In this document: positions 1 through 64,000 of the stretch, piece by piece
Layout of the letters: each line of letters begins with the position of its first letter
Numbering within the stretch: position 1 is the stretch's first letter
Assembly: GCA_947476065.1 (NCBI GenBank)
Contig: CANJPG010000003.1
Span: 1-64,000, forward strand
Length of the DNA: 64,000 nt
From: Fidelibacterota bacterium
Lineage (GTDB): Bacteria; Pseudomonadota; Alphaproteobacteria; Rhodospirillales; Rhodospirillaceae
Reading direction: 5' to 3'
Position numbers and translations under genes: made by a program
The notes under the pieces: generated by a model
Database searches by the model: none
What the model was told of the DNA's origin: nothing
The model's input: the letters and a program-made list of their open reading frames with translations, nothing else

Positions 1-1
1 C

Positions 2-235
2 CGGGCCGAGGTCGAGAAGATGTTGACCACGCAGCAGCCGGTCTATGTCACCGGCAATCCTCAAACCGGCATGGATCGGGCCCTGGCTGGCGTCGATCAG
101 CGCATGTCGGAGATGCTGGGGCGCTTTCAGCAGGCCATGGCCGAGCGCAACGCGCCGCTCGATTCGGTCCACAATTACGAAGCGACCGGCAAGCTCTGCC
201 AGAACTGGACCGGGACCGCGCCGCCCAAGCACTAG
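2..235 (+). CDS. C-terminal fragment of an unrecognised protein
   Basis: An open frame runs from the window edge to a TAG and gives the last 77 residues of a gene that starts upstream. I recognise no family. The fragment is polar, rich in Gln, Met and Arg, looks largely helical, and has one Cys near its end (KLCQNW). No membrane segment is visible in this part. About 60 bp separate it from the HisD-like gene on the same strand, so the two could be co-transcribed. An internal ATG lies at 20, but the frame is open to the edge, so this is read as a truncated gene and not as a complete small one. Confidence 0.5.
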
Positions 236-296
236 TGCTGGTGTGTGCGCCGGGGCTGAAATAACATCACCGCAATTATGTCGGGGAGGGACCAAC

Positions 297-1610
297 ATGG
301 CCACATGGTTGAAGCGCGGCATTGATGCCGCGGCGAAGGCGGAGAACCAGCGCAAGGTGCGCGAGGCGGTGGAGGTAATGCTCGCCGACATCCAGGCGCG
401 CGGCGACGCCGCAATCCGTGAGTTGTCCATCAAATTCGATCAATGGGACCGCAAGGACTATCGCCTCAGCAAAAGCGAAATCCAGGACTGCATCGACCAA
501 CTCTCGGGCCAGGACCTGAAGGACATCGCCTTCGCCCAGACCCAGATCCGCAACTTCGCGCAGATCCAGCGCGACAGCATGAAGGACGTCGAGGTCGAGA
601 CCTTGCCGGGTGTAGTGCTTGGCCACAAGAACATCCCGGTCAATGCCGCCGGCTGCTATGTGCCGGGCGGCAAGTACCCGCTGTTGGCCTCGGCCCATAT
701 GTCGGTGATCACGGCCAAGGTCGCGGGCGTCAAGCGCGTCATCAGTTGCGCGCCGCCGTTCCAGGGGAAGGCTGCGCCCGCCATCGTTGCGGCGCAGGCG
801 CTTGCAGGTGCCGACGAGATTTATGTGCTGGGCGGTATCCAGGCCATCGGCGCCATGGCGCTTGGCACGCCAAGCATCGCGCCCGTCGACATGCTGGTGG
901 GCCCGGGCAACGCTTATGTTGCCGAAGCGAAACGCCAATTGTTCGGGCGGGTGGGAATTGATCTGTTCGCGGGTCCCACGGAAACACTGGTGATCGCCGA
1001 TGACACGGTGGACGGCGAACTCTGCGCCACCGACCTACTGGGACAGGCCGAACACGGCCCCGACAGCCCGGCGATTTTGCTGACGACATCGGAAAAGCTC
1101 GCCCGCGAAACAATGCATGAGGTCGAGCGGCTTTTGCAGATTCTGCCGACGGCCCATATCGCGCGCCAGGCCTGGGAGAGTTACGGCGAGGTGATTGTCG
1201 CCGAAGACGATGCCGAGATGGTCAAGATCGCCGACGAGATCGCCTCCGAACACGTCCAGGTCATGACCCACGACGACGATTATTTCCTGAACAATATGAC
1301 CAACTACGGCGCCTTGTTCCTGGGCCCACGCACGAACGTCAGTTTCGGCGACAAGGTCATCGGCACCAACCACACGCTGCCGACCAAAAAAGCGGCGCGG
1401 TACACCGGCGGGCTGTGGGTGGGCAAGTTCCTGAAGACCTGCACCTATCAGCGTGTGCTGACCGACGCGGCCTCGGCCGATATCGGTGCCTATTGCTCGC
1501 GGCTTTGCGCCCTGGAAGGCTTCGCCGGCCACGGCGAGCAGGCCAACATCCGCGTGCGCCGCTACGGCGGGCGCAACGTGCCCTATGCCGGCAAGGTCGA
1601 AGCCGCGTGA
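297..1610 (+). CDS. HisD-family NAD-dependent dehydrogenase (HpsN-like, sulfopropanediol/histidinol type)
   Basis: A 437-residue member of the histidinol dehydrogenase family, which oxidises an alcohol in two NAD-dependent steps through an aldehyde to an acid. The metal and catalytic signatures are present: [19 protein letters not shown] (Gln and His ligands), [10 protein letters not shown] (the Glu-His catalytic pair), [13 protein letters not shown] (Asp) and a C-terminal His in [10 protein letters not shown]. The N-terminus (MATWLKRG) and the segment after NHTLPT resemble, from memory, the sulfopropanediol 3-dehydrogenase (HpsN) subgroup more than biosynthetic HisD. No other his gene is nearby. 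The chosen ATG has a GGGAGGG site about 7 bp upstream; the frame is open further upstream but that part looks non-coding. A dehydrogenase gene overlaps its stop, suggesting a catabolic pair. The family is clear; the substrate is inferred. Confidence 0.82.
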
Positions 1611-2377
1611 ATGTGAAACTCCCGATCACGCCGAGCTTCAAGCTCGATGGCCGCCGCGCGCTGGTGACCGGCGCGGGCAGGGGCATCGGCTTGGCCGGTG
1701 CCGCTGCCTTGGCCCAGGCCGGCGCCGTCGTTACGCTGATCTCGCGCACGCTTACGGAAGTGGAAGACGCCGCCGCCGCTATCCGCGACCAGGGCGGCAG
1801 CGCGGAAGCCGCGCGGCTTGATGTGCTGGACTTGAAATCTGTTGCCGATTTCGCCGCCGCGCGTCCGGCCTTTGACATCCTGCTCAACAACGCCGGCACC
1901 AACCGCCCCAAGCCGATGATGGAGGTCAGCGAAGGCGACTACGACGCTGTCGTCGACCTCAACGTCAAATGCGCCTTCTTCGTCGCTCAGGCGGTTGCCA
2001 AGCGTATGATCGCCGAAAAGGTGAAAGGCTCATTGATCCACGTGGGCTCACAGATGGGCCACGTCGGCGGCATCAACCGCTCGCTCTACTGCACGTCGAA
2101 ATGGGCGCTCGAAGGCATGAACAAAGCCTTCGCCCTGGACCTTGCGGCTTATGGAATCCGCTCCAACACCATCGCGCCGACGTTCATCGAAACGCCGATG
2201 ACCAAGCCGTTTTTCGAGAATGCTGCGTTTCGGGAAAGCGTGCTGGCCAAGATCAAGCTCGGGCGCATCGGCAGCGTCGAGGAGCTGATGGGCGCGATTG
2301 TGTTCCTGGCCTCCGATGCATCATCGCTGATGACTGGGACCAGCATCGTCATCGACGGTGGCTGGACGGCTGATTAA
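1607..2377 (+). CDS. Short-chain dehydrogenase/reductase (SDR)
   Basis: A classical SDR of about 256 residues that uses NAD(P)(H) to interconvert an alcohol and a ketone. Visible motifs are the Rossmann TGAGRGIG near residue 22, NNAG, the catalytic Ser in HVGSQMG and the YCTSK (YxxxK) dyad. The most likely start is a GTG overlapping the upstream stop (GTGA), which implies translational coupling to the HisD-like gene; a second GTG lies two codons later. The C-terminal SDR consensus ([12 protein letters not shown]) is complete. Coupling suggests that the two enzymes act on the same small polyol or sulfonate, but nothing in the sequence fixes the substrate. Confidence 0.88.
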
Positions 2378-2385
2378 ATGGCGAA

Positions 2386-2733
2386 CTAAATTGCGAAAGA
2401 GGTTCCGCAGCCGCAGGTGGCGGTGGCGTTCGGATTGCTGATGCGGAAAGACGACGCCATCAGGTCATCGACATAGTCGATCTGACAGCCCTTGACGAGA
2501 TCCATGGAGGCCTCGTCCACGATCAGCTTCGAGCCGTGGAATTCATAGATTCGGTCGTCAGTGGTGACGTCGGAGTCCATACTGAAATTATAGGAAAAGC
2601 CCGAGCAACCGCCGCCGGTCACCGCGAGCCGCAGCATTAGGGCCGGGTTACCTTCTTCCTGGGCCAAAACCTTCACGCGCGCGGCTGCGGCGGCGGTCAG
2701 GACCAGGGGGGCGTTGGAAACCATATTGTTCAT
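2386..2733 (-). CDS. erpA: Iron-sulfur cluster insertion protein ErpA (A-type carrier)
   Basis: A 115-residue HesB/IscA-family A-type carrier that passes Fe-S clusters to apoproteins in the cytoplasm. The three cluster-binding cysteines are present: C43 in GGGCSGFSY and C107/C109 in the C-terminal CGCGTSF. Length is normal for ErpA. It converges with the SDR gene, with 8 bp between the stops. In many Alphaproteobacteria erpA sits beside dgt; here dgt lies 2 kb away, beyond a flavin reductase, trxC and a SUMF1-fold gene. The exact class (ErpA, IscA or SufA) rests partly on this context. Confidence 0.9.
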   Translation of the reverse strand: MNNMVSNAPLVLTAAAAARVKVLAQEEGNPALMLRLAVTGGGCSGFSYNFSMDSDVTTDDRIYEFHGSKLIVDEASMDLVKGCQIDYVDDLMASSFRISNPNATATCGCGTSFAI

Positions 2734-2832
2734 GGCCCTAATCTAAGGCTTGGGAGGCTCAGGTTCAAGGTAGCGAGAGCCGCAACCTTGACTATATGAT
2801 GTGTCATTCTCCTCCCATTAAAGGACTTTTCC

Positions 2833-3384
2833 ATGACCCGTACCGTCGCCGTGATTGTCGGCAGCCTGCGTAAAGACTCGCTCAACCGTAAGCTCGCGAA
2901 GGCGCTTATCGCTGCCGCGCCCGCGCTGAAGTGCGAAATTGTCGAGATCGGCGATATGCCCCTTTATAACCAGGATTTGGAAACGGCGAGCCCGCCGCCT
3001 TCCTGGACCGCCTTTCGCGAAAAAGTCAAAGCCTCCGACGCCATCCTGTTCGTCACGCCGGAGTACAACCGTTCAATGCCGGCCGCGATGAAAAATGCCA
3101 TCGACGTCGCCTCACGCCCCTGGGGTAAAAATATTTTTGACAAAAAGCCGGGCGCAGTAGTCGGCGGTTCGATCGGCGCGATGGGCGCCTTCGGCGCGGT
3201 GCATCACCTGCGCCAATCGGTCTCGGTGCTGAATATTCACATGATGTCGGCACCGGAAGCCTATATCCACCTCAACGACAAACTCTTCGCTGAGGACGGC
3301 ACCGTGACCGACGAGAAGGTGAAACCCTTCCTCGCCAAGATTATGGACTCATTCGCCGCCTGGATCGAGCAGCAGCTTAAATAG
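2833..3384 (+). CDS. NADPH-dependent FMN reductase (ChrR/YieF-like quinone reductase)
   Basis: A 183-residue flavodoxin-fold reductase of the ChrR/YieF/AzoR type, expected to bind FMN and transfer electrons from NAD(P)H to quinones, chromate or azo compounds in the cytoplasm. The phosphate-binding loop GSLRKDSLNRKLA lies at residues 11-23 and the family signature PEYNRSMPAAMKNAID follows mid-protein. The start is a clear ATG about 100 bp from the divergent erpA start. It converges with trxC, the stops being adjacent. Neighbours fit redox stress, but the physiological substrate is not evident. Confidence 0.9.
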   Translation: MTRTVAVIVGSLRKDSLNRKLAKALIAAAPALKCEIVEIGDMPLYNQDLETASPPPSWTAFREKVKASDAILFVTPEYNRSMPAAMKNAIDVASRPWGKNIFDKKPGAVVGGSIGAMGAFGAVHHLRQSVSVLNIHMMSAPEAYIHLNDKLFAEDGTVTDEKVKPFLAKIMDSFAAWIEQQLK

Positions 3385-3855
3385 TTATTGGCGGATCGAG
3401 GCCTGCGGGAACTGGCTCTTGGCCCAGTCGATGATGGCGCGGCTGTCCATGGCGCCGGCGGTTTGGGCGATCAGGTGACCCTGGCCGGTCAGTAGCAAGG
3501 TCGGCACGCTTTGAATGCCGAAGCGGCGCGCGGTTTCCGGGGCCTCGTCGAGATTGAGTTTGAGCAGGCGGGCGCGGGGCTCGAGAAGTTCCGCCGCCCG
3601 CTCGAACATCGGGCCCATCATGCGGCAGGGGCCGCACCAGGGCGCCCACACGTCGGTTAACACGGGGATGGTGTTGGCCTGCATATGGCGGGCAAAGCCG
3701 GCTTCGTCGACGGTGAGGGGCTTTCCGGAAAACAGCAGCGCACCGCAGGCGCCGCACTTGGGGCCCTCAACTAAACGGTGCGTCGCCACGCGATTGATCT
3801 TGCTGCAGGCAGGACAGACAATGTGTTCTGCGTCGTTATGTTTTGTCGTGCTCAT
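3385..3855 (-). CDS. trxC: Thioredoxin 2 (TrxC)
   Basis: A 156-residue thioredoxin with an N-terminal zinc ribbon, the mark of TrxC. Cys pairs CPAC (residues 14-17) and CGAC (34-37) form the zinc site, and the redox-active WCGPC lies at 73-77 in a standard thioredoxin fold. TrxC is a cytoplasmic protein disulfide reductase usually tied to oxidative stress. The cis-proline loop (SVPTL) is intact. It lies just downstream of, and on the same strand as, the SUMF1-fold gene, and converges with the flavin reductase. Confidence 0.94.
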   Translation of the reverse strand: MSTTKHNDAEHIVCPACSKINRVATHRLVEGPKCGACGALLFSGKPLTVDEAGFARHMQANTIPVLTDVWAPWCGPCRMMGPMFERAAELLEPRARLLKLNLDEAPETARRFGIQSVPTLLLTGQGHLIAQTAGAMDSRAIIDWAKSQFPQASIRQ

Positions 3856-3873
3856 GACGGCGATATGGTGTCC

Positions 3874-4713
3874 CTAGTCGGCTCTGGCAATCCTGAAGCC
3901 GATAAATTCACCGTGGTCGTTGGGCGTATAGGCGTCTCTAAAGGCTGGCCGGATGCGTACCGGCATGCTGGCCCAGGAGCCGCCTTTCATGATCCGCAAC
4001 TGACAGTCGGGTGTGATCCGCGCGCTGCCGTCGACGGGCCCGGTGGCGGGGTTTTCGTCCCAGCAATCCTCGACCCATTCCCAAAGGTTGCCCGACAGGT
4101 CCTGCAGGCCGAAGGCATTGGCCGGAAAGCTGCCGGCGGGCGAACTGATTTCCCATTGGTCGGTGCCGCTGACGAAACCGCCGCAGCACTCATCGGTGCC
4201 ATAGTTGGCATAAGAGTGACTGGCCTTGTCGCCCCAGGCATAGGTGGTCGCCGCGCCGGCGCGTGCGCCGAACTCCCATTCCGCCTCCGAGAGCATTCGA
4301 TATTTCTTGCCGGTCTTGGCGCTCATCCATTTCGCATAAGCTTGGGCATCATCCCAGTCGACATTGATCACCGGCAAGTTGCCGCGCCCGCGGCCTTCGT
4401 CGGCGGGACGACGTCCGCCGCAGCCGCCGTCGGCGACGCAAGCATCCCATTCGGCAAAGGTGATCTCGGTCTTGGCGATGGCGAGGGGGTAGGAAATATC
4501 GACCCTGCGTAACGGTCCTTCATTGGCCGAGCGGCCCATCTCGGTGTCGGGCGAACCCATCCAGAAGCTTTGGCGCGGCATCACCACCATGACCGGGCAT
4601 TCGGCACAGTCTTTGAATTCGGCGCCGGGCTTCGGCATGGAGGAGGCGGCCTGTGCTATCGAAGACAGCAGTAGCGTCGCAATGATGATCAGCAGATTTT
4701 TGAATATTTGCAT
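3874..4713 (-). CDS. Secreted SUMF1/FGE-fold protein
   Basis: A 279-residue protein with a Sec-type signal peptide (about residues 1-22, ending AQA) followed by a formylglycine-generating-enzyme sulfatase domain (SUMF1 fold). Family motifs include WMGSPDTE, LSEAEWEFGARAG, LSGNLWEWVEDCW and the terminal IGFRIARAD. The KGGSW segment, where authentic FGE enzymes carry their copper-binding cysteines, has no Cys here, and no sulfatase gene is nearby. It is therefore more likely a binding or scaffold protein in the periplasm than a sulfatase activator. Other cysteines (CAECP, CGGR, DECCGG) may form disulfides. The function is open. Confidence 0.85.
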   Translation of the reverse strand: MQIFKNLLIIIATLLLSSIAQAASSMPKPGAEFKDCAECPVMVVMPRQSFWMGSPDTEMGRSANEGPLRRVDISYPLAIAKTEITFAEWDACVADGGCGGRRPADEGRGRGNLPVINVDWDDAQAYAKWMSAKTGKKYRMLSEAEWEFGARAGAATTYAWGDKASHSYANYGTDECCGGFVSGTDQWEISSPAGSFPANAFGLQDLSGNLWEWVEDCWDENPATGPVDGSARITPDCQLRIMKGGSWASMPVRIRPAFRDAYTPNDHGEFIGFRIARAD

Positions 4714-4789
4714 GGCCCGAGGCTACCATGGTCGTCTGCAAATTGTCAGATAGATTGCCGTGTGTAACGGCCTTGGTTACTGTCGGCCT

Positions 4790-5980
4790 ATGACCGATTC
4801 CATTGCCAAACTTGCCGGCAGCCTTGCCGCTATCGCCACGCAGCCCGCGCAAAGCCGGGGGCGGTTACATCCCGAATCCGAATCGCCCACGCGCACAATC
4901 TATCAGCGAGACCGCGACCGCATCATTCACTGCGGCGCCTTCCGCCGCTTGAAATACAAGACCCAGGTCTTCGTCTACGGCGAGGGCGAGAACTACCGCA
5001 CGCGCCTGACTCACAGCCTGGAAGTCTCGCAGATCGCCCGCTCCATCAGCCGCTTTGTCGGACTCAATGAAGACATGGCAGAGGCGCTCGCCTTGGCCCA
5101 TGACCTTGGCCACACCTGTTTCGGCCACGCCGGCGAGGACGTGCTGCAGGAGTGCATGGCCGGCTACAATGGCTTCGATCACAACGCGCAGAGCCTGCGC
5201 ATCGTCACCAAGCTGGAACATCGGTATGCCGCCTTCGACGGCTTGAACCTTACCTGGGAGACACTCGAAGGCCTGGTCAAGCACAACGGTCCGATCATCG
5301 CTCAGCCCGGCAAACCGGTGCCGCTCGCCATCACCGAATACAACGCGACGCAGGATCTCGAACTCGCGACCTGGCCCGGCGCCGAAGCCCAGGCGGCAGC
5401 CATCTCCGACGACATCGCCTACAACGCCCACGACTTCGACGACGGATTGAAGGCCGGCCTGTTCGCACTGGAACCTGTTTTGGAGCTGCCGCTGATCGGC
5501 CCGATCGTCAAAGGCATCGCCGACCGTTATCCCGATCTCGAGAAAGGTCGCCTGATTCATGAATCGCTGCGGGCCCTTATCGCCGCCATGGTCAACGATG
5601 TGATCCTGGAGGCACACCGGCGTTTCACCGCCCTCAAGCCAAACTCAGCCGCCGACGTGCGCGGCCTTGGGCAGCAGCTGGTGGGGTTCTCCGCCGAGAT
5701 GGCGGCCGCCGAACGGGCGATGAAGGAATTCCTCTTCGCCAACATGTACCGGCACACGCGCGTCAACCGCATGACCAGCAAGGCCAAGCGCATCGTGCGC
5801 GATCTGTTCGACCTGTTGCTGGCGGAGCCGCATCTGCTGCCCGAAGACTGGCACACCGGCATCGACGGCCCCAAGACCCTCAAAACCGCGCGGCGGGTGG
5901 CGGATTACATAGCGGGCATGACCGACAAGTTCGCACTCGACGAACACGCGCGGCTGTTCGATCCGACGGTGAAGCCTTAG
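4790..5980 (+). CDS. dgt: Deoxyguanosinetriphosphate triphosphohydrolase-like protein
   Basis: A 396-residue HD-domain dNTPase that cleaves dNTPs to nucleosides and tripolyphosphate, part of nucleotide-pool control. The metal ligands are visible: H75 ([10 protein letters not shown]), H104-D105 ([16 protein letters not shown]) and a later Asp in [10 protein letters not shown]. The ATG at 4790 is chosen because homology starts right after it; an upstream in-frame start at 4760 would add ten residues with no family match. It is transcribed away from the SUMF1-fold gene and its stop overlaps the stop of the convergent mscL. dgt next to argS is a common alphaproteobacterial arrangement; here mscL and a glycosyltransferase lie between them. 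Confidence 0.92.
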
Positions 5981-6423
5981 GCCGGCAAATCCGCCGTACA
6001 GGCGCGGCACTTGGTGGCCGCGATCGGAATGGTCGACAGGCACTTGGGACAGCTTTTTTCCGAAGGGGCCGGGGGCGGCTCGTTGCGGCCCAATACGGTC
6101 TTCAGCTTGTTCATCTGGCGCACCAGGAGAAACACGGCGAAGGCGACGATGGTGAAATCGAGAATGGTGTTGATGAAGGCACCATAAGCGATCACCGGTG
6201 CACCGGCGGCCTTGGCGTCGGCCAAGCTGGCGTAGTCTGTCGGCGCCAGGTTTATGAACAGGCTGGAAAAGTCCACTCGCCCCAGCAAAAAGCCCAGCGG
6301 CGGCATGATGACGTCGCTGACCAGCGAGCTGGTGATTTTGCCGAAGGCGGCGCCAATGATCACACCCACGGCCAGATCGACAACATTGCCCTTGAGGGCA
6401 AACTCACGGAATTCTTTCAGCAT
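5977..6423 (-). CDS. mscL: Large-conductance mechanosensitive channel MscL with C-terminal zinc ribbon
   Basis: MscL is an inner-membrane pentamer that opens under membrane tension to release solutes after hypo-osmotic shock. The N-terminal signature ([20 protein letters not shown]) and both membrane helices (about 15-40 and 75-100) are present. At 148 residues it exceeds the usual ~136, because the C-terminal cytoplasmic helix is followed by a short zinc-ribbon-like tail with Cys pairs CPKC (125-128) and CRAC (139-142). The gene converges with dgt and overlaps its stop by 4 bp. The role of the tail is unknown. Confidence 0.94.
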
Positions 6424-6516
6424 GGCATGACCCTTAGTTGCGGTGACGTGCGCATCGTAACACCTTTTAACGCCCAGCCGGAGTGAGTATCTTCGGCGCG
6501 TTCAACAACCGTGACG

Positions 6517-8724
6517 ATGGAGTTTTCGCTGTCTATTGATTCCGAATTTGAGGCGGCACTCCTGCATCACCAGCGCGGCGACGTAGCACAGGCGGAAGCG
6601 GCCTATCGGGCCATTCTTACCGCGGCACCGGATTATTTTCGTGCGTCGCATATGCTGGGTATCATTGCATTTCAGCATGGGGATGCGGTGGAGGCCGAGC
6701 GCAGCATATCGACCGCCATAAGACTAAATCCGGAATATGCAGAGGCCCACAACGATCTGGGGTTGGTATTGCTAGGCGCGGGCCGCGGCTACGAAGCCAT
6801 CGCCAGCTTCGATCGGGCCCTCAACCTCAACTCGGATTTTCTGGTGGCGGCTTTTCAGCGGGCCGGCATCTTGCTGGCCATGGGGCGCATGACGGAGGCC
6901 GTGGCAGGTTTCGAACATGTGCTGCGTCTGCGGTCCGATATCCCCGAAGCCTGGACCAACCGCGGGCACGCGTTACTGGCCTTGGGGCGGCATACGTTAG
7001 CCTTCGAGAGCCTTGGGCAGGCCATCAAGCTCAACCCGGATCTTGTCCCAGCGCTCGGCAACCGCGGCGCGGCGCTGCTGGAATTGCGCAGGCCTGCCGA
7101 AGCCCTCGCGGATTTCGACAGGGCCTTGGCGCTGCAGCCGGGCATGCCCGAACTTTTGACGAATCGCGGCAATGCCCTTGCAGCCCTCAGGCGTTACAGC
7201 GAGGCGGTACTAAGCTTCGACCAGGCGCTTGCGGCGCGCCCTGACTTTCCTGGCGCCCTCGATGGCCGCGGCGAAGCGTTACGGGCCCTCAACCGCCCCG
7301 AGGAGGCCGCTGTTTCCTTCTTGGCTTTGATGCGTGTCGCGCCCGAATACCCTGACGTCGTCGGCAATCTGTTCACCGCGCGGCTGCATTGCTGCGATTG
7401 GAGCGACTACGAGGCGCTGTCGCAGCGCATCGTCAAGGAGGCGCAGGAAGGCCGGCAAAATCAAACGCCGTTTTCCTTCATACTGCATTCCACATCGCCC
7501 GCCGATCAAAAGGCCTCGGCCGAATCTTATATTGCGGCGAAATTTCCCCCCAAGGCGCCGCTTTTGCAAGGCGAGGTCTATGCCCATGAGAGAATCCGCG
7601 TTGCCTACCTTTCGTCGGATTTTAACGAGCACGTGGTCGCCGATGTAAGCGCGCGTCTGTACGAACTCCATTATCGCGCCCGGTTCGAGGTCTACGCTTT
7701 TTCCTTTAGCGCGGGGGACGGCAGCCCGATGCGTGCGCGATTGGAGCGTAGTTTTGACAGCTTTATCGATGTCACGACCACCAGCGATGCCGAAGTAGCG
7801 GCCATGCTCCGCCACATGCAAATCGACATCGCGGTCGATCTCAACGGCCATACCAATGGCGCCCGCACAGGGATTTTTGCCCATCGTCCGTGCCCAGTGC
7901 AGGTCAACTACCTGGGCTACCCCGCCACCATGGGAGCGCCGTACATCGACTACATCCTTGGCGACTCCACAGTCATCAAGCCGGGCGAGGATGATTTCTA
8001 CACCGAGAAGGTCGTGCGGCTGCCCGAGACCTTCTTCGTCACCGACGACACCCTAGCCGATGACACGCGGACGCCGCCGCGTCACGAACTTGGCCTGCCG
8101 GTAGAGGGCTTTGTCTTCGCCTGTTTCAGCGGACCCTCCAAGATCACACCGGCCGTGTTTGCCATCTGGATGCGCCTTCTGCAACGTGCAGAAGCTAGTG
8201 TGCTCTGGCTGCGGGGCGATGCGCCCGCGGTGACACTCAATCTGCGTGCTGAGGCCGAACGGCAGGGCATTGATCCGGCACGCCTGATCTTCGCGGAACG
8301 CACCGACTTAGCCCGGCATCTCGCCCGCCAGCGCGCCGCCGATCTGTTTCTCGACACCGTGCCCTATAACGCTCACGGCACGGCCATCCACACACTTTGG
8401 GCGGGCATGCCCTTAGTGACCTGTGAAGGCGAAACCTTCGCCGGCCGGGTGGCGGCGAGCCTCTTAAAAGCCATGCGCCTGCCGGAGCTGATCGCCGCGT
8501 CGCCGCAAGAGTACGAAACCTTGGCCTATAAGCTTGCGATCACTCCGGGGCTGCTCACAGGTTTGCGTGCCAAGGTCCTGGCCAATCGCCGCAGCACGCC
8601 TTTGTTCGACACCCAAGCCTATTGCCGTGATATTGAACGCAGCTACATCTCGATGTGGGAACGGAGCCAGCGCGGCGAATTCCCTAGTGGAATTGATGAT
8701 GCACCAGAGTCTGTCCGTCCTTGA
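6517..8724 (+). CDS. TPR repeat protein with GT41 O-GlcNAc transferase-like domain (SPINDLY type)
   Basis: A protein of about 735 residues. Roughly eight tetratricopeptide repeats fill residues 10-280 (repeated A-x-x-N/H-x-G-x-x-L units such as NRGNALAALRRYSEAV), followed by a glycosyltransferase family 41 domain from about 335 to 715 (LNGHTNGARTG, VNYLGYPATMG, ADLFLDTVPYNAHGTA). GT41 enzymes transfer a sugar from a nucleotide donor to protein Ser/Thr, with the TPRs selecting the target. The ATG at 6517 is preferred; a GTG lies two codons earlier. In the donor-site motif the usual HTTxxD reads HGTAIH, so a key Asp is replaced by His. No flagellin or surface-layer target lies nearby. Confidence 0.88.
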   Translation: MEFSLSIDSEFEAALLHHQRGDVAQAEAAYRAILTAAPDYFRASHMLGIIAFQHGDAVEAERSISTAIRLNPEYAEAHNDLGLVLLGAGRGYEAIASFDRALNLNSDFLVAAFQRAGILLAMGRMTEAVAGFEHVLRLRSDIPEAWTNRGHALLALGRHTLAFESLGQAIKLNPDLVPALGNRGAALLELRRPAEALADFDRALALQPGMPELLTNRGNALAALRRYSEAVLSFDQALAARPDFPGALDGRGEALRALNRPEEAAVSFLALMRVAPEYPDVVGNLFTARLHCCDWSDYEALSQRIVKEAQEGRQNQTPFSFILHSTSPADQKASAESYIAAKFPPKAPLLQGEVYAHERIRVAYLSSDFNEHVVADVSARLYELHYRARFEVYAFSFSAGDGSPMRARLERSFDSFIDVTTTSDAEVAAMLRHMQIDIAVDLNGHTNGARTGIFAHRPCPVQVNYLGYPATMGAPYIDYILGDSTVIKPGEDDFYTEKVVRLPETFFVTDDTLADDTRTPPRHELGLPVEGFVFACFSGPSKITPAVFAIWMRLLQRAEASVLWLRGDAPAVTLNLRAEAERQGIDPARLIFAERTDLARHLARQRAADLFLDTVPYNAHGTAIHTLWAGMPLVTCEGETFAGRVAASLLKAMRLPELIAASPQEYETLAYKLAITPGLLTGLRAKVLANRRSTPLFDTQAYCRDIERSYISMWERSQRGEFPSGIDDAPESVRP

Positions 8725-8905
8725 GGACAAGGGGGTTGGCCATGGACGGCTGGACCAGGAACAGGCTGAGCAGAAAAATCCGCGACAGGCACGCAAGGAC
8801 TATCTGCCATCTGCGCGGCCCAAATGACAAATTTCTGCCGAAAACCTTGAAGAAAACGGCGTTTGCGCCTATGAACCGGCTCCATCAAGCGCTGACCGGA
8901 TTGCC

Positions 8906-10684
8906 ATGAACATCTTCGCGACGCTCAAAACCCGCATCGAAGCCGTCATCGGCGCGCTGATTGCGGAAGGCCTGCTGCCCCACGGCTTGGATACGTCCAA
9001 GGTCTCGGCCGAGCCGCCGCGCGAGGCATCCCATGGCGATGTGGCAACCAATGCCGCCATGGTCCTGGCCAAGCCTGCGGGCAAGCCGCCCAAGGAACTG
9101 GCGGCGCTGCTAGTCGAGCGCTTGAAGAAAGTGCCGGATGTTACCGAGGCCTCGGTGGCGGGCCCCGGCTTCATCAATTTGAAACTCGCCGATGAGATCT
9201 GGCGCTCGGGCCTGCGCGACGTTCTGGCCGCGGGATCGTCTTACGGCGACAGCACGGCCGGCAAAGGCGAGAAGATCAACGTCGAATACGTCTCTGCCAA
9301 CCCGACCGGGCCTATGCATGTGGGCCACGCCCGCGGCGCTGTCGTCGGCGATGCGCTGGCGCGCCTTCTGGCCAAGGCCGGCTTTGCGGTCACCAAGGAA
9401 TACTACATCAACGACGCCGGCGGGCAGGTGGACCACGTCGCCCGGGCGCTGCGCGCGCGTTACCTCCAGGCCCTGGGCAAGATCACCGAAGACAACGTGC
9501 AAGGCTTGCTCGCGCGTAAGGAGATCATGTACGGAGGAGACTATCTAGTGCCGGTGGCGACTGCCCTGGTCGCCCGCGACGGCGATAAGTGGGCCGCTTC
9601 CACCGATGAGAAAGTCTGGATTCCGCCGCTGCGCGACTTCACCGTCGCTTACATGATGAAGATGGTGAAGGAAGACTTGGCCGCGCTGGGCGTGCAGCAC
9701 GACATCTTCAGCTCGGAAAAGGCGCTGGTGGATGCGGGCAAGGTGGACAACGCCCTCAAGTTCCTCGCCGACTCCGGGCTGACCTATACCGGTCTGCTCG
9801 AGCCGCCCAAGGGCAAGGCGCCCGACGACTGGGAGCCGCGCCCGCAGCTTCTGTTCAAGGCCACCGACTTCGGCGACGAAGTCGACCGTCCCGTCAAAAA
9901 GTCCGACGGCAGCTGGACCTATTTCGCCGGCGACATCGCCTATCACAAGGACAAGGTTGATCGCGGCTTCAACAACCTCGTCAACGTCTGGGGCGCCGAT
10001 CACGGCGGCTACGTCAAACGCGTGCAGGCGGCGCTGAAGGCGCTCACGGACAATAAGGGCGCACTCGACGTACAACTCTGCCAGATGGTGCGCGTGCTCA
10101 ACAACGGCGAACCGGTGAAGATGTCCAAGCGCGCCGGGACCTTTGTCACCTTGCGCGACCTGATCGACGAAGTGGGCAAGGACGTGGTGCGCTTCATCAT
10201 GCTGACCCGCAAAAACGACGCGCCCCTGGATTTCGATTACGCAAAAGTGATGGAGAAATCCCGCGAGAACCCGGTCTTTTATGTGCAGTACGCCCATGCC
10301 CGCGGCCGCAGCGTCTTCCGCCACGCCAAGGAGATGTTCCCCACCGCCGACCTGTCCGATGCGGGTCTGGCCAAAGCCGACCTCGCGCGCCTGACGGACC
10401 CTGATGAAATCGGCGTCCTGCGCGCCCTGGCCAACTGGCCACGTACCATCGAGGGCGCGGCGCTGGTTCATGAGCCGCACCGGCTGGCCACTTACATGTA
10501 CGACCTCGCCGCCCAATTCCACGGCCTGTGGAACAAGGGCAACGATGCGACCGAGTTGCGCTTCCTCCAGGCCGGCGATCAAAGCGTGTCCTGTGCGCGG
10601 CTGGCGCTTGTCCGCGGCGTCGGGCTGGTGATAGCGTCTGGTCTGGCCGTGTTCGGGGTCGAACCGGTAGAGGAAATGCGCTGA
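8906..10684 (+). CDS. argS: Arginyl-tRNA synthetase
   Basis: A 592-residue class I synthetase that charges tRNA-Arg. The N-terminal additional domain is followed by the HIGH-type motif [11 protein letters not shown] (near residue 138) and the KMSKR loop ([10 protein letters not shown]), then the C-terminal DALR anticodon-binding domain. Length and order are normal. It opens the conserved run with the SPOR gene, whose ATG overlaps the argS stop (TGATG), then nagZ and scpAB. A 180-bp gap upstream leaves room for a promoter after the glycosyltransferase gene. Confidence 0.97.
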
Positions 10685-11757
10685 TGCCCATTGATCGCGA
10701 CGGCGACGGGCCGCCGCTGCGCCGTCCAGAGTCGAGAGTTTCCTTAACGCCGGGCGAGGGGCGCAGCACCGACTTGCGTGCAACACCCTTCACCGAGGAC
10801 GTTTTCAACGACGACTACGACAGCCGCCGCCCGAGCCGGTCGGAAGGACGGTCGTTCAGCGTCATCATCGGCATCGTGTTGGGCGTAGCTGTGGCCGGCG
10901 GCGCCGGCTGGTATTTCCTGCGCGGCGGTGCGCTTCAGTTCACGCCGGGCGCCGTCGGTTTCGTCAAAGCCGACCCGACCCCCTATAAAATCCGCCCCGA
11001 CAATCCGGGCGGCATGCAGGTCGAAAACCAGGACAAGCTGGTCTACGACCGTGTCGCCAAGGGCAATGCCCCAAACCGGGTCGAGAACCTGCTGCCGCCG
11101 GCGGAGGAGCCCAAGGCGCCGCCCATGAAGCCTGCCGAGCCAAAGGTCGAAGCGCCTGCGCCGGTCCCGGCTGCCGCGCCTGAACCCGCCAAGCCAGCCG
11201 AAGTGGCCAAGGTGGAACCGCCGAAGGTTGAGGCTCCGAAAGTCGAGACCCCGAAAGTCGAGGCCCCATCACCCGCTCCCAAGGCTGAGCCACCTAAGGA
11301 GGAAGCCAAGCCTGCCGCTCCGCAGCCCGATCCGCTGGCGGCTGCCGTAGCTGCCGCGACCGGTGGTCGCACCTCGGCGACGGGCCCAATTGCTGTGGTG
11401 CCCGAGAAACCCGCAGCAGCCCCGCCGGCGGAAAAGCCCGTCGCCGAAAAAGCCGCTGAAACCCAGACCGCCGCCGCTGTGCCGACGCCGGCACCCACTA
11501 CCTCCGGTGCCGGTTTCCAGATCCAGCTGGCCTCGGTATTGTCCGAGGAAGCCGCCATGGCTGAGTGGAAGCGTATCAGCGGCAAGAACAAGGAACTGCT
11601 GGGCGCCTATTCCCCGGCCGTGACCAAGGCCGATCTCGGCGACCGCGGCGTGTTCTACCGCCTGCGCACCGGCCCCCTGGCCGACAAGGCCGCCGCCGAT
11701 GCCCTCTGCGCCTCCCTGGCCGAAGCCAAGGTCGGCTGCATCGTCATTAAGCCGTAA
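10684..11757 (+). CDS. SPOR-domain membrane protein
   Basis: A 357-residue bitopic protein. A charged cytoplasmic N-terminus is followed by one membrane helix (about residues 57-77, IIGIVLGVAVAGGAGWYF), a long Pro/Ala/Glu/Lys-rich periplasmic linker with KVEAPKVE-type repeats, and a C-terminal SPOR domain (about 280-355, starting FQIQLASV). SPOR domains bind denuded glycan strands of septal peptidoglycan, so the protein probably acts at the division site. The start overlaps the argS stop by one base, and nagZ follows after 5 bp, so this is one operon. Sequence outside the SPOR core evolves fast, so no gene name is given. Confidence 0.88.
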   Translation: MPIDRDGDGPPLRRPESRVSLTPGEGRSTDLRATPFTEDVFNDDYDSRRPSRSEGRSFSVIIGIVLGVAVAGGAGWYFLRGGALQFTPGAVGFVKADPTPYKIRPDNPGGMQVENQDKLVYDRVAKGNAPNRVENLLPPAEEPKAPPMKPAEPKVEAPAPVPAAAPEPAKPAEVAKVEPPKVEAPKVETPKVEAPSPAPKAEPPKEEAKPAAPQPDPLAAAVAAATGGRTSATGPIAVVPEKPAAAPPAEKPVAEKAAETQTAAAVPTPAPTTSGAGFQIQLASVLSEEAAMAEWKRISGKNKELLGAYSPAVTKADLGDRGVFYRLRTGPLADKAAADALCASLAEAKVGCIVIKP

Positions 11758-11762
11758 CGGGA

Positions 11763-12803
11763 ATGACCGCAGCCCCACTCGCCGCCATCTTCGGGATGGC
11801 CGGCCCCAAGCTGACCGAGGCCGAGCGGGCCTTCTTTAAATCCAGCCGTCCCCTGGGCTATATCCTCTTCGCGCGAAACATTGAGAATCCATCGCAAGTT
11901 ATTGCTTTAGTGAATGATTTACGGTCACTGGATTCTCTTCATGATGTCATGATCCTGATCGACCAGGAGGGCGGGCGGGTGCAGCGGCTGAAGCCGCCTC
12001 ACTGGCGCCATGCGCCGACCATGGACGAGTTCGGCCAGCTTTATGGGCGCAATTCCACCAAGGCCAACGAGGCCCTCAGGCTCAATAACCAAATGATCGG
12101 CGACGAGCTGGCGGCCTTGGGCATCGACGTGGACTGCGCCCCCTGCATGGACGTGCCGGTTCCCGGCGCCCACGACGTCATCGGCGATCGCGCCTTATCC
12201 CGTGACCCGGCCGTCGTCGCCGCCATGTCGCCCGCAGCTTGCGAGGGGCTCCTGGATGCGGGCGTGCTGCCTGTGATCAAGCATATCCCTGGCCATGGAC
12301 GGGCGGGGGCGGATAGCCACAAGGAACTGCCGGTAGTCTCCGACGACTTGGCCACGCTGCGGACTTCGGATTTTGCGCCGTTCAAGGCCCTTTGCGCGAC
12401 GCCGCTGCAGGACGCCTGCCTGGCCATGACCGCCCACGTGGTCTACCGCGCCATTGATTCCCAGCGTCCAGCCACCACATCCAAGTCGGTCATCGCCGAC
12501 ATCATTCGCGGCGAAATTGGATTTAAAGGGCTGCTGATGAGCGACGACCTAGGCATGAAGGCCCTCGACGGGCCCTTCGACGCCCGCGCCGCGGCTTCCC
12601 TGGAGGCCGGCTGCGATGTGGTGCTCCACTGCGAAGGCGTCATGGCGGAAATGGAAGCGGTGGCCCGCGGCTGCGGCCCCTTGGGCACGAACGGGCTGCG
12701 GGCGCTTGAAGCAACTTCGGTTTTTCGCCGTAATCCGCGCAAAGCGCCGGCCAGCGCCGCCTCTGCCCAAGTGGCGGTGCTGAACGCGCTCCGTCATGGA
12801 TAG
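11763..12803 (+). CDS. nagZ: Beta-N-acetylhexosaminidase NagZ
   Basis: A 346-residue GH3 enzyme that removes N-acetylglucosamine from anhydromuropeptides during cytoplasmic peptidoglycan recycling. The NagZ signature KHIPGHGRAGADSHKELP carries the His/Asp acid-base pair on its mobile loop, and the nucleophile Asp sits in LLMSDDLGMKAL. FARNIE and LIDQEGGRVQRL match the N-terminal barrel. It follows the SPOR gene by 5 bp and overlaps the start of the M50 protease by 8 bp, indicating tight coupling. Confidence 0.95.
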   Translation: MTAAPLAAIFGMAGPKLTEAERAFFKSSRPLGYILFARNIENPSQVIALVNDLRSLDSLHDVMILIDQEGGRVQRLKPPHWRHAPTMDEFGQLYGRNSTKANEALRLNNQMIGDELAALGIDVDCAPCMDVPVPGAHDVIGDRALSRDPAVVAAMSPAACEGLLDAGVLPVIKHIPGHGRAGADSHKELPVVSDDLATLRTSDFAPFKALCATPLQDACLAMTAHVVYRAIDSQRPATTSKSVIADIIRGEIGFKGLLMSDDLGMKALDGPFDARAAASLEAGCDVVLHCEGVMAEMEAVARGCGPLGTNGLRALEATSVFRRNPRKAPASAASAQVAVLNALRHG

Positions 12804-13485
12804 CGAGTTATCCACAGTCGCCAAAGTCATCGCCATGGCGGTGCCCGCGATCCTGGCGATCACGCTGCACGAGGCGGCCCATGGCTTCATCGCCCTGCTG
12901 TTCGGCGACCCGACCGCCAAGGAAAGGGGGCGGCTGACGCTGAACCCCTTCAAGCACATCGATCCCTTCGGCACGATTTTACTGCCGGCGATGCTCAAGC
13001 TGGCAGGCTCGCCCTTTGTGCTGGGCTGGGCCAAGCCCGTGCCGGTGGATTTCTCCCGCCTGCGCAATCCGCGGCGCAACATGGTCTGGGTTGCGCTGGC
13101 TGGGCCGGGCATGAACATCGGCCTCGCGATCATCTCGGCCATACTTTTCCACAGCCTGCCGTTTCTGCCCGAACAGGCCGTAAACTTCACCGCCGAAATG
13201 CTGAAAAACAGCCTATTGGTCAACGTCCTGCTGGCGATCTTTAATATGATTCCGCTGCCGCCTTTGGACGGCGGGCGGGTGGCGGTCGGATTGCTGCCGC
13301 TGCCCCTCGCGCGCCGCTTGGCGGCTACGGAAAAATACGGCATGTTCATCCTGCTAGGCGTCCTGATCGCGCTCCCTTGGCTGGGTTCGGAGATCGGCGT
13401 CGATCTCGATCTCTTCGCGCGGACAATCCTGCCCATCGCCGACGCCGTGGTTCGATTCATTGCGGCGGTGACTGGGCTTACTTAG
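12796..13485 (+). CDS. Site-2 protease-family (M50) membrane metalloprotease
   Basis: A 229-residue polytopic membrane protein of the rhomboid-sized S2P group. The zinc motif HEAAH is at residues 25-29 in the first membrane helix, and the third ligand lies in NMIPLPPLDGGR near the C-terminal core. These proteases cut membrane-embedded substrates. It lacks the PDZ domains of RseP, so it belongs to the short S2P subfamily found beside scpA in many Alphaproteobacteria. Its start overlaps nagZ, and scpA follows after 16 bp. The substrate is unknown. Confidence 0.92.
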   Translation: MDSELSTVAKVIAMAVPAILAITLHEAAHGFIALLFGDPTAKERGRLTLNPFKHIDPFGTILLPAMLKLAGSPFVLGWAKPVPVDFSRLRNPRRNMVWVALAGPGMNIGLAIISAILFHSLPFLPEQAVNFTAEMLKNSLLVNVLLAIFNMIPLPPLDGGRVAVGLLPLPLARRLAATEKYGMFILLGVLIALPWLGSEIGVDLDLFARTILPIADAVVRFIAAVTGLT

Positions 13486-13501
13486 GTTTATTTGTACTCT
13501 G

Positions 13502-14332
13502 ATGTCTTCTGATCTTGCTGACCCCGCCGATTTGCCGGCCTTCGAGGAAGACGACCGCCCGTTGTCCGAGCGCCTGGCCGATCCTAATTCGCTGTTTGTG
13601 CTGAACTTGGGGTCCTTCGAAGGCCCCATCGACGTTCTGCTCGTGCTCGCCCGCGACCAAAAAGTCGATTTGATGCACATTTCGATCCTGGCGCTGGCTG
13701 ACCAGTACCTGAAGTTCATCGAGACTGCCCGCCAGTCGCAGCTGGAGCTGGCCGCCGATTACCTGGTGATGGCCGCGTGGCTGGCCTTCCTGAAGTCCAA
13801 GCTGCTGCTGCCCCGTGAAGAGAACGACGACCAACCCAGCGCCGAGGAAATGGCCGAGGCGCTGAAGTTCCAGATGATGCGCCTGGAAGCGATGCAGGAA
13901 GCCGGGCGCAAGGTATTCGAGCTGCCGCGCAAAGGCATCAATTTCTACCCACGCGGCGCCCCGGAAGGCCTGCCCGTCACGCTGCGCACGGTCTACGACG
14001 TTTCCCTTTATGATCTGCTGCGCGCCTATGGCCGCCAGCATAACGAGAAGAACGTCACCGCCCTTGAAATCGAGGCCTTCGACCTTTACTCCATCGACGA
14101 TGCCATCGCGCGCCTGCGCGAAATCCTGCCGGGCGTGCCCGACTGGACCGAACTGTCGGCGTTCCTGCCCCAGAGCGTGCGCGATCCGCTGATGCGCCGC
14201 TCGGCGTTCAGCACGACGCTGATCGCGGTTTTGGAGATGGTCCGCCAGGGCAAAGCCGATATCCGCCAGGACGGCGGCGCCTACTCACCGATTTTCTTGA
14301 AACCCGCTAACCGGCCTTCCGCAAATGATTGA
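13502..14332 (+). CDS. scpA: Segregation and condensation protein A
   Basis: ScpA, 276 residues, is the kleisin that bridges SMC heads together with ScpB in bacterial condensin. The N-terminal kleisin signature FEGPIDVLLVLARDQKVDL is clear, and LAADYLVMAAWLAFLKSKLL follows as usual. The C-terminal winged-helix part (about 200-260) is also present. The stop overlaps the scpB start by 8 bp, the normal scpAB arrangement. The first ~30 residues are acidic and variable. Confidence 0.95.
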   Translation: MSSDLADPADLPAFEEDDRPLSERLADPNSLFVLNLGSFEGPIDVLLVLARDQKVDLMHISILALADQYLKFIETARQSQLELAADYLVMAAWLAFLKSKLLLPREENDDQPSAEEMAEALKFQMMRLEAMQEAGRKVFELPRKGINFYPRGAPEGLPVTLRTVYDVSLYDLLRAYGRQHNEKNVTALEIEAFDLYSIDDAIARLREILPGVPDWTELSAFLPQSVRDPLMRRSAFSTTLIAVLEMVRQGKADIRQDGGAYSPIFLKPANRPSAND

Positions 14333-15104
14333 TCCCGACGAACACGGCCCCTCTGAGAACCTTATCGAAGCAGGCTCCCCACTGCCGCCGCCGATGCCCG
14401 CCGAAGTGGCCGAGCAGGTGGCCGAACAGGACGCAACCCGCCAGCGCCGCATGTCGGAAGACCTGCGCGTGCTTGAGGCGCTGCTGTTCGCCGTGTCCGA
14501 GCCCGTGACCGAACGCGCCATTGCCGAGCGTCTGGGCGAGGGCGCGGACATTCCCGCGCTGCTCGAGCAATTGCGCGAGGTCTACAAGGGCAGGGGCGTT
14601 GAGCTCATCCAGGGCAACGGTCGCTGGTCCTTCCGCACGGCGCCCGACGTCTCCGAGCGCCTGCGCCTTGAAAAGCTGGTTCCGCGCAAACTATCGCGCG
14701 CCGCCATCGAGACCCTGGCCATCATCGCCTATCACCAGCCTGCGACACGCGCGGAGATTGAAGAAATTCGTGGCGTGATCGTCTCCACCGGCACCATCGA
14801 CATCTTGCTCGAAGAAGGCTGGATCAAGCCGCGCGGCCGCAAGCAAGTGCCCGGCCGCCCCGTCATGTGGGGTACGTCCAACGCCTTCCTCGATCACTTC
14901 GGCCTCGAATCCATTCAAGACCTGCCCGGCATCGACGAGTTGAAGGCGGCCGGTCTGCTCGACAGCAAACGCGGCGTGTCGGCCTATGCGACGCGTGGCG
15001 CTGAAACACTGCTGTTTGACACCGATGAGTCCGACGAGGCGCTGGAGCCGCTGGTGGACGGCGAAGCGACCGCCGGCGAAGAATCCGAAAAAGACCCGGA
15101 ATAA
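14325..15104 (+). CDS. scpB: Segregation and condensation protein B
   Basis: ScpB, 259 residues, dimerises and binds ScpA in the SMC-ScpAB complex. Two winged-helix domains are visible, including LEALLFAVSEPVTERAIAER and the conserved LSRAAIETLAIIAYHQPATR (starting near residue 124). An acidic tail (about 225-259) ends the protein. The ATG lies inside the end of scpA. About 140 bp with no gene separates it from tatA. Confidence 0.95.
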   Translation: MIDPDEHGPSENLIEAGSPLPPPMPAEVAEQVAEQDATRQRRMSEDLRVLEALLFAVSEPVTERAIAERLGEGADIPALLEQLREVYKGRGVELIQGNGRWSFRTAPDVSERLRLEKLVPRKLSRAAIETLAIIAYHQPATRAEIEEIRGVIVSTGTIDILLEEGWIKPRGRKQVPGRPVMWGTSNAFLDHFGLESIQDLPGIDELKAAGLLDSKRGVSAYATRGAETLLFDTDESDEALEPLVDGEATAGEESEKDPE

Positions 15105-15244
15105 GGCTCTGGTAATAAGGGGTTGGCGTACCTAAATAGGCTAATAGGTGTGCCGTCTTCGGGCGTTAAACATTGCGGGCGGGGGGACTTTTTGCAATGA
15201 TGGCACCACAATTCCCGCCGCTAAACCATTGGAGTAATTGAGCC

Positions 15245-15415
15245 ATGGGTTCTTTTAGCCTGTTACATTGGGGCATCGTCCTGCTGATCGTCGTGCTGCT
15301 GTTCGGCAGCGGCAAGATCTCGGGCCTCATGGGCGACGTTGCCAAAGGGATTAAGGCCTTCAAGAAAAACATGAAGGACGACGACAAGGTTTCGCCCCCG
15401 GTCGAGGGCGCCTAG
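15245..15415 (+). CDS. tatA: TatA (first of two tandem copies), short form
   Basis: A 56-residue TatA, the pore-forming subunit of twin-arginine translocation in the inner membrane. One membrane helix (about 6-22, [16 protein letters not shown]) is followed by the FGSGKIS hinge, the amphipathic helix [19 protein letters not shown] and a very short tail. The ATG follows an appropriately spaced GGAG. A second TatA begins two bases after its stop, and the two share nearly identical hinge and amphipathic regions, indicating local duplication. This copy lacks the longer charged tail of the second. Confidence 0.9.
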
Positions 15416-15417
15416 TC

Positions 15418-15642
15418 ATGGGTTTTGGGAGCATCTGGCATTGGGTCATCGTCCTCGTGATCGTGCTGCTGCTGTTCGGCAGCGGTAAAATCTCGAACAT
15501 CATGGGGGACGTGGCCAAGGGCATTAAGTCCTTCAAGAAGGGCATGAAGGACGAGGACGACGACGACGATGCTCACCCGCCCGCCGGCGGCAAGACCATC
15601 GAAGGCCAGGCGACGACGAAGGAAAAAGATCCGGTCGCTTAA
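15418..15642 (+). CDS. tatA: TatA (second of two tandem copies)
   Basis: A 74-residue TatA with the same plan as its upstream neighbour: an N-terminal helix ([16 protein letters not shown]), then [19 protein letters not shown], then a longer acidic and polar tail with a run of Asp residues. It starts 2 bp after the first tatA stop, and tatB follows after about 50 bp. Duplicated tatA genes can diverge into TatA/TatE-like forms; which of these is the main pore former cannot be told from sequence. Confidence 0.93.
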
Positions 15643-15695
15643 GCAGCGTCCCCCGGCCGATCTCGCGGTCGGTAGAAGATGAACGGACGTATTGA

Positions 15696-16160
15696 ATGTT
15701 CGATCTGGCATGGTCGGAAATATGTGTGATCGGCTTGGTGGCGGTTCTGGTCCTTGGACCCAAGGAACTGCCCCAGGCGATGCGGACCATGGCCAAGGTG
15801 TTGCGCAAGATGCGCAGCCTGACCTCGGAACTGCAGGGCCACATGAACGAGATCGTGCGCGAAGCCGAACTCGACGAAGTGCGCCAGTCGATCCAGAAGC
15901 TCTCCAGCGCCAATCTCAAGTCTGAAATGGCCAAGGTCGTCGATCCCACCGGCGAGATGGGCTCGATCCTGAACGCGCCGATGATTGAAGGCCCGCCGCC
16001 CAGCTCCGCACCGGCCGAGCCCGCCGCAATCGCCGCGGTCGAAGGTAGCCCCGAAGCACCGGCGGAATCCGCCGCTCAGGTCACCGCCGAGGCCGGCGCC
16101 CAGGCTGAGCATCCGCCGGCTCCGGCGCCCGCGCCCAGCTCGCCAGCGTCACCCACATGA
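15696..16160 (+). CDS. tatB: Sec-independent translocase subunit TatB
   Basis: TatB, 154 residues, forms the twin-arginine signal receptor with TatC. An N-terminal membrane helix with the Glu seen in TatB ([20 protein letters not shown], residues 2-21) and the Pro hinge [12 protein letters not shown] are followed by a long amphipathic helix and an Ala/Pro/Glu-rich tail (about 105-154). The Glu near residue 8 and the longer body separate it from TatA. Its stop overlaps the tatC start by 4 bp. Confidence 0.94.
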
Positions 16161-17008
16161 ACGCATCGCTGCCCGTAAAGCCGACGCCGGACGATCCCGA
16201 CAGCCACACCATGCCGCTGCTCGATCACCTGACCGAGCTGCGCAAGCGGCTGCTGTATTCCATCGTCACGCTGCTGGTGGCCTTTTTCGCTGCCGTGCCC
16301 ATGTCCAAGCACATCTATGCTTTCCTGGCAGCACCGCTGTCGCACGCCATGGACGCTGTCGGCGGCAGCAGCCACCAGATGATCTACACCCATCTGGCTG
16401 AGGCTTTCATGACCCAGATGAAGGTGGCGATCTTCGCCGCTGCTTTCGTGACCTTCCCGATCTTCGCCAACCAGCTGTGGCGCTTCGTCGCGCCCGGCCT
16501 CTACAAACACGAAAAGAACGCCATCCTGCCGTTCCTGTTCGCCGCCCCGGTGCTGTTCTTCATGGGCGGCGCGCTGGCCTATTACGTCGTCATGCCCATG
16601 GCCTGGAAGTTCCTTTTAGGATTTCAAACGCCGGCCGAAGGCAGCGAAATGGCCATCGAGCTCTTGCCGCGCGTCAGCGAATACCTCGACATCTTCATGA
16701 CGCTGATCTTCGCCTTCGGATTGGCGTTCCAGATGCCGGTGCTGCTGGTGCTGCTGGCGCGGGTAGGGGTGATCACCGCCGAGACCCTGCGCAGCAAACG
16801 CCGCTACGCCATCCTGATCGTGTTCGTCTTCGCCGCCGTGGTGACCCCGCCCGATGTGATCAGCCAGCTCAGCCTCGCGTTTCCGATGCTGATCCTCTAC
16901 GAGGTCTCAATCGTCGGCGCCCGCATGGTCGGCAAAAAACGCGACGAAACCTCCGCCGCCGACGGCAGCGATTCCGGCGGTGATGACACGGATTTCAACG
17001 CGGCGTAA
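16157..17008 (+). CDS. tatC: Sec-independent translocase subunit TatC
   Basis: TatC, 283 residues, is the six-helix membrane core of the Tat translocase. Family landmarks are present: [17 protein letters not shown] with the conserved Glu at the N-terminus, [17 protein letters not shown], and [20 protein letters not shown]. The C-terminus carries a short polar extension. It overlaps tatB by 4 bp and ends the tatAABC operon; the following 180 bp hold a double-hairpin repeat before serS. Confidence 0.96.
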
Positions 17009-17019
17009 CGCGCGCCGCC

Positions 17020-17107
17020 GTCATCCTGGGCCTTGTGCCCAGGATCCATGCCTGCAGACATAGGTGCGCCCAACCAGATGGGTCCTGGGAATAAATCCCA
17101 GGACGAC
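17020..17107 (+). repeat. Double-hairpin intergenic repeat, copy 1
   Basis: Two perfect 9-bp hairpins lie back to back between tatC and serS. Hairpin A has arms ATCCTGGGC (17023-17031) and GCCCAGGAT (17037-17045). Hairpin B has arms GTCCTGGGA (17082-17090) and TCCCAGGAC (17096-17104). The ends (GTCATCCTGGG and CCCAGGACGAC) are also near inverted copies of each other. The same element occurs in reverse orientation at 46222-46299. It looks like a non-autonomous dispersed repeat that may also act as a terminator after tatC. Confidence 0.85.
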
Positions 17108-17191
17108 AGGTGGTTAAGGGCTTGCCTCCACCCTGGACGGATTCGGGCCTTCCCCGTATAAGCCTGGGCAACCGCTATAAGGCTTGGACCG

Positions 17192-18481
17192 ATGCTCGAC
17201 CTCAAATGGATTAGAGAGAACCCGGAAGCGCTGGACGCCGCCTTGGCGCGCCGCGGGGCCGCACCTTTGTCCGCCGCCGTCCTCGACCTGGACAAGCGCC
17301 ACCGGGGGGTGACCACCGAGCTGCAGACCCTGCAAAGCCGGCGCAACGAGGTCTCCAAGCAGATTGGCGCGGTCAAGGGCAAGGGCGGCGACGCTGGCCC
17401 GCTGATGGCCGAAGTGGCGGCGATCAAAGACCGTATGACGGCGCTTGAGGTCGAGGAGAAGGCCCTGGGCGAAGACGGGCGCTCGCTGTTGCTGACCATT
17501 CCCAACATTTTGCACGAGACGGTTCCCGCGGGCCGGGACGAGACCTTCAACGTTGAAGTGCGCAAGTGGGGCACGCCCCGCACGCTGAACTTTGCGGCTA
17601 AAGACCACGCCGATATTGGCGCGGCCTTAGGCTTGATGGATTTCGACCAGGCGGCGGTTATGTCCGGCGCGCGCTTTGTCGTGCTGAAGGGCGCACTCGC
17701 GCGCCTGGAGCGGGCCATCGCCCAGTTGATGCTGGATACCCACACGACCGAGAACGGCTACACCGAAGTCAATCCGCCGCTGCTGGTGCGTGACGTGGCG
17801 CTGGTGGGTACCGGCCAGCTGCCGAAATTTGGCGGTGACCTGTTCCACACCACGGCTGGCCTTTACCTCATTCCAACGTCGGAAGTGTCCCTTACCAACC
17901 TGGCCGCCGAGCGCATCCTAGACGGCGCGGCACTGCCTTTGCGTATGACCGCCTTCACGCCGTGCTTCAGGTCCGAGGCCGGCGCGGCTGGCCGCGACAC
18001 CAAGGGCATGATCCGCAATCACCAGTTCGAGAAAGTCGAACTGGTCAGCATCACCGCGCCCGAGGAGTCTGAAGCCGAGCTTGAGCGCATGACAAAATGC
18101 GCCGAGGGCGTTCTGCAAAAACTGGAACTGCCCTACCGTGTCATGGCGCTCTGCGCCGGCGATGTGGGTTTCGGCGCCAACCGCACCTATGACATCGAAG
18201 TCTGGCTTCCGGGTCAGGATACCTACCGCGAGATTTCCAGCTGTTCCAATACTGGCGACTTCCAGGCGCGGCGCATGAACGCGCGCTATCGCCCCGCGGG
18301 CGAAACCAAGGGCACGCGCTTTGTGCACACGCTGAATGGCTCCGGCTTGGCTGTCGGCCGCACGCTGATCGCGGTTCTGGAAAACCATCAGCAGCAGGAC
18401 GGTTCCGTGGTCGTGCCCCAGGCGCTGAAGCCCTACATGGGCGGGCTCGATGTCATCGCCCCGGGTGCTAAAATTCTATGA
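17192..18481 (+). CDS. serS: Seryl-tRNA synthetase
   Basis: SerRS, 429 residues, charges tRNA-Ser and tRNA-Sec. An N-terminal coiled-coil arm (about 30-100) is followed by the class II core: motif 2 in [20 protein letters not shown], and motif 3 ([20 protein letters not shown]) near the C-terminus. Length and motifs are normal. The ATG starts 84 bp after the double-hairpin repeat. The stop overlaps the surE start (ATGA), beginning the serS-surE-pcm-LysM/M23 set. Confidence 0.97.
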
Positions 18482-19269
18482 CGGCATTCCCTCCTTTCCG
18501 GGACATGTCGAAGCTGCGCATCTTGCTGTCCAACGACGACGGCATCTACGCCCACGGCCTTGCGGTGCTGGAACGCATCGCGCGCACGCTCACCGATGAT
18601 GTCTGGGTGGTCGCCCCGACCCAGGAGCGCAGCGGGGCAGGGCATTCGCTGACGATCCACGAGCCCCTGCGCCCCATCGAGAAGGGCGACCGGCGTTATG
18701 CCGTGAGCGGTACGCCGACCGATTGCGTGATGGTGGCCATCAACCACATCATGAGAGACAATCCGCCTGACCTAGTACTCTCGGGCATCAATCACGGCGC
18801 CAACCTGGGCGAGGACGTGCATTATTCCGGCACCGTCGCCGCCGCCATGGAAGGCGTGCTGCTGGGCGTGCCGGCCATCGCGTTGTCGCAGGTCTGGAGC
18901 GATGTCGACAACATTCCGTGGAACACCGCTGAACATTGGGCGCCCGACATCATCCGCAAAGTCTGCGCCGTCGGCTGGGGCAAGAATGTGTTGATGAACA
19001 TTAACTTCCCCGACTGCGCGGCCGAGGCCGTCAAAGGCGTGACGCCGGCGGCGCAAGGCAAGCACAAACTCGGCGACGATCTCATCCTGCGCCACGATCC
19101 GCGCGGGCGGCCTTACCTGTGGATCGGCACGCGCCGCGCGTCTGATCTTGTCGACGGCACTGATCTGAAAATGGTCGCCGACGGCTATGTCACCGTCACG
19201 CCGCTCAATGTCGATTTGACCCACGCGCCCACCATGGCCGCGCTGGGCCAGGTATTTCCGGCGGCATAA
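18478..19269 (+). CDS. surE: 5'/3'-nucleotidase SurE
   Basis: SurE, 263 residues, dephosphorylates nucleoside monophosphates and is linked to stress survival with Pcm. The metal site is intact: SNDDGI near residue 17, the Ser in QERSGAGHS, and the Asn in [10 protein letters not shown], followed by [12 protein letters not shown]. The ATG at 18478 overlaps the serS stop by 4 bp. An internal ATG at 18505 would give the usual short N-terminus ([10 protein letters not shown]), so the first nine residues may not be translated. Confidence 0.95.
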
Positions 19270-19281
19270 GGGAACGGCACG

Positions 19282-19935
19282 GTGAGCACCGAAAGCCGAA
19301 AAATCCGCCTCGTCATGGACCTGCGTAACGCGGGCGTCACCGATACGCGCGTGCTGGCCGCCATCGAACGTATCCCGCGCGAGACCTTTGTCGAAGAAGC
19401 TTTCCTCGATCAGGCCTATGCCAACCAAGCGCTGCCCATCAACTGCGGCCAGACCATCAGCCAGCCTTTGGTCGTTGGCTTGATGACGCAGGCCTTGGAA
19501 CTGGGCGACCGCCAGAAGGTGCTCGAAGTCGGCACGGGCTCCGGCTATCAGACGGCGATCCTGTCGAAGCTGGCGCGCCGGGTTTACACCATTGAGCGTC
19601 ACCGCGACCTGATGGCCGACGCCGAGCAGCGCTTCAAAGCGCTCAAATTCCATAATATCACCACAATGGTGGGCGACGGATATAAGGGCTGGGGTGCCCA
19701 GGCGCCCTTCGACCGTATATTGGTCACCGCCGCGGCGCGTATCGTGCCGCCCGATCTGGTGGCGCAATTATCCGACGAAGGCGGCATTATGGTGCTGCCG
19801 GTTGGGGATTCATCGGGTTTGCAGCAGGAAGTTATTCGCGTGCGCAAGGACGGCAAACAATTCAAGAGCGAGCGCCTGTTTCCGGTGCGTTTTGTGCCTC
19901 TGGTGCAGGGTGTGCCGCAGGAGAGCGAGAAATGA
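19282..19935 (+). CDS. pcm: Protein-L-isoaspartate O-methyltransferase
   Basis: PCMT, 217 residues, methylates isoaspartyl residues using S-adenosylmethionine to start repair of aged proteins. The substrate-side motif NCGQTISQPLVVGLM and the SAM motif I VLEVGTGSGYQTAIL are clear, as are DRILVTAAA and MVLPVG. The start is a GTG 12 bp after surE. The stop overlaps the ATG of the following lipoprotein gene, so surE, pcm and the lipoprotein are one transcription unit. Confidence 0.96.
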   Translation: MSTESRKIRLVMDLRNAGVTDTRVLAAIERIPRETFVEEAFLDQAYANQALPINCGQTISQPLVVGLMTQALELGDRQKVLEVGTGSGYQTAILSKLARRVYTIERHRDLMADAEQRFKALKFHNITTMVGDGYKGWGAQAPFDRILVTAAARIVPPDLVAQLSDEGGIMVLPVGDSSGLQQEVIRVRKDGKQFKSERLFPVRFVPLVQGVPQESEK

Positions 19936-21044
19936 AGCCAATCTTCTCACGCCTCGGTGCCGTTGGCGTTCTCGTTTGCCTTGCGGCCTGCGCGCCGGAA
20001 TTCAATCCGCCGCCCGGCTATACCGGCGGTTTCCTGGCGGATGCCGATAAAAGCCGGACGATCACCGCACAGGCGGGCGATACGGTCTACACCATCTCGC
20101 GGCGTTACGACGTACCGAGCAAGGTGATCATCGCGCGCAACGGTCTGACCGCACCTTATACGCTGACGCCGGGCCAGACGCTGATCCTTGATCCGACGCG
20201 CACGCATACGGTCGTGCGCGGTGATACGCTGTCCCAGCTGGCCGCGACCTACGGTGTCGAGATGCGTTTGCTGGCCTCTGCCAATGACCTCACACCGCCC
20301 TATGTGATTCGTCTCGGCCAGCAGTTGTGGATTCCCGACCCGTTTACCATTGCCGCTGCGCCGTCTGGTCCCGCCATCGCTGCGGCCGAGCCGCCGCCGC
20401 CGGTGGCCGCCCCGTCGCGTGCACCGCGGAGTTCCATCAAGACCGAAACCCTGGCGCCGCCACCCGGATCGGCGCCGCAGCCCAACGTGATTCAGTCTCA
20501 GCCGCTTGCGCCGAGCACGCCGGTGGCCGAAGCGCCCCTCGCGCCGCCGTCGAATTCCGCCGAAGCCGAGCTGGCCGCCGAAGTCGCCGCTGAGCCAGCT
20601 ACAGCCGAGCCTGAGGTTGCCCTTGCCGTGCCGCCCGCGCCCATCGCCGAGCCAGCAGCCCGCGCGTCATCGCGCTTCTCGTGGCCCTTGCGCGGCAAGC
20701 TCGTCGGCAGTTTCGGCGCGGCGGGCAAGGGGCTTCACAACGACGGCATTAACATCGCCGCGCCAGCAGGAACTCAAGTGCGCGCCGCCGACAACGGCGT
20801 CGTGGCCTATGCGGGCAACGAACTCAAAGGCTTCGGCAATCTTCTGCTGATCAAACACGCCGACGGCTGGACGACCGCCTACGCTCATAACGACAAGCTG
20901 CTGGTTAAACGCGGCGACCAGGTCAAGCAGGGTCAGGTGATTGCTTCGGTTGGGCGCACCGGCAACGTCGACTCACCGCAGCTACACTTCGAGGTCCGCA
21001 AAGGCACACAGGCCATGGACCCGATGGAATTCCTGGCGAAATGA
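19932..21044 (+). CDS. LysM/M23 lipoprotein (NlpD/DipM-like, probably non-catalytic)
   Basis: A 370-residue lipoprotein with a lipobox (CLAAC) near residue 20, two LysM modules (about 38-85 and 88-137) that bind peptidoglycan, an Ala/Pro linker, and a C-terminal LytM/M23 domain (about 255-368). In the first zinc motif the usual HxGxD reads HNDGINIA, with Asn where the metal-binding Asp is expected, while later AYAHN and LHFEVR are present. This matches NlpD/DipM-type factors that activate amidases and do not cut glycan cross-links themselves. Its place after surE-pcm is the classic nlpD context. Confidence 0.88.
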   Translation: MKPIFSRLGAVGVLVCLAACAPEFNPPPGYTGGFLADADKSRTITAQAGDTVYTISRRYDVPSKVIIARNGLTAPYTLTPGQTLILDPTRTHTVVRGDTLSQLAATYGVEMRLLASANDLTPPYVIRLGQQLWIPDPFTIAAAPSGPAIAAAEPPPPVAAPSRAPRSSIKTETLAPPPGSAPQPNVIQSQPLAPSTPVAEAPLAPPSNSAEAELAAEVAAEPATAEPEVALAVPPAPIAEPAARASSRFSWPLRGKLVGSFGAAGKGLHNDGINIAAPAGTQVRAADNGVVAYAGNELKGFGNLLLIKHADGWTTAYAHNDKLLVKRGDQVKQGQVIASVGRTGNVDSPQLHFEVRKGTQAMDPMEFLAK

Positions 21045-21121
21045 CGCGGTCAGAGCGAATCCAATCTGCTCCTATGGTCCGAAGATTAGGCCGCGCGCAC
21101 CTGCTCTAAGAAAGTGTTCGC

Positions 21122-22774
21122 CTATATTGAGAGTGTCTCGCCGTTTTTGTCAAGCTCATCGGCGGCGGTGAGCACCTCATTGGCTGCGGCGGTCGACGAG
21201 CGCGCGACTGCAGAGACGGTGCCGACGTTGTCCGTCACTTGCGCTGTGCCCTGGGCGGCCTGCGCTACGCTGCGTGCTATCTCACCCGTGGCGGCGTTTT
21301 GTTCCTCCACCGCGGCCGCAATGTTCGTCGAAATCTCACTGACCTGATCGACTGTTTGCGATATCGACAGGATGGTTTCAGCCGACTGCCGGGAAGCGCG
21401 CTGAATTTCCTCGATTTGCGCCTTGATGTCGTCAGTCGCTTTTGCAGTTTGTGCGGCAAGGGTTTTGACTTCGCCGGCGACAACGGCAAAACCTTTGCCG
21501 GCTTCGCCTGCGCGAGCGGCCTCGATGGTTGCATTCAGTGCGAGCAGATTGGTTTGTCCGGCGATATCATTAATCAAATTGACGACGGTGCCGATCTTCG
21601 CGGCGGCGGCTTCCAGTCCGCGAACGGCCCGCGCTGCGGCTCCGGCTTCGGACACGGCCTTTCCGATGATCTCCTTGGAATCCGTGACACGATGATTGAT
21701 TTCGTGGAATGATGCCGAGAGTTCTTCGGTTGCTGCCGCCACGGTCTGAACGTTTTGCGTCGTCAGTTCGGCCGCCGATGCAACCGAGTTCGCCTGCTGT
21801 TGGGTTTCTTCGGATGATTCCGCCATCGCTTGGGCGCTCACCTTCATCGCTTTCGCCGCAGCGGCGACATTTCTGACCAGTTGGCCCACGTTGCTCTCAA
21901 AGTCATCGGCCATGCCGAGGATGGCGTTTTTTCGTTCGGTATCGGCCTCACGTTTGATCTTTTCCTGTTCAATGCCCATGGTGATGATCTTTTGGCTGTT
22001 CTGCCTGAAGACATCGAGTGCGGCTGCCATTTCACCGATTTCATCCCGTCGGTGGGCGCCGGGAATTTGAACGCGCAGATCGCCCGCGGACAACTGTTCC
22101 ATGGCCGTGCTTACGTGGGAAAGCGGGCGAACGAGGCCTGCGATGGCACCCACGGCGATGGCCCCTATCAATGCCAGCATCAAGGCCGACACGCTCCAAA
22201 TCACAGTCGTCAAAGTTCCGTTGTGACTTGCCGCGTACAGTTCCGTCTCCTTGGTAACCTTATCCGCGCGGCTCACCATCTGATCAACGACGGCGCGATG
22301 CTTTTCATACGCGGTCACGAGCTTTCCGTAGGCCACTTCAGCCTGTTTGAGATCGTTGCGAGCGAGTGCGGGAAGGAATTCCTTTTCCACCTCCGCGAAA
22401 AACTGCTGCGCAAAGACATCGGAATCGCTAACGAGTTGCCTTTTTAAACCGGCATCAATGTCCTGTGCGCTCCAGTAGTCGTGGCGGTCCTGATAATCCT
22501 TATGCAGCTGCGCCAGCCGTTCGCGGTGTTTGTCGAGGTTTTCCGGATGTGATAGCGCCAGCGTGCTTTCAAGGTATGCCTCGATGATGTAGGCCGGCGG
22601 CGGGAGAATATCTGCGGTAAGATCCTTCATCGCGACGATGCGCTCATACACCGGGCCTCCCACCTGCAGCTCCTGCAGGGCGTACATCGACGTTCCGGCA
22701 GATGCGAGGTAGCCCGCGATGACAACGAAGTTAAGCGCCACGGCCATGGTTGAAATCTTGAGATTGCCGAACAT
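21122..22774 (-). CDS. Methyl-accepting chemotaxis protein
   Basis: A 550-residue chemoreceptor. An N-terminal membrane helix (about 10-30), a periplasmic four-helix-type sensor of about 150 residues, a second membrane helix (about 190-212), a HAMP domain, and a cytoplasmic signalling hairpin with the conserved tip [19 protein letters not shown] are visible. The tip should dock CheA/CheW. No che genes are in the window, so it feeds a remote pathway. The sensor domain gives no clue to the ligand. It is transcribed towards the LysM/M23 gene. Confidence 0.93.
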
Positions 22775-23017
22775 TAGCGTGCTTGTGCTCCCGCGTTATT
22801 GAAGTTCTGAGCAATATTGGGGGCGGAAAGCTTCCTTGGACCAGCTGCAAAAGGGGTGGGTGAACTATCTTTTGGTATAGGTCTGGCGGGGCTCCGCCAT
22901 AGCCAAATGGGATGCCTCAAACCTTGGCTAGCGCTGCGGGGCGAGCAACGGCGCTATAGCCTGATCCCGCAGCGAGAAACTGCAGGTCAAATGCTTGTTC
23001 GGGCAGGGTGGGTAAGC

Positions 23018-23043
23018 GCCGGGCGCAGATTAGTGCGCCCGGC
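23018..23043 (-). terminator. Strong 10-bp hairpin after the cytochrome-porin gene
   Basis: A perfect 10-bp stem (GCCGGGCGCA at 23018-23027 and TGCGCCCGGC at 23034-23043) with a 6-base loop lies 10 bp past the final stop of the minus-strand cytochrome-porin gene. It lacks a long T-tract on that strand, so it is a probable terminator or mRNA-end stabiliser and not a textbook intrinsic terminator. The rest of the ~280-bp gap to the chemoreceptor gene shows nothing else clear. Confidence 0.55.
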
Positions 23044-23053
23044 AATACCGCCT

Positions 23054-24424
23054 TTAGAACGCCAGCCAGGCAAACAGGAACAGCGTATTGTTGTCCGAGG
23101 CATTGCGTCCGGAGCCGTCGTAATTCAGCTTGGCGCCGTTGAACTTCGTGTAGCCAGTGTATTGCAGCCCTAGCCGCAGGTTGGCCCATGGGGCCAGCCA
23201 GGAGTCTGCCTTGCCGAAGGGCGTATAGGTGGCTTCGACAATGTATCCTGAGCTGTTCGGCCGCTGAGTCCTGCTGCCGCTAATGGGATCGGCCGCGAAG
23301 GTAACGGTGTCCACGCTGCCCCACGAGGTGAAGTAGCCGCCGGTCAGGCCATAGGTGCTGTCGAAGTAGTAGGCCACGTTCGATTTGAACGTATTGAGCT
23401 TATTCGACGTATTGTTGGACAGACCCAGGGCTTCGCTTGCCGTCAGATGCTGGGATTCGCGGATGAACGTTCCGTTTGCGGTGATCGTCGAGCGCTCATC
23501 AATATCAAACTAATAGGAAAGATCGGCGCCGAGGTCCCGCAGATGATCGGTGCCCTCACTTTTGTCGCGGCCGGGATAGACGTGGGCGTCGAGACCGAAG
23601 ACACCAAGGGCGAAGTATTGGCTGCCGACTGTCTGCTGCAGCGAGGCGCGTGCGTAAGGTGCGGCGCCGTGAATCCGACTTTCATCGCTGGGGTTGATGC
23701 CTAACGTCGACTGGGCGGGCCGAGGCTGGGTGGCGTAGGCGCCGCCTTCGAGATAGAGAAAGTCGTCCCACATGCTGTATGCGGTCAGGCCGACGACCTG
23801 CTGTGCCAGGCCGCCGTCGATCAGCGTCGAAGCGCCAGGTGTCGGCGCAAACCCGGAGCTTTTGAAAGGATGACTCCAGGCCGGAGTCGTATTCCAAAGG
23901 TCTTGAACCGTGGGGTTGTTGTTCAGCGACACGCCATAGACGAGCGACTTTCCGCCGATCGAGCCCTGATCAGCGTATCGGATGTCGACGTTGTCGAGCC
24001 CAAACTTGCGCTCTATGCCGTCATAGGTGGCCTGAATGAAGGCCCCCAGCTTTGGCAGGATACGTCCGGCAAAGAAGACGCTGGTCTCGTCCACCGCCGC
24101 ATTGTTGTTGTCGCCGAAGTGCGTTGCCGCGCCGCCCGCCTGGTCCTTCTTGGTATTGGTGAACGAGCTGATGATCATGCCGGCCAGCGGCAGCGTATCC
24201 TGTTTGGGATCGCCCCAGACGTATCCATTGAGTTTGAATTGCCGCCCGAACTCCGTCAGGCGTGGGCCAAATCCGCCGACGTGACACGCCGTGCAGGGAC
24301 TGCCGGTTTGCTGGGCGTAGCTAGGAAGTGCGGCGGCTGGAGTGCTTGTCATGAGGTTCAAGGCGAGTATGACAGCGACAGTCAACGAGGCGAGCGCGCC
24401 TCGACTTAAGTGATGTACGAACAT
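23054..24424 (-). pseudogene. Cyc2-like fused monohaem cytochrome-porin, interrupted by an in-frame amber codon
   Basis: The frame is open for 457 codons except for one TAG at 23510-23512, so conventional gene calls see a 304-residue upstream piece and a ~107-residue downstream piece. The N-terminus has a signal peptide, then SYAQQTGSPCTACHVGGFGP and LTEFGRQFKLNGY: one CxxCH haem site in the setting typical of Cyc2-type fused cytochrome-porins. The rest has alternating, aromatic-rich strands and ends in Phe (LFLFAWLAF), as outer-membrane beta-barrels do. Cyc2 relatives move electrons across the outer membrane, in some species from Fe(II). The amber sits at LSY*FDIDERS and a single base change from CAG would restore it. 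Nonsense mutation, suppression or sequencing error are all possible. Confidence 0.72.
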
Positions 24425-24592
24425 AGAGCCCCTTTAGAAAATACGCGCGACGACCTTGTCAGCTATCGTCGATGCGTGTGGTAAGACGCGCGCGCTTACT
24501 AGCACGCGTGTGGACGACCAAATTGGTCTGCATCAATTGTTCGTGTGTTCTGACAGTCACGTAATCGAGCGGCCGCGTTTATGAGCGGCGTG

Positions 24593-24656
24593 TGATAATG
24601 CGCTGAGCTGCCAATGATAACGACGCGCTCGCCGCACACCTTTGATTATCATTCGC
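24593..24656. promoter_or_regulatory. Cluster of ATGATAA motifs with one Fur-box-like site
   Basis: The 306-bp gap between the cytochrome-porin gene and the response regulator contains TGATAATG (24593-24600), AATGATAA (24613-24620) and, on the minus strand, AATGATAATC (24644-24653). The last, extended over 24638-24656, matches about 12 of 19 positions of the classical Fur box, including an unbroken 11-base core. It lies 170-230 bp upstream of the minus-strand cytochrome-porin start. Iron control is inference only. The rest of the gap is unremarkable. Confidence 0.3.
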
Positions 24657-24717
24657 AGACGATGCGAGGTTCGCGCGCGGCAATGCCGACTAGACTCGGC
24701 AGATTTGTACCTCGGAG

Positions 24718-24742
24718 AAAAAACGAGCCCTTAGGCTTTTTT
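24718..24742 (-). terminator. Intrinsic terminator overlapping the stop of the response regulator
   Basis: On the minus strand an A-run, AGCC, a 4-base loop, GGCT and a run of six T form a compact terminator spanning the response-regulator stop codon. The A-run can pair with the T-run and lengthen the stem. It should end transcription before the cytochrome-porin promoter region. Confidence 0.6.
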
Positions 24743-25150
24743 GGCCTCATCGATGCGACCTGCGGTCAGGCGCTTCACATGCAGCAGCAGGTCGTCGTAG
24801 GAATAGGGCTTGGGCAGGAACGTGCCGCCGTCGGCGAGAAAGCCGGGCAGGTCGGCGACGTCGACAAAACCCGACGTGACGATGACGGCGACCTCGGGAC
24901 AAGTCTTGCGGATCCACGCGGCCAGGCCGAAGCCGTTCATCTCGCCCGGCATGCTGACATCGGTGAGCATGATGTCGAATTGCTCGCCGGCGGCGACCAA
25001 CGCCTGAACTTCGCGGGCATTGGCGGCCTCGAGAATGCGAAAGGAAAACTCGCGCAGAAACTCTGCCGCGGACAGGCGGATCATAATTTCGTCTTCGACG
25101 ATCAGGACAGTCGCAGTTTCCTTAGGTGGTGCGGTTGTCACTTCGCTCAC
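24731..25150 (-). CDS. Single-domain response regulator (CheY-like receiver)
   Basis: A 139-residue stand-alone receiver domain. The acidic pair is in VEDE (residues 18-21), the phosphoacceptor Asp is D64 in LTDVSMPG, the switch Thr/Ser lies in VTSGFVD, and the conserved Lys is K113 in LPKPYSYDD. There is no output domain, so it acts by protein contact. The KPYSYDDL ending resembles FixJ/PAS-kinase-associated receivers. No histidine kinase is adjacent. The neighbouring chemoreceptor and cytochrome-porin are possible but unproven partners. Confidence 0.9.
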   Translation of the reverse strand: MSEVTTAPPKETATVLIVEDEIMIRLSAAEFLREFSFRILEAANAREVQALVAAGEQFDIMLTDVSMPGEMNGFGLAAWIRKTCPEVAVIVTSGFVDVADLPGFLADGGTFLPKPYSYDDLLLHVKRLTAGRIDEAKKA

Positions 25151-25448
25151 GCGGTGTTATCGCATTTGGGTGCTATCGCATACGACTGGAGACCCCGCGT
25201 GGCAGGGTTTCGTTCGTCGTTCAGAAAAAATAAGCTCGTCCCTCCAGCGGCGCAAGCCGCGGTAAATACCTGTTCGCCTTTTAGCCAAGCTTCTGGGCCT
25301 ATCTTCCACGGTGAGTAAGGTTTAAGACCCCTCTACCCGCTCATTCCGAGCGCGCAGCACGACCACACGTAATCTCGCGTTGATATCACTCTGGACGGGA
25401 TGAGCGATCATCCCGCAACCATGCGTGTCGTCTCACCAGGAGTTGACG
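25151..25448. other. Intergenic region with a 7-bp perfect hairpin before a small basic protein gene
   Basis: These ~300 bases hold no convincing gene. The only structure I see is GGGATGA (25397-25403), loop GCGA, TCATCCC (25408-25414), lying 35 bp upstream of the small-protein start, where it would fall in the 5' leader. It has no T-run and could be a leader structure or an operator. The region must contain divergent promoters for the response regulator and the small protein. Confidence 0.4.
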
Positions 25449-25619
25449 ATGGCCAAAAATCAAGAAGCCCACAAGACCGGCGGCGGCATCGGCGGCGCGA
25501 AAAAGCGCGAGGGTAGCGCGGCCAAAAAGGCGCGGCGTACGTCCAACTTGGCCGCGCGCGCCGATGATAACCGCAGCCGTCAGAAGGGCAGCCATAGCGC
25601 GCCCAAAGCCAAGAAGTAA
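25449..25619 (+). CDS. Small, highly basic unrecognised protein
   Basis: A 56-residue protein rich in Lys, Arg, Gly, Ala and Ser with no hydrophobic stretch (starts MAKNQEAHKTGGGIGGAKKR, ends KAKK). The ATG is supported by AGGAG about 7 bp upstream; an earlier in-frame ATG adds eight residues without a good site. The composition suggests a disordered, nucleic-acid-binding or stress-accumulated protein. I do not recognise a family. It is followed by a stress-type promoter and a DUF1236 gene on the same strand. Confidence 0.6.
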   Translation: MAKNQEAHKTGGGIGGAKKREGSAAKKARRTSNLAARADDNRSRQKGSHSAPKAKK

Positions 25620-25710
25620 GCGACGCTAACTGCGCCCACGAATATTTGCTCATTACCGCGATAACTGGCGGCGGCGTATTCGTGCGCCGGCTGCAATCAA
25701 GCACGGCACA

Positions 25711-25735
25711 GGAACAAAGCCTTTCATCATTCGTT
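25711..25735 (+). promoter_or_regulatory. Sigma-EcfG-type (general stress response) promoter
   Basis: GGAAC (25711-25715), 16 bases, then CGTT (25732-25735) is an exact match to the alphaproteobacterial EcfG consensus (GGAAC-N16/17-CGTT). It lies about 48 bp upstream of the DUF1236 gene on the same strand, where the transcript would begin near 25743. This suggests control by the PhyR-NepR-EcfG pathway, whose genes are not in this window. Confidence 0.6.
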
Positions 25736-25782
25736 TTTCGACAGTGCGCTCAATCCGCACTAACAATGAACAAGAGGCCACT

Positions 25783-26112
25783 ATGAAAAAGTCACTGATC
25801 TCGGCGATGATTGCGGCCGCGCTGCTGTCCAGCGGGGCTGTTTTCGCAGCTGCCGTCACCACGACAACGACGACGTGGACCGATGAACAAAGCAACATCA
25901 TCCGCGAACACTCGACCATCAAGCACTACAGCTCTGTTACGGACCCAAAGCTGGAGACCCGCATCGGCGTGGAGCTGCCGCAGACCGTGACGCTGTACGA
26001 TCTGCCCGAGACCATCAAAATCCAGGAACCCGGGCGCTACAGCTACGTCATCATCAACGACCATCCGGTCGTGGTCGAACGCAGCACGCGCCGTGTCATT
26101 CACAGCTGGTAA
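25783..26112 (+). CDS. Secreted DUF1236-family protein
   Basis: A 109-residue protein with a signal peptide (about 1-23, ending VFAAA), a Thr-rich stretch, and a DUF1236-like module: a GVELPQTVTLYDLPETI segment followed by YSYVIINDHPVVVERSTRRV. DUF1236 proteins are small periplasmic or envelope proteins of Alphaproteobacteria with unknown function. The ATG at 25783 is chosen because the signal peptide begins there. The EcfG-like promoter upstream points to stress induction, and a hairpin terminator follows. Confidence 0.82.
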   Translation: MKKSLISAMIAAALLSSGAVFAAAVTTTTTTWTDEQSNIIREHSTIKHYSSVTDPKLETRIGVELPQTVTLYDLPETIKIQEPGRYSYVIINDHPVVVERSTRRVIHSW

Positions 26113-26132
26113 TTCGACGCGCATAACGAAGC

Positions 26133-26158
26133 AGTGGCGGGGCGCGAGCTCCGCCACT
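26133..26158 (+). terminator. Hairpin terminator after the DUF1236 gene
   Basis: Arms AGTGGCGG (26133-26140) and CCGCCACT (26151-26158) enclose a GC-rich loop 20 bp past the DUF1236 stop, followed by a short T-run. It is positioned to end that transcript. Confidence 0.6.
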
Positions 26159-26375
26159 TTGCTGACTGCCGATGGCGCAGAACGACAGACAGCCGTGCCA
26201 GGCGTTGCGTGATCTGTTCGCCGAACCCTCGGCGTCGTTAATGTCCGTACAACTTTTGACTTTACTTTTTGGCCAAGGCGCGTATTTTGCGCGCCATGTC
26301 AAAATACATGTGCCAGCTACCGATCTATGGTTCGACGCCCCCGGAGGGCGCCTGAAGGTTCGCGCGCACGCGTAG

Positions 26376-26807
26376 ATGATCCTGTTTTCAGGCCCCGCCG
26401 GTTTCCGACGGGGCCTGTTTCTTTTTGCGCCCCGTCGTCGGCTTTTTTATGGAGACGACGATGCGACCCTTCATTCCCAGAAACGCCGCGGCCCTCGGGA
26501 GGGGGCTTGCTGCCTGCCGGCGGCTTTTGTTCTGCTGACCGCCTGCGATGCCGGCGGCGCAGACTCACCGCAGGCTTGCCGCGATCATGTCAGTACACTC
26601 GCGGTGACTCGCGCTGCATACCGGCTCAATGTGCTGAGAGGCGCGGCCTTGCGCGTCGAGACGGGCGAGCGCGAGATCGTCACGAAAGTTGGACGCTTCA
26701 GCGGCGACGACGTCGGAGACGCGCTGGCGAGGGCGGGCGAAGACCTGCGTGTGGCGCAGGAGGACTTGGACGCGAAGCTGCGGGCTTGCGAGGGCAGGGC
26801 GCGATGA
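26376..26807 (+). CDS. Possible small lipoprotein; start unclear, frameshift suspected
   Basis: The frame is open over 143 codons, but the first third overlaps a strong terminator and looks non-coding. From about 26508 the frame reads like a lipoprotein signal (CCLPAAFVLLTACDAGG) followed by a polar helical region (VETGEREIVTKVGRFSGDD, then a Leu/Asp/Ala-rich helix) to a TGA. A natural start, ATG at 26461 with GGAG just upstream, is in another frame and reaches the same signal sequence only if one base is gained or lost in the G-run at 26498-26505. I do not recognise the family. Confidence 0.42.
   Translation: MILFSGPAGFRRGLFLFAPRRRLFYGDDDATLHSQKRRGPREGACCLPAAFVLLTACDAGGADSPQACRDHVSTLAVTRAAYRLNVLRGAALRVETGEREIVTKVGRFSGDDVGDALARAGEDLRVAQEDLDAKLRACEGRAR
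26389..26425 (+). terminator. Strong intrinsic terminator
   Basis: A 13-bp stem with one mismatch (CAGGCCCCGCCGG at 26389-26401, loop TTT, CCGACGGGGCCTG at 26405-26417) is followed by TTTCTTTTT. It is one of the most classical terminators in the window, yet no convincing protein gene lies just upstream: 26159-26388 contains only weak frames. The transcript it ends may be a small RNA or a leader. Promoter-like TTTACT and TATTTT, spaced 16 bases, occur near 26260-26290. Confidence 0.65.
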
Positions 26808-26812
26808 GTGCC

Positions 26813-27625
26813 CTATCGCGTCCAGATCAGCAGCTTGCCGCGCCAGTAGACGAACTCCTGGCCGTCCAGCTCCCAGGCGACCTCGCCTTCGCGCGGCATG
26901 AGCCGGCTGCCGATGCTTTCGTAGGCCCAGAAGCGGCCATGCCAGGGCAGCGGAATCATGCGGCCTTTGTCGGCATAGGGGCGTGACTCGGCGCGGGCGT
27001 CTGTGATGAGGCCGTCGGCGTTCAAGGTGAAGGTAATCTCGGCACGGTCAGCGCCGCGCCCGGTGGCGACCTTGAGCGTCTGCGGATCGATGACGCTCCA
27101 GTCCAGGGAAGGATTGAGCAGGATCGCGTCGGGATTCCAGGGCAGCTCGGCCAGATAGCGCAGCATCTCGCCCCGGTTCATGTCGGCGTCGCCCAGCATA
27201 TGCGCAATGGGGAAAATGCCGAGTAATTTGACGTCCAGTCCGCCACGGCCGTGGACGAAATAATCTGCGACGAGAATGGCGCGGGCTGGGTTCATGGCGG
27301 CACGCCATAGGAATGCGGCGCTGCCGACACCGGCGATCTGGCTGGCGGTGAAGGCGGTGGGCTTGGCGCCAGGCGCCATCCACATCTCGCCTGACTGCGT
27401 GAACGCTACAACACCCGGCAGATCATCCGAGCGCGCGCCCAATTTTTGGGCCAGCGCCAGAACCTCCGCCGGCAGATCGGCGCGAGGCAGGAGGCCTGTT
27501 TTGTCGGCGCGGATTTCAGCGGCAATGGCGTCCAGACGTGCGGTAAACCTATGCCTGACGTAGAACGCGCCCGCGCCCGCCAAAGCCATAGTCACCAAAA
27601 GGCCGATGAGGATTTTGGCCGCCAG
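26813..27625 (-). CDS. Membrane-anchored DUF6920/DUF6544-like protein
   Basis: About 270 residues: one N-terminal membrane helix (AAKILIGLLVTMALAGAGAF), then a domain with MNRGEMLRYLAELPWNPDAI and LPWHGRFWAYESIGSRLMP, typical of the DUF6920 (formerly DUF6544) family of unknown function. Conventional starts do not fit: an ATG at 27682 lies inside the upstream small gene, and ATG at 27589 cuts the membrane helix. A perfect AGGAGG (27632-27637), overlapping the upstream stop, is followed six bases later by CTG at 27623-27625, which I take as the likely start. It follows the DUF3309-like gene. Confidence 0.7.
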   Translation of the reverse strand: MAAKILIGLLVTMALAGAGAFYVRHRFTARLDAIAAEIRADKTGLLPRADLPAEVLALAQKLGARSDDLPGVVAFTQSGEMWMAPGAKPTAFTASQIAGVGSAAFLWRAAMNPARAILVADYFVHGRGGLDVKLLGIFPIAHMLGDADMNRGEMLRYLAELPWNPDAILLNPSLDWSVIDPQTLKVATGRGADRAEITFTLNADGLITDARAESRPYADKGRMIPLPWHGRFWAYESIGSRLMPREGEVAWELDGQEFVYWRGKLLIWTR

Positions 27626-27635
27626 CGGTAGCCTC

Positions 27636-27803
27636 CTAGGTCTTGTTGCGCAATGCGCCGACAAGCCAAAGGATAAGCACAATCAGCAGCACCAGTCCAA
27701 GGGCGCCGCCGAGGCCCGGGCCGCCGTAAGAGTGGTAGCCGTAATAACCGCCGCCGCCGCCAAACAGCAGGACAATGAGAATGACGATCAGAATCGGATT
27801 CAT
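27636..27803 (-). CDS. Small DUF3309-like membrane protein
   Basis: A 55-residue hydrophobic protein: helix MNPILIVILIVLLFGGGGG, a Tyr/Gly/His-rich loop, then helix LGLVLLIVLILWLVGA and a basic end (LRNKT). The pattern matches DUF3309-type small proteins common in Alphaproteobacteria; their function is unknown. Its stop overlaps a perfect AGGAGG that serves the downstream DUF6920-like gene, so the two are probably co-translated. Confidence 0.7.
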   Translation of the reverse strand: MNPILIVILIVLLFGGGGGYYGYHSYGGPGLGGALGLVLLIVLILWLVGALRNKT

Positions 27804-27856
27804 GGCGGGCCCTTGAAGAGGTTGTGACCGTCTTCACGTTAGCCGCCGTCCACCAC

Positions 27857-27883
27857 CCTCAGTAGGCTCGGGATATACTGAGG
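27857..27883 (-). promoter_or_regulatory. 8-bp inverted repeat upstream of the small membrane protein gene
   Basis: CCTCAGTA (27857-27864) and TACTGAGG (27876-27883) are perfect inverted repeats separated by 11 bases, in the gap between DUF983 and the DUF3309-like gene. A second near-palindrome (TTAATTGTACC with GGTACGAATTAA) lies at 27891-27913 and includes the DUF983 stop. Either could be an operator or a weak transcription end. Confidence 0.35.
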
Positions 27884-27910
27884 AGGGGACTTAATTGTAC
27901 CTGGTACGAA

Positions 27911-28336
27911 TTAAATGGTCCGTGGCTTGGCCGGTGGCAGACGGGGCAGCAGCCAGAGCAACGCGACGCAGAATCCTTTGCAGCGGGGCAAGAGGATTCC
28001 GATGAGGATGATGGCTAGCGTCGGCCACATGATCTGCTCGACCCAAATCGGCACATCGAAGTTCCGTTGGAAGGTCCACATATTGGGGACCAGGATGTGC
28101 CCGACAATGAGAATGGTCAGCCAGGGCGGCATGTCCTCGGCGGCGATGTGGCCATAGGCCTCGCCGCAGTTGGTGCAATTGGGCACGACCTTGAGATAGC
28201 GGTGCAGAAGTTTGCCCTTGCCGCAGTGGGGGCAGCGCCCGAGGAAGCCGCGCATCAGGATCACCGCGCGCTCGCGCAGGCTGATGTCGGGGAGAATGGT
28301 TTCGGGGGCAGCTTCGAGCGCGGGCATGGTCTTCAA
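27911..28336 (-). CDS. DUF983 membrane protein
   Basis: A 141-residue protein with an N-terminal zinc-ribbon-like part (CPHC and CTNC around residues 35-57) and two membrane helices (about 72-92 and 103-125). The segment GRCPHCGKGKLLHRYLKVV is the DUF983 signature; some alphaproteobacterial members are linked to cytochrome oxidase or haem contexts, but the function here is unknown. An internal ATG three codons in is an alternative start. It lies 4 bp downstream of the DUF815 ATPase and is likely co-transcribed with it. Confidence 0.87.
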   Translation of the reverse strand: MKTMPALEAAPETILPDISLRERAVILMRGFLGRCPHCGKGKLLHRYLKVVPNCTNCGEAYGHIAAEDMPPWLTILIVGHILVPNMWTFQRNFDVPIWVEQIMWPTLAIILIGILLPRCKGFCVALLWLLPRLPPAKPRTI

Positions 28337-28340
28337 CCTT

Positions 28341-29276
28341 TTACATCTTGCTCATATCAATACGCACTTTGAGATCGCCGGCGATGGCCTGGATCAGCTG
28401 CCAGGCGACCCGGCCCGAGCGACCGCCGCGGGTCATGGCCCATTCGATGGCGCGGGCGCGCAGGTCGTCGGCTTCGAGCGGCAGCTTCAGCGCGCCCGCA
28501 TAACCGGTGACGATCTCCAGGTAGGTGTCCTGGTCGAGGTTGTGGAAGCCCAACCACAAACCAAAGCGATCCGAGAGCGAGACTTTCTCCTCGACGGCTT
28601 CGCTGTCGTGGATGGCGGTCGCGCGTTCGTTCTCGATCATGCTGCGGGCGAGCATGTGGCGGCGGTTGGAGGTGGCGTAGAACACGACATTGGCGGGACG
28701 GCCTTCGAGGCCGCCTTCGAGCACGGCCTTCAGCGCCTTGTAGCTCTGATCTTCGCCCTCGAAGCTCAAGTCGTCGCAGAACAGCACGCATTGGCGCGGG
28801 GTGTCGCGCAGGCGGGCCAGCAGGCGGGGCAGGCTTTGGATGTCTTCGCGGTGGATTTCGACCAGGGCCAGGCGTTTGGCGCCCTTGCGGGTTTCGTTCA
28901 CGGCGGCTTGCACGGCTTTGACCAGCGAACTTTTGCCGGCGCCGCGCGAGCCCCAGAGCAGGGCGTTGTTGGCGGGATAGCCTTCGGCATGTTGCTGGGT
29001 GTTGGCGAGCAGCTGTTCGGCCTGGCGCTCGATGCCTTTCAGCAGCCGCAGCGGCACCCGGGCGACGGAATTGACGGGGGTCAGGTCGCCGCTTTCGGCG
29101 TGCCAGACAAAAGCGTCGCCGGCCAGATCGGCCGTCGGGGGCAGGGGCGGCGCGAGGCGTTCGAGGGCGCCTGCGATGCGCTGTAACAGGGGCGCCAAGG
29201 GGTGCTTGGCAGCCGGCGTCGCGGGGTGCTTCGCTTGAGGCTTCGATGGGGCGCGTCTGGGTGCTTTTTTAGCCAT
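28341..29276 (-). CDS. DUF815 AAA+ ATPase
   Basis: A 311-residue P-loop ATPase of the DUF815 family. Walker A is LLWGSRGAGKSSLVKA, Walker B is CVLFCDDLSFEGED, and a sensor-like YATSNRRHML follows. The N-terminal ~50 residues are Lys/Ala/Pro-rich. DUF815 proteins are conserved AAA+ ATPases of unknown role, often found close to yajC-secDF in Alphaproteobacteria, as here (yajC starts 187 bp away, divergently). Start and length look normal. Confidence 0.9.
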   Translation of the reverse strand: MAKKAPRRAPSKPQAKHPATPAAKHPLAPLLQRIAGALERLAPPLPPTADLAGDAFVWHAESGDLTPVNSVARVPLRLLKGIERQAEQLLANTQQHAEGYPANNALLWGSRGAGKSSLVKAVQAAVNETRKGAKRLALVEIHREDIQSLPRLLARLRDTPRQCVLFCDDLSFEGEDQSYKALKAVLEGGLEGRPANVVFYATSNRRHMLARSMIENERATAIHDSEAVEEKVSLSDRFGLWLGFHNLDQDTYLEIVTGYAGALKLPLEADDLRARAIEWAMTRGGRSGRVAWQLIQAIAGDLKVRIDMSKM

Positions 29277-29462
29277 GATGCCGCGAAGCTAACAGATTGC
29301 CCCTGCTTGCGAAACCGCCTCGGCAGCCTTAAGTAGCAGGGCAGTCATGCATGGGGGTGATAACATTTGCAAGACGCCCCCGGCTGAGTATAGTCCGCCC
29401 TTTCCGGGGCCGAACCCCTCGTTTTTGCGTCTTTTGCGGCCATACCTATAAGGAGTACCCGG

Positions 29463-29819
29463 ATGCTGATTTCAGCGGCCTATGCGGCCGATGCCGGCGC
29501 GATGTCGGGCCAGGGCTTGATGCAGTTCGCCCCGCTCGTTCTGATCTTTATCGTCTTTTACTTCTTGCTCATCCGCCCGCAGCAGAAAAAGCTGAAGGAT
29601 CACAGAGCGATGCTGGAGGCGGTCCGCCGCGGTGACCGGGTCGTGACCAACGGCGGCATCGTCGGTCTGGTGACCAAGGTGGTCGAAAACGACCGCGAAC
29701 TCACCGTCGAGATCGCCGAAGGTGTGCGCGTGAAAGTCATGCGCGACATGATCTCGAGCGTGCTCGCCAAGACCGAACCGGTCTCCGACAAGGCCGAAAA
29801 AACCGACGAGAAGAAATAG
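29463..29819 (+). CDS. yajC: Preprotein translocase accessory subunit YajC
   Basis: YajC, 118 residues, is a single-pass inner-membrane protein that joins SecDF. The membrane helix (about 23-40, APLVLIFIVFYFLLIRPQQ) and the conserved RPQQKKLKDH and GDRVVTNGGIVGLV are present. The ATG has a good AAGGAG site. It heads the yajC-secD-secF operon, with secD following after 48 bp. Confidence 0.96.
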   Translation: MLISAAYAADAGAMSGQGLMQFAPLVLIFIVFYFLLIRPQQKKLKDHRAMLEAVRRGDRVVTNGGIVGLVTKVVENDRELTVEIAEGVRVKVMRDMISSVLAKTEPVSDKAEKTDEKK

Positions 29820-29867
29820 CCCGGCCCGGAGAAATCCAGACCGCCGGCAACAGGGATACCGCGCGCC

Positions 29868-31421
29868 ATGCAGCAGTTCAGCGTCTCCAAGATGGTCATG
29901 GTCTTCGCCGTGATTTTGGCGTCGATATTCTTCGCCCTGCCGAACATGATCCCGGCCGAGACGCGCAAGAGCCTGCCGTCGTGGTGGAAGCCCATGAACC
30001 TGGGCCTCGACCTGCGCGGCGGCTCCTACCTGCTGCTGGAAGCCGATACCTCGGCGCTGCTGAAGGAGCAGCTGGCTGATATCGAGGAAACCTCCCGCTC
30101 GGCGCTGCGCGACGTCAAGATCGCATACCGCACCATCCGTTCCGCCGATGACAGCGTATTCGTGACCGTCAACAATGCCACTGACGTGGAAGCCGCGCGC
30201 AAGGCCATCGCGGCCGTGACGCCGGGTATGGAAATTGACGTCCAGGGCGAAGACCGCGTCCACATCGGCGTGCCGGAGCGCCTGCGCCGTGAACGCCAGA
30301 CGGCGGCCCTGGCCCAGTCCTTGGAAATCGTGCGCCGCCGCATCGACGAATTCGGCACCACCGAGCCCAACATCCAGCGCCAGGGCAACGACCGCATTCG
30401 CGTGGAATTGCCGGGCGTCGAGAACCCCGAGCGCGTGAAAACGCTGCTGGGCCAGACCGCCAAGATGAACTTCCACCTGCTTGAGCCCAATGTCTCGGGC
30501 CTGGATGCGCGCGATCTGCCGGCCGGCACGATGCTGTTGCAGGGGTCGGGCGAACTCTCCGGCCAGACATTTGTCGTGCGCCGGCGCGTGGAAGTCAGCG
30601 GCGAACGCCTGATTGACTCACAGCCCTCGTTCCAGGACGGCAAGGCCGTCGTCAACTTCCGCTTCGACACCGCCGGCGGCAAACGCTTCGGTCAGGTCAC
30701 CTCGGCCAACGTCGGCCAGAACCTTGCCATTGTGCTGGACAACAAAGTCATCAGCGCGCCGCGCCTCTTGGGCCCTATCGTCGGCGGCAGCGGTATCATC
30801 ACAGGCGGCTTCACCACGCAGACTGCCAACGATCTGGCGCTGTTGCTGCGCGCGGGCGCCTTGCCCGTGCCGCTGGTGGTGCTGGAAGAACGCACCATCG
30901 GCCCCGGCCTCGGCGCTGACTCTATCGCTGCCGGCGCCACGGCGGCCCTCGTGGGCGGCGGGCTGGTGGTGGTGTTCATGATCATCGCCTATCACACCTT
31001 CGGCCTGTTCGCCGTGTTCGGCCAGATCTTCCACATGCTGACGCTGTTCGCCTTCCTCAGCCTCGTCGGCGGCACCTTGACGCTGCCGGGCATCGCCGGC
31101 GTCGTGCTGTCGCTCGGCATCGCGGTGGACGCCAACGTGCTGATTTACGAGCGCATGCGCGAGGAATTCCAATCGGGAAAGTCGCTGGTCAATTCGCTGA
31201 CCTCGGGATTCCAGAACGCCTTCGCGACGATTTTTGACTCCAACCTCACCACCTTCATCGCCGCCGCCATCCTGTACTTCCTGGGCGCGGGGCCGGTGAA
31301 GGGCTTTGCGGTGACTCTGGCCGTCGGCATCGCCACCTCAATGTTCTCGGCGGTGATGATCACGCGGATGCAGGTGTGGATGTGGTACCGCGCCGCCAAG
31401 CGCACCACTTTGCCCGTTTAA
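29868..31421 (+). CDS. secD: Protein translocase subunit SecD
   Basis: SecD, 517 residues, works with SecF as a proton-motive-force-driven RND-type motor that pulls proteins across the inner membrane after SecA. The N-terminal membrane helix, periplasmic P1 region (LGLDLRGGSYLLLEAD at its start; VRRRIDEFGTTEPNIQ within), and the C-terminal five-helix domain (SLGIAVDANVLIYERMREE) are in the expected order. secF follows after 15 bp. Confidence 0.97.
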   Translation: MQQFSVSKMVMVFAVILASIFFALPNMIPAETRKSLPSWWKPMNLGLDLRGGSYLLLEADTSALLKEQLADIEETSRSALRDVKIAYRTIRSADDSVFVTVNNATDVEAARKAIAAVTPGMEIDVQGEDRVHIGVPERLRRERQTAALAQSLEIVRRRIDEFGTTEPNIQRQGNDRIRVELPGVENPERVKTLLGQTAKMNFHLLEPNVSGLDARDLPAGTMLLQGSGELSGQTFVVRRRVEVSGERLIDSQPSFQDGKAVVNFRFDTAGGKRFGQVTSANVGQNLAIVLDNKVISAPRLLGPIVGGSGIITGGFTTQTANDLALLLRAGALPVPLVVLEERTIGPGLGADSIAAGATAALVGGGLVVVFMIIAYHTFGLFAVFGQIFHMLTLFAFLSLVGGTLTLPGIAGVVLSLGIAVDANVLIYERMREEFQSGKSLVNSLTSGFQNAFATIFDSNLTTFIAAAILYFLGAGPVKGFAVTLAVGIATSMFSAVMITRMQVWMWYRAAKRTTLPV

Positions 31422-31436
31422 CGGAGGATATTCCCC

Positions 31437-32396
31437 ATGCAGCCCATCCTTCGGTATATGCCGCACGAGTTTAAGTGGGATGTCGTCGGCACCCGCTTCA
31501 TCTGGTACGTGCTGACTGCGATCCTGATAGTGGTGTCGTTGGCCTCCATCACCACCAAGGGCTTTAATTTCGGTATCGATTTCGCCGGCGGCATTCTGCT
31601 GGAAGCCCGCTCCGAGCAGGTTGTCGACCTCGGCAAGCTGCGCGGCGATTTGAATCACCTGGGCGTGGGCGAAGTCAACATCACCACCTTCGGCGAGACC
31701 GGCCGTGACATCATGATCCGCGTACCGCAGCAAGAAGGCGGCGATCAGGCGCAGAACGTCGCCCTCAAGAAGGTCCAGGAGAGCATGGGTGCGGGCTACG
31801 AGATCCGCCGTACCGAAGTTGTCGGCCCGAAGGTCGGCGCCGAGCTGATTATCAGCGGCGCGCTTGCCGTTGCCTTGGCGGTGACCGCCATCGCCATCTA
31901 CGTCTGGTTCCGTTTCGAATGGCAGTTCGCGCTGGGGGCTTGTCTCGCGCTGTGCAGCGACGTCATCACCACGCTCGGGGTCTTTTCATTGTTCGAGATG
32001 AACTTCGACCTGACCACGGTGGCGGCGGTTCTGACCATCGCCGGCTACTCGGTCAACGATTCCATCGTCGTCTATGACCGCGTGCGCGAAATGCTGCGCA
32101 AGTACAAAAAAATGCCGTTGCCCGAATTGCTCAACCTGTCGGTCAACCGCGTGCTGCCGCGAACCCTCTTGACGGTGTTCACCGTGTTCCTGACGGTCGT
32201 GGCGCTGCTGGTGTTCGGCGGCGAGACCCTGCGCGGGTTCTCCATCGCCATGCTCTGGGGCCTTTTCGTCGGCACCTTCTCGAGCATCCGCGTCGGCATG
32301 CCGGTGCTGCTGTACCTCGACCTGCGCCGCGACGATTTCGGCATTTCGCCGAACGCCACGCCTGACTTCAGCAGCAAAGCTAAAACCACGGCCTAA
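31437..32396 (+). CDS. secF: Protein translocase subunit SecF
   Basis: SecF, 319 residues, is the partner of SecD. Landmarks are FNFGIDFAGGILLEAR near the N-terminus and the RND-type membrane block with AGYSVNDSIVVYDRVRE, including the conserved Asp residues of the proton path. It ends the yajC-secD-secF set; the Mth938-domain gene starts 18 bp later and is probably co-transcribed. Confidence 0.97.
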   Translation: MQPILRYMPHEFKWDVVGTRFIWYVLTAILIVVSLASITTKGFNFGIDFAGGILLEARSEQVVDLGKLRGDLNHLGVGEVNITTFGETGRDIMIRVPQQEGGDQAQNVALKKVQESMGAGYEIRRTEVVGPKVGAELIISGALAVALAVTAIAIYVWFRFEWQFALGACLALCSDVITTLGVFSLFEMNFDLTTVAAVLTIAGYSVNDSIVVYDRVREMLRKYKKMPLPELLNLSVNRVLPRTLLTVFTVFLTVVALLVFGGETLRGFSIAMLWGLFVGTFSSIRVGMPVLLYLDLRRDDFGISPNATPDFSSKAKTTA

Positions 32397-32414
32397 ACGC
32401 GCCGAGGTTCGGCC

Positions 32415-32789
32415 GTGCAGATCACACGCCAATCCTCGCCCGACCGTCAGCTGGTGCAGCGCTATGGCAACGGCGGCTTTCGCGTGTCCGGTACCGACTA
32501 TGCCGGCTCCGTGATTGTCACGGTGCCGGCGACGCTATCCTGGCGCGCCACCTCCATGGCCGGCATCACCTTGGATGACTTTGCGCCGCTGATCGCTTTG
32601 GTAGGCGCTCTGGACGTCTGCCTGCTGGGCTGCGGCCCCACCATGATGCCGCTACCCAAGGACATTCGCCTGGCGTTGAAAGACGCGGGCCTGACCATCG
32701 ATCCCATGGACACCGGGGCCGCCTGCCGCACCTACAACGTGCTGATGGGCGAGGGCCGGGCGGTGGTCGCGGCCTTGATCGCGATCTAG
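32415..32789 (+). CDS. Mth938-domain protein (NDUFAF3 homologue)
   Basis: A 124-residue protein of the Mth938/DUF498 family, whose mitochondrial member NDUFAF3 is a complex I assembly factor. Typical segments are GNGGFRVSG, LLGCGPTMMPLP and DTGAACRTYNVLMGEGR. The start is a GTG 18 bp after secF. A terminator-like hairpin follows. The family is commonly adjacent to secDF in Alphaproteobacteria; a direct role in complex I assembly here is inference. Confidence 0.88.
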   Translation: MQITRQSSPDRQLVQRYGNGGFRVSGTDYAGSVIVTVPATLSWRATSMAGITLDDFAPLIALVGALDVCLLGCGPTMMPLPKDIRLALKDAGLTIDPMDTGAACRTYNVLMGEGRAVVAALIAI

Positions 32790-32795
32790 CAAAAG

Positions 32796-32823
32796 AAAAC
32801 GGGGACCTTTCGGCCCCCGTTTT
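32796..32823. terminator. Bidirectional terminator between convergent genes
   Basis: Arms AAAACGGGG (32796-32804) and CCCCGTTTT (32815-32823) make a stem flanked by A and T runs on both sides, so it can work in either direction. It separates the secF/Mth938 operon from the convergent urate-oxidase-N-like gene. Confidence 0.8.
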
Positions 32824-32843
32824 GGTCTCGGGTGAGGCGTTGC

Positions 32844-33446
32844 TTACGCGAGATGCGACTGCCCCGCCATGCACAAGAGCATCGGCACCGACAGCATCGT
32901 ATTGGTGCGCGAGAACAGCATCGCCGTGCGAGCGGCTTTGGCTTTGACGTCGGGCTCGACGGTGACAATGCCCAGGGCCTTCTTCTGGTTGGGCCAGATC
33001 ACGAACCAGACGTTGAACCACATGATAATGGCGATCCACATGCCGACGCCGATGAGGGCATGGCCGCCAGTCTGCGTGCCGAGCAGCAGCGCATCAACCA
33101 AGTAGTCTCCATTGAGATGGGCAGTGATCAGGCCGGTGATCAGGGTGGACATGGCCGCCCAGCGGAACCAGAACAGCGCCGCGGGTGCGATGACCTTGCT
33201 GATGGCGGGCTTCTGCTCGTCGGGAATCTTAGGCATGCTGGGGATCTGCACGAAGTTGAAGTACCACAACAGGCCGATCCACATCACACCGCTGCCTTCA
33301 TGCAGATAGCGGAAGATATAAGCCCAGAAGTCCTTGCCGTAGGAGGTGATCGCCAGACCCGATTGGGTGAGGACAATGAACAGGACCACCGCCAGGACGA
33401 CGCCGGCGATGACGGTATTGCGCAGAGACGTGAGAATAGTGGCCAT
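32844..33446 (-). CDS. Membrane protein of the urate hydroxylase PuuD N-terminal family
   Basis: A 200-residue integral membrane protein with five or six helices. Family features include HEGSGVMWIGLLWYFNFVQ and HALIGVGMWIAIIMWFNVWF with His residues in membrane segments, as in the N-terminal membrane domain of PuuD (urate_ox_N). Full PuuD adds a C-terminal cytochrome c domain, which is absent. No purine genes are nearby, so urate oxidation should not be assumed; the domain may serve as a haem- or quinone-linked membrane module. It interrupts, on the opposite strand, the usual neighbourhood of the NDUFAF3 and NDUFAF6 homologues. Confidence 0.75.
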   Translation of the reverse strand: MATILTSLRNTVIAGVVLAVVLFIVLTQSGLAITSYGKDFWAYIFRYLHEGSGVMWIGLLWYFNFVQIPSMPKIPDEQKPAISKVIAPAALFWFRWAAMSTLITGLITAHLNGDYLVDALLLGTQTGGHALIGVGMWIAIIMWFNVWFVIWPNQKKALGIVTVEPDVKAKAARTAMLFSRTNTMLSVPMLLCMAGQSHLA

Positions 33447-33583
33447 TCGGGGTACCCCTTCAAGAAGCCGCGGCGGTCATCCCCGACCGCCGCTAGTGCA
33501 GGCGGCTATGTTACTCCATTCTATTGCCGGTACAATCGCCCTGAAGATAGAAAAGGCCTATTAGGTCATAATGTTAAAAGACA

Positions 33584-34456
33584 ATGAAGCCATCCATGCC
33601 GCCGGCTGAAGACAACGTTTCTGAGGACTATATTTCCGCGCTGGTACGCGACGGCGACCATGATCGTTTCCTGACGGCCGTGCTGGCGCCGGAGGCGGTG
33701 CGCGCCGGCGTCATGGCGCTTTATGCCTTCAACACCGAAGTCGCCAAGGTGCGCGAGAGCGTCAGCGAAACACTGATCGGCCAGATGAAGCTGCAATGGT
33801 GGCGCGACGTGGTGAGCGCGGTCTACGAAAACACCCCTGTGCCCCAGGGCAATCCAGTGGTCGAGGCTTTGGCTGCGACCATCCGCACATATAGTCTGAC
33901 GCGCGCGTATTTTGACGCATTACTGGAAGCGCGCGCCCAGGACATGAGCGACGAAGCGCCGTCCGACGTGGATGCCTTGGAGCGCTACGCCGAAGGCACA
34001 TCGGCCAGCCTGACGTTTCTGGTGCTGGAGGTGCTGGGGGCCCGTGACGAGGTTAGCCACGCGGCCGGTCGTCATGTTGGCATTGCCTGGGCGCTAACCG
34101 GCATGCTGCGCGCGGTGCTGTTTCACGCGCGCGCCAACCGCTTTCTGCTGCCGCAGGATCTGATGGCGGCAGAAAGCCTGACGGCCCACGACGTGCAGGA
34201 ACGCGCCAATGCTGCGAAGGTCGCCGCGGTGATCGCGCAGATCGCCGCGCGGGCGCGGATGCATCTTGATGCGGCACGCAAGTATCGCGGCAAAGCGAAC
34301 GCGAAGGCGCTGCCGGCGTTGTTGCCGGCAACGTTGGCGGATCGCTATCTCGTGGGCTTGGCCAAGCGGCGCTTCGATGTGTTTGACCCACGTCACGTGA
34401 TGCAACGTCCGGCTGCGTTGCGGCTGATGTGGAATGCGTGGCGCGGGACGTTTTGA
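33584..34456 (+). CDS. Squalene/phytoene synthase-family protein (NDUFAF6-like)
   Basis: A 290-residue member of the squalene/phytoene synthase family. Helical-core segments such as LYAFNTEVAKVRESVSE, MKLQWWRDVV and HVGIAWALTGMLRA are present, but the Asp-rich DxxxD motifs needed for prenyl-diphosphate catalysis are not obvious at either site (VAKVRESV replaces the first). That pattern matches NDUFAF6, a mitochondrial complex I assembly factor, more than a terpenoid enzyme. It lies close to the NDUFAF3 homologue and converges with trmFO with no gap. Confidence 0.82.
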   Translation: MKPSMPPAEDNVSEDYISALVRDGDHDRFLTAVLAPEAVRAGVMALYAFNTEVAKVRESVSETLIGQMKLQWWRDVVSAVYENTPVPQGNPVVEALAATIRTYSLTRAYFDALLEARAQDMSDEAPSDVDALERYAEGTSASLTFLVLEVLGARDEVSHAAGRHVGIAWALTGMLRAVLFHARANRFLLPQDLMAAESLTAHDVQERANAAKVAAVIAQIAARARMHLDAARKYRGKANAKALPALLPATLADRYLVGLAKRRFDVFDPRHVMQRPAALRLMWNAWRGTF

Positions 34457-35845
34457 CTACTCCGCCGCAAGCGGTGCCACACCCAACCACTTGTCAATAT
34501 CCACCAGGGCACGCACGGCTAGGGCTTTCTTACGTTCGCGGCCTCTGATCGGCTTTCCCTTGCCGTCGCGGGCATCGACTTCGGGAAACAGACCGAAGTT
34601 GACGTTCATTGGTTGGAAATCGGGGCGCTGGAATGTCGTGGCATCGGCGCCGCCGGTGATGTGACCGAGGATGGCGCCCAGCGCCGTGGTCGGCGGTGGT
34701 GGCGCTTGCACGGTGCCGCGTTTCTCGGCGGCGGCAAAGCGCCCGGCCAATAATCCCACGGCGGCACTTTCGACATAGCCTTCGCAGCCGGTGATCTGAC
34801 CGGCAAAGCGCAGGCGCGGCATGGCTTTCAATCGCAGCGTTGGATCCAGCAGCTTGGGCGAATTGATGAAGGTGTTGCGGTGAATACCGCCCAAGCGCGC
34901 GAACTCGGCGTTCTCTAGGCCCGGGATCATGCGGAACACGTCGGTCTGGGCCCCGTGTTTCAGCTTGGTCTGGAAGCCGACCATGTTGAACAGTGTTCCG
35001 AGCGCATTGTCCTGGCGCAGCTGCACAACGGCATGGGGCCGTGAATTGGTGCGCGGATCGCGCAGGCCGATGGGCTTCATGGGGCCGTAGGCCAGGGTCT
35101 CGACGCCGCGTTCGGCCATCACTTCGATGGGTAGGCAGCCTTCGAAGTAGGGTGTGTCTTTTTCCCAAGCCTTGAATTCGGTTTTCTCGGCGGCGATCAG
35201 GGCAGCGATAAAGCCTTCGTATTGCGCCTTATCCATGGGGCAGTTGATGTAGTCCGCGCCGCCGCCTTCCACCTCCGCGCCCTTGTCGTAGCGCGATTGG
35301 AACCAGGCGATGTCCATGTTGACGGACTCGCGATAGACGATTGGGGCGATGGCGTCGAAGAAAGCCAACGAGTCTTCGCCCGTGAGTCCGCGCACCGCGT
35401 CGCTGAGCGCCGGTGACGTCAGGGGGCCCGTGGCGATAATTACCGAGTCCCAGGTTTCCGGCGGCAGGCCGGCGACTTCGCTGCGCTCGATGGTGATGTT
35501 GGGGTGGGCTATGAGTGCGGCTTCGACGGCCGCCGAAAAGCCGTCGCGGTCCACGGCCAGGGCAGAGCCGGCGGGCACCCGGTGCAGGTCGGCCTTGGCC
35601 AGGATCAGGGAGCCTGCCCGGCGCATTTCGGCATGCAGCAGGCCGACGGCGTTGTAGTCGGCGTCATCGGAGCGGAAGGAATTGGAGCATACGAGTTCCG
35701 CCAGGTTGGCGGTCTGATGGGCCGCCGTGCCGCGGACAGGGCGCATTTCGTGAATGACGGCGGGCAAGCCGGCCTCGGCGATCTGCCAGGCGGCCTCGCT
35801 GCCGGCCAAGCCGCCGCCGATGATATGGATGGGGGTCTGTGTCAT
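34457..35845 (-). CDS. trmFO: Methylenetetrahydrofolate-tRNA-(uracil-5-)-methyltransferase TrmFO
   Basis: A 462-residue flavoenzyme that makes 5-methyluridine at position 54 of tRNA, using methylene-tetrahydrofolate as carbon donor. The N-terminal FAD motif is [17 protein letters not shown], followed by the family-specific [14 protein letters not shown] and [11 protein letters not shown]. Cys residues in the YINCPMDK and [11 protein letters not shown] regions agree with the catalytic set. Length is normal. It converges with the NDUFAF6-like gene. Confidence 0.95.
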
Positions 35846-35945
35846 GCTCTAACCATAGGGAATAATTAGCGAAGTTCAATGATGCTCGCGGCTGGCGGCT
35901 GTTGTATCTTCCGGCCCCTCAAAGGTGCGAGGAGCTTAGGTTCTA

Positions 35946-36788
35946 ATGGCGAGCCAAAAATACTATGTGGTGGGCGGAGAGTACGCCGATACGTCGTTTA
36001 CGGTGCCGGCGGACGGCAGCGAGCTGGAGGTCAAGGGCCCCTTTAACGAGCGCGAAGCCAAGGTCTGCTGGCGTGAGCTAACCGGCAAGACCGTGGACAA
36101 CGCCATGGTGCGCTACTTCCTCAAATCCGAGGATGAAATCGGTGCGAAGCCCAAGGCCAAGAATTTCTGGGTTGTGGGTGGCGAGTACGCCAACACCAGT
36201 TTCACGACCCTGGCGGCCGGCAAGGAACTTGAGGTCTACGGTCCCTTTGAGCAATGGGAAAGCGCGCTGGGATTTTGGCGCGGCCTAACCTCCAAGAGCG
36301 TCGACGACGCCATGATGCGCTATGACATCCGCGAGAACTACCAGCCGGGTGACGGCGTGCCGGCGCGCAAAAGCCAGCCTGCAGCTATCACGCTGCAGCC
36401 GACCTCCGTGAAATCCGTCGCCGTCGCCGCCGCGCCGGAAAAAGTATTCGCCTTCCTTATGGAAGGGCGCAATTGGCCCAAGTGGGCCGTGCACAGCATC
36501 AAAGCGGTGAGGCCCGCCGAGGCCGGAAGCTGGACCATGGAGACCGTCGATGGCCCGGGACGACTAAGCCTGAAGGGCGATGCGGCCAGCGGCATCATCG
36601 ATCACATTTTTGTCGACGCCGAGAACGTCTCCTGGACGGTGCCGGGCCGTGTGGTGGCCGCCGGCGGCGGCACCATGGTGATATTCGCCTTCAGCAAACC
36701 CTCCCGTGTCAGCGAAACCCAGTTCGCGCAGATCCTGCGCCAGGTGGACGACGAACTGGTGGCCTTGAAGCGCGTGCTTGAGGCTTAG
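35946..36788 (+). CDS. Tandem DUF4170 plus SRPBCC fusion protein
   Basis: A 280-residue protein with three parts. Residues 1-65 and 73-140 are two copies of a DUF4170-like module (YYVVGGEYADTSF and FWVVGGEYANTSF, each followed by an ELEV-GPF strand and TVDNAM or SVDDAM). Residues 155-280 form a START/SRPBCC-like domain (VAVAAAPEKVFAFLMEGRNW) that usually binds hydrophobic ligands. DUF4170 is a small alphaproteobacterial domain of unknown function. The protein has no signal peptide. Its stop overlaps that of the convergent small membrane protein gene. Confidence 0.75.
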   Translation: MASQKYYVVGGEYADTSFTVPADGSELEVKGPFNEREAKVCWRELTGKTVDNAMVRYFLKSEDEIGAKPKAKNFWVVGGEYANTSFTTLAAGKELEVYGPFEQWESALGFWRGLTSKSVDDAMMRYDIRENYQPGDGVPARKSQPAAITLQPTSVKSVAVAAAPEKVFAFLMEGRNWPKWAVHSIKAVRPAEAGSWTMETVDGPGRLSLKGDAASGIIDHIFVDAENVSWTVPGRVVAAGGGTMVIFAFSKPSRVSETQFAQILRQVDDELVALKRVLEA

Positions 36789-37120
36789 GGCTTCTCGGCG
36801 CCGGTCGGAATTTCACCGCAGCCCTGCGGCGTGCAGAACTGGACGGCACCGGTCAGCTTATCGATGCGGTACATAAACCCGTTGGCCGAATTCGGCGCGG
36901 GCACCAGATCATAGCGATTACCAAATAGATTGGCGGCAATCACCGCGAGGCTGCCGAGGACGGCAGCCAGGACAACCGCGCGCGACAGTCCGGTCGGCAG
37001 AAACTTCTGCTTGAGGTTGGCGGTTTCTGCGCCGGGCTTCTCATCGCCGTCGTCGTCGGGGCGCCCCTTTTTGGGCGGCGGGACGGGTTTCGGGGAGTCT
37101 TTGGCGTTGGCTTCGGCCAT
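36785..37120 (-). CDS. Small single-pass membrane protein, unrecognised
   Basis: About 111 residues from an ATG with GGAGG 5 bp upstream; an earlier ATG at 37162 lacks such a site. A disordered Pro/Lys/Asp-rich cytoplasmic part precedes one membrane helix (AVVLAAVLGSLAVIAANLF) and a short outer domain with YRIDKLTGAVQFCTPQGC. The RIDKLTGAVQ pattern is shared by small uncharacterised proteins whose segment resembles a beta-hairpin, and the two Cys may pair. I assign no function. Confidence 0.65.
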   Translation of the reverse strand: MAEANAKDSPKPVPPPKKGRPDDDGDEKPGAETANLKQKFLPTGLSRAVVLAAVLGSLAVIAANLFGNRYDLVPAPNSANGFMYRIDKLTGAVQFCTPQGCGEIPTGAEKP

Positions 37121-37208
37121 GCTGGCCTCCGGTTCGTTGCGTGCGGGCCTTGGGGTCCGCATACCTCACACAAACAGCTTAACCGCTCGGGCCGTTGCTG
37201 CAAGCCAG

Positions 37209-37754
37209 CTATGCAGGTTTCGGCGAACTCTCCGCACTGGATGAACTGGACATATCCAGCTCATCGAGGCTTGGGGGCGGTGCAACATCGAGGGCCAGCG
37301 TCACGTCCAGCGCCTTGCGGGCTGGCGGTGTGGGCGGGACAATACCCCGTGATATGAGCGCCTTGCTGACGGCCTCGACCAATATGGCGGGCGAGATCGG
37401 CTTCATCAGATAGCCTTGAATCCCCCGCCGGGCGGCGGCCTTGTAGGTATCGGTATCGGTCCGCCCGGTGAGGACGACCACCGGAAGGTTTTTGCGCTTG
37501 GCTGATTTGGCCTCGCGAATTCTGCGGATGAGGGTTAGGCCGCTTGCATTGGGCAGGACCAGATCGACCAGGGCCAGCTGGATATTCAGCCCTGTGTCCT
37601 TGAAGAGGTAGAACAGCGCTTCCTCGGCATTGCCCGCGGTCACGACCTTGTCATAGCCGCCGCTCTTCAGGCAGGCGACGATCAGGGCGCGTACAGCCGG
37701 TTCGTCTTCAACGACCAGCAGACATGGCATGCGGGTTTTCGACATACGATCCAT
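37209..37754 (-). CDS. Response regulator receiver protein with C-terminal tail
   Basis: 181 residues. The receiver domain fills 10-135: VEDEP (15-19), phosphoacceptor D64 in LVDLVLPNASG, Thr in LTGRTD, and K118 in LMKPIS. The remaining ~45 residues are low-complexity (Pro, Ala, Asp, Ser) with no known output domain. No histidine kinase is adjacent. The start is the first ATG of the frame; another three codons later is equally possible. Confidence 0.88.
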   Translation of the reverse strand: MDRMSKTRMPCLLVVEDEPAVRALIVACLKSGGYDKVVTAGNAEEALFYLFKDTGLNIQLALVDLVLPNASGLTLIRRIREAKSAKRKNLPVVVLTGRTDTDTYKAAARRGIQGYLMKPISPAILVEAVSKALISRGIVPPTPPARKALDVTLALDVAPPPSLDELDMSSSSSAESSPKPA

Positions 37755-37820
37755 ACTTGTACATAAAAGAGTTCAACAGTAATGGTCTAAAAAATGCATT
37801 TCAAGACAACGGGTTTGCAG

Positions 37821-38225
37821 ATGAAACGCGCACAATGCAATTGCGGTGCCTTAACCGCCGAGGTCGAAGGCGAACCTGAAGCCGTGGTGGCCTGTAGCTG
37901 CACCGACTGCCAGCGCCGCACCGGCTCGGTGATCGGCGTTGGCGCCTACTACCCAGCCGAACGTGTGAGGATTTCTGGCGCCAGCACGTCGTGGGAGCGG
38001 GAGGCGGCCTCGGGCAAGAAATTCCGCCAGAACTTCTGCCCGGTCTGCGGCAGCAGCGTTTTCTTCACGGCGGATCTCAAGCCCGGCATCATCGGCATCG
38101 CCGTTGGAGCATTCGCCGACAAGGACTTTCCGAAGCCGATGCGCTCGGTGTGGGAGCAGAGCCATCACGCGTGGCTTGGGCTGCCCGAGGGCATCCCGCA
38201 CTTTCCGCGTGGGCGCGCCGGCTAG
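37821..38225 (+). CDS. GFA-family (Mss4-like) zinc protein
   Basis: About 134 residues with the GFA/Mss4-like fold: CNCG near the start, CSCTDCQRRTG and CPVCGSS give zinc-binding Cys sets. Named after glutathione-dependent formaldehyde-activating enzyme, most members have no proven activity. The ATG at 37821 is preferred because homology starts there; an upstream ATG at 37794 adds nine residues. A second GFA protein lies at 44215, and a formaldehyde-detoxification pair lies between them. The stop overlaps that of the convergent MFS gene. Confidence 0.85.
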   Translation: MKRAQCNCGALTAEVEGEPEAVVACSCTDCQRRTGSVIGVGAYYPAERVRISGASTSWEREAASGKKFRQNFCPVCGSSVFFTADLKPGIIGIAVGAFADKDFPKPMRSVWEQSHHAWLGLPEGIPHFPRGRAG

Positions 38226-39715
38226 GGCTGCTTTTCCTGCTCGTGCAGTTTGCCGGGCTGAACGTCGGGCACCGTCCACATTGCTATGCCGGCGATGATC
38301 GCGATCGCCAATGTCACCCAGAATACGTTTGTCAGTGAGCCGCTGACACCGGCGACAAGGTCCGTCAGTTCACGTGCGGGCAACTTCTCGCGCAGGGCTG
38401 GATCCATCAGCGTCTGCAGCGGATCGTGGGCCTTGGGAATTTTCATGGTCAGGCTGAGATTGAGCACCGCACCTAGCAGAGCCGTGCCGAAGGTGCTGCC
38501 GACCATGCGCATGAAGGTCTGCATGCCGGTGGCCACACCGCGGTGATTGGGGGCAGCCTCCTGCATGGAAATCATCTGGGCGGAGTTCATCGTGCCGAGG
38601 CCCGCGCCGATCAGGAAGGCCGCGGCGGTCGGAAACCAGCCGGCCAGGGGCAGGCTGACGCTTAAGGGCGCAGCTGCGAAGCCAGTGAGCGCCACGGTGC
38701 CCGCAACCATCATCACCGCGCCGCCGACAGCGGTTTTGCGGTAGGTGCTGCGGATCATGATGCGCGTGCTGATGGTCGCCGCGATGGGCCAGCTGAAGGA
38801 CATGATCGACAGCGCCATGCCCGAGGCCAAAACGCCCTGGCCCATGACACTTTGCAGATAGGTCGGCAGGAAGGCGCTGACGCCCATAAGGGCCGCGCCG
38901 ATGACGAAGCTGCCGATGTTGGAGCCCATCAGCGTGCGGTTCTGCCACAGCACCGGCGGCAACAATGGCTCGGGCGAGCGCCGTTCCATCTTCAAGAACA
39001 GCCAGAAGACCAGCACCGACCCAGCAACAAGCAGCGCGATCCACCAGCCGAGTTTGTCGGCTTCCAGCATGGCAATGAGAATGCCGGTGATGGCCAGCAT
39101 CAGCAGAAGCGCGCCGGTGGCGTCGATGGTGTGCTGCACGACACGTGGCGTTTCTTTCAGGAACATCGCCAGCATGACGACCGTCAGCACGCCCATGGGG
39201 ATGTTGAACCAGAAGATCAAAGGCCAGCTGAGATTGGCGACGATGAAGGCGCCCAGTACCGGGCCGATGATCGACGAGCCGGCGAAGACGCTGGCGATAT
39301 AAGGCTGGACCTTGACGCGTTCGGTGGCGGGATAGAGATCGCTGACGATGGTCATCGCGACGGTCAAGATGGCGCCAGCGCCGATGCCCTGGACGGCGCG
39401 GAAGATCACCAGCCACAGCATGGACGTGGCGAAGCCGCAGAGGATGCAGCCGATCAGGAAGATGCCCATGCCGAAGTACATCACCGGCTTGCGGCCATAG
39501 AGGTCAGCCAGGCGGCCATAAATCGGTATGGTGATGGCCTGGGTCAGCATGTAGGAGGCGAATACCCAAGCCAGCAGGGAAAACCCGCCAAGGTCGGCGA
39601 CGATCGTTGGCATGGCCGTCGCGACAATGGTGCCTTCGACGGCGGCCGTGAACATGGCGGCAATGCAGCCGGCAACCACAAGACGCCGCTGGGTGGGTGA
39701 GCTTTCCGAATTCAT
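38222..39715 (-). CDS. DHA2-family MFS efflux transporter
   Basis: A 497-residue transporter with about 14 membrane helices, matching the DHA2 drug:H+ antiporter group (EmrB-like). Motif A appears as GRLADLYGRKPVMYFG, and motif C-like glycine-rich sequence lies in FAGSSIIGPVLGAFIV. It lacks an adjacent EmrA-type adaptor or a visible TetR/MarR regulator, so the substrate and control are unknown. The 259 bp upstream, before the MAPEG gene, contains no gene; it includes the inverted repeat GGGCTCAGCCC near 39905. Confidence 0.92.
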   Translation of the reverse strand: MNSESSPTQRRLVVAGCIAAMFTAAVEGTIVATAMPTIVADLGGFSLLAWVFASYMLTQAITIPIYGRLADLYGRKPVMYFGMGIFLIGCILCGFATSMLWLVIFRAVQGIGAGAILTVAMTIVSDLYPATERVKVQPYIASVFAGSSIIGPVLGAFIVANLSWPLIFWFNIPMGVLTVVMLAMFLKETPRVVQHTIDATGALLLMLAITGILIAMLEADKLGWWIALLVAGSVLVFWLFLKMERRSPEPLLPPVLWQNRTLMGSNIGSFVIGAALMGVSAFLPTYLQSVMGQGVLASGMALSIMSFSWPIAATISTRIMIRSTYRKTAVGGAVMMVAGTVALTGFAAAPLSVSLPLAGWFPTAAAFLIGAGLGTMNSAQMISMQEAAPNHRGVATGMQTFMRMVGSTFGTALLGAVLNLSLTMKIPKAHDPLQTLMDPALREKLPARELTDLVAGVSGSLTNVFWVTLAIAIIAGIAMWTVPDVQPGKLHEQEKQP

Positions 39716-39974
39716 GGGGCTGGATGGGTCTAGAAGAGCCGGGTTGGACAGTCACGTCAGAGCTGCGCGACATGCCTGAGCGGAGCATGGAATATCCTTA
39801 AACAGGGCGGCTGTCATTCTCATATGTGAAGCTATCCGGACGAGGCTGGGATACGCTTTTCGCATAAGATGGCATCTTGAACGTTCGCCCGGACCGGCTC
39901 AGGCTGGGCTCAGCCCAAATCCCCGGCCTTGGGGGGAGAAGCGGGAGTGGATAAAACGAAAAGGGGAGGCATCT

Positions 39975-40376
39975 ATGCATTCGCCGCTGCCGCTGCCCGT
40001 CACGCTGCTGACGGCCTGCCTGCTGAGCCTGGTTTATGTCGTGCTGTTCGCTCGCGTCGTGGGGGCCCGCATCCGCCTGCGGATATCCTTGGGCGATGGC
40101 GGTAACCCCGACATGCTGGCGCGCATTCGCGCCCACGCCAACTTCATCGAATACGTTCCGCTGATCCTTATCCTGATGCTGATCTTGGAAACCTCGAAGG
40201 CTAACCCGCTGGTGCTGATGGTCGCAGGCGCCGTGCTGGTGGTTTGCCGCGTCCTGCATGCCTTCGGACTACCGCAGCAAGCGCCCAATATCCTGCGCGT
40301 CATCGGCGCGGCCGGCACGACCCTGGTCCTGGCGGCATTGGCTATCTCGGGCCTGATCCTGGTTTTCACTGCATGA
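39975..40376 (+). CDS. MAPEG-family membrane protein
   Basis: A 133-residue, four-helix MAPEG protein, related to membrane-associated glutathione- and eicosanoid-metabolising enzymes. Family motifs include RIRAHANFIEYVPLILILM (residues 51-69) and ARVVGARIRLR. Bacterial members are poorly characterised. The ATG has a strong AGGGGAGG site. Its stop overlaps the start of the PAS-like gene (ATGA), so both are translated together. Confidence 0.88.
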   Translation: MHSPLPLPVTLLTACLLSLVYVVLFARVVGARIRLRISLGDGGNPDMLARIRAHANFIEYVPLILILMLILETSKANPLVLMVAGAVLVVCRVLHAFGLPQQAPNILRVIGAAGTTLVLAALAISGLILVFTA

Positions 40377-40903
40377 CGCCGTGGTCGGCCGAGATTGAGT
40401 CCTTCCTGCAGCACTGGCGCAATGTGCGGGCGGCGGAATTAGTGCCGGCGTCGGAACGCTTTCTCGACCATGCGCCGCTGGCATTCATGGCGCGCTGCTA
40501 TATCGTCGAGGTGCGCGGCGACGTCGCCTTCGTCAGATTTCAGGGCAGCGTGCTGGCCGACTTCTGGCAGGGTGATTTCACACGGCGGGATATTCATGAA
40601 GGTAGCCGCGAGAAATACAAAGCCCGTTCCTTCAAAAATATGAATAATGTCATCGGACTGCCTTGCGGCCACTACCTGCGGCTCTTATTCAACACCTCGC
40701 TCGGCACGAAATTGAGTTCGGAATATCTCACACTGCCGCTCGGCGTAAATCCCGGGCGGGCGCCGCGGCTGGTATGTTTCGTCAAGCCGGAAATTCAGAA
40801 CGAGCGCATCGAACCCATGACGCGCACCATCGAAGCGCAGGAGCCGCGCTGGATCGACATTGGCGCGGGTGTGCCGGCTGAACCGCCGCTGGGGTATCTC
40901 TAA
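40373..40903 (+). CDS. PAS_5-type (DUF1331-like) domain protein
   Basis: A 176-residue protein with one PAS-like domain of the PAS_5 class common in Alphaproteobacteria: a [16 protein letters not shown] start, the central [13 protein letters not shown] strands and [18 protein letters not shown]. No output domain follows, so it is a stand-alone sensor or binding protein. Its ATG overlaps the MAPEG stop. A hairpin and the frmA gene follow. Confidence 0.75.
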
Positions 40904-40947
40904 GCGCAGCACCTAAGCGTTTGCTTGGGGCGGCTTGGGGCCCTTAT

Positions 40948-40969
40948 ACTCCCGCGCTCATTCGGGAGT
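40948..40969 (+). promoter_or_regulatory. Leader hairpin covering the frmA ribosome-binding site
   Basis: ACTCCCG (40948-40954) pairs perfectly with CGGGAGT (40963-40969) across an 8-base loop. The 3' arm holds the frmA Shine-Dalgarno (GGGAG, 6 bases before the ATG at 40975) and is followed by a run of five T. The structure can be read either as a terminator for the PAS gene or as a leader that hides the ribosome-binding site. Both may apply. Confidence 0.6.
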
Positions 40970-40974
40970 TTTTC

Positions 40975-42102
40975 ATGATCAAATCGCGTGCTGCTGTTGC
41001 CTGGGAAGCGGGCAAACCACTCACCATCGAAACCGTCAACATCGAAGGACCGCGCGCTGGTGAGGTGCTAGTCGAGGTCATGGCGACGGGCGTGTGCCAT
41101 ACAGACGCCTATACACTGTCGGGGCTCGACTCCGAAGGTAAGTTCCCGGCCATTTTGGGCCATGAGGGCGCAGGGATCGTGCGCGAGGTGGGCGCCGGCG
41201 TGACCAGCGTAAAGCCGGGCGATCACGTTATACCGCTCTACACGCCTGAATGCCGCCAGTGCAAAACCTGCCTGTCCCAGCGCAGCAACCTGTGCACCGC
41301 CATCCGCGCGACGCAAGGGCAGGGCCTGATGCCCGACAGCACTTCGCGCTTTTCCTGTGAGTCCACGAAACACAGCAGCCAGATTTTCCACTACATGGGC
41401 TGCTCGACCTTTTCCAACTTCACCGTGCTGCCGGAAATTGCCGTCGCAAAAGTGCGCCCCGACGCGCCCTTCGACAAGATTTGCTACATCGGCTGCGGTG
41501 TCACCACCGGGATCGGCGCGGTCATCAACACGGCGAAGGTCTGGCCCGGCGCCAACGTCGCGGTGTTTGGATTGGGCGGCATTGGCCTCAACGTGATTCA
41601 AGGGGCGCGCATGGTCGGCGCCGACAAGATCATCGGCATCGACATCAATCCCGCGAAGGCCGAAACCGCCAAGCGCTTCGGCATGACCCACTTCATCAAT
41701 CCCACCGAGGTCGGCTCGGATAAAGTGGTGGCAGCGGTGGTGGACGCCACCGGTGGCGGCGCCGATTTTTCCTTCGACTGCACGGGCAATACGAATGTCA
41801 TGCGCCAGGCGCTGGAATGCTGTCATCGTGGCTGGGGCGAAAGCATCATCATCGGCGTGGCCGAGGCGGGCAAGGAAATCGCCACGCGTCCGTTCCAACT
41901 GGTGACCGGCCGCGTGTGGAAAGGCTCGGCCTTCGGCGGCGCGCGCGGACGTACCGATGTGCCCAAGATCGTCGACTGGTACATGGAAGGCAAGATCGAG
42001 ATCGACAGCCTGATCACCCACACCATGCCGCTGGAAGAAATCAACCACGCTTTTGATCTGATGCGCAAGGGCAAGTCGATCCGCTCGGTGATTGTCTACT
42101 GA
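40975..42102 (+). CDS. frmA: S-(hydroxymethyl)glutathione dehydrogenase / class III alcohol dehydrogenase
   Basis: A 375-residue zinc alcohol dehydrogenase that oxidises S-hydroxymethylglutathione, the spontaneous formaldehyde adduct, with NAD. The catalytic zinc region is [12 protein letters not shown], the structural zinc loop is [15 protein letters not shown], and the NAD motif is [29 protein letters not shown] is typical of class III. The start at 40975 has its ribosome site within a hairpin. The stop overlaps the ATG of fghA, the next enzyme of the pathway. Confidence 0.96.
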
Positions 42103-42947
42103 TGGAGATTCTCTCCCGCGTGCGCAGCTTCGGCGGCTGGCAGTTGGTCTGCCGCCACGATAGCGCTGTCACCGGAACGCCGATGCGCTTCGGTGTGTAC
42201 CTGCCGCCCCAAGCCGACGACGCAAACGTCCCGGTGCTGTGGTTTCTGTCGGGCCTCACGTGCACCGAAGCCAATTTCACCGAAAAAGCCGGCGCGCAGC
42301 GCGTGGCCGCCGACTTGGGCTTGATGCTGGTCGTGCCCGATACCTCGCCGCGCGGCGAAGGGGTTGCGAACGATGAGGCTTACGACTTGGGGCAGGGGGC
42401 CGGGTTCTATCTCGACGCCACGCAAGCGCCCTGGGCGCCGCATTTCATGATGGAGTCCTGGATCACGGTGGAGCTGCCTCAGGTGATCGCGGCGGAATTT
42501 CCCGCCGACATGGCACGCCAGGGCATCACCGGCCATTCCATGGGCGGGCATGGGGCTCTGACCCTCGCATTACGGCATCCGGAAACCTACCGCGCGGTGT
42601 CTGCCTTCGCGCCGATCGTGGCGCCGCGCCAGTGTCCGTGGGGCGAGAAGGCCTTCACCGCCTATCTCGGCCCTGACCGCAAAACCTGGCGGGCCCATGA
42701 CGCCTGCGATCTGATCGCCGACGGCGCACGTTTCGGAAAGTCGGTTACCACCGTGCTGGTGGATCAGGGCACCGCCGACTCGTTTTTACAAAACCAGCTG
42801 ATGCCGGAACTGTTGCACACCGCCTGCGCCGAATCCGGCATCGCGCTGAAGCTCCGCATGCAGGAAGGCTACGATCACTCGTATTATTTTATCGCGAGTT
42901 TTGTGGAAGACCACCTGCGGCATCACGCCGCGGCATTGAACGCCTAA
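42102..42947 (+). CDS. fghA: S-formylglutathione hydrolase
   Basis: A 281-residue alpha/beta hydrolase that splits S-formylglutathione to formate and glutathione. The nucleophile motif GHSMGGHGAL is exact for the family, and PVLWFLSGLTCTEANFTEKA, DTSPRGEGV and YDHSYYFI (with the catalytic His) are also present. Its ATG overlaps the frmA stop (TGATG). Together the pair converts formaldehyde to formate. Its stop overlaps the convergent diguanylate cyclase stop. Confidence 0.96.
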   Translation: MEILSRVRSFGGWQLVCRHDSAVTGTPMRFGVYLPPQADDANVPVLWFLSGLTCTEANFTEKAGAQRVAADLGLMLVVPDTSPRGEGVANDEAYDLGQGAGFYLDATQAPWAPHFMMESWITVELPQVIAAEFPADMARQGITGHSMGGHGALTLALRHPETYRAVSAFAPIVAPRQCPWGEKAFTAYLGPDRKTWRAHDACDLIADGARFGKSVTTVLVDQGTADSFLQNQLMPELLHTACAESGIALKLRMQEGYDHSYYFIASFVEDHLRHHAAALNA

Positions 42948-44032
42948 CGCGTCCGCGCCCGGCGGTCATCGCCTTCGGAATCAGCGGGCGCGGTTGCGTC
43001 ACCGTCCAGTTCATCGGCGCGCACCACCTTGTTGCGTCCGGTTTCCTTGGCGCTATATAGCGCGTTGTCGGCGATCTTGACCCAGTCTTCCTGGCTGACG
43101 TCCTTTTTGCATTCGGCCACGCCGATGCTGACCGTCACCGGGCGGTTTTTCAGCAAATTACCGTCGGCGATGCGGTTGCGCAGGTTCTCCGCCTGGATCA
43201 TGGCAGCGGCGGCCGGGGTATCGGGCAGCAGCAGGAGGAACTCTTCGCCGCCCATGCGGAACAGCCGATCGAGCTTGCGCGAGCGGTTTTTGATCAGCAG
43301 CACCAGCGCTTTCAGCACGTGGTCGCCGGTATGGTGGCCCAGTTCGTCGTTAACGCGCTTGAAGTGATCGATGTCGATCAGCAGCACCGAGGCCGGCGCC
43401 CCTGTGCGCATGTGGCGCTCGATGGCTTCGTCCAGAGCGAATTCCATCTGGCGGCGGTTATAGGCGCCGGTCAAAGGATCGGTGATGGCCTGGCCCATCA
43501 GTTCGGTCTGCAATTCGCGGATGACGTCGGTGATGATGTAGATGATGACGATAGTCAGCGCCAGCGTGACCACAAACCTGAGGGCGATATCCTGCCCCAG
43601 GGACAAGAGCACCATGGGCGCCGAGACGGCCAGCAAAAATAAGCTCGCGGTAATCGCCAAACGACGCGGCAGCACGAAATAGCACAACAGCACGCCCGGA
43701 AAGCACCACAGTGCGCCGTGAATGGCGTCGGTCCTGAGCGAGGTGCCGATGGCGGCCACCGTGGGCAGCAATAGGAACTGGAAGGGGATGGGCGGGCGGC
43801 GCTTGACGTGGATGGCGTAGCCGTCGATGCAAAAGCACACCACGACGGCGAAGGTAGCGACGCCGAGGAAGTAGTGCCCCTCGAAAAAATCGATCATGGC
43901 GAAGGGCGTGACGAACACGACGATCGCCAGCGTGAGCAGATACATAATCCGCTCGCGGTAAAACTCCAGGATGTCCTGATTGCGACGCGGCGATGGTGGG
44001 GCCGCGTCCGGCTGTATGTCGGGCGTATTCAT
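42944..44032 (-). CDS. Membrane diguanylate cyclase (GGDEF)
   Basis: A 362-residue protein. About five or six membrane helices (30-170) form a sensory region of unknown ligand, followed by a GGDEF domain from about 180. The active site is GGEEF at 261-265, a catalytically competent form, and the inhibitory I-site RKLD lies at 252-255 with the standard 5-residue spacing, so product inhibition by c-di-GMP is expected. DPLTGAYNRR and LIDIDHFKRVNDE are intact. No EAL domain is present. The signal sensed cannot be told from sequence. Confidence 0.93.
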   Translation of the reverse strand: MNTPDIQPDAAPPSPRRNQDILEFYRERIMYLLTLAIVVFVTPFAMIDFFEGHYFLGVATFAVVVCFCIDGYAIHVKRRPPIPFQFLLLPTVAAIGTSLRTDAIHGALWCFPGVLLCYFVLPRRLAITASLFLLAVSAPMVLLSLGQDIALRFVVTLALTIVIIYIITDVIRELQTELMGQAITDPLTGAYNRRQMEFALDEAIERHMRTGAPASVLLIDIDHFKRVNDELGHHTGDHVLKALVLLIKNRSRKLDRLFRMGGEEFLLLLPDTPAAAAMIQAENLRNRIADGNLLKNRPVTVSIGVAECKKDVSQEDWVKIADNALYSAKETGRNKVVRADELDGDATAPADSEGDDRRARTR

Positions 44033-44214
44033 CTGCTGTGTTCAGCGGAAATTGTGTTCAATGGAAAGGAACTGCGCGCGAACCAAAATTTCCTTTTCTC
44101 CCCAGGGACATATGATAGCAGTATTAGGCCCATCTGCCATGCCTTGTTGACGGTATGTAGCTGTACGCCGCATAGGTTATGATGGGGCGAACGCAAACAA
44201 ACGGGAGTACAAAA

Positions 44215-44637
44215 ATGGCCATAACCGGAGGATGCCTTTGTGGCGCCGTGCGCTACAGCAGCACGTCCAAACCCGTGCTGTCGCGCACCTGCTGGTGCCG
44301 CGTGTGCCAATACATCGGCGCGGGCAGCGCGACCGTCAATGTCGCTTTCAACAAGGCCGATGTCACCGTCACCGGTGAACTCACCGATTATGAAAACGTC
44401 GCCGACAGCGGCAACAAGATGCACCGCAAGTTCTGCCCCAAGTGCGGCACGCCGATGTTCAGCGAAGCCGAAGTGCGGCCCAATGTGCTGGTGATCCGCT
44501 CGGGCACCTTGGACAATCTGGAAGAGGGCGCGCCTCAGGTCACCATCTGGACCAAAATGGCGCCGAGTTGGGCCTGCATCAGCGAGACCTTGCCCAAGGT
44601 CGAGGGGCAACCAGCCGCGCCTCCGGCGCCAAAATAA
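44215..44637 (+). CDS. GFA-family (Mss4-like) zinc protein, second paralogue
   Basis: 140 residues of the GFA fold: CLCGAVRYS, CWCRVCQYIGAGS and CPKCGTPMF provide the zinc cysteines. The ATG at 44215 has a CGGGAG site and begins directly before the family homology; an earlier ATG at 44179 does not fit. As for the paralogue at 37821, no specific reaction can be given, but it sits 1.3 kb from frmA-fghA, so glutathione or formaldehyde chemistry is a fair guess. Confidence 0.88.
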   Translation: MAITGGCLCGAVRYSSTSKPVLSRTCWCRVCQYIGAGSATVNVAFNKADVTVTGELTDYENVADSGNKMHRKFCPKCGTPMFSEAEVRPNVLVIRSGTLDNLEEGAPQVTIWTKMAPSWACISETLPKVEGQPAAPPAPK

Positions 44638-44663
44638 GAGCGCCGCCCACTATTTTACGGCGG

Positions 44664-45023
44664 CTACTCCCCGAGGGCCGGCTTGGTGTGGGCGTTCATT
44701 TTGAACAGGAAGATGTTGGTCGCGCCGCGTTTGACGTCGGCGTCGCCCTTGGCGCCGCGCTTGATCAACAGGCCGGCCAGCGAGGCCGCGTCGGAATCCG
44801 AGCCGGCGTGGCGGTAGAGGCCGACGTCGCTGGGCTTGAAGCCGTGCACGTCGAACAGTTCCTTGCTGGCGTCTGCTGCAGTGCCGACATACCATTCGCC
44901 ACGCTCGCTAGGATGGCGTTTCATGAAGTCTTGAAGCTCTTCGAGAATCTGGGTGCGCGACTTCTGTGGCTTTTGCGGCGGCACTGTGTCGCTCCCGTGG
45001 AGTGTATCCCTGTACCTTGCCAC
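44664..45023 (-). CDS. Conserved protein of unknown function
   Basis: A 119-residue soluble protein. An N-terminal helix (QILEELQDFMKRHPSERG) is followed by EWYVGTAADASKELFDVHGF, YRHAGSDSDAASLAGLLIKR and NIFLFKMNAHTKP. I recall similar small proteins with the WYVGIA...HTKP layout in unrelated bacteria, but no named function. No metal motif, signal peptide or membrane helix is present. It converges with the GFA gene and diverges from the COG4315-like gene. Confidence 0.65.
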   Translation of the reverse strand: MARYRDTLHGSDTVPPQKPQKSRTQILEELQDFMKRHPSERGEWYVGTAADASKELFDVHGFKPSDVGLYRHAGSDSDAASLAGLLIKRGAKGDADVKRGATNIFLFKMNAHTKPALGE

Positions 45024-45122
45024 ACTATTGGGGTTGGGCGCAGCTTATCGGGCTTGCCCTGGACTTCCGACGGCGTTTAGCATGGCGCCGGCGGTGCTTA
45101 ACCGCCAATAGGGAGATTCAAT

Positions 45123-45548
45123 ATGCGTGCTGCGGTGCGAAAGATCGCGATGTCCTGCGGCCTCTTTTGTGGGGTCTTGATGCTGCTGGCCGGCGCCACC
45201 GCCGGCGCTGCCGAGCCGCCCTGGAGCCCGGTGGAAGTCAGCGTCTTCGAAACCGCCAAGGGCTTCGACTTCGCCAACGACTTCGGTGTGCCGTTCTTCA
45301 CCAACGACCGCGACGCCGGCAGCAAGATCGGTTGCGATGACGCCTGCATCGAAACCTCGTGGCTGCCGGTCTATGCCCGCGCGAGTGCGATGCCCATGGG
45401 CGACTGGACTGTGATCCTGCGCCCCGACAAGGCCGCCCAGTGGGCCTACAAAGGCAAGCCGGTCTACAACTACTTCGCCAGCAACGATCCGAAAGAGGCG
45501 CAGGAAGTCATCGGCAAGGATAAACATTGGCACCGGTTGGTGCCGTAG
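45123..45548 (+). CDS. Secreted protein with lipoprotein_15/COG4315-like repeats
   Basis: 141 residues with a signal peptide (about 1-29, ending GAAE). The mature part carries the WAYKGKPVYNYFASNDP motif typical of the secreted-repeat (lipoprotein_15, COG4315) family, plus a partial earlier copy (VPFFTNDRDAG). A CDDACIET pair may form a disulfide. Function is unknown. The start is an ATG preceded by a GGGAG-like site. It converges with the GST gene, with 3 bp between. Confidence 0.72.
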   Translation: MRAAVRKIAMSCGLFCGVLMLLAGATAGAAEPPWSPVEVSVFETAKGFDFANDFGVPFFTNDRDAGSKIGCDDACIETSWLPVYARASAMPMGDWTVILRPDKAAQWAYKGKPVYNYFASNDPKEAQEVIGKDKHWHRLVP

Positions 45549-45551
45549 AGG

Positions 45552-46190
45552 TTAGGAAGCCGAGGCGAACTTCGCCAATAGCTCCGAGTCCAACGCCGTC
45601 ACTTTTACCGTCGCCGGTCTCGCCCCGATCCGCTTTACGTAGGCCATGATCGTCGGGTCCTCGGGAACCAGCTTGAAGCTCGTCGTCCAAGCCAGCGCGG
45701 TGCCCCAGAGCACGTCGGCCGCGCTGAACGTATCGCCGAGGATATAGGGGCCCTTCGACAGCTGGGCGATGAGCAGGTTTATCACCGTGTCGTAGTCGCC
45801 GTAGGGCGAGGTGGAGGCCGGCGCCGGTTCGCGTTTCATGAACTTGTCTATCACGGCGGGCTCGAAACAGGCGGCGTAATAGGCCAGCCAGCGGAGATAC
45901 GGGCCACGCAACGGATCGGTGAGGGCGGGCGCGAGTTTCTTGTCCGGGAAAAAGTCGGCGAGGTAAATGAAGATCGCCACCTGTTCGGTGATCAGCGCGT
46001 CGCCGTGCATCAGCGCCGGCACTTTGCCCATGGGATTGACGGCGAGGTATTCGGGCTTGCGGGTATCGCCGGCGCGCACGTTAAGGACGTGCAGATCGTG
46101 CGGCGCGTTCAGCTCTTCGAGCAGGACGCGTGTGCCGAAAGAGCGCGTTTGCGGCGCGTGATAGAAAGTCAGTTTGCGTGTGTCGGTCAT
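45552..46190 (-). CDS. Glutathione S-transferase
   Basis: A 212-residue GST with the N-terminal thioredoxin-like half (KVPALMHGDALITEQVAIFIYL contains the cis-Pro and Glu/Ser-type glutathione contacts) and an all-helical C-terminal half (about 85-205). TRSFGTRVLLEE provides the first helix. The substrate cannot be predicted. Upstream lies the second copy of the double-hairpin repeat and then uvrA. Glutathione-linked genes (two GFA, frmA, fghA, MAPEG, GST) recur within this 8-kb region. Confidence 0.9.
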   Translation of the reverse strand: MTDTRKLTFYHAPQTRSFGTRVLLEELNAPHDLHVLNVRAGDTRKPEYLAVNPMGKVPALMHGDALITEQVAIFIYLADFFPDKKLAPALTDPLRGPYLRWLAYYAACFEPAVIDKFMKREPAPASTSPYGDYDTVINLLIAQLSKGPYILGDTFSAADVLWGTALAWTTSFKLVPEDPTIMAYVKRIGARPATVKVTALDSELLAKFASAS

Positions 46191-46221
46191 TGAATCCCCC
46201 TCTGTTGCATCCCACTCAACA

Positions 46222-46299
46222 GTCGTCCTGCGATTTATTCCCAGGACCCATCCATCAGCGCGCGAGACTCTGGATCCTGGGCAGAAGGCCCAGGATGAC
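46222..46299 (-). repeat. Double-hairpin intergenic repeat, copy 2
   Basis: This copy is inverted relative to 17020-17107. Its first hairpin (GTCCTGCGA and TCCCAGGAC) matches hairpin B of copy 1 with one mismatch and keeps the ATTTATTC-type loop context; the second has perfect arms ATCCTGGGC (46274-46282) and GCCCAGGAT (46288-46296). The ends read GTCGTCCTG and CAGGATGAC. It lies between uvrA and the GST gene and may terminate uvrA, which is read in this direction. Confidence 0.85.
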
Positions 46300-46310
46300 G
46301 GGCGTGCGTG

Positions 46311-49229
46311 TTACGCCCGCTTCTTCGTTTTCACTGCCGCTTTCAATCGATCCTTCAAAAACTGCCCTGTATAGCTTTCCTTCACCTGGGCCACGTCCTC
46401 GGGAGTCCCCGTCGCGACAATGCGGCCGCCGCCGCTGCCGCCTTCGGGGCCCAGGTCGATGATCCAGTCGGCGGTCTTGATGACTTCGAGGTTGTGCTCG
46501 ATGACCACCATCGTATTGCCCTGGTTGACCAGGGTGTGCAGGACTTCGAGCAGCTTGCGCACGTCCTCGAAATGCAGGCCGGTGGTGGGCTCGTCCAATA
46601 TATAGAGCGTGCGGCCGGTGGCGCGTTTGCTGAGTTCCTTCGCAAGCTTCACACGTTGTGCTTCGCCGCCCGACAGCGTCGTGGCCTGTTGGCCCAGGTG
46701 GATGTAGCCGAGGCCCACCTGTTTCAGCAGTTCCATCTTCTCTCGGATCGAGGGCACGGCCTTGAAGAAGTCCACGCCTTCCTCGACGGTCATCTCGAGC
46801 ACGTCGGCGATGCTTTTGCCTTTGAAATGAACCTCGAGCGTTTCGCGGTTATAGCGCCGGCCTTTGCAGACGTCGCAGGTGACATACACATCAGGCAGGA
46901 AGTGCATCTCGATCTTGATCAAGCCGTCGCCCTGGCAGGCTTCGCACCGCCCGCCCTTGACGTTGAAGCTGAAGCGGCCCGGCGCATAGCCGCGCGCTTT
47001 GGCTTCGGGTAATTCGGCGAACCATTCGCGGATCGGCGTGAAGGCCCCGGTATAGGTGACCGGGTTCGAGCGCGGCGTGCGGCCGATGGGCGACTGGTCG
47101 ATGTCGATGACCTTGTCGAGCTGATTGACACCTTCAATCTTGTCGTGGGGCCCCGGAATATCACGCGAGCCATAGAGGTGTTTGGCGAGGCCCTTGTAGA
47201 GCGTCTCCAGCACCAGCGACGATTTTCCGCCGCCGGAAACGCCCGTCACGCAGGTCATGGTGCCCAGAGGAATATCGACGCTGACGTTCTTGAGGTTGTT
47301 GGCCTTTGCCCCCTTGATCGACAGCACCTTGCCGTTGCCCTTGCGGCGCTCGGTCGGCACGATCACTTCGCGCGTGCCGTTGAGATAGGCGGCGGTGAGG
47401 CTGTCCTTGGACTTGAGAATGTCGTCGAGCGACCCAGCGGCGATAACATTTCCGCCGTGCACACCGGCCCCCGGGCCCATGTCCACAATATAATCAGCGG
47501 CGCGGATGGCGTCTTCGTCGTGTTCCACCACCAGCACCGTATTGCCGATGTCGCGGAGCCGTCTCAACGTATCCAAGAGGCGGTTGTTGTCGCGCTGATG
47601 CAGACCGATCGAAGGTTCGTCCAGCACATAGAGCACGCCGGTCAACCCCGAGCCGATCTGCGAGGCCAGGCGTATGCGCTGGCTTTCGCCGCCGGACAAT
47701 GTGCCGGAATTTCGCGATAGCGTCAGGTAATCGAGTCCCACGTTGTTGAGGAAGTGCAGGCGGTCGTCGATCTCGCGCAAAATGCGGCGCGCGATTTCCA
47801 ATTGTTTGGCAGTGATGGACTTGGGCAGCGCCGCGAACCAGGCGGCAGCGTCGGAGATGCTCAACTCCGAAACATCGGCGATGTTCTTCTTGTTGATCTT
47901 GACCGCAAGGGCCTCTGGCTTCAGGCGCTGGCCGCAGCAGACTTCGCAGGGCTGGCTGGTCTGATATTTCTCCAACTCCTCGCGCATCCAGGCGGACTCG
48001 GTTTCCCGCCAGCGGCGCTGCAGGTTGTTGAGCACGCCTTCAAAGGGCTTGCGGGTTTCGTATTTTCGGACGTCGTCGCTGAACTTGATGGTGATCTCGT
48101 CGTCGCCGGTGCCGTTAAGCACGGCACTGCGCACCTTGGCGGGCAGCTTCTTCCACGGCATGTCGATCTTGGCGCCGTAATGGGCCAGCACGCCTTTGAG
48201 CGCCTGGAGGTAATAGGGTGAAGGCACCGACGAGGCGGCCCAGGGCGCCACGGCGCCGTCTTCGATGCTGAGATTGTCGTCGGGCACCACTAGCACCGGA
48301 TCGAACAGCATCTTCACGCCCAGGCCGTCGCAGGCCGGACAGGCGCCGAAGGGGTTGTTGAAGGAGAACAGCCGCGGCTCGATCTCATCGATGGTGAAGC
48401 CGGAGACTGGGCAGGCGAACTTGGCCGAGAACACCGTGCGGCCGGCATCGCCCTTCGCATCAGCGTTTTCAGTGAAGGCGATGCCCTCCGCCAATGCCAG
48501 CGCGGCTTCGAAGGATTCCGCTAGGCGGCTTTGAATGCCGTCGCGCACGACGATGCGGTCCACGACCACTTCGATGTCGTGCTTGAGCTTCTTGTTGATT
48601 GTCGGCACGTCGGCGATTTCGTACAGCGTGCCGTCGAGCTTCACGCGCTGGAAGCCCTTCTTCTGCAGCTCCTGCAGTTCCTTTTTGTATTCACCCTTGC
48701 GGCCGCGGGCGATGGGAGCCAGCAGGTAAAGGCGCGTGCCTTCCGGCATGGCCATGACGCGGTCGACCATCTGCGAGACGGTCTGGGCCTCGATGGGTAG
48801 TCCGGTGGCGGGCGAATAAGGCACACCGACGCGGGCCCACAGCAGGCGCATGTAGTCGTGGATCTCCGTGACGGTGCCCACCGTCGAGCGCGGGTTGCGG
48901 CTGGTGGTCTTCTGCTCGATGGAAATGGCCGGCGACAGGCCCTCGATGGAATCCACATCGGGCTTTTGCATCAGCTCTAGGAACTGGCGGGCATAGGCCG
49001 AGAGGGATTCCACGTAACGCCGCTGGCCCTCGGCATAGATCGTGTCGAAGGCGAGGGAGGACTTGCCCGAACCCGACAGGCCCGTGACCACCACCAGCTT
49101 GTCGCGGGGTAGATCGACGTTGACGGAGCGCAGGTTGTGCTCGCGGGCGCCGCGCACGCGGATTTCGTGGTGGCGTTGAGACGAGGGGCCAGAAGCGGAT
49201 GAAGAAGGAGACTTGCTATTGGGGGGCAT
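46311..49229 (-). CDS. uvrA: Excinuclease ABC subunit A
   Basis: UvrA, 972 residues, recognises DNA damage for nucleotide excision repair. Two ABC ATPase modules are present: Walker [15 protein letters not shown] near residue 53 and [14 protein letters not shown] in the second half, with signature motifs [14 protein letters not shown] and [14 protein letters not shown]. Zinc-site cysteines appear in [23 protein letters not shown] and CDVCKG. Length is normal. A LexA-like box lies just upstream of the start, and ssb is divergent. Confidence 0.98.
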
Positions 49230-49240
49230 ACTGAATAAAT

Positions 49241-49255
49241 GTTCTCGTTATGTTT
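49241..49255. promoter_or_regulatory. LexA (SOS) box-like sequence upstream of uvrA
   Basis: GTTC (49241-49244), seven bases, then GTTT (49252-49255) matches the alphaproteobacterial LexA box GTTC-N7-GTTC except for the last base. It begins 11 bp upstream of the uvrA start in the uvrA-ssb divergent region, the expected location for SOS control of uvrA and possibly ssb. Confidence 0.5.
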
Positions 49256-49417
49256 CGCTGTTGGTTTCCTTCTTACCTTGATCGGTGCAGGAGGGCAACG
49301 GCGGATTAAGCGATTGAAATATAGTAGCTATTTATCCTTCCCCGGAACGCCTGCGGCCTTTAAGGTGCGGGAATATCCGTAACGAGACGAGTCCCACGGG
49401 ACAAGCAGGAGAGCAGC

Positions 49418-49912
49418 ATGGCCGGCAGCGTCAACAAAGTCATCCTTATCGGCAATCTGGGTAAGGACCCCGAGGTGCGCAGCATGCAAAACGGCGGCAA
49501 GGTCGCCAACCTGTCCCTGGCCACCTCCGAAAGCTGGCGCGACAAAGCGACCGGTGAGCGCAAGGAAAAGACCGAGTGGCACCGGGTGGTAATCTTCGGG
49601 AATCTCGCGGAAATCGCCGAGAAATATCTGAAGAAGGGCAGCAAGGTCTACGTAAGCGGCAGCCTGCAGACCCGCAAGTGGACCGACCAGTCCGGCGCGG
49701 AAAAATACTCGACGGAAGTCGTGCTCCAGGGCTTTGGCGGCGAACTCACCATGCTCGACGGCAAAGGCGGCGGCGGCGGTGGCGGCATGGGTGACGACGC
49801 GGGCGGCGGCGGCTGGGATTCGGGCCCGGACTACGACGCGCCCAAAAGCGGCGGCGGTGCGAAGAAGGGTGGCGGCGGCCGCGACCCGATGGACGACGAT
49901 ATTCCGTTTTAA
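49418..49912 (+). CDS. ssb: Single-stranded DNA-binding protein
   Basis: SSB, 164 residues, binds single-stranded DNA in replication and repair. The OB fold occupies about 1-112 ([40 protein letters not shown]), followed by a Gly-rich linker and the conserved acidic tip MDDDIPF that docks partner proteins. Divergent from uvrA, as in many Proteobacteria. About 270 bp of gene-free sequence follow, with weak hairpins (GAGATC/GATCTC near 49967). Confidence 0.97.
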
Positions 49913-50181
49913 AAAACGGGACGCAGCCTGATCACCCTGACGCTAAGTAAAGCACCCGAGATCGTGTCTGATCTCGCGCATGGAGCGATGCCTGCATAAG
50001 GAGCATGCATCCGCAAACGCCCGTGAAAAACCGGTAATGATGAATTGAGGCCGGGTTATGGCATACCGGTGCCAGTACCAAACGACCGGTCCTGGGCGAT
50101 TGTTCCACAGAGAACCAAAGATCGACGCTCCTGTCCCCGGTCAGCAGATCGCCACCATTACCTTTGAGTGGACGGGGGACA

Positions 50182-51759
50182 ATGCCGGGTCAGTTTTCAC
50201 AGCTCTTGATGCGCGCGTGCCGTGTGCTTGTGTTTGCAACCGCCGCGCTCACGGCTTGCGTCGCGGCAACAAGCGCCCAGGCCCGTTGGTTAAAAGCCGA
50301 AAGCCCACTGTTCGCGATCTACAGCGAGGGCGGCGAAAAAGAGCTGCGCAACTACACTCAGCGCCTTGAGGAATACGACGGCCTTCTGCGCACCATGACC
50401 GGCACCACGGCGGCGCCGTCACCCAATAAACTCACGATCTACCTCGTGCGCAACAACGCCCAGCTGCGGGAAATCTCGGCCCATGCGGGGCCGGACGTGC
50501 AAGGCCTTTACCTCGCGTTGACCTCGGGCACGCTAGCGATTGCCGTGCGCGAAGACATCGGCAGCTCGAAGTGGCTGTCGGCGCAGTCGATCATGTTCCA
50601 CGAATACACCCACCACTTCGTCTATCAGTATTATCCGGCGCAATATCCGCAGTGGACCAGCGAAGGCCTGGCTGAATATTTCTCGTCGGTGAAGTTCAAG
50701 CCCGAGACCATCGAAGTCGGGCAGTTCCAACTGGCGCGCGTCTATCCCTTGCGCACCAAGGACTGGCTGCCGGTGGCGCAACTGTTCAATCCGCCGCCCG
50801 GCAAGAACATGAACATGTTCTATCCCGAGAGCTGGCTGGTTACCCACTACATGATGGACGATTCCCAACGCCGGACGCAGCTGCACAGCTTTCTGCAGGA
50901 CATCGGCCGCGGCGAAGATACCGCCGCCGCTTTCCAGGCCAACTTCGGCATGGACTTCAAAGCCTTCGACAAGGTGATGAAAAAATACCTGGCCAAGGGC
51001 CAAGTGCTGGTACGCGCCGTGCCCCGCAATGCCGTTCGCCCCGAGGTCGTCATCACCGAAATGCCGGCCGCCGCCGACGAGTTGCTGCTGCCGGGAGCGC
51101 GCTTCATCGCCGAGAGCATGCTGCCGGTGGAGGAAGAAGACCGCGCCATGGGCAGCAAGACTCTGACCCAGGTGCGCAAGGAGGCGGCCAAGTTCCCGGA
51201 CGATGCCCTGGCCCAGCGCACCCTGGCCGCCGGTGAAATGCTCTACGGCAGCTACGACACCGCCGACGCCATCCTCGACAAGCTGCTCGCGCAGCGCCCG
51301 AACGACCTCGAGGCGCTCTACACCAAGGCGGCGCGCTATGTGGTACAGGCCGAGCGCGCCCCGGCCTTGCGGGCCGAACTGCTGGCCAAAGTGAAGCCGC
51401 TGGCGGGCCGGATCGACAAGCTAGATCCCAATCACTACCCGTCGCTGTATCTCTATGCCCTGGGGGCCCTGGCCGACGGCAAGCCGCCGAGCGAGAACAC
51501 CCTCAATGTCCTCAAGCTGGCCCACAAGCTGGCGCCCCAAGTGGACGAGATCAGCCTGGAGGCCGCCATCGCCCTGTCCAAGGCCGACCAGCCCAAGGAT
51601 GCCCGCCATCTGTTCGAAATGGTCGCCTACGGCCCTAATGCCAACAGCCGCAGCCGCTATGCCCGCCGCCTGTTGTCCCAGGTGGGCGCCGGCCAGCAGA
51701 ACGCCTCCCAGGCCGCCGACAAGGACGGCTCCGCCCAGAAGGTAAGCGCCGAGAAATAG
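50182..51759 (+). CDS. Secreted gluzincin-like (peptidase MA/DUF1570-type) protein with TPR region
   Basis: About 525 residues. A signal peptide (about 1-35, ending AQA) precedes a metallopeptidase-like domain with HEYTHH at about residue 140 (HExxH) and a downstream SEGLAEYFSS that supplies the third-ligand Glu, as in the peptidase MA group. The C-terminal half (about 310-505) is helical with TPR-like pairs (TLAAGEMLYGSYDTADAILD, ALIALSK-type units). The ATG at 50182 has GGGGGA upstream; a TTG at 50164 is an alternative. No substrate can be named. The gene is followed by a GC hairpin at 51784-51806. Confidence 0.78.
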   Translation: MPGQFSQLLMRACRVLVFATAALTACVAATSAQARWLKAESPLFAIYSEGGEKELRNYTQRLEEYDGLLRTMTGTTAAPSPNKLTIYLVRNNAQLREISAHAGPDVQGLYLALTSGTLAIAVREDIGSSKWLSAQSIMFHEYTHHFVYQYYPAQYPQWTSEGLAEYFSSVKFKPETIEVGQFQLARVYPLRTKDWLPVAQLFNPPPGKNMNMFYPESWLVTHYMMDDSQRRTQLHSFLQDIGRGEDTAAAFQANFGMDFKAFDKVMKKYLAKGQVLVRAVPRNAVRPEVVITEMPAAADELLLPGARFIAESMLPVEEEDRAMGSKTLTQVRKEAAKFPDDALAQRTLAAGEMLYGSYDTADAILDKLLAQRPNDLEALYTKAARYVVQAERAPALRAELLAKVKPLAGRIDKLDPNHYPSLYLYALGALADGKPPSENTLNVLKLAHKLAPQVDEISLEAAIALSKADQPKDARHLFEMVAYGPNANSRSRYARRLLSQVGAGQQNASQAADKDGSAQKVSAEK

Positions 51760-52220
51760 CGCTCTATTGCGGCGCACAAAATGGCGCGGCCCAATCGGCC
51801 CCGCCGGCCTATCAGCCGAAATTTAACCACAATCGGTGGAGGGTTGCTCGCCCCCGAGTCTCGCGCTTGCAGCGAGGCATTCAACCCAGCCGCCCGTTGG
51901 AGATTTCCGAGCTGCTTGGCGACATTTTCAGCGTATTCATGAATTGCTCGAATAAAGATACATAATACACTGTTATTAATGAATTAAATATTTGTTCCGA
52001 GCGCCCTAGCCCGCCCACCTTCGGCCCGCGCGGCTAAAGCCAACTAACGTTATGATCGGGCTTGTGAATCTGGTAGATTTTACAGGTTGGAGCGGCCCCA
52101 GTCAGGGGCCGCCCATGGGGACGTTTGACGCAATATTTAGTAAGACCCTTTCCCTGGGTGCAATGCAGCATCTGGTCGGAAAAGGGCGAATTTTGGGTGT
52201 GATGACATGCGAGTGATCCG
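51760..52220. other. 461-bp intergenic region upstream of gyrA
   Basis: No gene is supported. It holds a probable terminator for the upstream gene (GGCGCGGCC / CGGCCCCGCC, about 51784-51806), an AT-rich stretch (51940-51995) that contrasts with the GC-rich surroundings and could hold a promoter or a protein-binding site, and a perfect 8-bp hairpin (GCGGCCCC 52092-52099, GGGGCCGC 52105-52112) about 110 bp before gyrA. Confidence 0.55.
52092..52112 (+). promoter_or_regulatory. Perfect GC-rich hairpin in the gyrA leader region
   Basis: GCGGCCCC, loop of five, GGGGCCGC. No T-run follows, so it is not a standard terminator; it would fall in the gyrA 5' leader if the promoter is in the AT-rich stretch upstream. 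It might influence gyrA expression, but there is no direct evidence. Confidence 0.4.
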
Positions 52221-55055
52221 GTGAGCGATAGCCCTATTCCGAGCGGTCCCAGCGACCCTAAAGATCCCCCCAAGGGCCCAAACGTCCCACCCACCGGCGG
52301 CGCCAATCCGCCGGCCTTCGACATGATCCCGGTCACCATCGAAGACGAGATGCGCCGCAGCTATCTCGATTACGCCATGAGCGTGATCGTGGCCCGCGCG
52401 CTGCCGGATGTCCGCGACGGCCTGAAACCCGTCCACCGCCGCATCCTCTACGGCATGAAAGAGGCGGGCTATGAGTTCAACAAGCCCTACCGTAAGTCGG
52501 CGCGCATCGTCGGCGACGTCATGGGTAAGTACCACCCCCACGGCGACCAATCGATCTACGACGCCATGGTGCGCATGGCCCAGGACTTCTCGATGCGCGT
52601 GCCGCTCATCGATGGCCAGGGCAACTTCGGCTCCATGGACGGCGACCCGGCGGCGGCGATGCGCTACACCGAATCGCGCCTGGCCAAGCCGGCGCACTCG
52701 CTGCTCGACGACATCGACAAGGACACCGTCGACTTCCAGCCCAACTATGACGAAAGCGAACACGAGCCGGTGGTGCTGCCGGCGCGCTTCCCCAACCTGT
52801 TGGTCAACGGCGCCGGCGGTATCGCCGTCGGCATGGCGACCAACATCCCGCCCCACAACCTGGGCGAAATTATCGACGCCACCTGCGCCTTGATCGATGA
52901 CCCGGCGACCACTGCTGAACGCCTGATGGAAATCGTGCCGGGCCCGGACTTCCCGACCGGCGGCATCATCCTGGGCCAGTCCGGCAGCCGCGCGGCCATG
53001 ATGACGGGCAGGGGCTCGGTGATCATGCGCGGTCGCTGCGAGATCGAAGACATCGGCAAGGACAAGCAGGCCATCATCATTACGGAAATTCCGTACCAGG
53101 TGAACAAGTCCTCGATGATCGAGAAGATCGCCGAGCTGGTGCGCGACAAGCGCGTCGAGGGCATCAGCGACCTGCGCGACGAGTCAGATCGCCGCGGCGT
53201 GCGCGTGGTTGTTGAAATCAAACGCGGCGACATCGCCGAAGTGGTCCTCAATCAGCTTTATAAATTCACGCCGCTGCAATCGAGCTTCGGCGTGAATATG
53301 CTGGCCATCAACGGTGGCCGGCCAGAGCTGATGAACCTGAAGCAAATCCTTCAGGCCTTCATCACCTTTCGCGAAGTGGTTATCCGCCGCCGCACGGTCT
53401 ACCTACTCAACCAGGCCCGCGACCGGGCTCACGTGTTGGTGGGCCTGGCCATTGCTGTCGCCAACCTCGATGAAGTCATCAAGCTGATCCGCGCCGCCAG
53501 CGATCCGGCGACCGCCCGCGAGCAATTGATGGCGCGCGATTGGCCGGCGAATGACGTCGCTCCATTGGTGGCATTGATCGACGAGCCGGACCGCAAGGTC
53601 ATCGACGGCAAGTACAAGCTGTCGGAAAACCAGGCCAAGGCCATTCTCGATCTGCGCCTGCACCGTTTGACAGGTTTGGAGCGCGACAAGATCCACGCCG
53701 AATTGACGGAAATCGGCACCGAGATCGCCGCCTATCTCGAAATTCTGCGCAGCCGCGCGCGCCTGTTCGAAATCATGCGCGAAGAGCTGGTGGAGATGAA
53801 AGCCGAGTACGGCACGCCGCGCCGCACCACCATCGAGGAACTGGAATTCGAGACCGACATTGAAGACCTGATCCAGCGCGAGGACATGGTGGTCACGGTA
53901 ACCAACGCCGGCTGGATCAAGCGCGTGCCGCTGTCCACTTACCGCGCGCAGCGCCGCGGCGGCAAAGGCCGTGCCGGCATGGCCACCAAAGACGAGGATT
54001 TCGTCCGCGCGCTCTATATCGTCAACACCCATACGCCCGTGCTGTTCTTCTCGACCCTCGGCATGGTCTACAAGCTGAAGGTCTACAAGCTGCCGGAAGG
54101 CACGCCGCAGAGCCGCGGCAAGGCCATGGTGAACCTGTTGCCCTTGAAGGAAGGTGAGACCATCTCGACGGTCATGCCGCTGCCCGAGGACGAAAGCACC
54201 TGGGGCCAGCTCAACGTCATGTTCGCCACGGCGTCGGGGAACGTGCGCCGCAACGATCTGTCGGACTTCACCAACGTCATGCGCAACGGCAAGATAGCCA
54301 TGAAGCTGGAAGAGGACGGCCCGGGCGGTGTGGACCGCCTGATCGGTGTGTCCACCTGCGACGACAAGAACGACGTGCTGTTATCCACACGCCAAGGCAA
54401 GTGCATCCGCTTCGAGGTCAGCGACGTGCGTGTGTTCGCCGGACGCTCGTCTGTCGGCGTGCGCGGCATCAAGCTGGCGGAAGCCGATGAAGTCATCTCG
54501 ATGTCGATCCTGAAACACGTCGAGTTCGACACCGAGAGTCGCGACGCCTACCTCAAGATGGTGCGCAAGATCCGCGGGGCCGACGAAGCTGAAGGCGGTG
54601 CCGATGATACCGTCGATACGGGCAAGGTCTTGACCGAAGAAGAGTTCAAGCGCTTCGCGGCCAGCGAGGAGTACATCCTCACCGCCACCCGCAAGGGCTT
54701 CGGCAAGCGTACCTCGGCTTATGAATACCGCATCACCGGCCGCGGCGGCTCAGGGATAGTCTCCATCGCCACCAGCAAACGTAATGGTGACGTGGTGGCC
54801 TCGTTCCCGGTCGGCGACAAGGACCAGGTGATGATGATCACCGACGCCGGGCGCCTGATCCGTATTCCGATCGGTGACGTGCGCGTGGCCGGACGCTCGA
54901 CCCAGGGTGTGACACTGTTCGCCACCGGCGAGGACGAACACGTGACCTCGGTCGCCCATCTACCGCTCGAAGAAGGCGGCGAGGGCGATGCGGGCGATGG
55001 TCCTGACGTTCAGGATACCGACGTTCCAGGAACAGAGACCGCTGCCGAAGGCTGA
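52221..55055 (+). CDS. gyrA: DNA gyrase subunit A
   Basis: GyrA, 944 residues, forms the breakage-reunion part of gyrase, which introduces negative supercoils. It has an acidic/Pro-rich N-terminal extension, the winged-helix domain with catalytic Tyr in AAMRYTES, and a C-terminal beta-pinwheel with the GyrA box QRRGGKG. A ~30-residue acidic insertion follows the middle of the C-terminal domain ([16 protein letters not shown]). In the quinolone region [17 protein letters not shown], the residue equivalent to E. coli Ser83 is Gln and the next is Ser, while the Asp87 equivalent is kept. The start is a GTG with homology close behind. Confidence 0.97.
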
Positions 55056-55104
55056 GCTATAATTCGCGGCCAGACTCAACGTAGTGAGACTTGGGGGATA
55101 AGAC

Positions 55105-55629
55105 ATGGCGAAAAAACCGCAAGCTCCGAGCGGGCGCTATAAGGTCGCGGTTTATCCGGGCACCTTCGATCCCATCACCAACGGCCACTTGGATATCATC
55201 AGCCGGGCGGTCAAGCTGGTGGACCGGCTGATTGTCGCGGTGGCCGTCAACATCGGCAAGGGGCCGCTGTTTTCCCTCAAAGAGCGCGTGGCCATGTGCA
55301 AGCGCGAGGTCGAGCACCTCAAGCTGAACGGCACCACGGTGGAAGTGCTGCCGTTCGACAACCTGCTGATGGATTTCGTCACCGGCCACGGCGCTGACCT
55401 GATCATCCGCGGCCTGCGCGCGGTCTCGGACTTCGAATACGAGTTCCAGATGGCGGGCATGAACACCCGCATCAACGGCAAGGTCGAAACCATGTTCCTG
55501 ATGGCCTCCGAGCGGAACCAGTTCATCGCCTCGCGCCTGGTCAAGGAGGTCGGCCGTCTGGGGGGCGACATCTCCAGCTTCGTGCCGGCGGACGTCAACC
55601 GCAGCGTCCGGGCCAAGTACAAGGTCTGA
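55105..55629 (+). CDS. coaD: Phosphopantetheine adenylyltransferase
   Basis: CoaD, 174 residues, makes dephospho-CoA from ATP and 4'-phosphopantetheine. The nucleotidyltransferase motif GTFDPITNGHLDIISRA (near residue 19) and the C-terminal ISSFVPADV are clear. It follows gyrA by 49 bp, a common alphaproteobacterial order, and precedes the cyclophilin gene. Confidence 0.96.
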   Translation: MAKKPQAPSGRYKVAVYPGTFDPITNGHLDIISRAVKLVDRLIVAVAVNIGKGPLFSLKERVAMCKREVEHLKLNGTTVEVLPFDNLLMDFVTGHGADLIIRGLRAVSDFEYEFQMAGMNTRINGKVETMFLMASERNQFIASRLVKEVGRLGGDISSFVPADVNRSVRAKYKV

Positions 55630-55746
55630 TTTTCCCCGTTATTTCCAAGGTTTTGCCATTATTTCCCGCCACGATTGGCTCCCTTGTCTAATGGGAAGGC
55701 TGACGTTATGACTGTGCGGCTTTTTTGAGGGTATGGCTTGAATTCA

Positions 55747-56364
55747 ATGATGCGCAGATTTTCCCGACTTACGTTCATTCGCGGGGCGAGCCTTTTGGCC
55801 GCTGCGGCTGCTTTGCCGCGCGCCATTCTTCCGGGACGTGTATTGGCGCAGGCACTGACGCAGCCGAAGGAGATTTTGGACTTGGAAAATACACTCTACC
55901 TCGACCTGGAATACGGCCGCGTCGTTATCAAGATGCATCCCGAGCTGGCGCCCAAACACGTGGCGCGCGTCAAGGAACTGGTGCGCGAAGGCTTCTACGA
56001 CGGCGTCGTCTTTCACCGCGTCATCGACGGCTTCATGGCCCAGACCGGCGACCCCAAGGGTAACGGCACCGGCGGCTCGGGCACCAAGATCCCGGCCGAG
56101 TTCAACGACGGCAAACATACGCGCGGTGCGGTATCCATGGCCCGTTCGGCTAACATCAACAGCGCCGATAGTCAGTTCTTCATCGTACTGGGCGACAGCG
56201 ACTTCCTCGACGGCCAGTATACCTACTGGGGCGAAGTCACCTCGGGCATGGAATTCGTTGACCGTATTAGGAAGGGCGATCCCAACGAAAACGGTTCCGT
56301 GCCCTATCCCGACCGCATCGTGCGCCTGCAGGTCGCCGCCGACGTCAGCAAGAGCAGCGGCTGA
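55747..56364 (+). CDS. Exported cyclophilin-type peptidyl-prolyl isomerase
   Basis: About 205 residues. A signal with twin-arginine-like features (MMRRFSRLTFIRGASLLAAA) precedes a cyclophilin domain with the catalytic set FHRVIDGFMAQTGDP, GAVSMARSANINSADSQFFI and YTYWGEVTSG. The region SRLTFIRG resembles a Tat motif in which the second Arg is Leu, while an MRRF pair is also present, so Tat or Sec export is unclear. The ATG at 55747 is preferred over a TTG nine bases earlier. Its stop overlaps the CTG start proposed for the acetyltransferase. Confidence 0.9.
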   Translation: MMRRFSRLTFIRGASLLAAAAALPRAILPGRVLAQALTQPKEILDLENTLYLDLEYGRVVIKMHPELAPKHVARVKELVREGFYDGVVFHRVIDGFMAQTGDPKGNGTGGSGTKIPAEFNDGKHTRGAVSMARSANINSADSQFFIVLGDSDFLDGQYTYWGEVTSGMEFVDRIRKGDPNENGSVPYPDRIVRLQVAADVSKSSG

Positions 56365-56912
56365 CCCTCGACGTTACAACACCGCGCCTAATCCTCGTCG
56401 CCGCGACAGCCCTCTCGGCGCGTGCCGGCGCCAGTGACCGCGCGCGCTTCGCCGACATCCTCGCCGCCGACATCCCCGCCAGCTGGCCGCCGGCGGTGTT
56501 GGCCGACGTGCAGGACTATTTCGCCAGCCAGCTGGAAAAGGGCGCCGCCGTGCCCGGCTGGTGGTGCTGGTACGCCATTCAGAAAAGCCCGCGTGTACTG
56601 ATCGGCAGCGCCGGATTCACTGGTCCGCCCGACGACCAGGGCACCGTGACGATGGGCTATAGCGTGACGCCCGGATTTGAAGGACTCGGTTACGCCAGCG
56701 AGATGGCCGCGGGGCTGATCGGATGGCTGCTCACCAGCGACCAGGTGAAACGCGTGCATGCCACCACCTTCGAGCGCCACTTCGCCTCCATCCGCGTGCT
56801 CGAAAAGAACGGCTTTGAATGCCGTGGCGTCAGCTCAGAGGATGCAGCTGCTTCGGACGACGACCGCCAGGGCCGTGGCACGTTGATGCTGTTCGTGCGG
56901 GAGATGGACTGA
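56361..56912 (+). CDS. GNAT-family N-acetyltransferase with probable CTG start
   Basis: A ~183-residue acetyltransferase that would use acetyl-CoA. Core motifs are IGSAGFTGPP (strand beta4), VTMGYSVTPGFEGLGYASEM (motif A, with an acetyl-CoA loop Q/R-x-x-G/A-like GFEGLGYA) and FERHFASIRVLEKNGFE. Conventional starts fail: the first ATG/GTG/TTG is a GTG at 56496 and would delete beta1 (TPRLILVAAT) and the following helix, which read as true coding sequence. The frame shows no usual start back past 56280; CTG at 56361 overlaps the cyclophilin stop (CTGA) and best fits translational coupling. Confidence 0.78.
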   Translation: MTLDVTTPRLILVAATALSARAGASDRARFADILAADIPASWPPAVLADVQDYFASQLEKGAAVPGWWCWYAIQKSPRVLIGSAGFTGPPDDQGTVTMGYSVTPGFEGLGYASEMAAGLIGWLLTSDQVKRVHATTFERHFASIRVLEKNGFECRGVSSEDAAASDDDRQGRGTLMLFVREMD

Positions 56913-56919
56913 GGGAAGG

Positions 56920-56994
56920 TGGTGAGCCGGGATGGGATCGAACCATCGACAACCGCATTAAAAGTGCGATGCTCTACCACTGAGCTACCGGCCC
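56920..56994 (-). tRNA. tRNA-Lys (anticodon TTT)
   Basis: Read on the minus strand, the 75 bases fold into a full cloverleaf: acceptor stem GGGCCGG/CCGGCTC (one G-U pair), D-arm with TAGCTCAGTGGTAGAGCA, anticodon loop CTTTTAA (anticodon TTT), T-arm with TTCGATC, and an encoded CCA. The anticodon specifies lysine. It sits between the acetyltransferase and a membrane acyltransferase gene, in a 300-bp region without other genes. Confidence 0.96.
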
Positions 56995-57221
56995 AACCTT
57001 CTCGCCCAAAAACGGCCTGCTGTGGTGCGCGCGGCCCGGGCTCTTATCGCGAAGAGGGCGCACCATATTCGGCGCGTTCCCGCCGGTCAAGCGAACGGTT
57101 CCAAGCCGGAACAATTGCGCGAACACTCTGAAAACGTGGCTGTTTCCTTGGAGTTTCCGTAAGCCTTGGGCTACCTTCGCGGGGCTCGCGCCGTTGCAAC
57201 GGCGCCTGACGGGGATCGATC

Positions 57222-58346
57222 ATGGGGTTGCTGCGCGTCCTGCTTGCGCTTTCGGTCGCACTCAGCCACCTGGGCGACTTCCGGGGCTTTGGCATCGCCG
57301 GCGGTTTCGCGGCCGTGCAGATGTTCTACATGATCTCCGGCTTTTACATGGCGACCATCCTCACCGGGAAATACGATCCCCGCCGTGACATCGCGGTGTT
57401 CTATTCGAACCGCCTGCTGCGCATTTATTCGATTTACTTGGTCTGCCTGCTGATCTCGCTCGCGGCCTACATCGCGATCTATGCCGCCGGGCAGGGCGGG
57501 TGGCTGGCTTATGTCATCGCCAACATCGGGCGCATCGACGGGCTGGGGAGGCTGTGGCTGGCCTTCACCTCCATTGCCATCGTCGGCCAGGAGTCCACGC
57601 TGTTTCTTGAGCTGAAAGATGGAGCGCTCGCCTTCACGCCCAACGGTCCCGGAGGCGAGACTCCTGTCTGGGTCTTTATGCCTATTCCTCAAGCCTGGTC
57701 GATTTCGCTCGAGCTAATGTTCTATGCCCTGGTGCCCTTCCTGATCCGCAACAAGACCAATGTGCTGATCGGTATTGTCGCCGCGGCGCTGGTGGCGCGG
57801 GTCGCGGTTTATGCCGCGGGCTACGATCACGACCCCTGGCTCAGCCGGTTCTTTCCCTTTGAGCTGGCGCTTTTTGTCCTCGGTATGATCGCGCGGCGCA
57901 TCTACGACAGCGCCGTCATCACACTCCAGCACCGCACCCAGGTCGCTGTCGCTTTGGCCTTCGTCATTCTCACCTGCGCCGTGCGCGAACTGGTGGTGGA
58001 TGTAGGTCTGCATGTGGTCTGGGTGTACTACGCCGCCGGTCTGATCGGACTGCCGTGCCTCTTCGCCGTCACCCGCCACAGCAAAGCCGACCAGTTTCTC
58101 GGCAGCTTTTCCTACCCGCTGTATCTGATTCACTGGACGGTAATGATGTTCTACGACGCCTTTGCCGTGCAGCTAAATCTGCCGGCGACGGGCTCAGTGG
58201 CCCGGGCGGCGATCTGCGTTACGGTGTCTCTCGTTGTGTCGTGGATCGTGGTGGTCAGTGTCGAAGCGCCGCTCGACCGTTATCGTCAGAAGCGCCTGCT
58301 CAGGATGCAGGGACGACCGCCGGCTTTTGGCGCAGCAGCCGGTTGA
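57222..58346 (+). CDS. Membrane acyltransferase (acyltransferase_3/OafA type), first of a convergent pair
   Basis: A 374-residue integral membrane acyltransferase with about ten helices. The first helix holds the family His (ALSVALSHLGDFRGFG), followed by a YMISGFYMATI segment and later YPLYLIHWTVMM. Members O-acetylate or succinylate polysaccharides, lipids or lipopolysaccharide. The donor and acceptor are unknown. Its last 47 bp overlap, on the opposite strand, the end of a second acyltransferase of the same superfamily. Confidence 0.87.
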   Translation: MGLLRVLLALSVALSHLGDFRGFGIAGGFAAVQMFYMISGFYMATILTGKYDPRRDIAVFYSNRLLRIYSIYLVCLLISLAAYIAIYAAGQGGWLAYVIANIGRIDGLGRLWLAFTSIAIVGQESTLFLELKDGALAFTPNGPGGETPVWVFMPIPQAWSISLELMFYALVPFLIRNKTNVLIGIVAAALVARVAVYAAGYDHDPWLSRFFPFELALFVLGMIARRIYDSAVITLQHRTQVAVALAFVILTCAVRELVVDVGLHVVWVYYAAGLIGLPCLFAVTRHSKADQFLGSFSYPLYLIHWTVMMFYDAFAVQLNLPATGSVARAAICVTVSLVVSWIVVVSVEAPLDRYRQKRLLRMQGRPPAFGAAAG

Positions 58347-59454
58347 GGCCGCGGCGCGCCGGCCGCTCGAGTACCACCCAGACGGCATAAGACAGCCCAA
58401 CGATAAACACGCAGAACAGCGCGAACATCGGCCAGGCATAGCCGGGCGGCGCTACAAGGCCGTGGGCACCCATCACCCGCAAGACCACCTGATGCAGCAT
58501 GTACATGGCGAAGCTGACCTCGCCCAGGATCACCAGGAACGGCAGCGACAACAGGCGGGAGAGATATCCGCGCTCCAACGCCAGCACATAGATCAGCACG
58601 GCAAAGGGAATGGCCGACGCGCCGAAATGAATCCACAGCGTCACGGCGTCGGGCCAGAGCTGGCCTTCAAGGGCTGTTGCCAGATATTGAAAACCCACGA
58701 CACTGCTGACAACAAAAATCGCCGCCGCTATTTCGAGGGCCGTCGCGACGGTGCGTCCTATATCCACGCGTTGACGCTTGGACATCCACAGCTGTGCCGC
58801 ACACATGCCGCAGGCGAATTCAAAGAATCGCGCCAGAGGATGAACCGAGATCATGCCGTGGGAGGTCACCCGGCCAAGGGATTCGCCGGAGTAGGGAGGC
58901 AGATCGAGCCCCACGGATGCAGCAATCATTGCCACGACGGCCAATGCACCGGCGGCCACCGGCGCCCAGGGCCTGCGCGCGAGGAAGGCGGCGGCCAGCG
59001 GATACAGCAGATAGAAATAGGCCTCGGTCGAAATGCTCCACGACGGCGCGTTGAACGAGAAGTAGTAGCGCGGCACGGCGATGCCAGCGTGGGTGAGCGT
59101 GATATTGGCCAGCGCCGGCAGCACCGCGTTGCCGCCAAGCGCCCATTCGCCTGCGGGCAGCAGGGCCACGCACATCAAGAAAGTGAGGGCATGGGTCGGC
59201 CAGATGCGTGAAAACCGCGCCGCCCAGAAGTTGCGCACATCGCCTGGGGTCTCAAGCTGGCCATAGGTGTAGGTCAGAATGAATCCCGACAGCACAAAGA
59301 AGAATGAAACGCCGGCCGAGCCCAGGATGAATTCGGTCATCAGGCTGAACTGGTAGCCGAAGGGCGCCGGGCCGGCGGAATGCGCCAGCACAATGAGGAA
59401 CGCGGCGATGAATCGGGTGGAGGTCAGCGGGTGTATTTTTGTCCGGTCGGACAT
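58300..59454 (-). CDS. Membrane acyltransferase (acyltransferase_3/OafA type), second of a convergent pair
   Basis: A 384-residue relative of the acyltransferase at 57222. IAAFLIVLAHSAGPAP carries the family His, GVSFFFVLSGFILTYTYG and SWSISTEAYFYLLYPLAA are characteristic of OafA/YrhL proteins, and about ten membrane helices follow. It starts divergently from the small gene at 59558. The overlap of the two stops is unusual but small. The acyl acceptor is unknown; no polysaccharide cluster is nearby. Confidence 0.88.
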   Translation of the reverse strand: MSDRTKIHPLTSTRFIAAFLIVLAHSAGPAPFGYQFSLMTEFILGSAGVSFFFVLSGFILTYTYGQLETPGDVRNFWAARFSRIWPTHALTFLMCVALLPAGEWALGGNAVLPALANITLTHAGIAVPRYYFSFNAPSWSISTEAYFYLLYPLAAAFLARRPWAPVAAGALAVVAMIAASVGLDLPPYSGESLGRVTSHGMISVHPLARFFEFACGMCAAQLWMSKRQRVDIGRTVATALEIAAAIFVVSSVVGFQYLATALEGQLWPDAVTLWIHFGASAIPFAVLIYVLALERGYLSRLLSLPFLVILGEVSFAMYMLHQVVLRVMGAHGLVAPPGYAWPMFALFCVFIVGLSYAVWVVLERPARRGLNRLLRQKPAVVPAS

Positions 59455-59557
59455 CGGAGCCCCATATTGCGGGCAACCACGTTGCCCCGGTTCGCCGTTC
59501 CGGGCAAGGGCGATGCATGCTTATATAGTGCGCCGCCCATCCACGAGAGTTTGCGCC

Positions 59558-59785
59558 TTGACTGAACCCTTCCAGATGCTGCTCGATACCGCGCGCCAGA
59601 GGCCAGATCCGCGCGCAGTTTCGACGTGGCTCTCGGCCTATCTCGGCACGCGGCCCTTGAAGGCCAAACACGCCGCCCTCAGTGCGCTCGAATCCCAGAT
59701 CAAGGCGCTGCAGCCGCCGCCGGAGCCGCGCGTCGCCGGGCTGGTGCTGCGGGTGATTGAGAAAGCCCGCGAAAGCCTAAAGTAG
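59558..59785 (+). CDS. Small unrecognised helical protein (TTG start)
   Basis: 75 residues: TEPFQMLLDTARQRPDPRAV, a WLSAYLGTRPLKAKHAAL segment and a helical C-terminus ending RVIEKARESLK. The whole is helical and basic, without a membrane segment. Upstream sequence of the same frame looks non-coding, so TTG (59558) with a weak GAGAG is the best start; ATG at 59576 is possible. It runs towards the PCuAC-like gene, whose stop abuts its own. Confidence 0.5.
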   Translation: MTEPFQMLLDTARQRPDPRAVSTWLSAYLGTRPLKAKHAALSALESQIKALQPPPEPRVAGLVLRVIEKARESLK

Positions 59786-60262
59786 CTATTTGTTGATGCG
59801 GTTGCCGAGCAACTGATTCGAGACCGTTGCTTCGATCTCCACATGGCCGGCGTCGCGGAAAATCAGCGTGACGGGCACGGTGCTGCGCACTTCGACCGGG
59901 ACAGTGAAGTCACTCAAGGTGACTTCGAAGGCGCCGGGATGGAAGGACGTGCGCTTGTGGGCGTTGATCTTGATGCCGTCGGAGGCCTTGTTGAAGAACG
60001 CATAGCCAAAGAACTTGCCGCGGCGCAGGGTGACGGTCCTTGCGGCGGGGCTGGTGGCCGACAGCAGCACATCGGACTTGCCGGCGCCGTTGCTGACCTC
60101 GAAAAAGACGCCGGCGGTATCGTTCACATTAGGAACCAGCCGCGCCCATACGCCTTCGACGCGGATATTGCCGTCCTGGGAGCTGGCAAACTGTGGCCCG
60201 GCCTGCGCCGAAGCGGCGGCGGTGAGGGCTATCAGTCCGAGGGTAAATAGGAAGGCGCGCAT
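59786..60262 (-). CDS. Exported PCuAC-family protein with altered copper site
   Basis: About 158 residues with a Sec signal (MRAFLFTLGLIALTAAASAQA; a longer ORF begins at 60292). The mature domain has the PCuAC fold (VWARLVPNVNDTAGVFFEVS, TSPAARTVTL, DGIKINAHKRTSFHPGAFEV), a copper metallochaperone family for cytochrome oxidase Cu-A. The usual His/Met copper ligands appear lost: VELHE-type positions read VTLRRG, and the HLMLMGL-type end reads EVTLSDF. It may have lost copper binding or bind another ligand. It is followed on the same strand by no co-directional gene. Confidence 0.72.
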   Translation of the reverse strand: MRAFLFTLGLIALTAAASAQAGPQFASSQDGNIRVEGVWARLVPNVNDTAGVFFEVSNGAGKSDVLLSATSPAARTVTLRRGKFFGYAFFNKASDGIKINAHKRTSFHPGAFEVTLSDFTVPVEVRSTVPVTLIFRDAGHVEIEATVSNQLLGNRINK

Positions 60263-60374
60263 GTTGGCTCCGATAAACACGTCCCTTTCCAAACGCGCGA
60301 GAGCGGGAGTTGTTCACGGAAACCAATCGACGGCACGCAAGGAATATCATTTCGGCGCGGGAACTTTTGCGCGG

Positions 60375-60833
60375 CTATTGAAGCCGGTCCCATACCTGGA
60401 CGTAGTCGGTGACTTTGCCGGCGGCATCGGTTCGCTTGCCTTCGATGCGCATCTTGGTGTTGGCGGCGTTAAACGTCACGAGTTCGGAGACGGTGACGCC
60501 CTCGCCGGACTTCCAATCTGTGCGGAAGCTGGTGGGCGAAAGATGCGTGAACGAGCGCGTACCCTCTTTGCCGTAAGGGTAGGGTTTGCCGTCGTAAGCG
60601 CCTTCGTAGGTAATTTCGGGCTGGAGGCCGGTTTCAGTCATGGCAAACATGACAAATCGCAAGGCCGTGCCGTTGTCCTGCATCACGACCATGGGCGCGT
60701 CCGACGGCGTGATGCCCTCGGGGATTTTGCTCTCGGCCTTGTTGCGGATCCAGGCCCCCTGCTGAGAGGCGTAGTCCGCCGCCCGGGCGGGGCCGGCCAG
60801 CAACATCACGGCGCATAAAACAGCCAAACGCAT
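60375..60833 (-). CDS. Secreted protein of unknown function
   Basis: About 152 residues. The ATG at 60833 begins a clean signal peptide (MRLAVLCAVMLLAGPARAA) with GGGAGG upstream; the frame is open further upstream. The mature protein has the look of a beta-rich periplasmic domain (PEITYEGAYDGKPYPYG, TVSELVTFNAANTKMRIEGK, DYVQVWDR) but I recognise no family. It lies between the PCuAC-like gene and a secreted intradiol dioxygenase, all on the minus strand. Confidence 0.62.
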   Translation of the reverse strand: MRLAVLCAVMLLAGPARAADYASQQGAWIRNKAESKIPEGITPSDAPMVVMQDNGTALRFVMFAMTETGLQPEITYEGAYDGKPYPYGKEGTRSFTHLSPTSFRTDWKSGEGVTVSELVTFNAANTKMRIEGKRTDAAGKVTDYVQVWDRLQ

Positions 60834-60880
60834 GGGTCTCGATCCTCCCGGACTTAAGGTCCGGGGAAGATATGGGATAT

Positions 60881-61465
60881 TCACGCCGTTTTCAGCACAA
60901 AATCGAAATGGCCGGTCTGTTGTCCGGAGCCTTCGGCCAGGTTCATCACCAGATCGGGGCGGAACAGGCCGTCGCGGGCATTGCGGCTTTCGCAGGGAAA
61001 GTAGAGCTGCGTGGTCAAAACAACGCCGCCGGGCGACATGGCTTTGACATGGATATGGCGAGTGCGCCCCGGATAGAAGCCGGGCACGATGGTCTCGAGG
61101 CGGAAGGCGCCGTTGGCGTCCGTGCGCTGATGGCCGCGCAGCTTGAAGCCGGTGTTGTCGTATTGGCCGGCGTCGTCGGCCTGCCAGAAATCCAGAACCG
61201 TATTGGCGATGGGCTTACAGCCCGCCGAGACCACCATGCCGCTCACCACTAGCTTCGTGCCGCCGGTGGCGCTGTCGAGCAGCGATGCACGCTCTGGTGA
61301 ACGCGGCTTGAAATAGGGACCTTCGTCGTTGGGCGCGGTGGGATCGGCGTCGCCGTCGTCGCAAGCAGGCGTGGGAAGCAGCTGAGCAGTCTGCGCGCTG
61401 CCCGCAATCACTGCACCGAGAAACGGCGAGACCTGCAGGATACGGCGGCGGGACAAAATGATCAT
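60881..61465 (-). CDS. Exported intradiol ring-cleavage dioxygenase-family protein
   Basis: About 194 residues from an ATG at 61465 that begins a twin-arginine-like signal (ILSRRRILQVSPFLGAVIAG); the longer frame adds 12 residues. The mature domain has the intradiol dioxygenase fold with its Tyr/His iron site: FWQADDAGQYDNTG and GFYPGRTRHIHVKA. Typical members cut catechols or related rings using Fe(III); exported forms are poorly characterised. The start lies 48 bp from the hydrolase stop, suggesting co-transcription. Confidence 0.83.
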   Translation of the reverse strand: MIILSRRRILQVSPFLGAVIAGSAQTAQLLPTPACDDGDADPTAPNDEGPYFKPRSPERASLLDSATGGTKLVVSGMVVSAGCKPIANTVLDFWQADDAGQYDNTGFKLRGHQRTDANGAFRLETIVPGFYPGRTRHIHVKAMSPGGVVLTTQLYFPCESRNARDGLFRPDLVMNLAEGSGQQTGHFDFVLKTA

Positions 61466-61508
61466 GGCAGCCTTCAGAGCCGGAGCCGCATCATAGCACA
61501 CTCCGGCT

Positions 61509-62309
61509 CTAGGAAACGGGTGATACCAGCCCGTTCCTGCGCAGCCAATCGCAGATCAGAGCAGGTGCGGCGTTGTGTTCGGCCATCAGGCAGTGGCCAC
61601 CGTCCGGAACAGTGATGAACTCTGCGCCATAAAAAGCGGCGATTTTTTCGTCCTGGCCGGCGTGATGGAGCGGGCTGTCGTCGCTGCCGCCCGAGACGCA
61701 CAGCGACGGCCCCGTGGTCCAGGCCGGATCAACGGTGATGCTGCGGGAATAAAGGTCATTGAGAAACGCCGGGCTCTCCGGGCACAGCCGGGCAGCATAG
61801 GCCGCTGCGTCAACCTCATCACGCCCGGCAAAGAACCACTTGCGCGCGCGCTCCGGCGGCGGCGGCGCTACGGGATTTTCGGTAGGGAAGGGCGGTAGCA
61901 GGCGCACGTCGGCGACGTTGGCCGGCGGCGCGGGCGCCAGCAGAATCATGCCAACCGGTTTCACCTCGGCCGCCGCCGCCATCACCGTCAGCGCGCCAAG
62001 ACTATGTCCGGCGAGAATCATATCGCCGCCAAGGGCGCGCGCCGCCGCACTGACGTCACGCGCCATGTCCACGAGGCTCAGGGTGATGAAATCAGCCGGT
62101 TGTTGCAGTCCGCCGTGCCCGGTGAGGTCGATCGCCGCTGCGGGAATGTTCTGCGCGGCAAAGTGTTCAAGCCATGGAGACCAACACCAGGCGCCGTGAA
62201 AGCCGCCGTGGACGAAGAGCAGGCGTGGGGTCTGTCCGCCCACGGTCGTCCAGACGCGCGCGCGGAAGAGGGGAATTTCCTGCAGTGTACTTATAAATGC
62301 GTAGGGCAC
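61509..62309 (-). CDS. Alpha/beta hydrolase
   Basis: A 266-residue alpha/beta hydrolase. The oxyanion region is VHGGFHGAWCWSPW, the nucleophile elbow is GHSLGAL, and the acid and His are in GGSDDSPLHH and DGGHCLM. No signal peptide is seen. It resembles broad esterase/lactonase proteins related to MenH or hydroxynitrile lyase groups, without a specific substrate. It lies upstream of the dioxygenase gene on the same strand and could belong to aromatic-compound metabolism. Confidence 0.87.
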   Translation of the reverse strand: MPYAFISTLQEIPLFRARVWTTVGGQTPRLLFVHGGFHGAWCWSPWLEHFAAQNIPAAAIDLTGHGGLQQPADFITLSLVDMARDVSAAARALGGDMILAGHSLGALTVMAAAAEVKPVGMILLAPAPPANVADVRLLPPFPTENPVAPPPPERARKWFFAGRDEVDAAAYAARLCPESPAFLNDLYSRSITVDPAWTTGPSLCVSGGSDDSPLHHAGQDEKIAAFYGAEFITVPDGGHCLMAEHNAAPALICDWLRRNGLVSPVS

Positions 62310-62330
62310 GGCGCTAGGAATAGCGCAGCT

Positions 62331-63128
62331 TCAGCCATCCAGGAAGGACGCGGCACGGCGGCGCGCTTTGCGGCGCGAAGGTGCCGGTGCTGCATTCGCC
62401 GTGGCGAGGGCGTGCAGGGCCAAGTCGAGTTCGTCGTCGTCCATTTCCTCAGGCTCGGCCCAATAGAGGCTGAAGTTGGCCTGGAAGGATTTCCACCATT
62501 GCTGAATGCCAGTGGCCAAGGGTTCGCCCAGCAGGTGGCGGAAACCCTTATCCCGCATCAGGTCCTGGGTCGCTTCAATCTTGTTGATGCCGATCTGCTG
62601 CAGGATGGTTTTGACGACCATGTCATAGGGCGTCTTCATCAGATCAACCCCGGTGCCGAGGTCGATGCGCCCGAGCATCAGGAACACGAGGTCCGAGACG
62701 ACGCGGTCCTGGCGCCCGGCGGCAGCGTCCACCTGTGCGCCGATTTCCCCGAGAAGCTCGGAGGCTTCGGCGGGCGGATATAGGCCGCGGATGCGGGCGG
62801 TCTCGAGGGCTACGACGCCGGCAAAGTAATAATCGTCGATGGGGTGGATATCGAACAGCATGCGCCGTTCATCTATGGTCAGGGAATGCTCGGCCAACCC
62901 ATCGGTAAAGACCTTGCTCCAGGCCGGATAGGTGCGAGCCGCAACCGATGTCATCGCGCCCAGAAAGTGGCTGACCGCCTCGCGCGCTTCGGCGGCGTTC
63001 TCGGGAACGTCGCTCCCGAACATGCGGCGCAGCTTGGCCATGGTACGGCGCACCGTGGCGGCCATACCCTTTGGTTTCTGCGATCCTAACGCCGGCTTTT
63101 TTACGCCGGCGCTCAAACTATCAGCCAA
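62331..63128 (-). CDS. Conserved hypothetical protein (unrecognised), 265 residues
   Basis: A soluble, mainly helical protein. After a basic N-terminus (KKPALGSQKPKGMAATVRRT), it has DVPENAAEAREAVSHFLG, HPIDDYYFAGVVALETAR, LMLGRIDLGTGVDLMKTPYD and an acidic stretch (EPEEMDDDELD) before a basic Arg-rich tail. No enzyme motif, membrane segment or signal is visible. A divergent response regulator begins 300 bp away and may be functionally linked. I do not recognise the family. Confidence 0.6.
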   Translation of the reverse strand: MADSLSAGVKKPALGSQKPKGMAATVRRTMAKLRRMFGSDVPENAAEAREAVSHFLGAMTSVAARTYPAWSKVFTDGLAEHSLTIDERRMLFDIHPIDDYYFAGVVALETARIRGLYPPAEASELLGEIGAQVDAAAGRQDRVVSDLVFLMLGRIDLGTGVDLMKTPYDMVVKTILQQIGINKIEATQDLMRDKGFRHLLGEPLATGIQQWWKSFQANFSLYWAEPEEMDDDELDLALHALATANAAPAPSRRKARRRAASFLDG

Positions 63129-63432
63129 TTCAAAGCCCCCTAAATCCCCGGCCTCTCTGGACCATCCGCGCCTGCAGCTCTTACGGCCGTCAGGTGCAGC
63201 TGTGCGTGGGGCGGTTGTCGCAGCGTTAGATGCAACAACTCTTCCGCGAGAGAGTCATCTCATGATTCGGTTCGTCCGGGAAGCGAGGTTTATGCGGTAA
63301 TCGTAAATAGGATATTGATTTAAGTGGAGAATAAGGTTGAGTCGCTGCGCCTTATAACGGCGCGGTTGGATATGTTCGGGGGGGAACGTATCGCGCGGTT
63401 GTGAATCGAATGTACGGGGGCACTGAGCCAAG
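63129..63432. other. 304-bp divergent intergenic region
   Basis: The space between the unknown 265-residue gene (minus strand) and the response regulator (plus strand) has no credible gene. It must hold two divergent promoters. An AT-rich part at 63295-63335 and a G-rich run (63380-63390) are visible; I see no clear hairpin or known operator. Confidence 0.5.
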
Positions 63433-64000
63433 ATGAGCGACTTTGACCTTCAGGCGATGGAGAAGGTTGTCGCGTTCGTCGGCGAGCCCGACGAGCAAAC
63501 ACGCCGTGAGCTTCGCCAAATTCTGACCCATGCCGGCGTCAAGCAGGTCAGCACCCACGGCAATCTCGCCAACCTCGCCAACATGGTCGGCACCGTGCCG
63601 CCCGACCTGATCATGCTGGCCGACGACCTGGATTCCGGGGTCTTCGATTTCATCCGCGATCTGCGTCACAACAAGGTCGGCACGAACCCTTTTGTCGTGA
63701 TTGTCACGCTGGTTGCCTCGGACCACATCGAGGCGGTCAAGCGGGCCATGCAGTCGGGCGCCGACGACATCATCATCAAGCCGGTGAAGGAAGAGCAGCT
63801 GTTACAACGCCTCAAGCGCCTGATGATGAACCGCTCGGATTTTGTCGTGACCAGCGATTACCTGGGGCCCGACCGGCGGGCGAAAAACCGCCCATCGGCG
63901 ATCAAGCGAATCACCGTGGCCAACACCATGCTGGAAAAAGCCACCGGCAAGGAGGTCGATGCCGCCGAAGTCCGCGAGGCCGTCGATGGCTCGATGACCG
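63433..64000 (+). CDS. Response regulator receiver protein, cut by the window end
   Basis: The frame starts at ATG 63433 and is open to the end (189 codons). The receiver domain spans about residues 10-130: the Asp in IMLADDLDSG is the likely phosphoacceptor, and IIIKPVKEEQL holds the conserved Lys. The next 50 residues start a further region (LGPDRRAKNRPSAIKRITVA) whose end lies outside. It is divergent from the unknown 265-residue protein gene. The output domain cannot be judged. Confidence 0.85.
   Translation, partial: MSDFDLQAMEKVVAFVGEPDEQTRRELRQILTHAGVKQVSTHGNLANLANMVGTVPPDLIMLADDLDSGVFDFIRDLRHNKVGTNPFVVIVTLVASDHIEAVKRAMQSGADDIIIKPVKEEQLLQRLKRLMMNRSDFVVTSDYLGPDRRAKNRPSAIKRITVANTMLEKATGKEVDAAEVREAVDGSMT

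Follow-up and report, generated by a model that had tools for sequence, protein, structure and literature searches.

A Cyc2-like cytochrome-porin gene with one in-frame amber codon and a conserved distal part

Analysis of a 64,000-nucleotide stretch of DNA, here called the window, revealed a Cyc2-like fused cytochrome-porin gene that carries one in-frame TAG and is the sole copy found in the genome. We consider it probable that a single C-to-T nonsense change hit this gene very recently and made it a null allele. The allele is most likely a tidy but ordinary recent nonsense change, a miscalled base being less likely.

The locus and its reading frame

Read on the minus strand from 24424 to 23054, the frame comprised ATG plus 303 sense codons, the TAG, 151 further sense codons and a stop, giving a product of 304 residues under the standard code and of 456 residues on read-through. 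The parts of the locus are as follows.

23054..24424, minus strand: whole Cyc2-like cytochrome-porin gene, a 457-codon frame with one in-frame TAG; the homologue match spans the TAG
24429..24435, minus strand: ribosome-binding-site-like AAAGGGG, 4 bases upstream of the ATG, seen by eye
24332..24424, minus strand: signal-peptide-like segment, about residues 1-31, with a hydrophobic core and AAA before LP, seen by eye
24281..24295, minus strand: CTACH, residues 44-48, the sole CxxCH in the frame, with ALPSYAQQT before it and VGGFGPRL after it
23510..24424, minus strand: standard-code frame of 304 residues, with 10 of the 16 predicted strands and the C-terminal end ...DLGADLSY
23510..23512, minus strand (cta on the plus strand): in-frame TAG, codon 305, in predicted strand 10 (293-307) and in a Gln column of the family
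23057..23509, minus strand: distal 151 codons, with predicted strands 11-16 and a C-terminal Phe; conserved
21122..22774, minus strand: 3'-side neighbour, a methyl-accepting chemotaxis protein (HAMP, MCPsignal)
24731..25150, minus strand: 5'-side neighbour, a single-domain response regulator

The preliminary description of this DNA had reported a frame of 457 codons interrupted once, by TAG at 23510-23512, and our reading agreed with it exactly, adding the strand, which had not been named. The single CxxCH, its Cyc2-style context and the C-terminal Phe listed there were all present in the translation. The distal 151 codons were checked for a further stop or a shift of frame, and neither was found. 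The coding character was the same on the two sides of the TAG, as had also been claimed: the codon-usage score was 0.188 before and 0.305 after it, GC3 was 0.73 before and 0.77 after, and the similarity of one protein family crossed the TAG without a frame change. Among the window's 73 ORFs (a mechanical set of at least 70 aa with little overlap), no CxxCH was found besides that of the cytochrome-porin gene, and promoter and terminator scans gave nothing beyond shuffles.

Homologues and predicted fold

The read-through protein, used as query, found 38 loci in the genome collection. Thirty-seven of them were translated, L040 (a 74-residue match) being left out; 36 of the 37 were open across the whole match, and L031 shifted frame at query residue 170/171. 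Alignment A1 comprised the window protein and the 36 open homologues (37 rows). Because an intact homologue from the same genus matched read-through residues 10-456 at E 1.1e-231, the similarity is more than a chance match; the profile match of the window protein itself (E 2.5e-183) is inflated because the profile includes that protein. The nearest homologue (G017:C16, equivalent to L003/L004/L079) was 73-74% identical over the full length and had no stop. The window and G017 copies paired in a quick tree of 57 rows (SH-aLRT 99; end branches 0.22 and 0.17), and G059, from the same family, joined this pair with support 97. Within 20 kb around the G017 copy, neither blastn (E<=1e-5) nor tblastn of the window ORFs (E<=1e-8) gave another window match. 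No Pfam or NCBIfam model matched the window protein at E<=1, the 37 family rows gave single-row matches only at E<=0.1 (E 0.017 or worse), and a PDB sequence-profile search reached a best E of 0.056. The record titles of L004, L006 and L040 (Candidatus Marinimicrobia, Candidatus Kuenenia and Klebsiella pneumoniae) clash with their sequence kinship, and the labelling of these metagenome bins seems unreliable.

AlphaFold2, run on the read-through protein with alignment A1, predicted 16 strands (pLDDT 85.9, pTM 0.83), with a helix at residues 8-25 in the signal-peptide-like segment and a haem segment (about residues 34-79) ahead of the first strand. The best VIA matches were OmpC-type porins (Z 22.5, 3.6 A over 303; top rows tied within 1), and Foldseek gave 214 matches at E<=0.001, OprP and OprO among them (2o4v, E 2.2e-8; 4rjw, E 7.8e-7). 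The structure prediction that the preliminary description had proposed as a check on the whole frame thus returned a 16-strand barrel with porin matches in both searches. In a second AlphaFold job, the 304-residue product kept 10 strands (pLDDT 78.5, pTM 0.74), and this model gave 0 Foldseek matches at E<=0.001. Its top VIA scores were tied at about 9, with OmpG (Z 8.5, 5.4 A over 185), FapF (Z 9.0, 5.2 A over 178) and OmpF1 (Z 9.1, 4.1 A over 185, chain 1-220) among the matches, the OmpF-type porins being matched in their first part only.

Cyc2 features of the window copy

According to the available part of PMC8406198, Cyc2 has a single CXXCH near the N-terminus with AXPXFAR[Q/K][T/Y] just before it and PXL 4 residues after it, a signal peptide, at least 365 residues, a 16-strand outer-membrane barrel behind the haem segment, a top match to a FeGenie Cyc2 HMM with a place in cluster 1, 2 or 3, and Fe(II) oxidation; the same part names OprP and OprO as structures for Cyc2. 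The window copy has the single N-terminal CXXCH (CTACH, residues 44-48), and its ALPSYAQQT fits 5 of the 7 fixed motif positions, departing from published Cyc2 by Y for F and Q for R. The strict motif was found in 22 of the 37 A1 rows, the nearest homologue among them. PRL stands 5 residues after the CxxCH in the window copy against the 4 of the paper, whose counting convention is uncertain. At 304 residues the standard-code product is shorter than the published length, which the 456 residues of the read-through product exceed, and the predicted structure has 16 strands only if the TAG is read through. The PxL spacing also splits the family, with five residues in 15/37 rows, three in 21/37 and no PxL found in 1/37.

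Canonical Cyc2 was sought in the genomes of eight relatives, one of them titled Gallionellaceae (E<=10), and none was identified. The sole further match in the Gallionellaceae-titled genome covered 55 positions (E 0.18), a second full-length match to the window protein's family was present in three of the eight (G074, G075 and G079), and in G075 an ORF for a di-haem cytochrome was also hit weakly, at E 0.028. The consulted part of PMC10654088 describes a similarity network that ties Acidithiobacillus Cyc2 to proteins of Burkholderiales, Acidiphilium and others, and that of PMC8406198 regards cluster 3 homologues as the least certain in function and says that distant homologues should be tested. 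Sequence comparison and the predicted fold support a Cyc2-like fused cytochrome-porin, the identity first proposed for this gene, through homologues with a Cyc2-type motif and a predicted 16-strand barrel behind the haem segment. With 2 of the 7 fixed motif positions differing in the window copy, strict Cyc2 membership, and iron oxidation with it, would go beyond what this copy supports.

Conservation on either side of the TAG

At codon 305, 28 of the other 36 A1 rows carry Q, 4 carry E and 4 carry D, so that none of these relatives has a stop there, and the nearest homologue has CAG at the TAG position. The Gln column and this CAG support the change from CAG to TAG that had been suggested as the simplest explanation, and the comparison with close relatives found the same-genus homologue intact, with CAG at codon 305.

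Measured against the nearest homologue, the residue was the same at 202 of 270 mature codons before the TAG and at 115 of 151 after it (Fisher p 0.81), corresponding to 75% and 76% identity. dN was 0.166 before and 0.159 after, dS was 2.6 before (near saturation) and 1.25 after, and there were 0 gap columns after the TAG. In tallies that count all departures, shared ones included, at columns at least 80% conserved in 35 more distant rows, the window copy departed at 5/66 before the TAG (F36Y, R38Q, F185H, W258A and A261S) and at 0/30 after it, and the nearest relative at 1 before and 3 after; at columns at least 60% conserved, the window copy departed at 18/97 before and 6/53 after, as against 12 and 10 for the relative. 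When L005=L006 was used to polarise the changes, the window copy showed 15 over 217 sites before the TAG and 3 over 123 after it, and the relative 6 and 8 (Fisher p 0.027, two-by-two). At the columns at least 80% conserved, departures that lie only before the TAG are the opposite of the decay of a dead 3' part, and they may reflect divergence or relaxed constraint older than the TAG. The absence of drift in the distal part points to one of four readings of the TAG, namely a very recent change, a polymorphism, a miscall or read-through; since this part is conserved like the proximal one and holds no second lesion, a very recent change or a miscall is indicated.

Distribution of the family and other broken copies

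A search of the genome with the family profile at E<=1 gave one match. Counting this genome, matches were present in 2/19 genus, 4/73 family and 18/317 order genomes (20 order places), so the gene is accessory and lineages do without it. In the class sample, 15/385 genomes matched at 18 places, some of them weak or partial; for both the order and the class, scoring was limited to the first few candidates of each genome. An in-frame stop was found at 2/20 places in the order search, both TAG, namely in the window and in L104 of G182, and the only other in-frame stop in the class search sat in a weak 60-position match (E 9.8e-4).

L104 (G182:C23:13298-14668), the one other full-length copy seen to carry a TAG, has it once in frame, at index 415 of the open frame, and G182 holds a second cytochrome-porin copy without a stop besides it. 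L098 (NC_015179.1, Acidiphilium multivorum pACMV3) is a cytochrome-porin copy split by a frame change; it is annotated as two hypothetical proteins and adjoins an ISAs1-family transposase gene. The 'pseudogene' passages of PMC5371394, PMC2621215 and PMC10427800 contained none on Cyc2, and other parts of the literature may hold earlier reports of a broken cyc2.

The genome gave 25 Cytochrom_C matches, 23 of them over the cut-off, and possible electron partners therefore exist. A further CxxCH ORF lay within 1.5 kb at 13/36 loci; there was none in the window or beside the G017 copy. L008-L011, L015, L023, L025, L035, L041 and L097-L100 have a mono- or di-haem cytochrome gene downstream on the same strand, within 21 bases of the cytochrome-porin gene at the nine L008-L041 loci, and this cytochrome is a likely electron partner.

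TAG as a terminator and quality of the sequence

RF1 was present (494 bits against a 423-bit cut-off). TAG ended 20 of the 51 coding-like window ORFs of at least 100 aa (mechanical ORFs, with the cytochrome-porin frame counted), including the complete FGE-sulfatase (3874-4713), GidA-family (34457-35845) and GH3 (11763-12803) genes. The proposed check for an amber suppressor found no CUA anticodon among the 34 tRNA matches in the genome, in a census that is incomplete because Phe, Tyr, Trp and Ile tRNAs are absent from it; ARAGORN called 33 anticodons, none of them CTA, and the 34th, at a contig end, read CAT by eye. The genome is rated 99.76% complete, yet these four tRNAs were missed, and they were probably lost at contig gaps.

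The assembly is a draft of 158 contigs. Elsewhere in the genome, neither the 46 ABC_tran nor the 25 Cytochrom_C matched stretches had an internal stop, in a tally that reads the matched stretch only and in which some genes give two matches. Eight window ORFs, the cytochrome-porin gene included, had a coding-like in-frame extension past the stop, and in 6 of the 7 others this extension was another gene with its own Pfam family. These six were rejected as broken genes: 3388-4713 (minus strand), considered as an amber-interrupted gene, is the FGE-sulfatase gene (3874-4713, terminated by TAG) with a thioredoxin gene behind it in the same frame; the ORF at 29463 is YajC and then SecD, that at 29868 SecD and then SecF, that at 31437 SecF and then a DUF498 gene, that at 46311 UvrA and then a GST gene, and that at 62331 a part without a family and then an alpha/beta hydrolase. 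In the seventh, at 2833, an FMN reductase was followed by 36 codons without a match. As the extensions are separate genes or 36 matchless codons, no other window gene was seen to be broken by one stop, which argues against widespread stop-making errors but would leave room for a single one.

Discussion

The intact protein would be exported and, once in the periplasm, would have one c-type haem attached at CTACH, after which the BAM machine would insert it as a 16-strand outer-membrane barrel. Electrons would pass from a small extracellular donor, commonly guessed to be Fe2+, through the single haem to a periplasmic carrier. With the TAG acting as a stop, the product would end after strand 10 of 16 and lack the normal C-terminal strand; it would most likely be degraded, which makes the allele null. 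This account supposes that the gene was working until recently and that the TAG base is real. Other broken copies of the family, with another TAG (L104) and two frame changes, count in favour of a nonsense change, but there is no second lesion, and the lack of any sign of lost function in the DNA beyond the TAG counts against it, as do the departures at strongly conserved columns, which all precede the TAG.

An error in the consensus, or an allele carried by a minority strain, could also account for the TAG base. Were it an error of consensus or assembly, the organism would have a sense codon and an intact gene, as the draft state of the assembly, the fully conserved distal part and the single base that separates TAG from the homologue's codon would allow; however, the ABC_tran and Cytochrom_C stretches without internal stops (0/46 and 0/25) and the absence of another single-stop-broken gene in the window speak against it. 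Real nonsense alleles are moreover common in accessory genes, and we regard a miscall as unlikely, although it deserves serious consideration. Alternatively, a suppressor tRNA or leaky termination might read the TAG as Gln or another residue, so that full-length protein is made. The distal part is as conserved as the proximal one and the incomplete tRNA census was missing genes, which would suit read-through; but RF1, the ordinary genes that end in TAG, the lack of a CUA tRNA among the 34 found and the lack of a stop at codon 305 in any other copy seen (L104's TAG lies elsewhere) make recoding unlikely, and we give it very little weight.

It is more doubtful again that the 304-residue product works as a smaller, 10-strand cytochrome barrel. 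The strands that precede the TAG are even in number, so that with a standard porin topology the end would lie on the periplasmic side, the truncated model keeps its 10 strands, and the small closed barrels OmpG and FapF appear among its VIA matches with scores about those of OmpF-type porins. The end DLGADLSY also fits the beta-signal pattern given in the available part of PMC10945584 and is the only fit among 127 single-base stop routes at codons 35-455 (1/36 among transitions), but 1/127 is not a fair p value because the pattern was tested after the end was seen. On the other side, the strict form of the signal is ordinary at this internal strand (17/36 relatives), none of the 37 family rows has a C-terminus of the published pattern and 18/37 have one of a looser form, the truncated model has no Foldseek match at E<=0.001, OmpF-type porins are matched as an opened piece would be, and conservation of the distal DNA would be surprising in a gene whose product is the short form. 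The structural models thus suggest that the 304-residue product is probably non-functional. If the 10-strand reading were true, it would represent a one-step evolutionary change of barrel size; that the amber is such a step, from 16 to 10 strands, with BAM perhaps accepting the shorter barrel, seems to us the faintest prospect of those considered. Among the three fates offered in the preliminary description, loss is therefore the best supported; suppression is disfavoured by RF1, the TAG terminators and the lack of a CUA tRNA in the incomplete census, and a functional truncated barrel by the 10 of 16 strands and the 0 against 214 Foldseek matches.

A recent nonsense allele of this kind matters for surveys of Cyc2-type genes, in which a 304-residue ORF scores the organism as positive if length is unchecked and is missed if it is checked, the inference at stake being iron oxidation or extracellular electron transfer. 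With two TAGs and two frame changes among its broken copies, the family is a caution that a haem motif by itself does not testify to a working gene.

Comparison with known cytochrome-porins

The G017 homologue shares the CTACHVGGFGPRL segment with the window copy; it has the strict motif ALPSFARQT and no stop, whereas the window copy has ALPSYAQQT and the TAG. Plasmid-borne homologues in 9 records, with hosts that include Acidithiobacillus ferrooxidans YQ-N3, Acidiphilium, Caballeronia, Polymorphobacter and others, were 34-44% identical over 91-100% of the frame, and the Acidiphilium and A. ferrooxidans plasmid copies were 36% identical to the window protein. A c-type cytochrome gene lay downstream in 4/4 of the plasmid regions opened (of the 9), overlapping to 0.5 kb away; unlike these, the window gene has no c-type cytochrome gene downstream. 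Compared by published description with Mariprofundus PV-1 Cyc2, Acidithiobacillus Cyc2 and Leptospirillum Cyt572 (available part of PMC8406198), the window copy shares with Cyc2 a signal-like N-terminus, one CxxCH, an AxPx.A..QT-type context, PxL after the haem site and a predicted 16-strand barrel with OprP/OprO among its Foldseek matches, and it differs in the F-to-Y and R-to-Q changes in the motif, the PxL spacing of 5 and the premature TAG.
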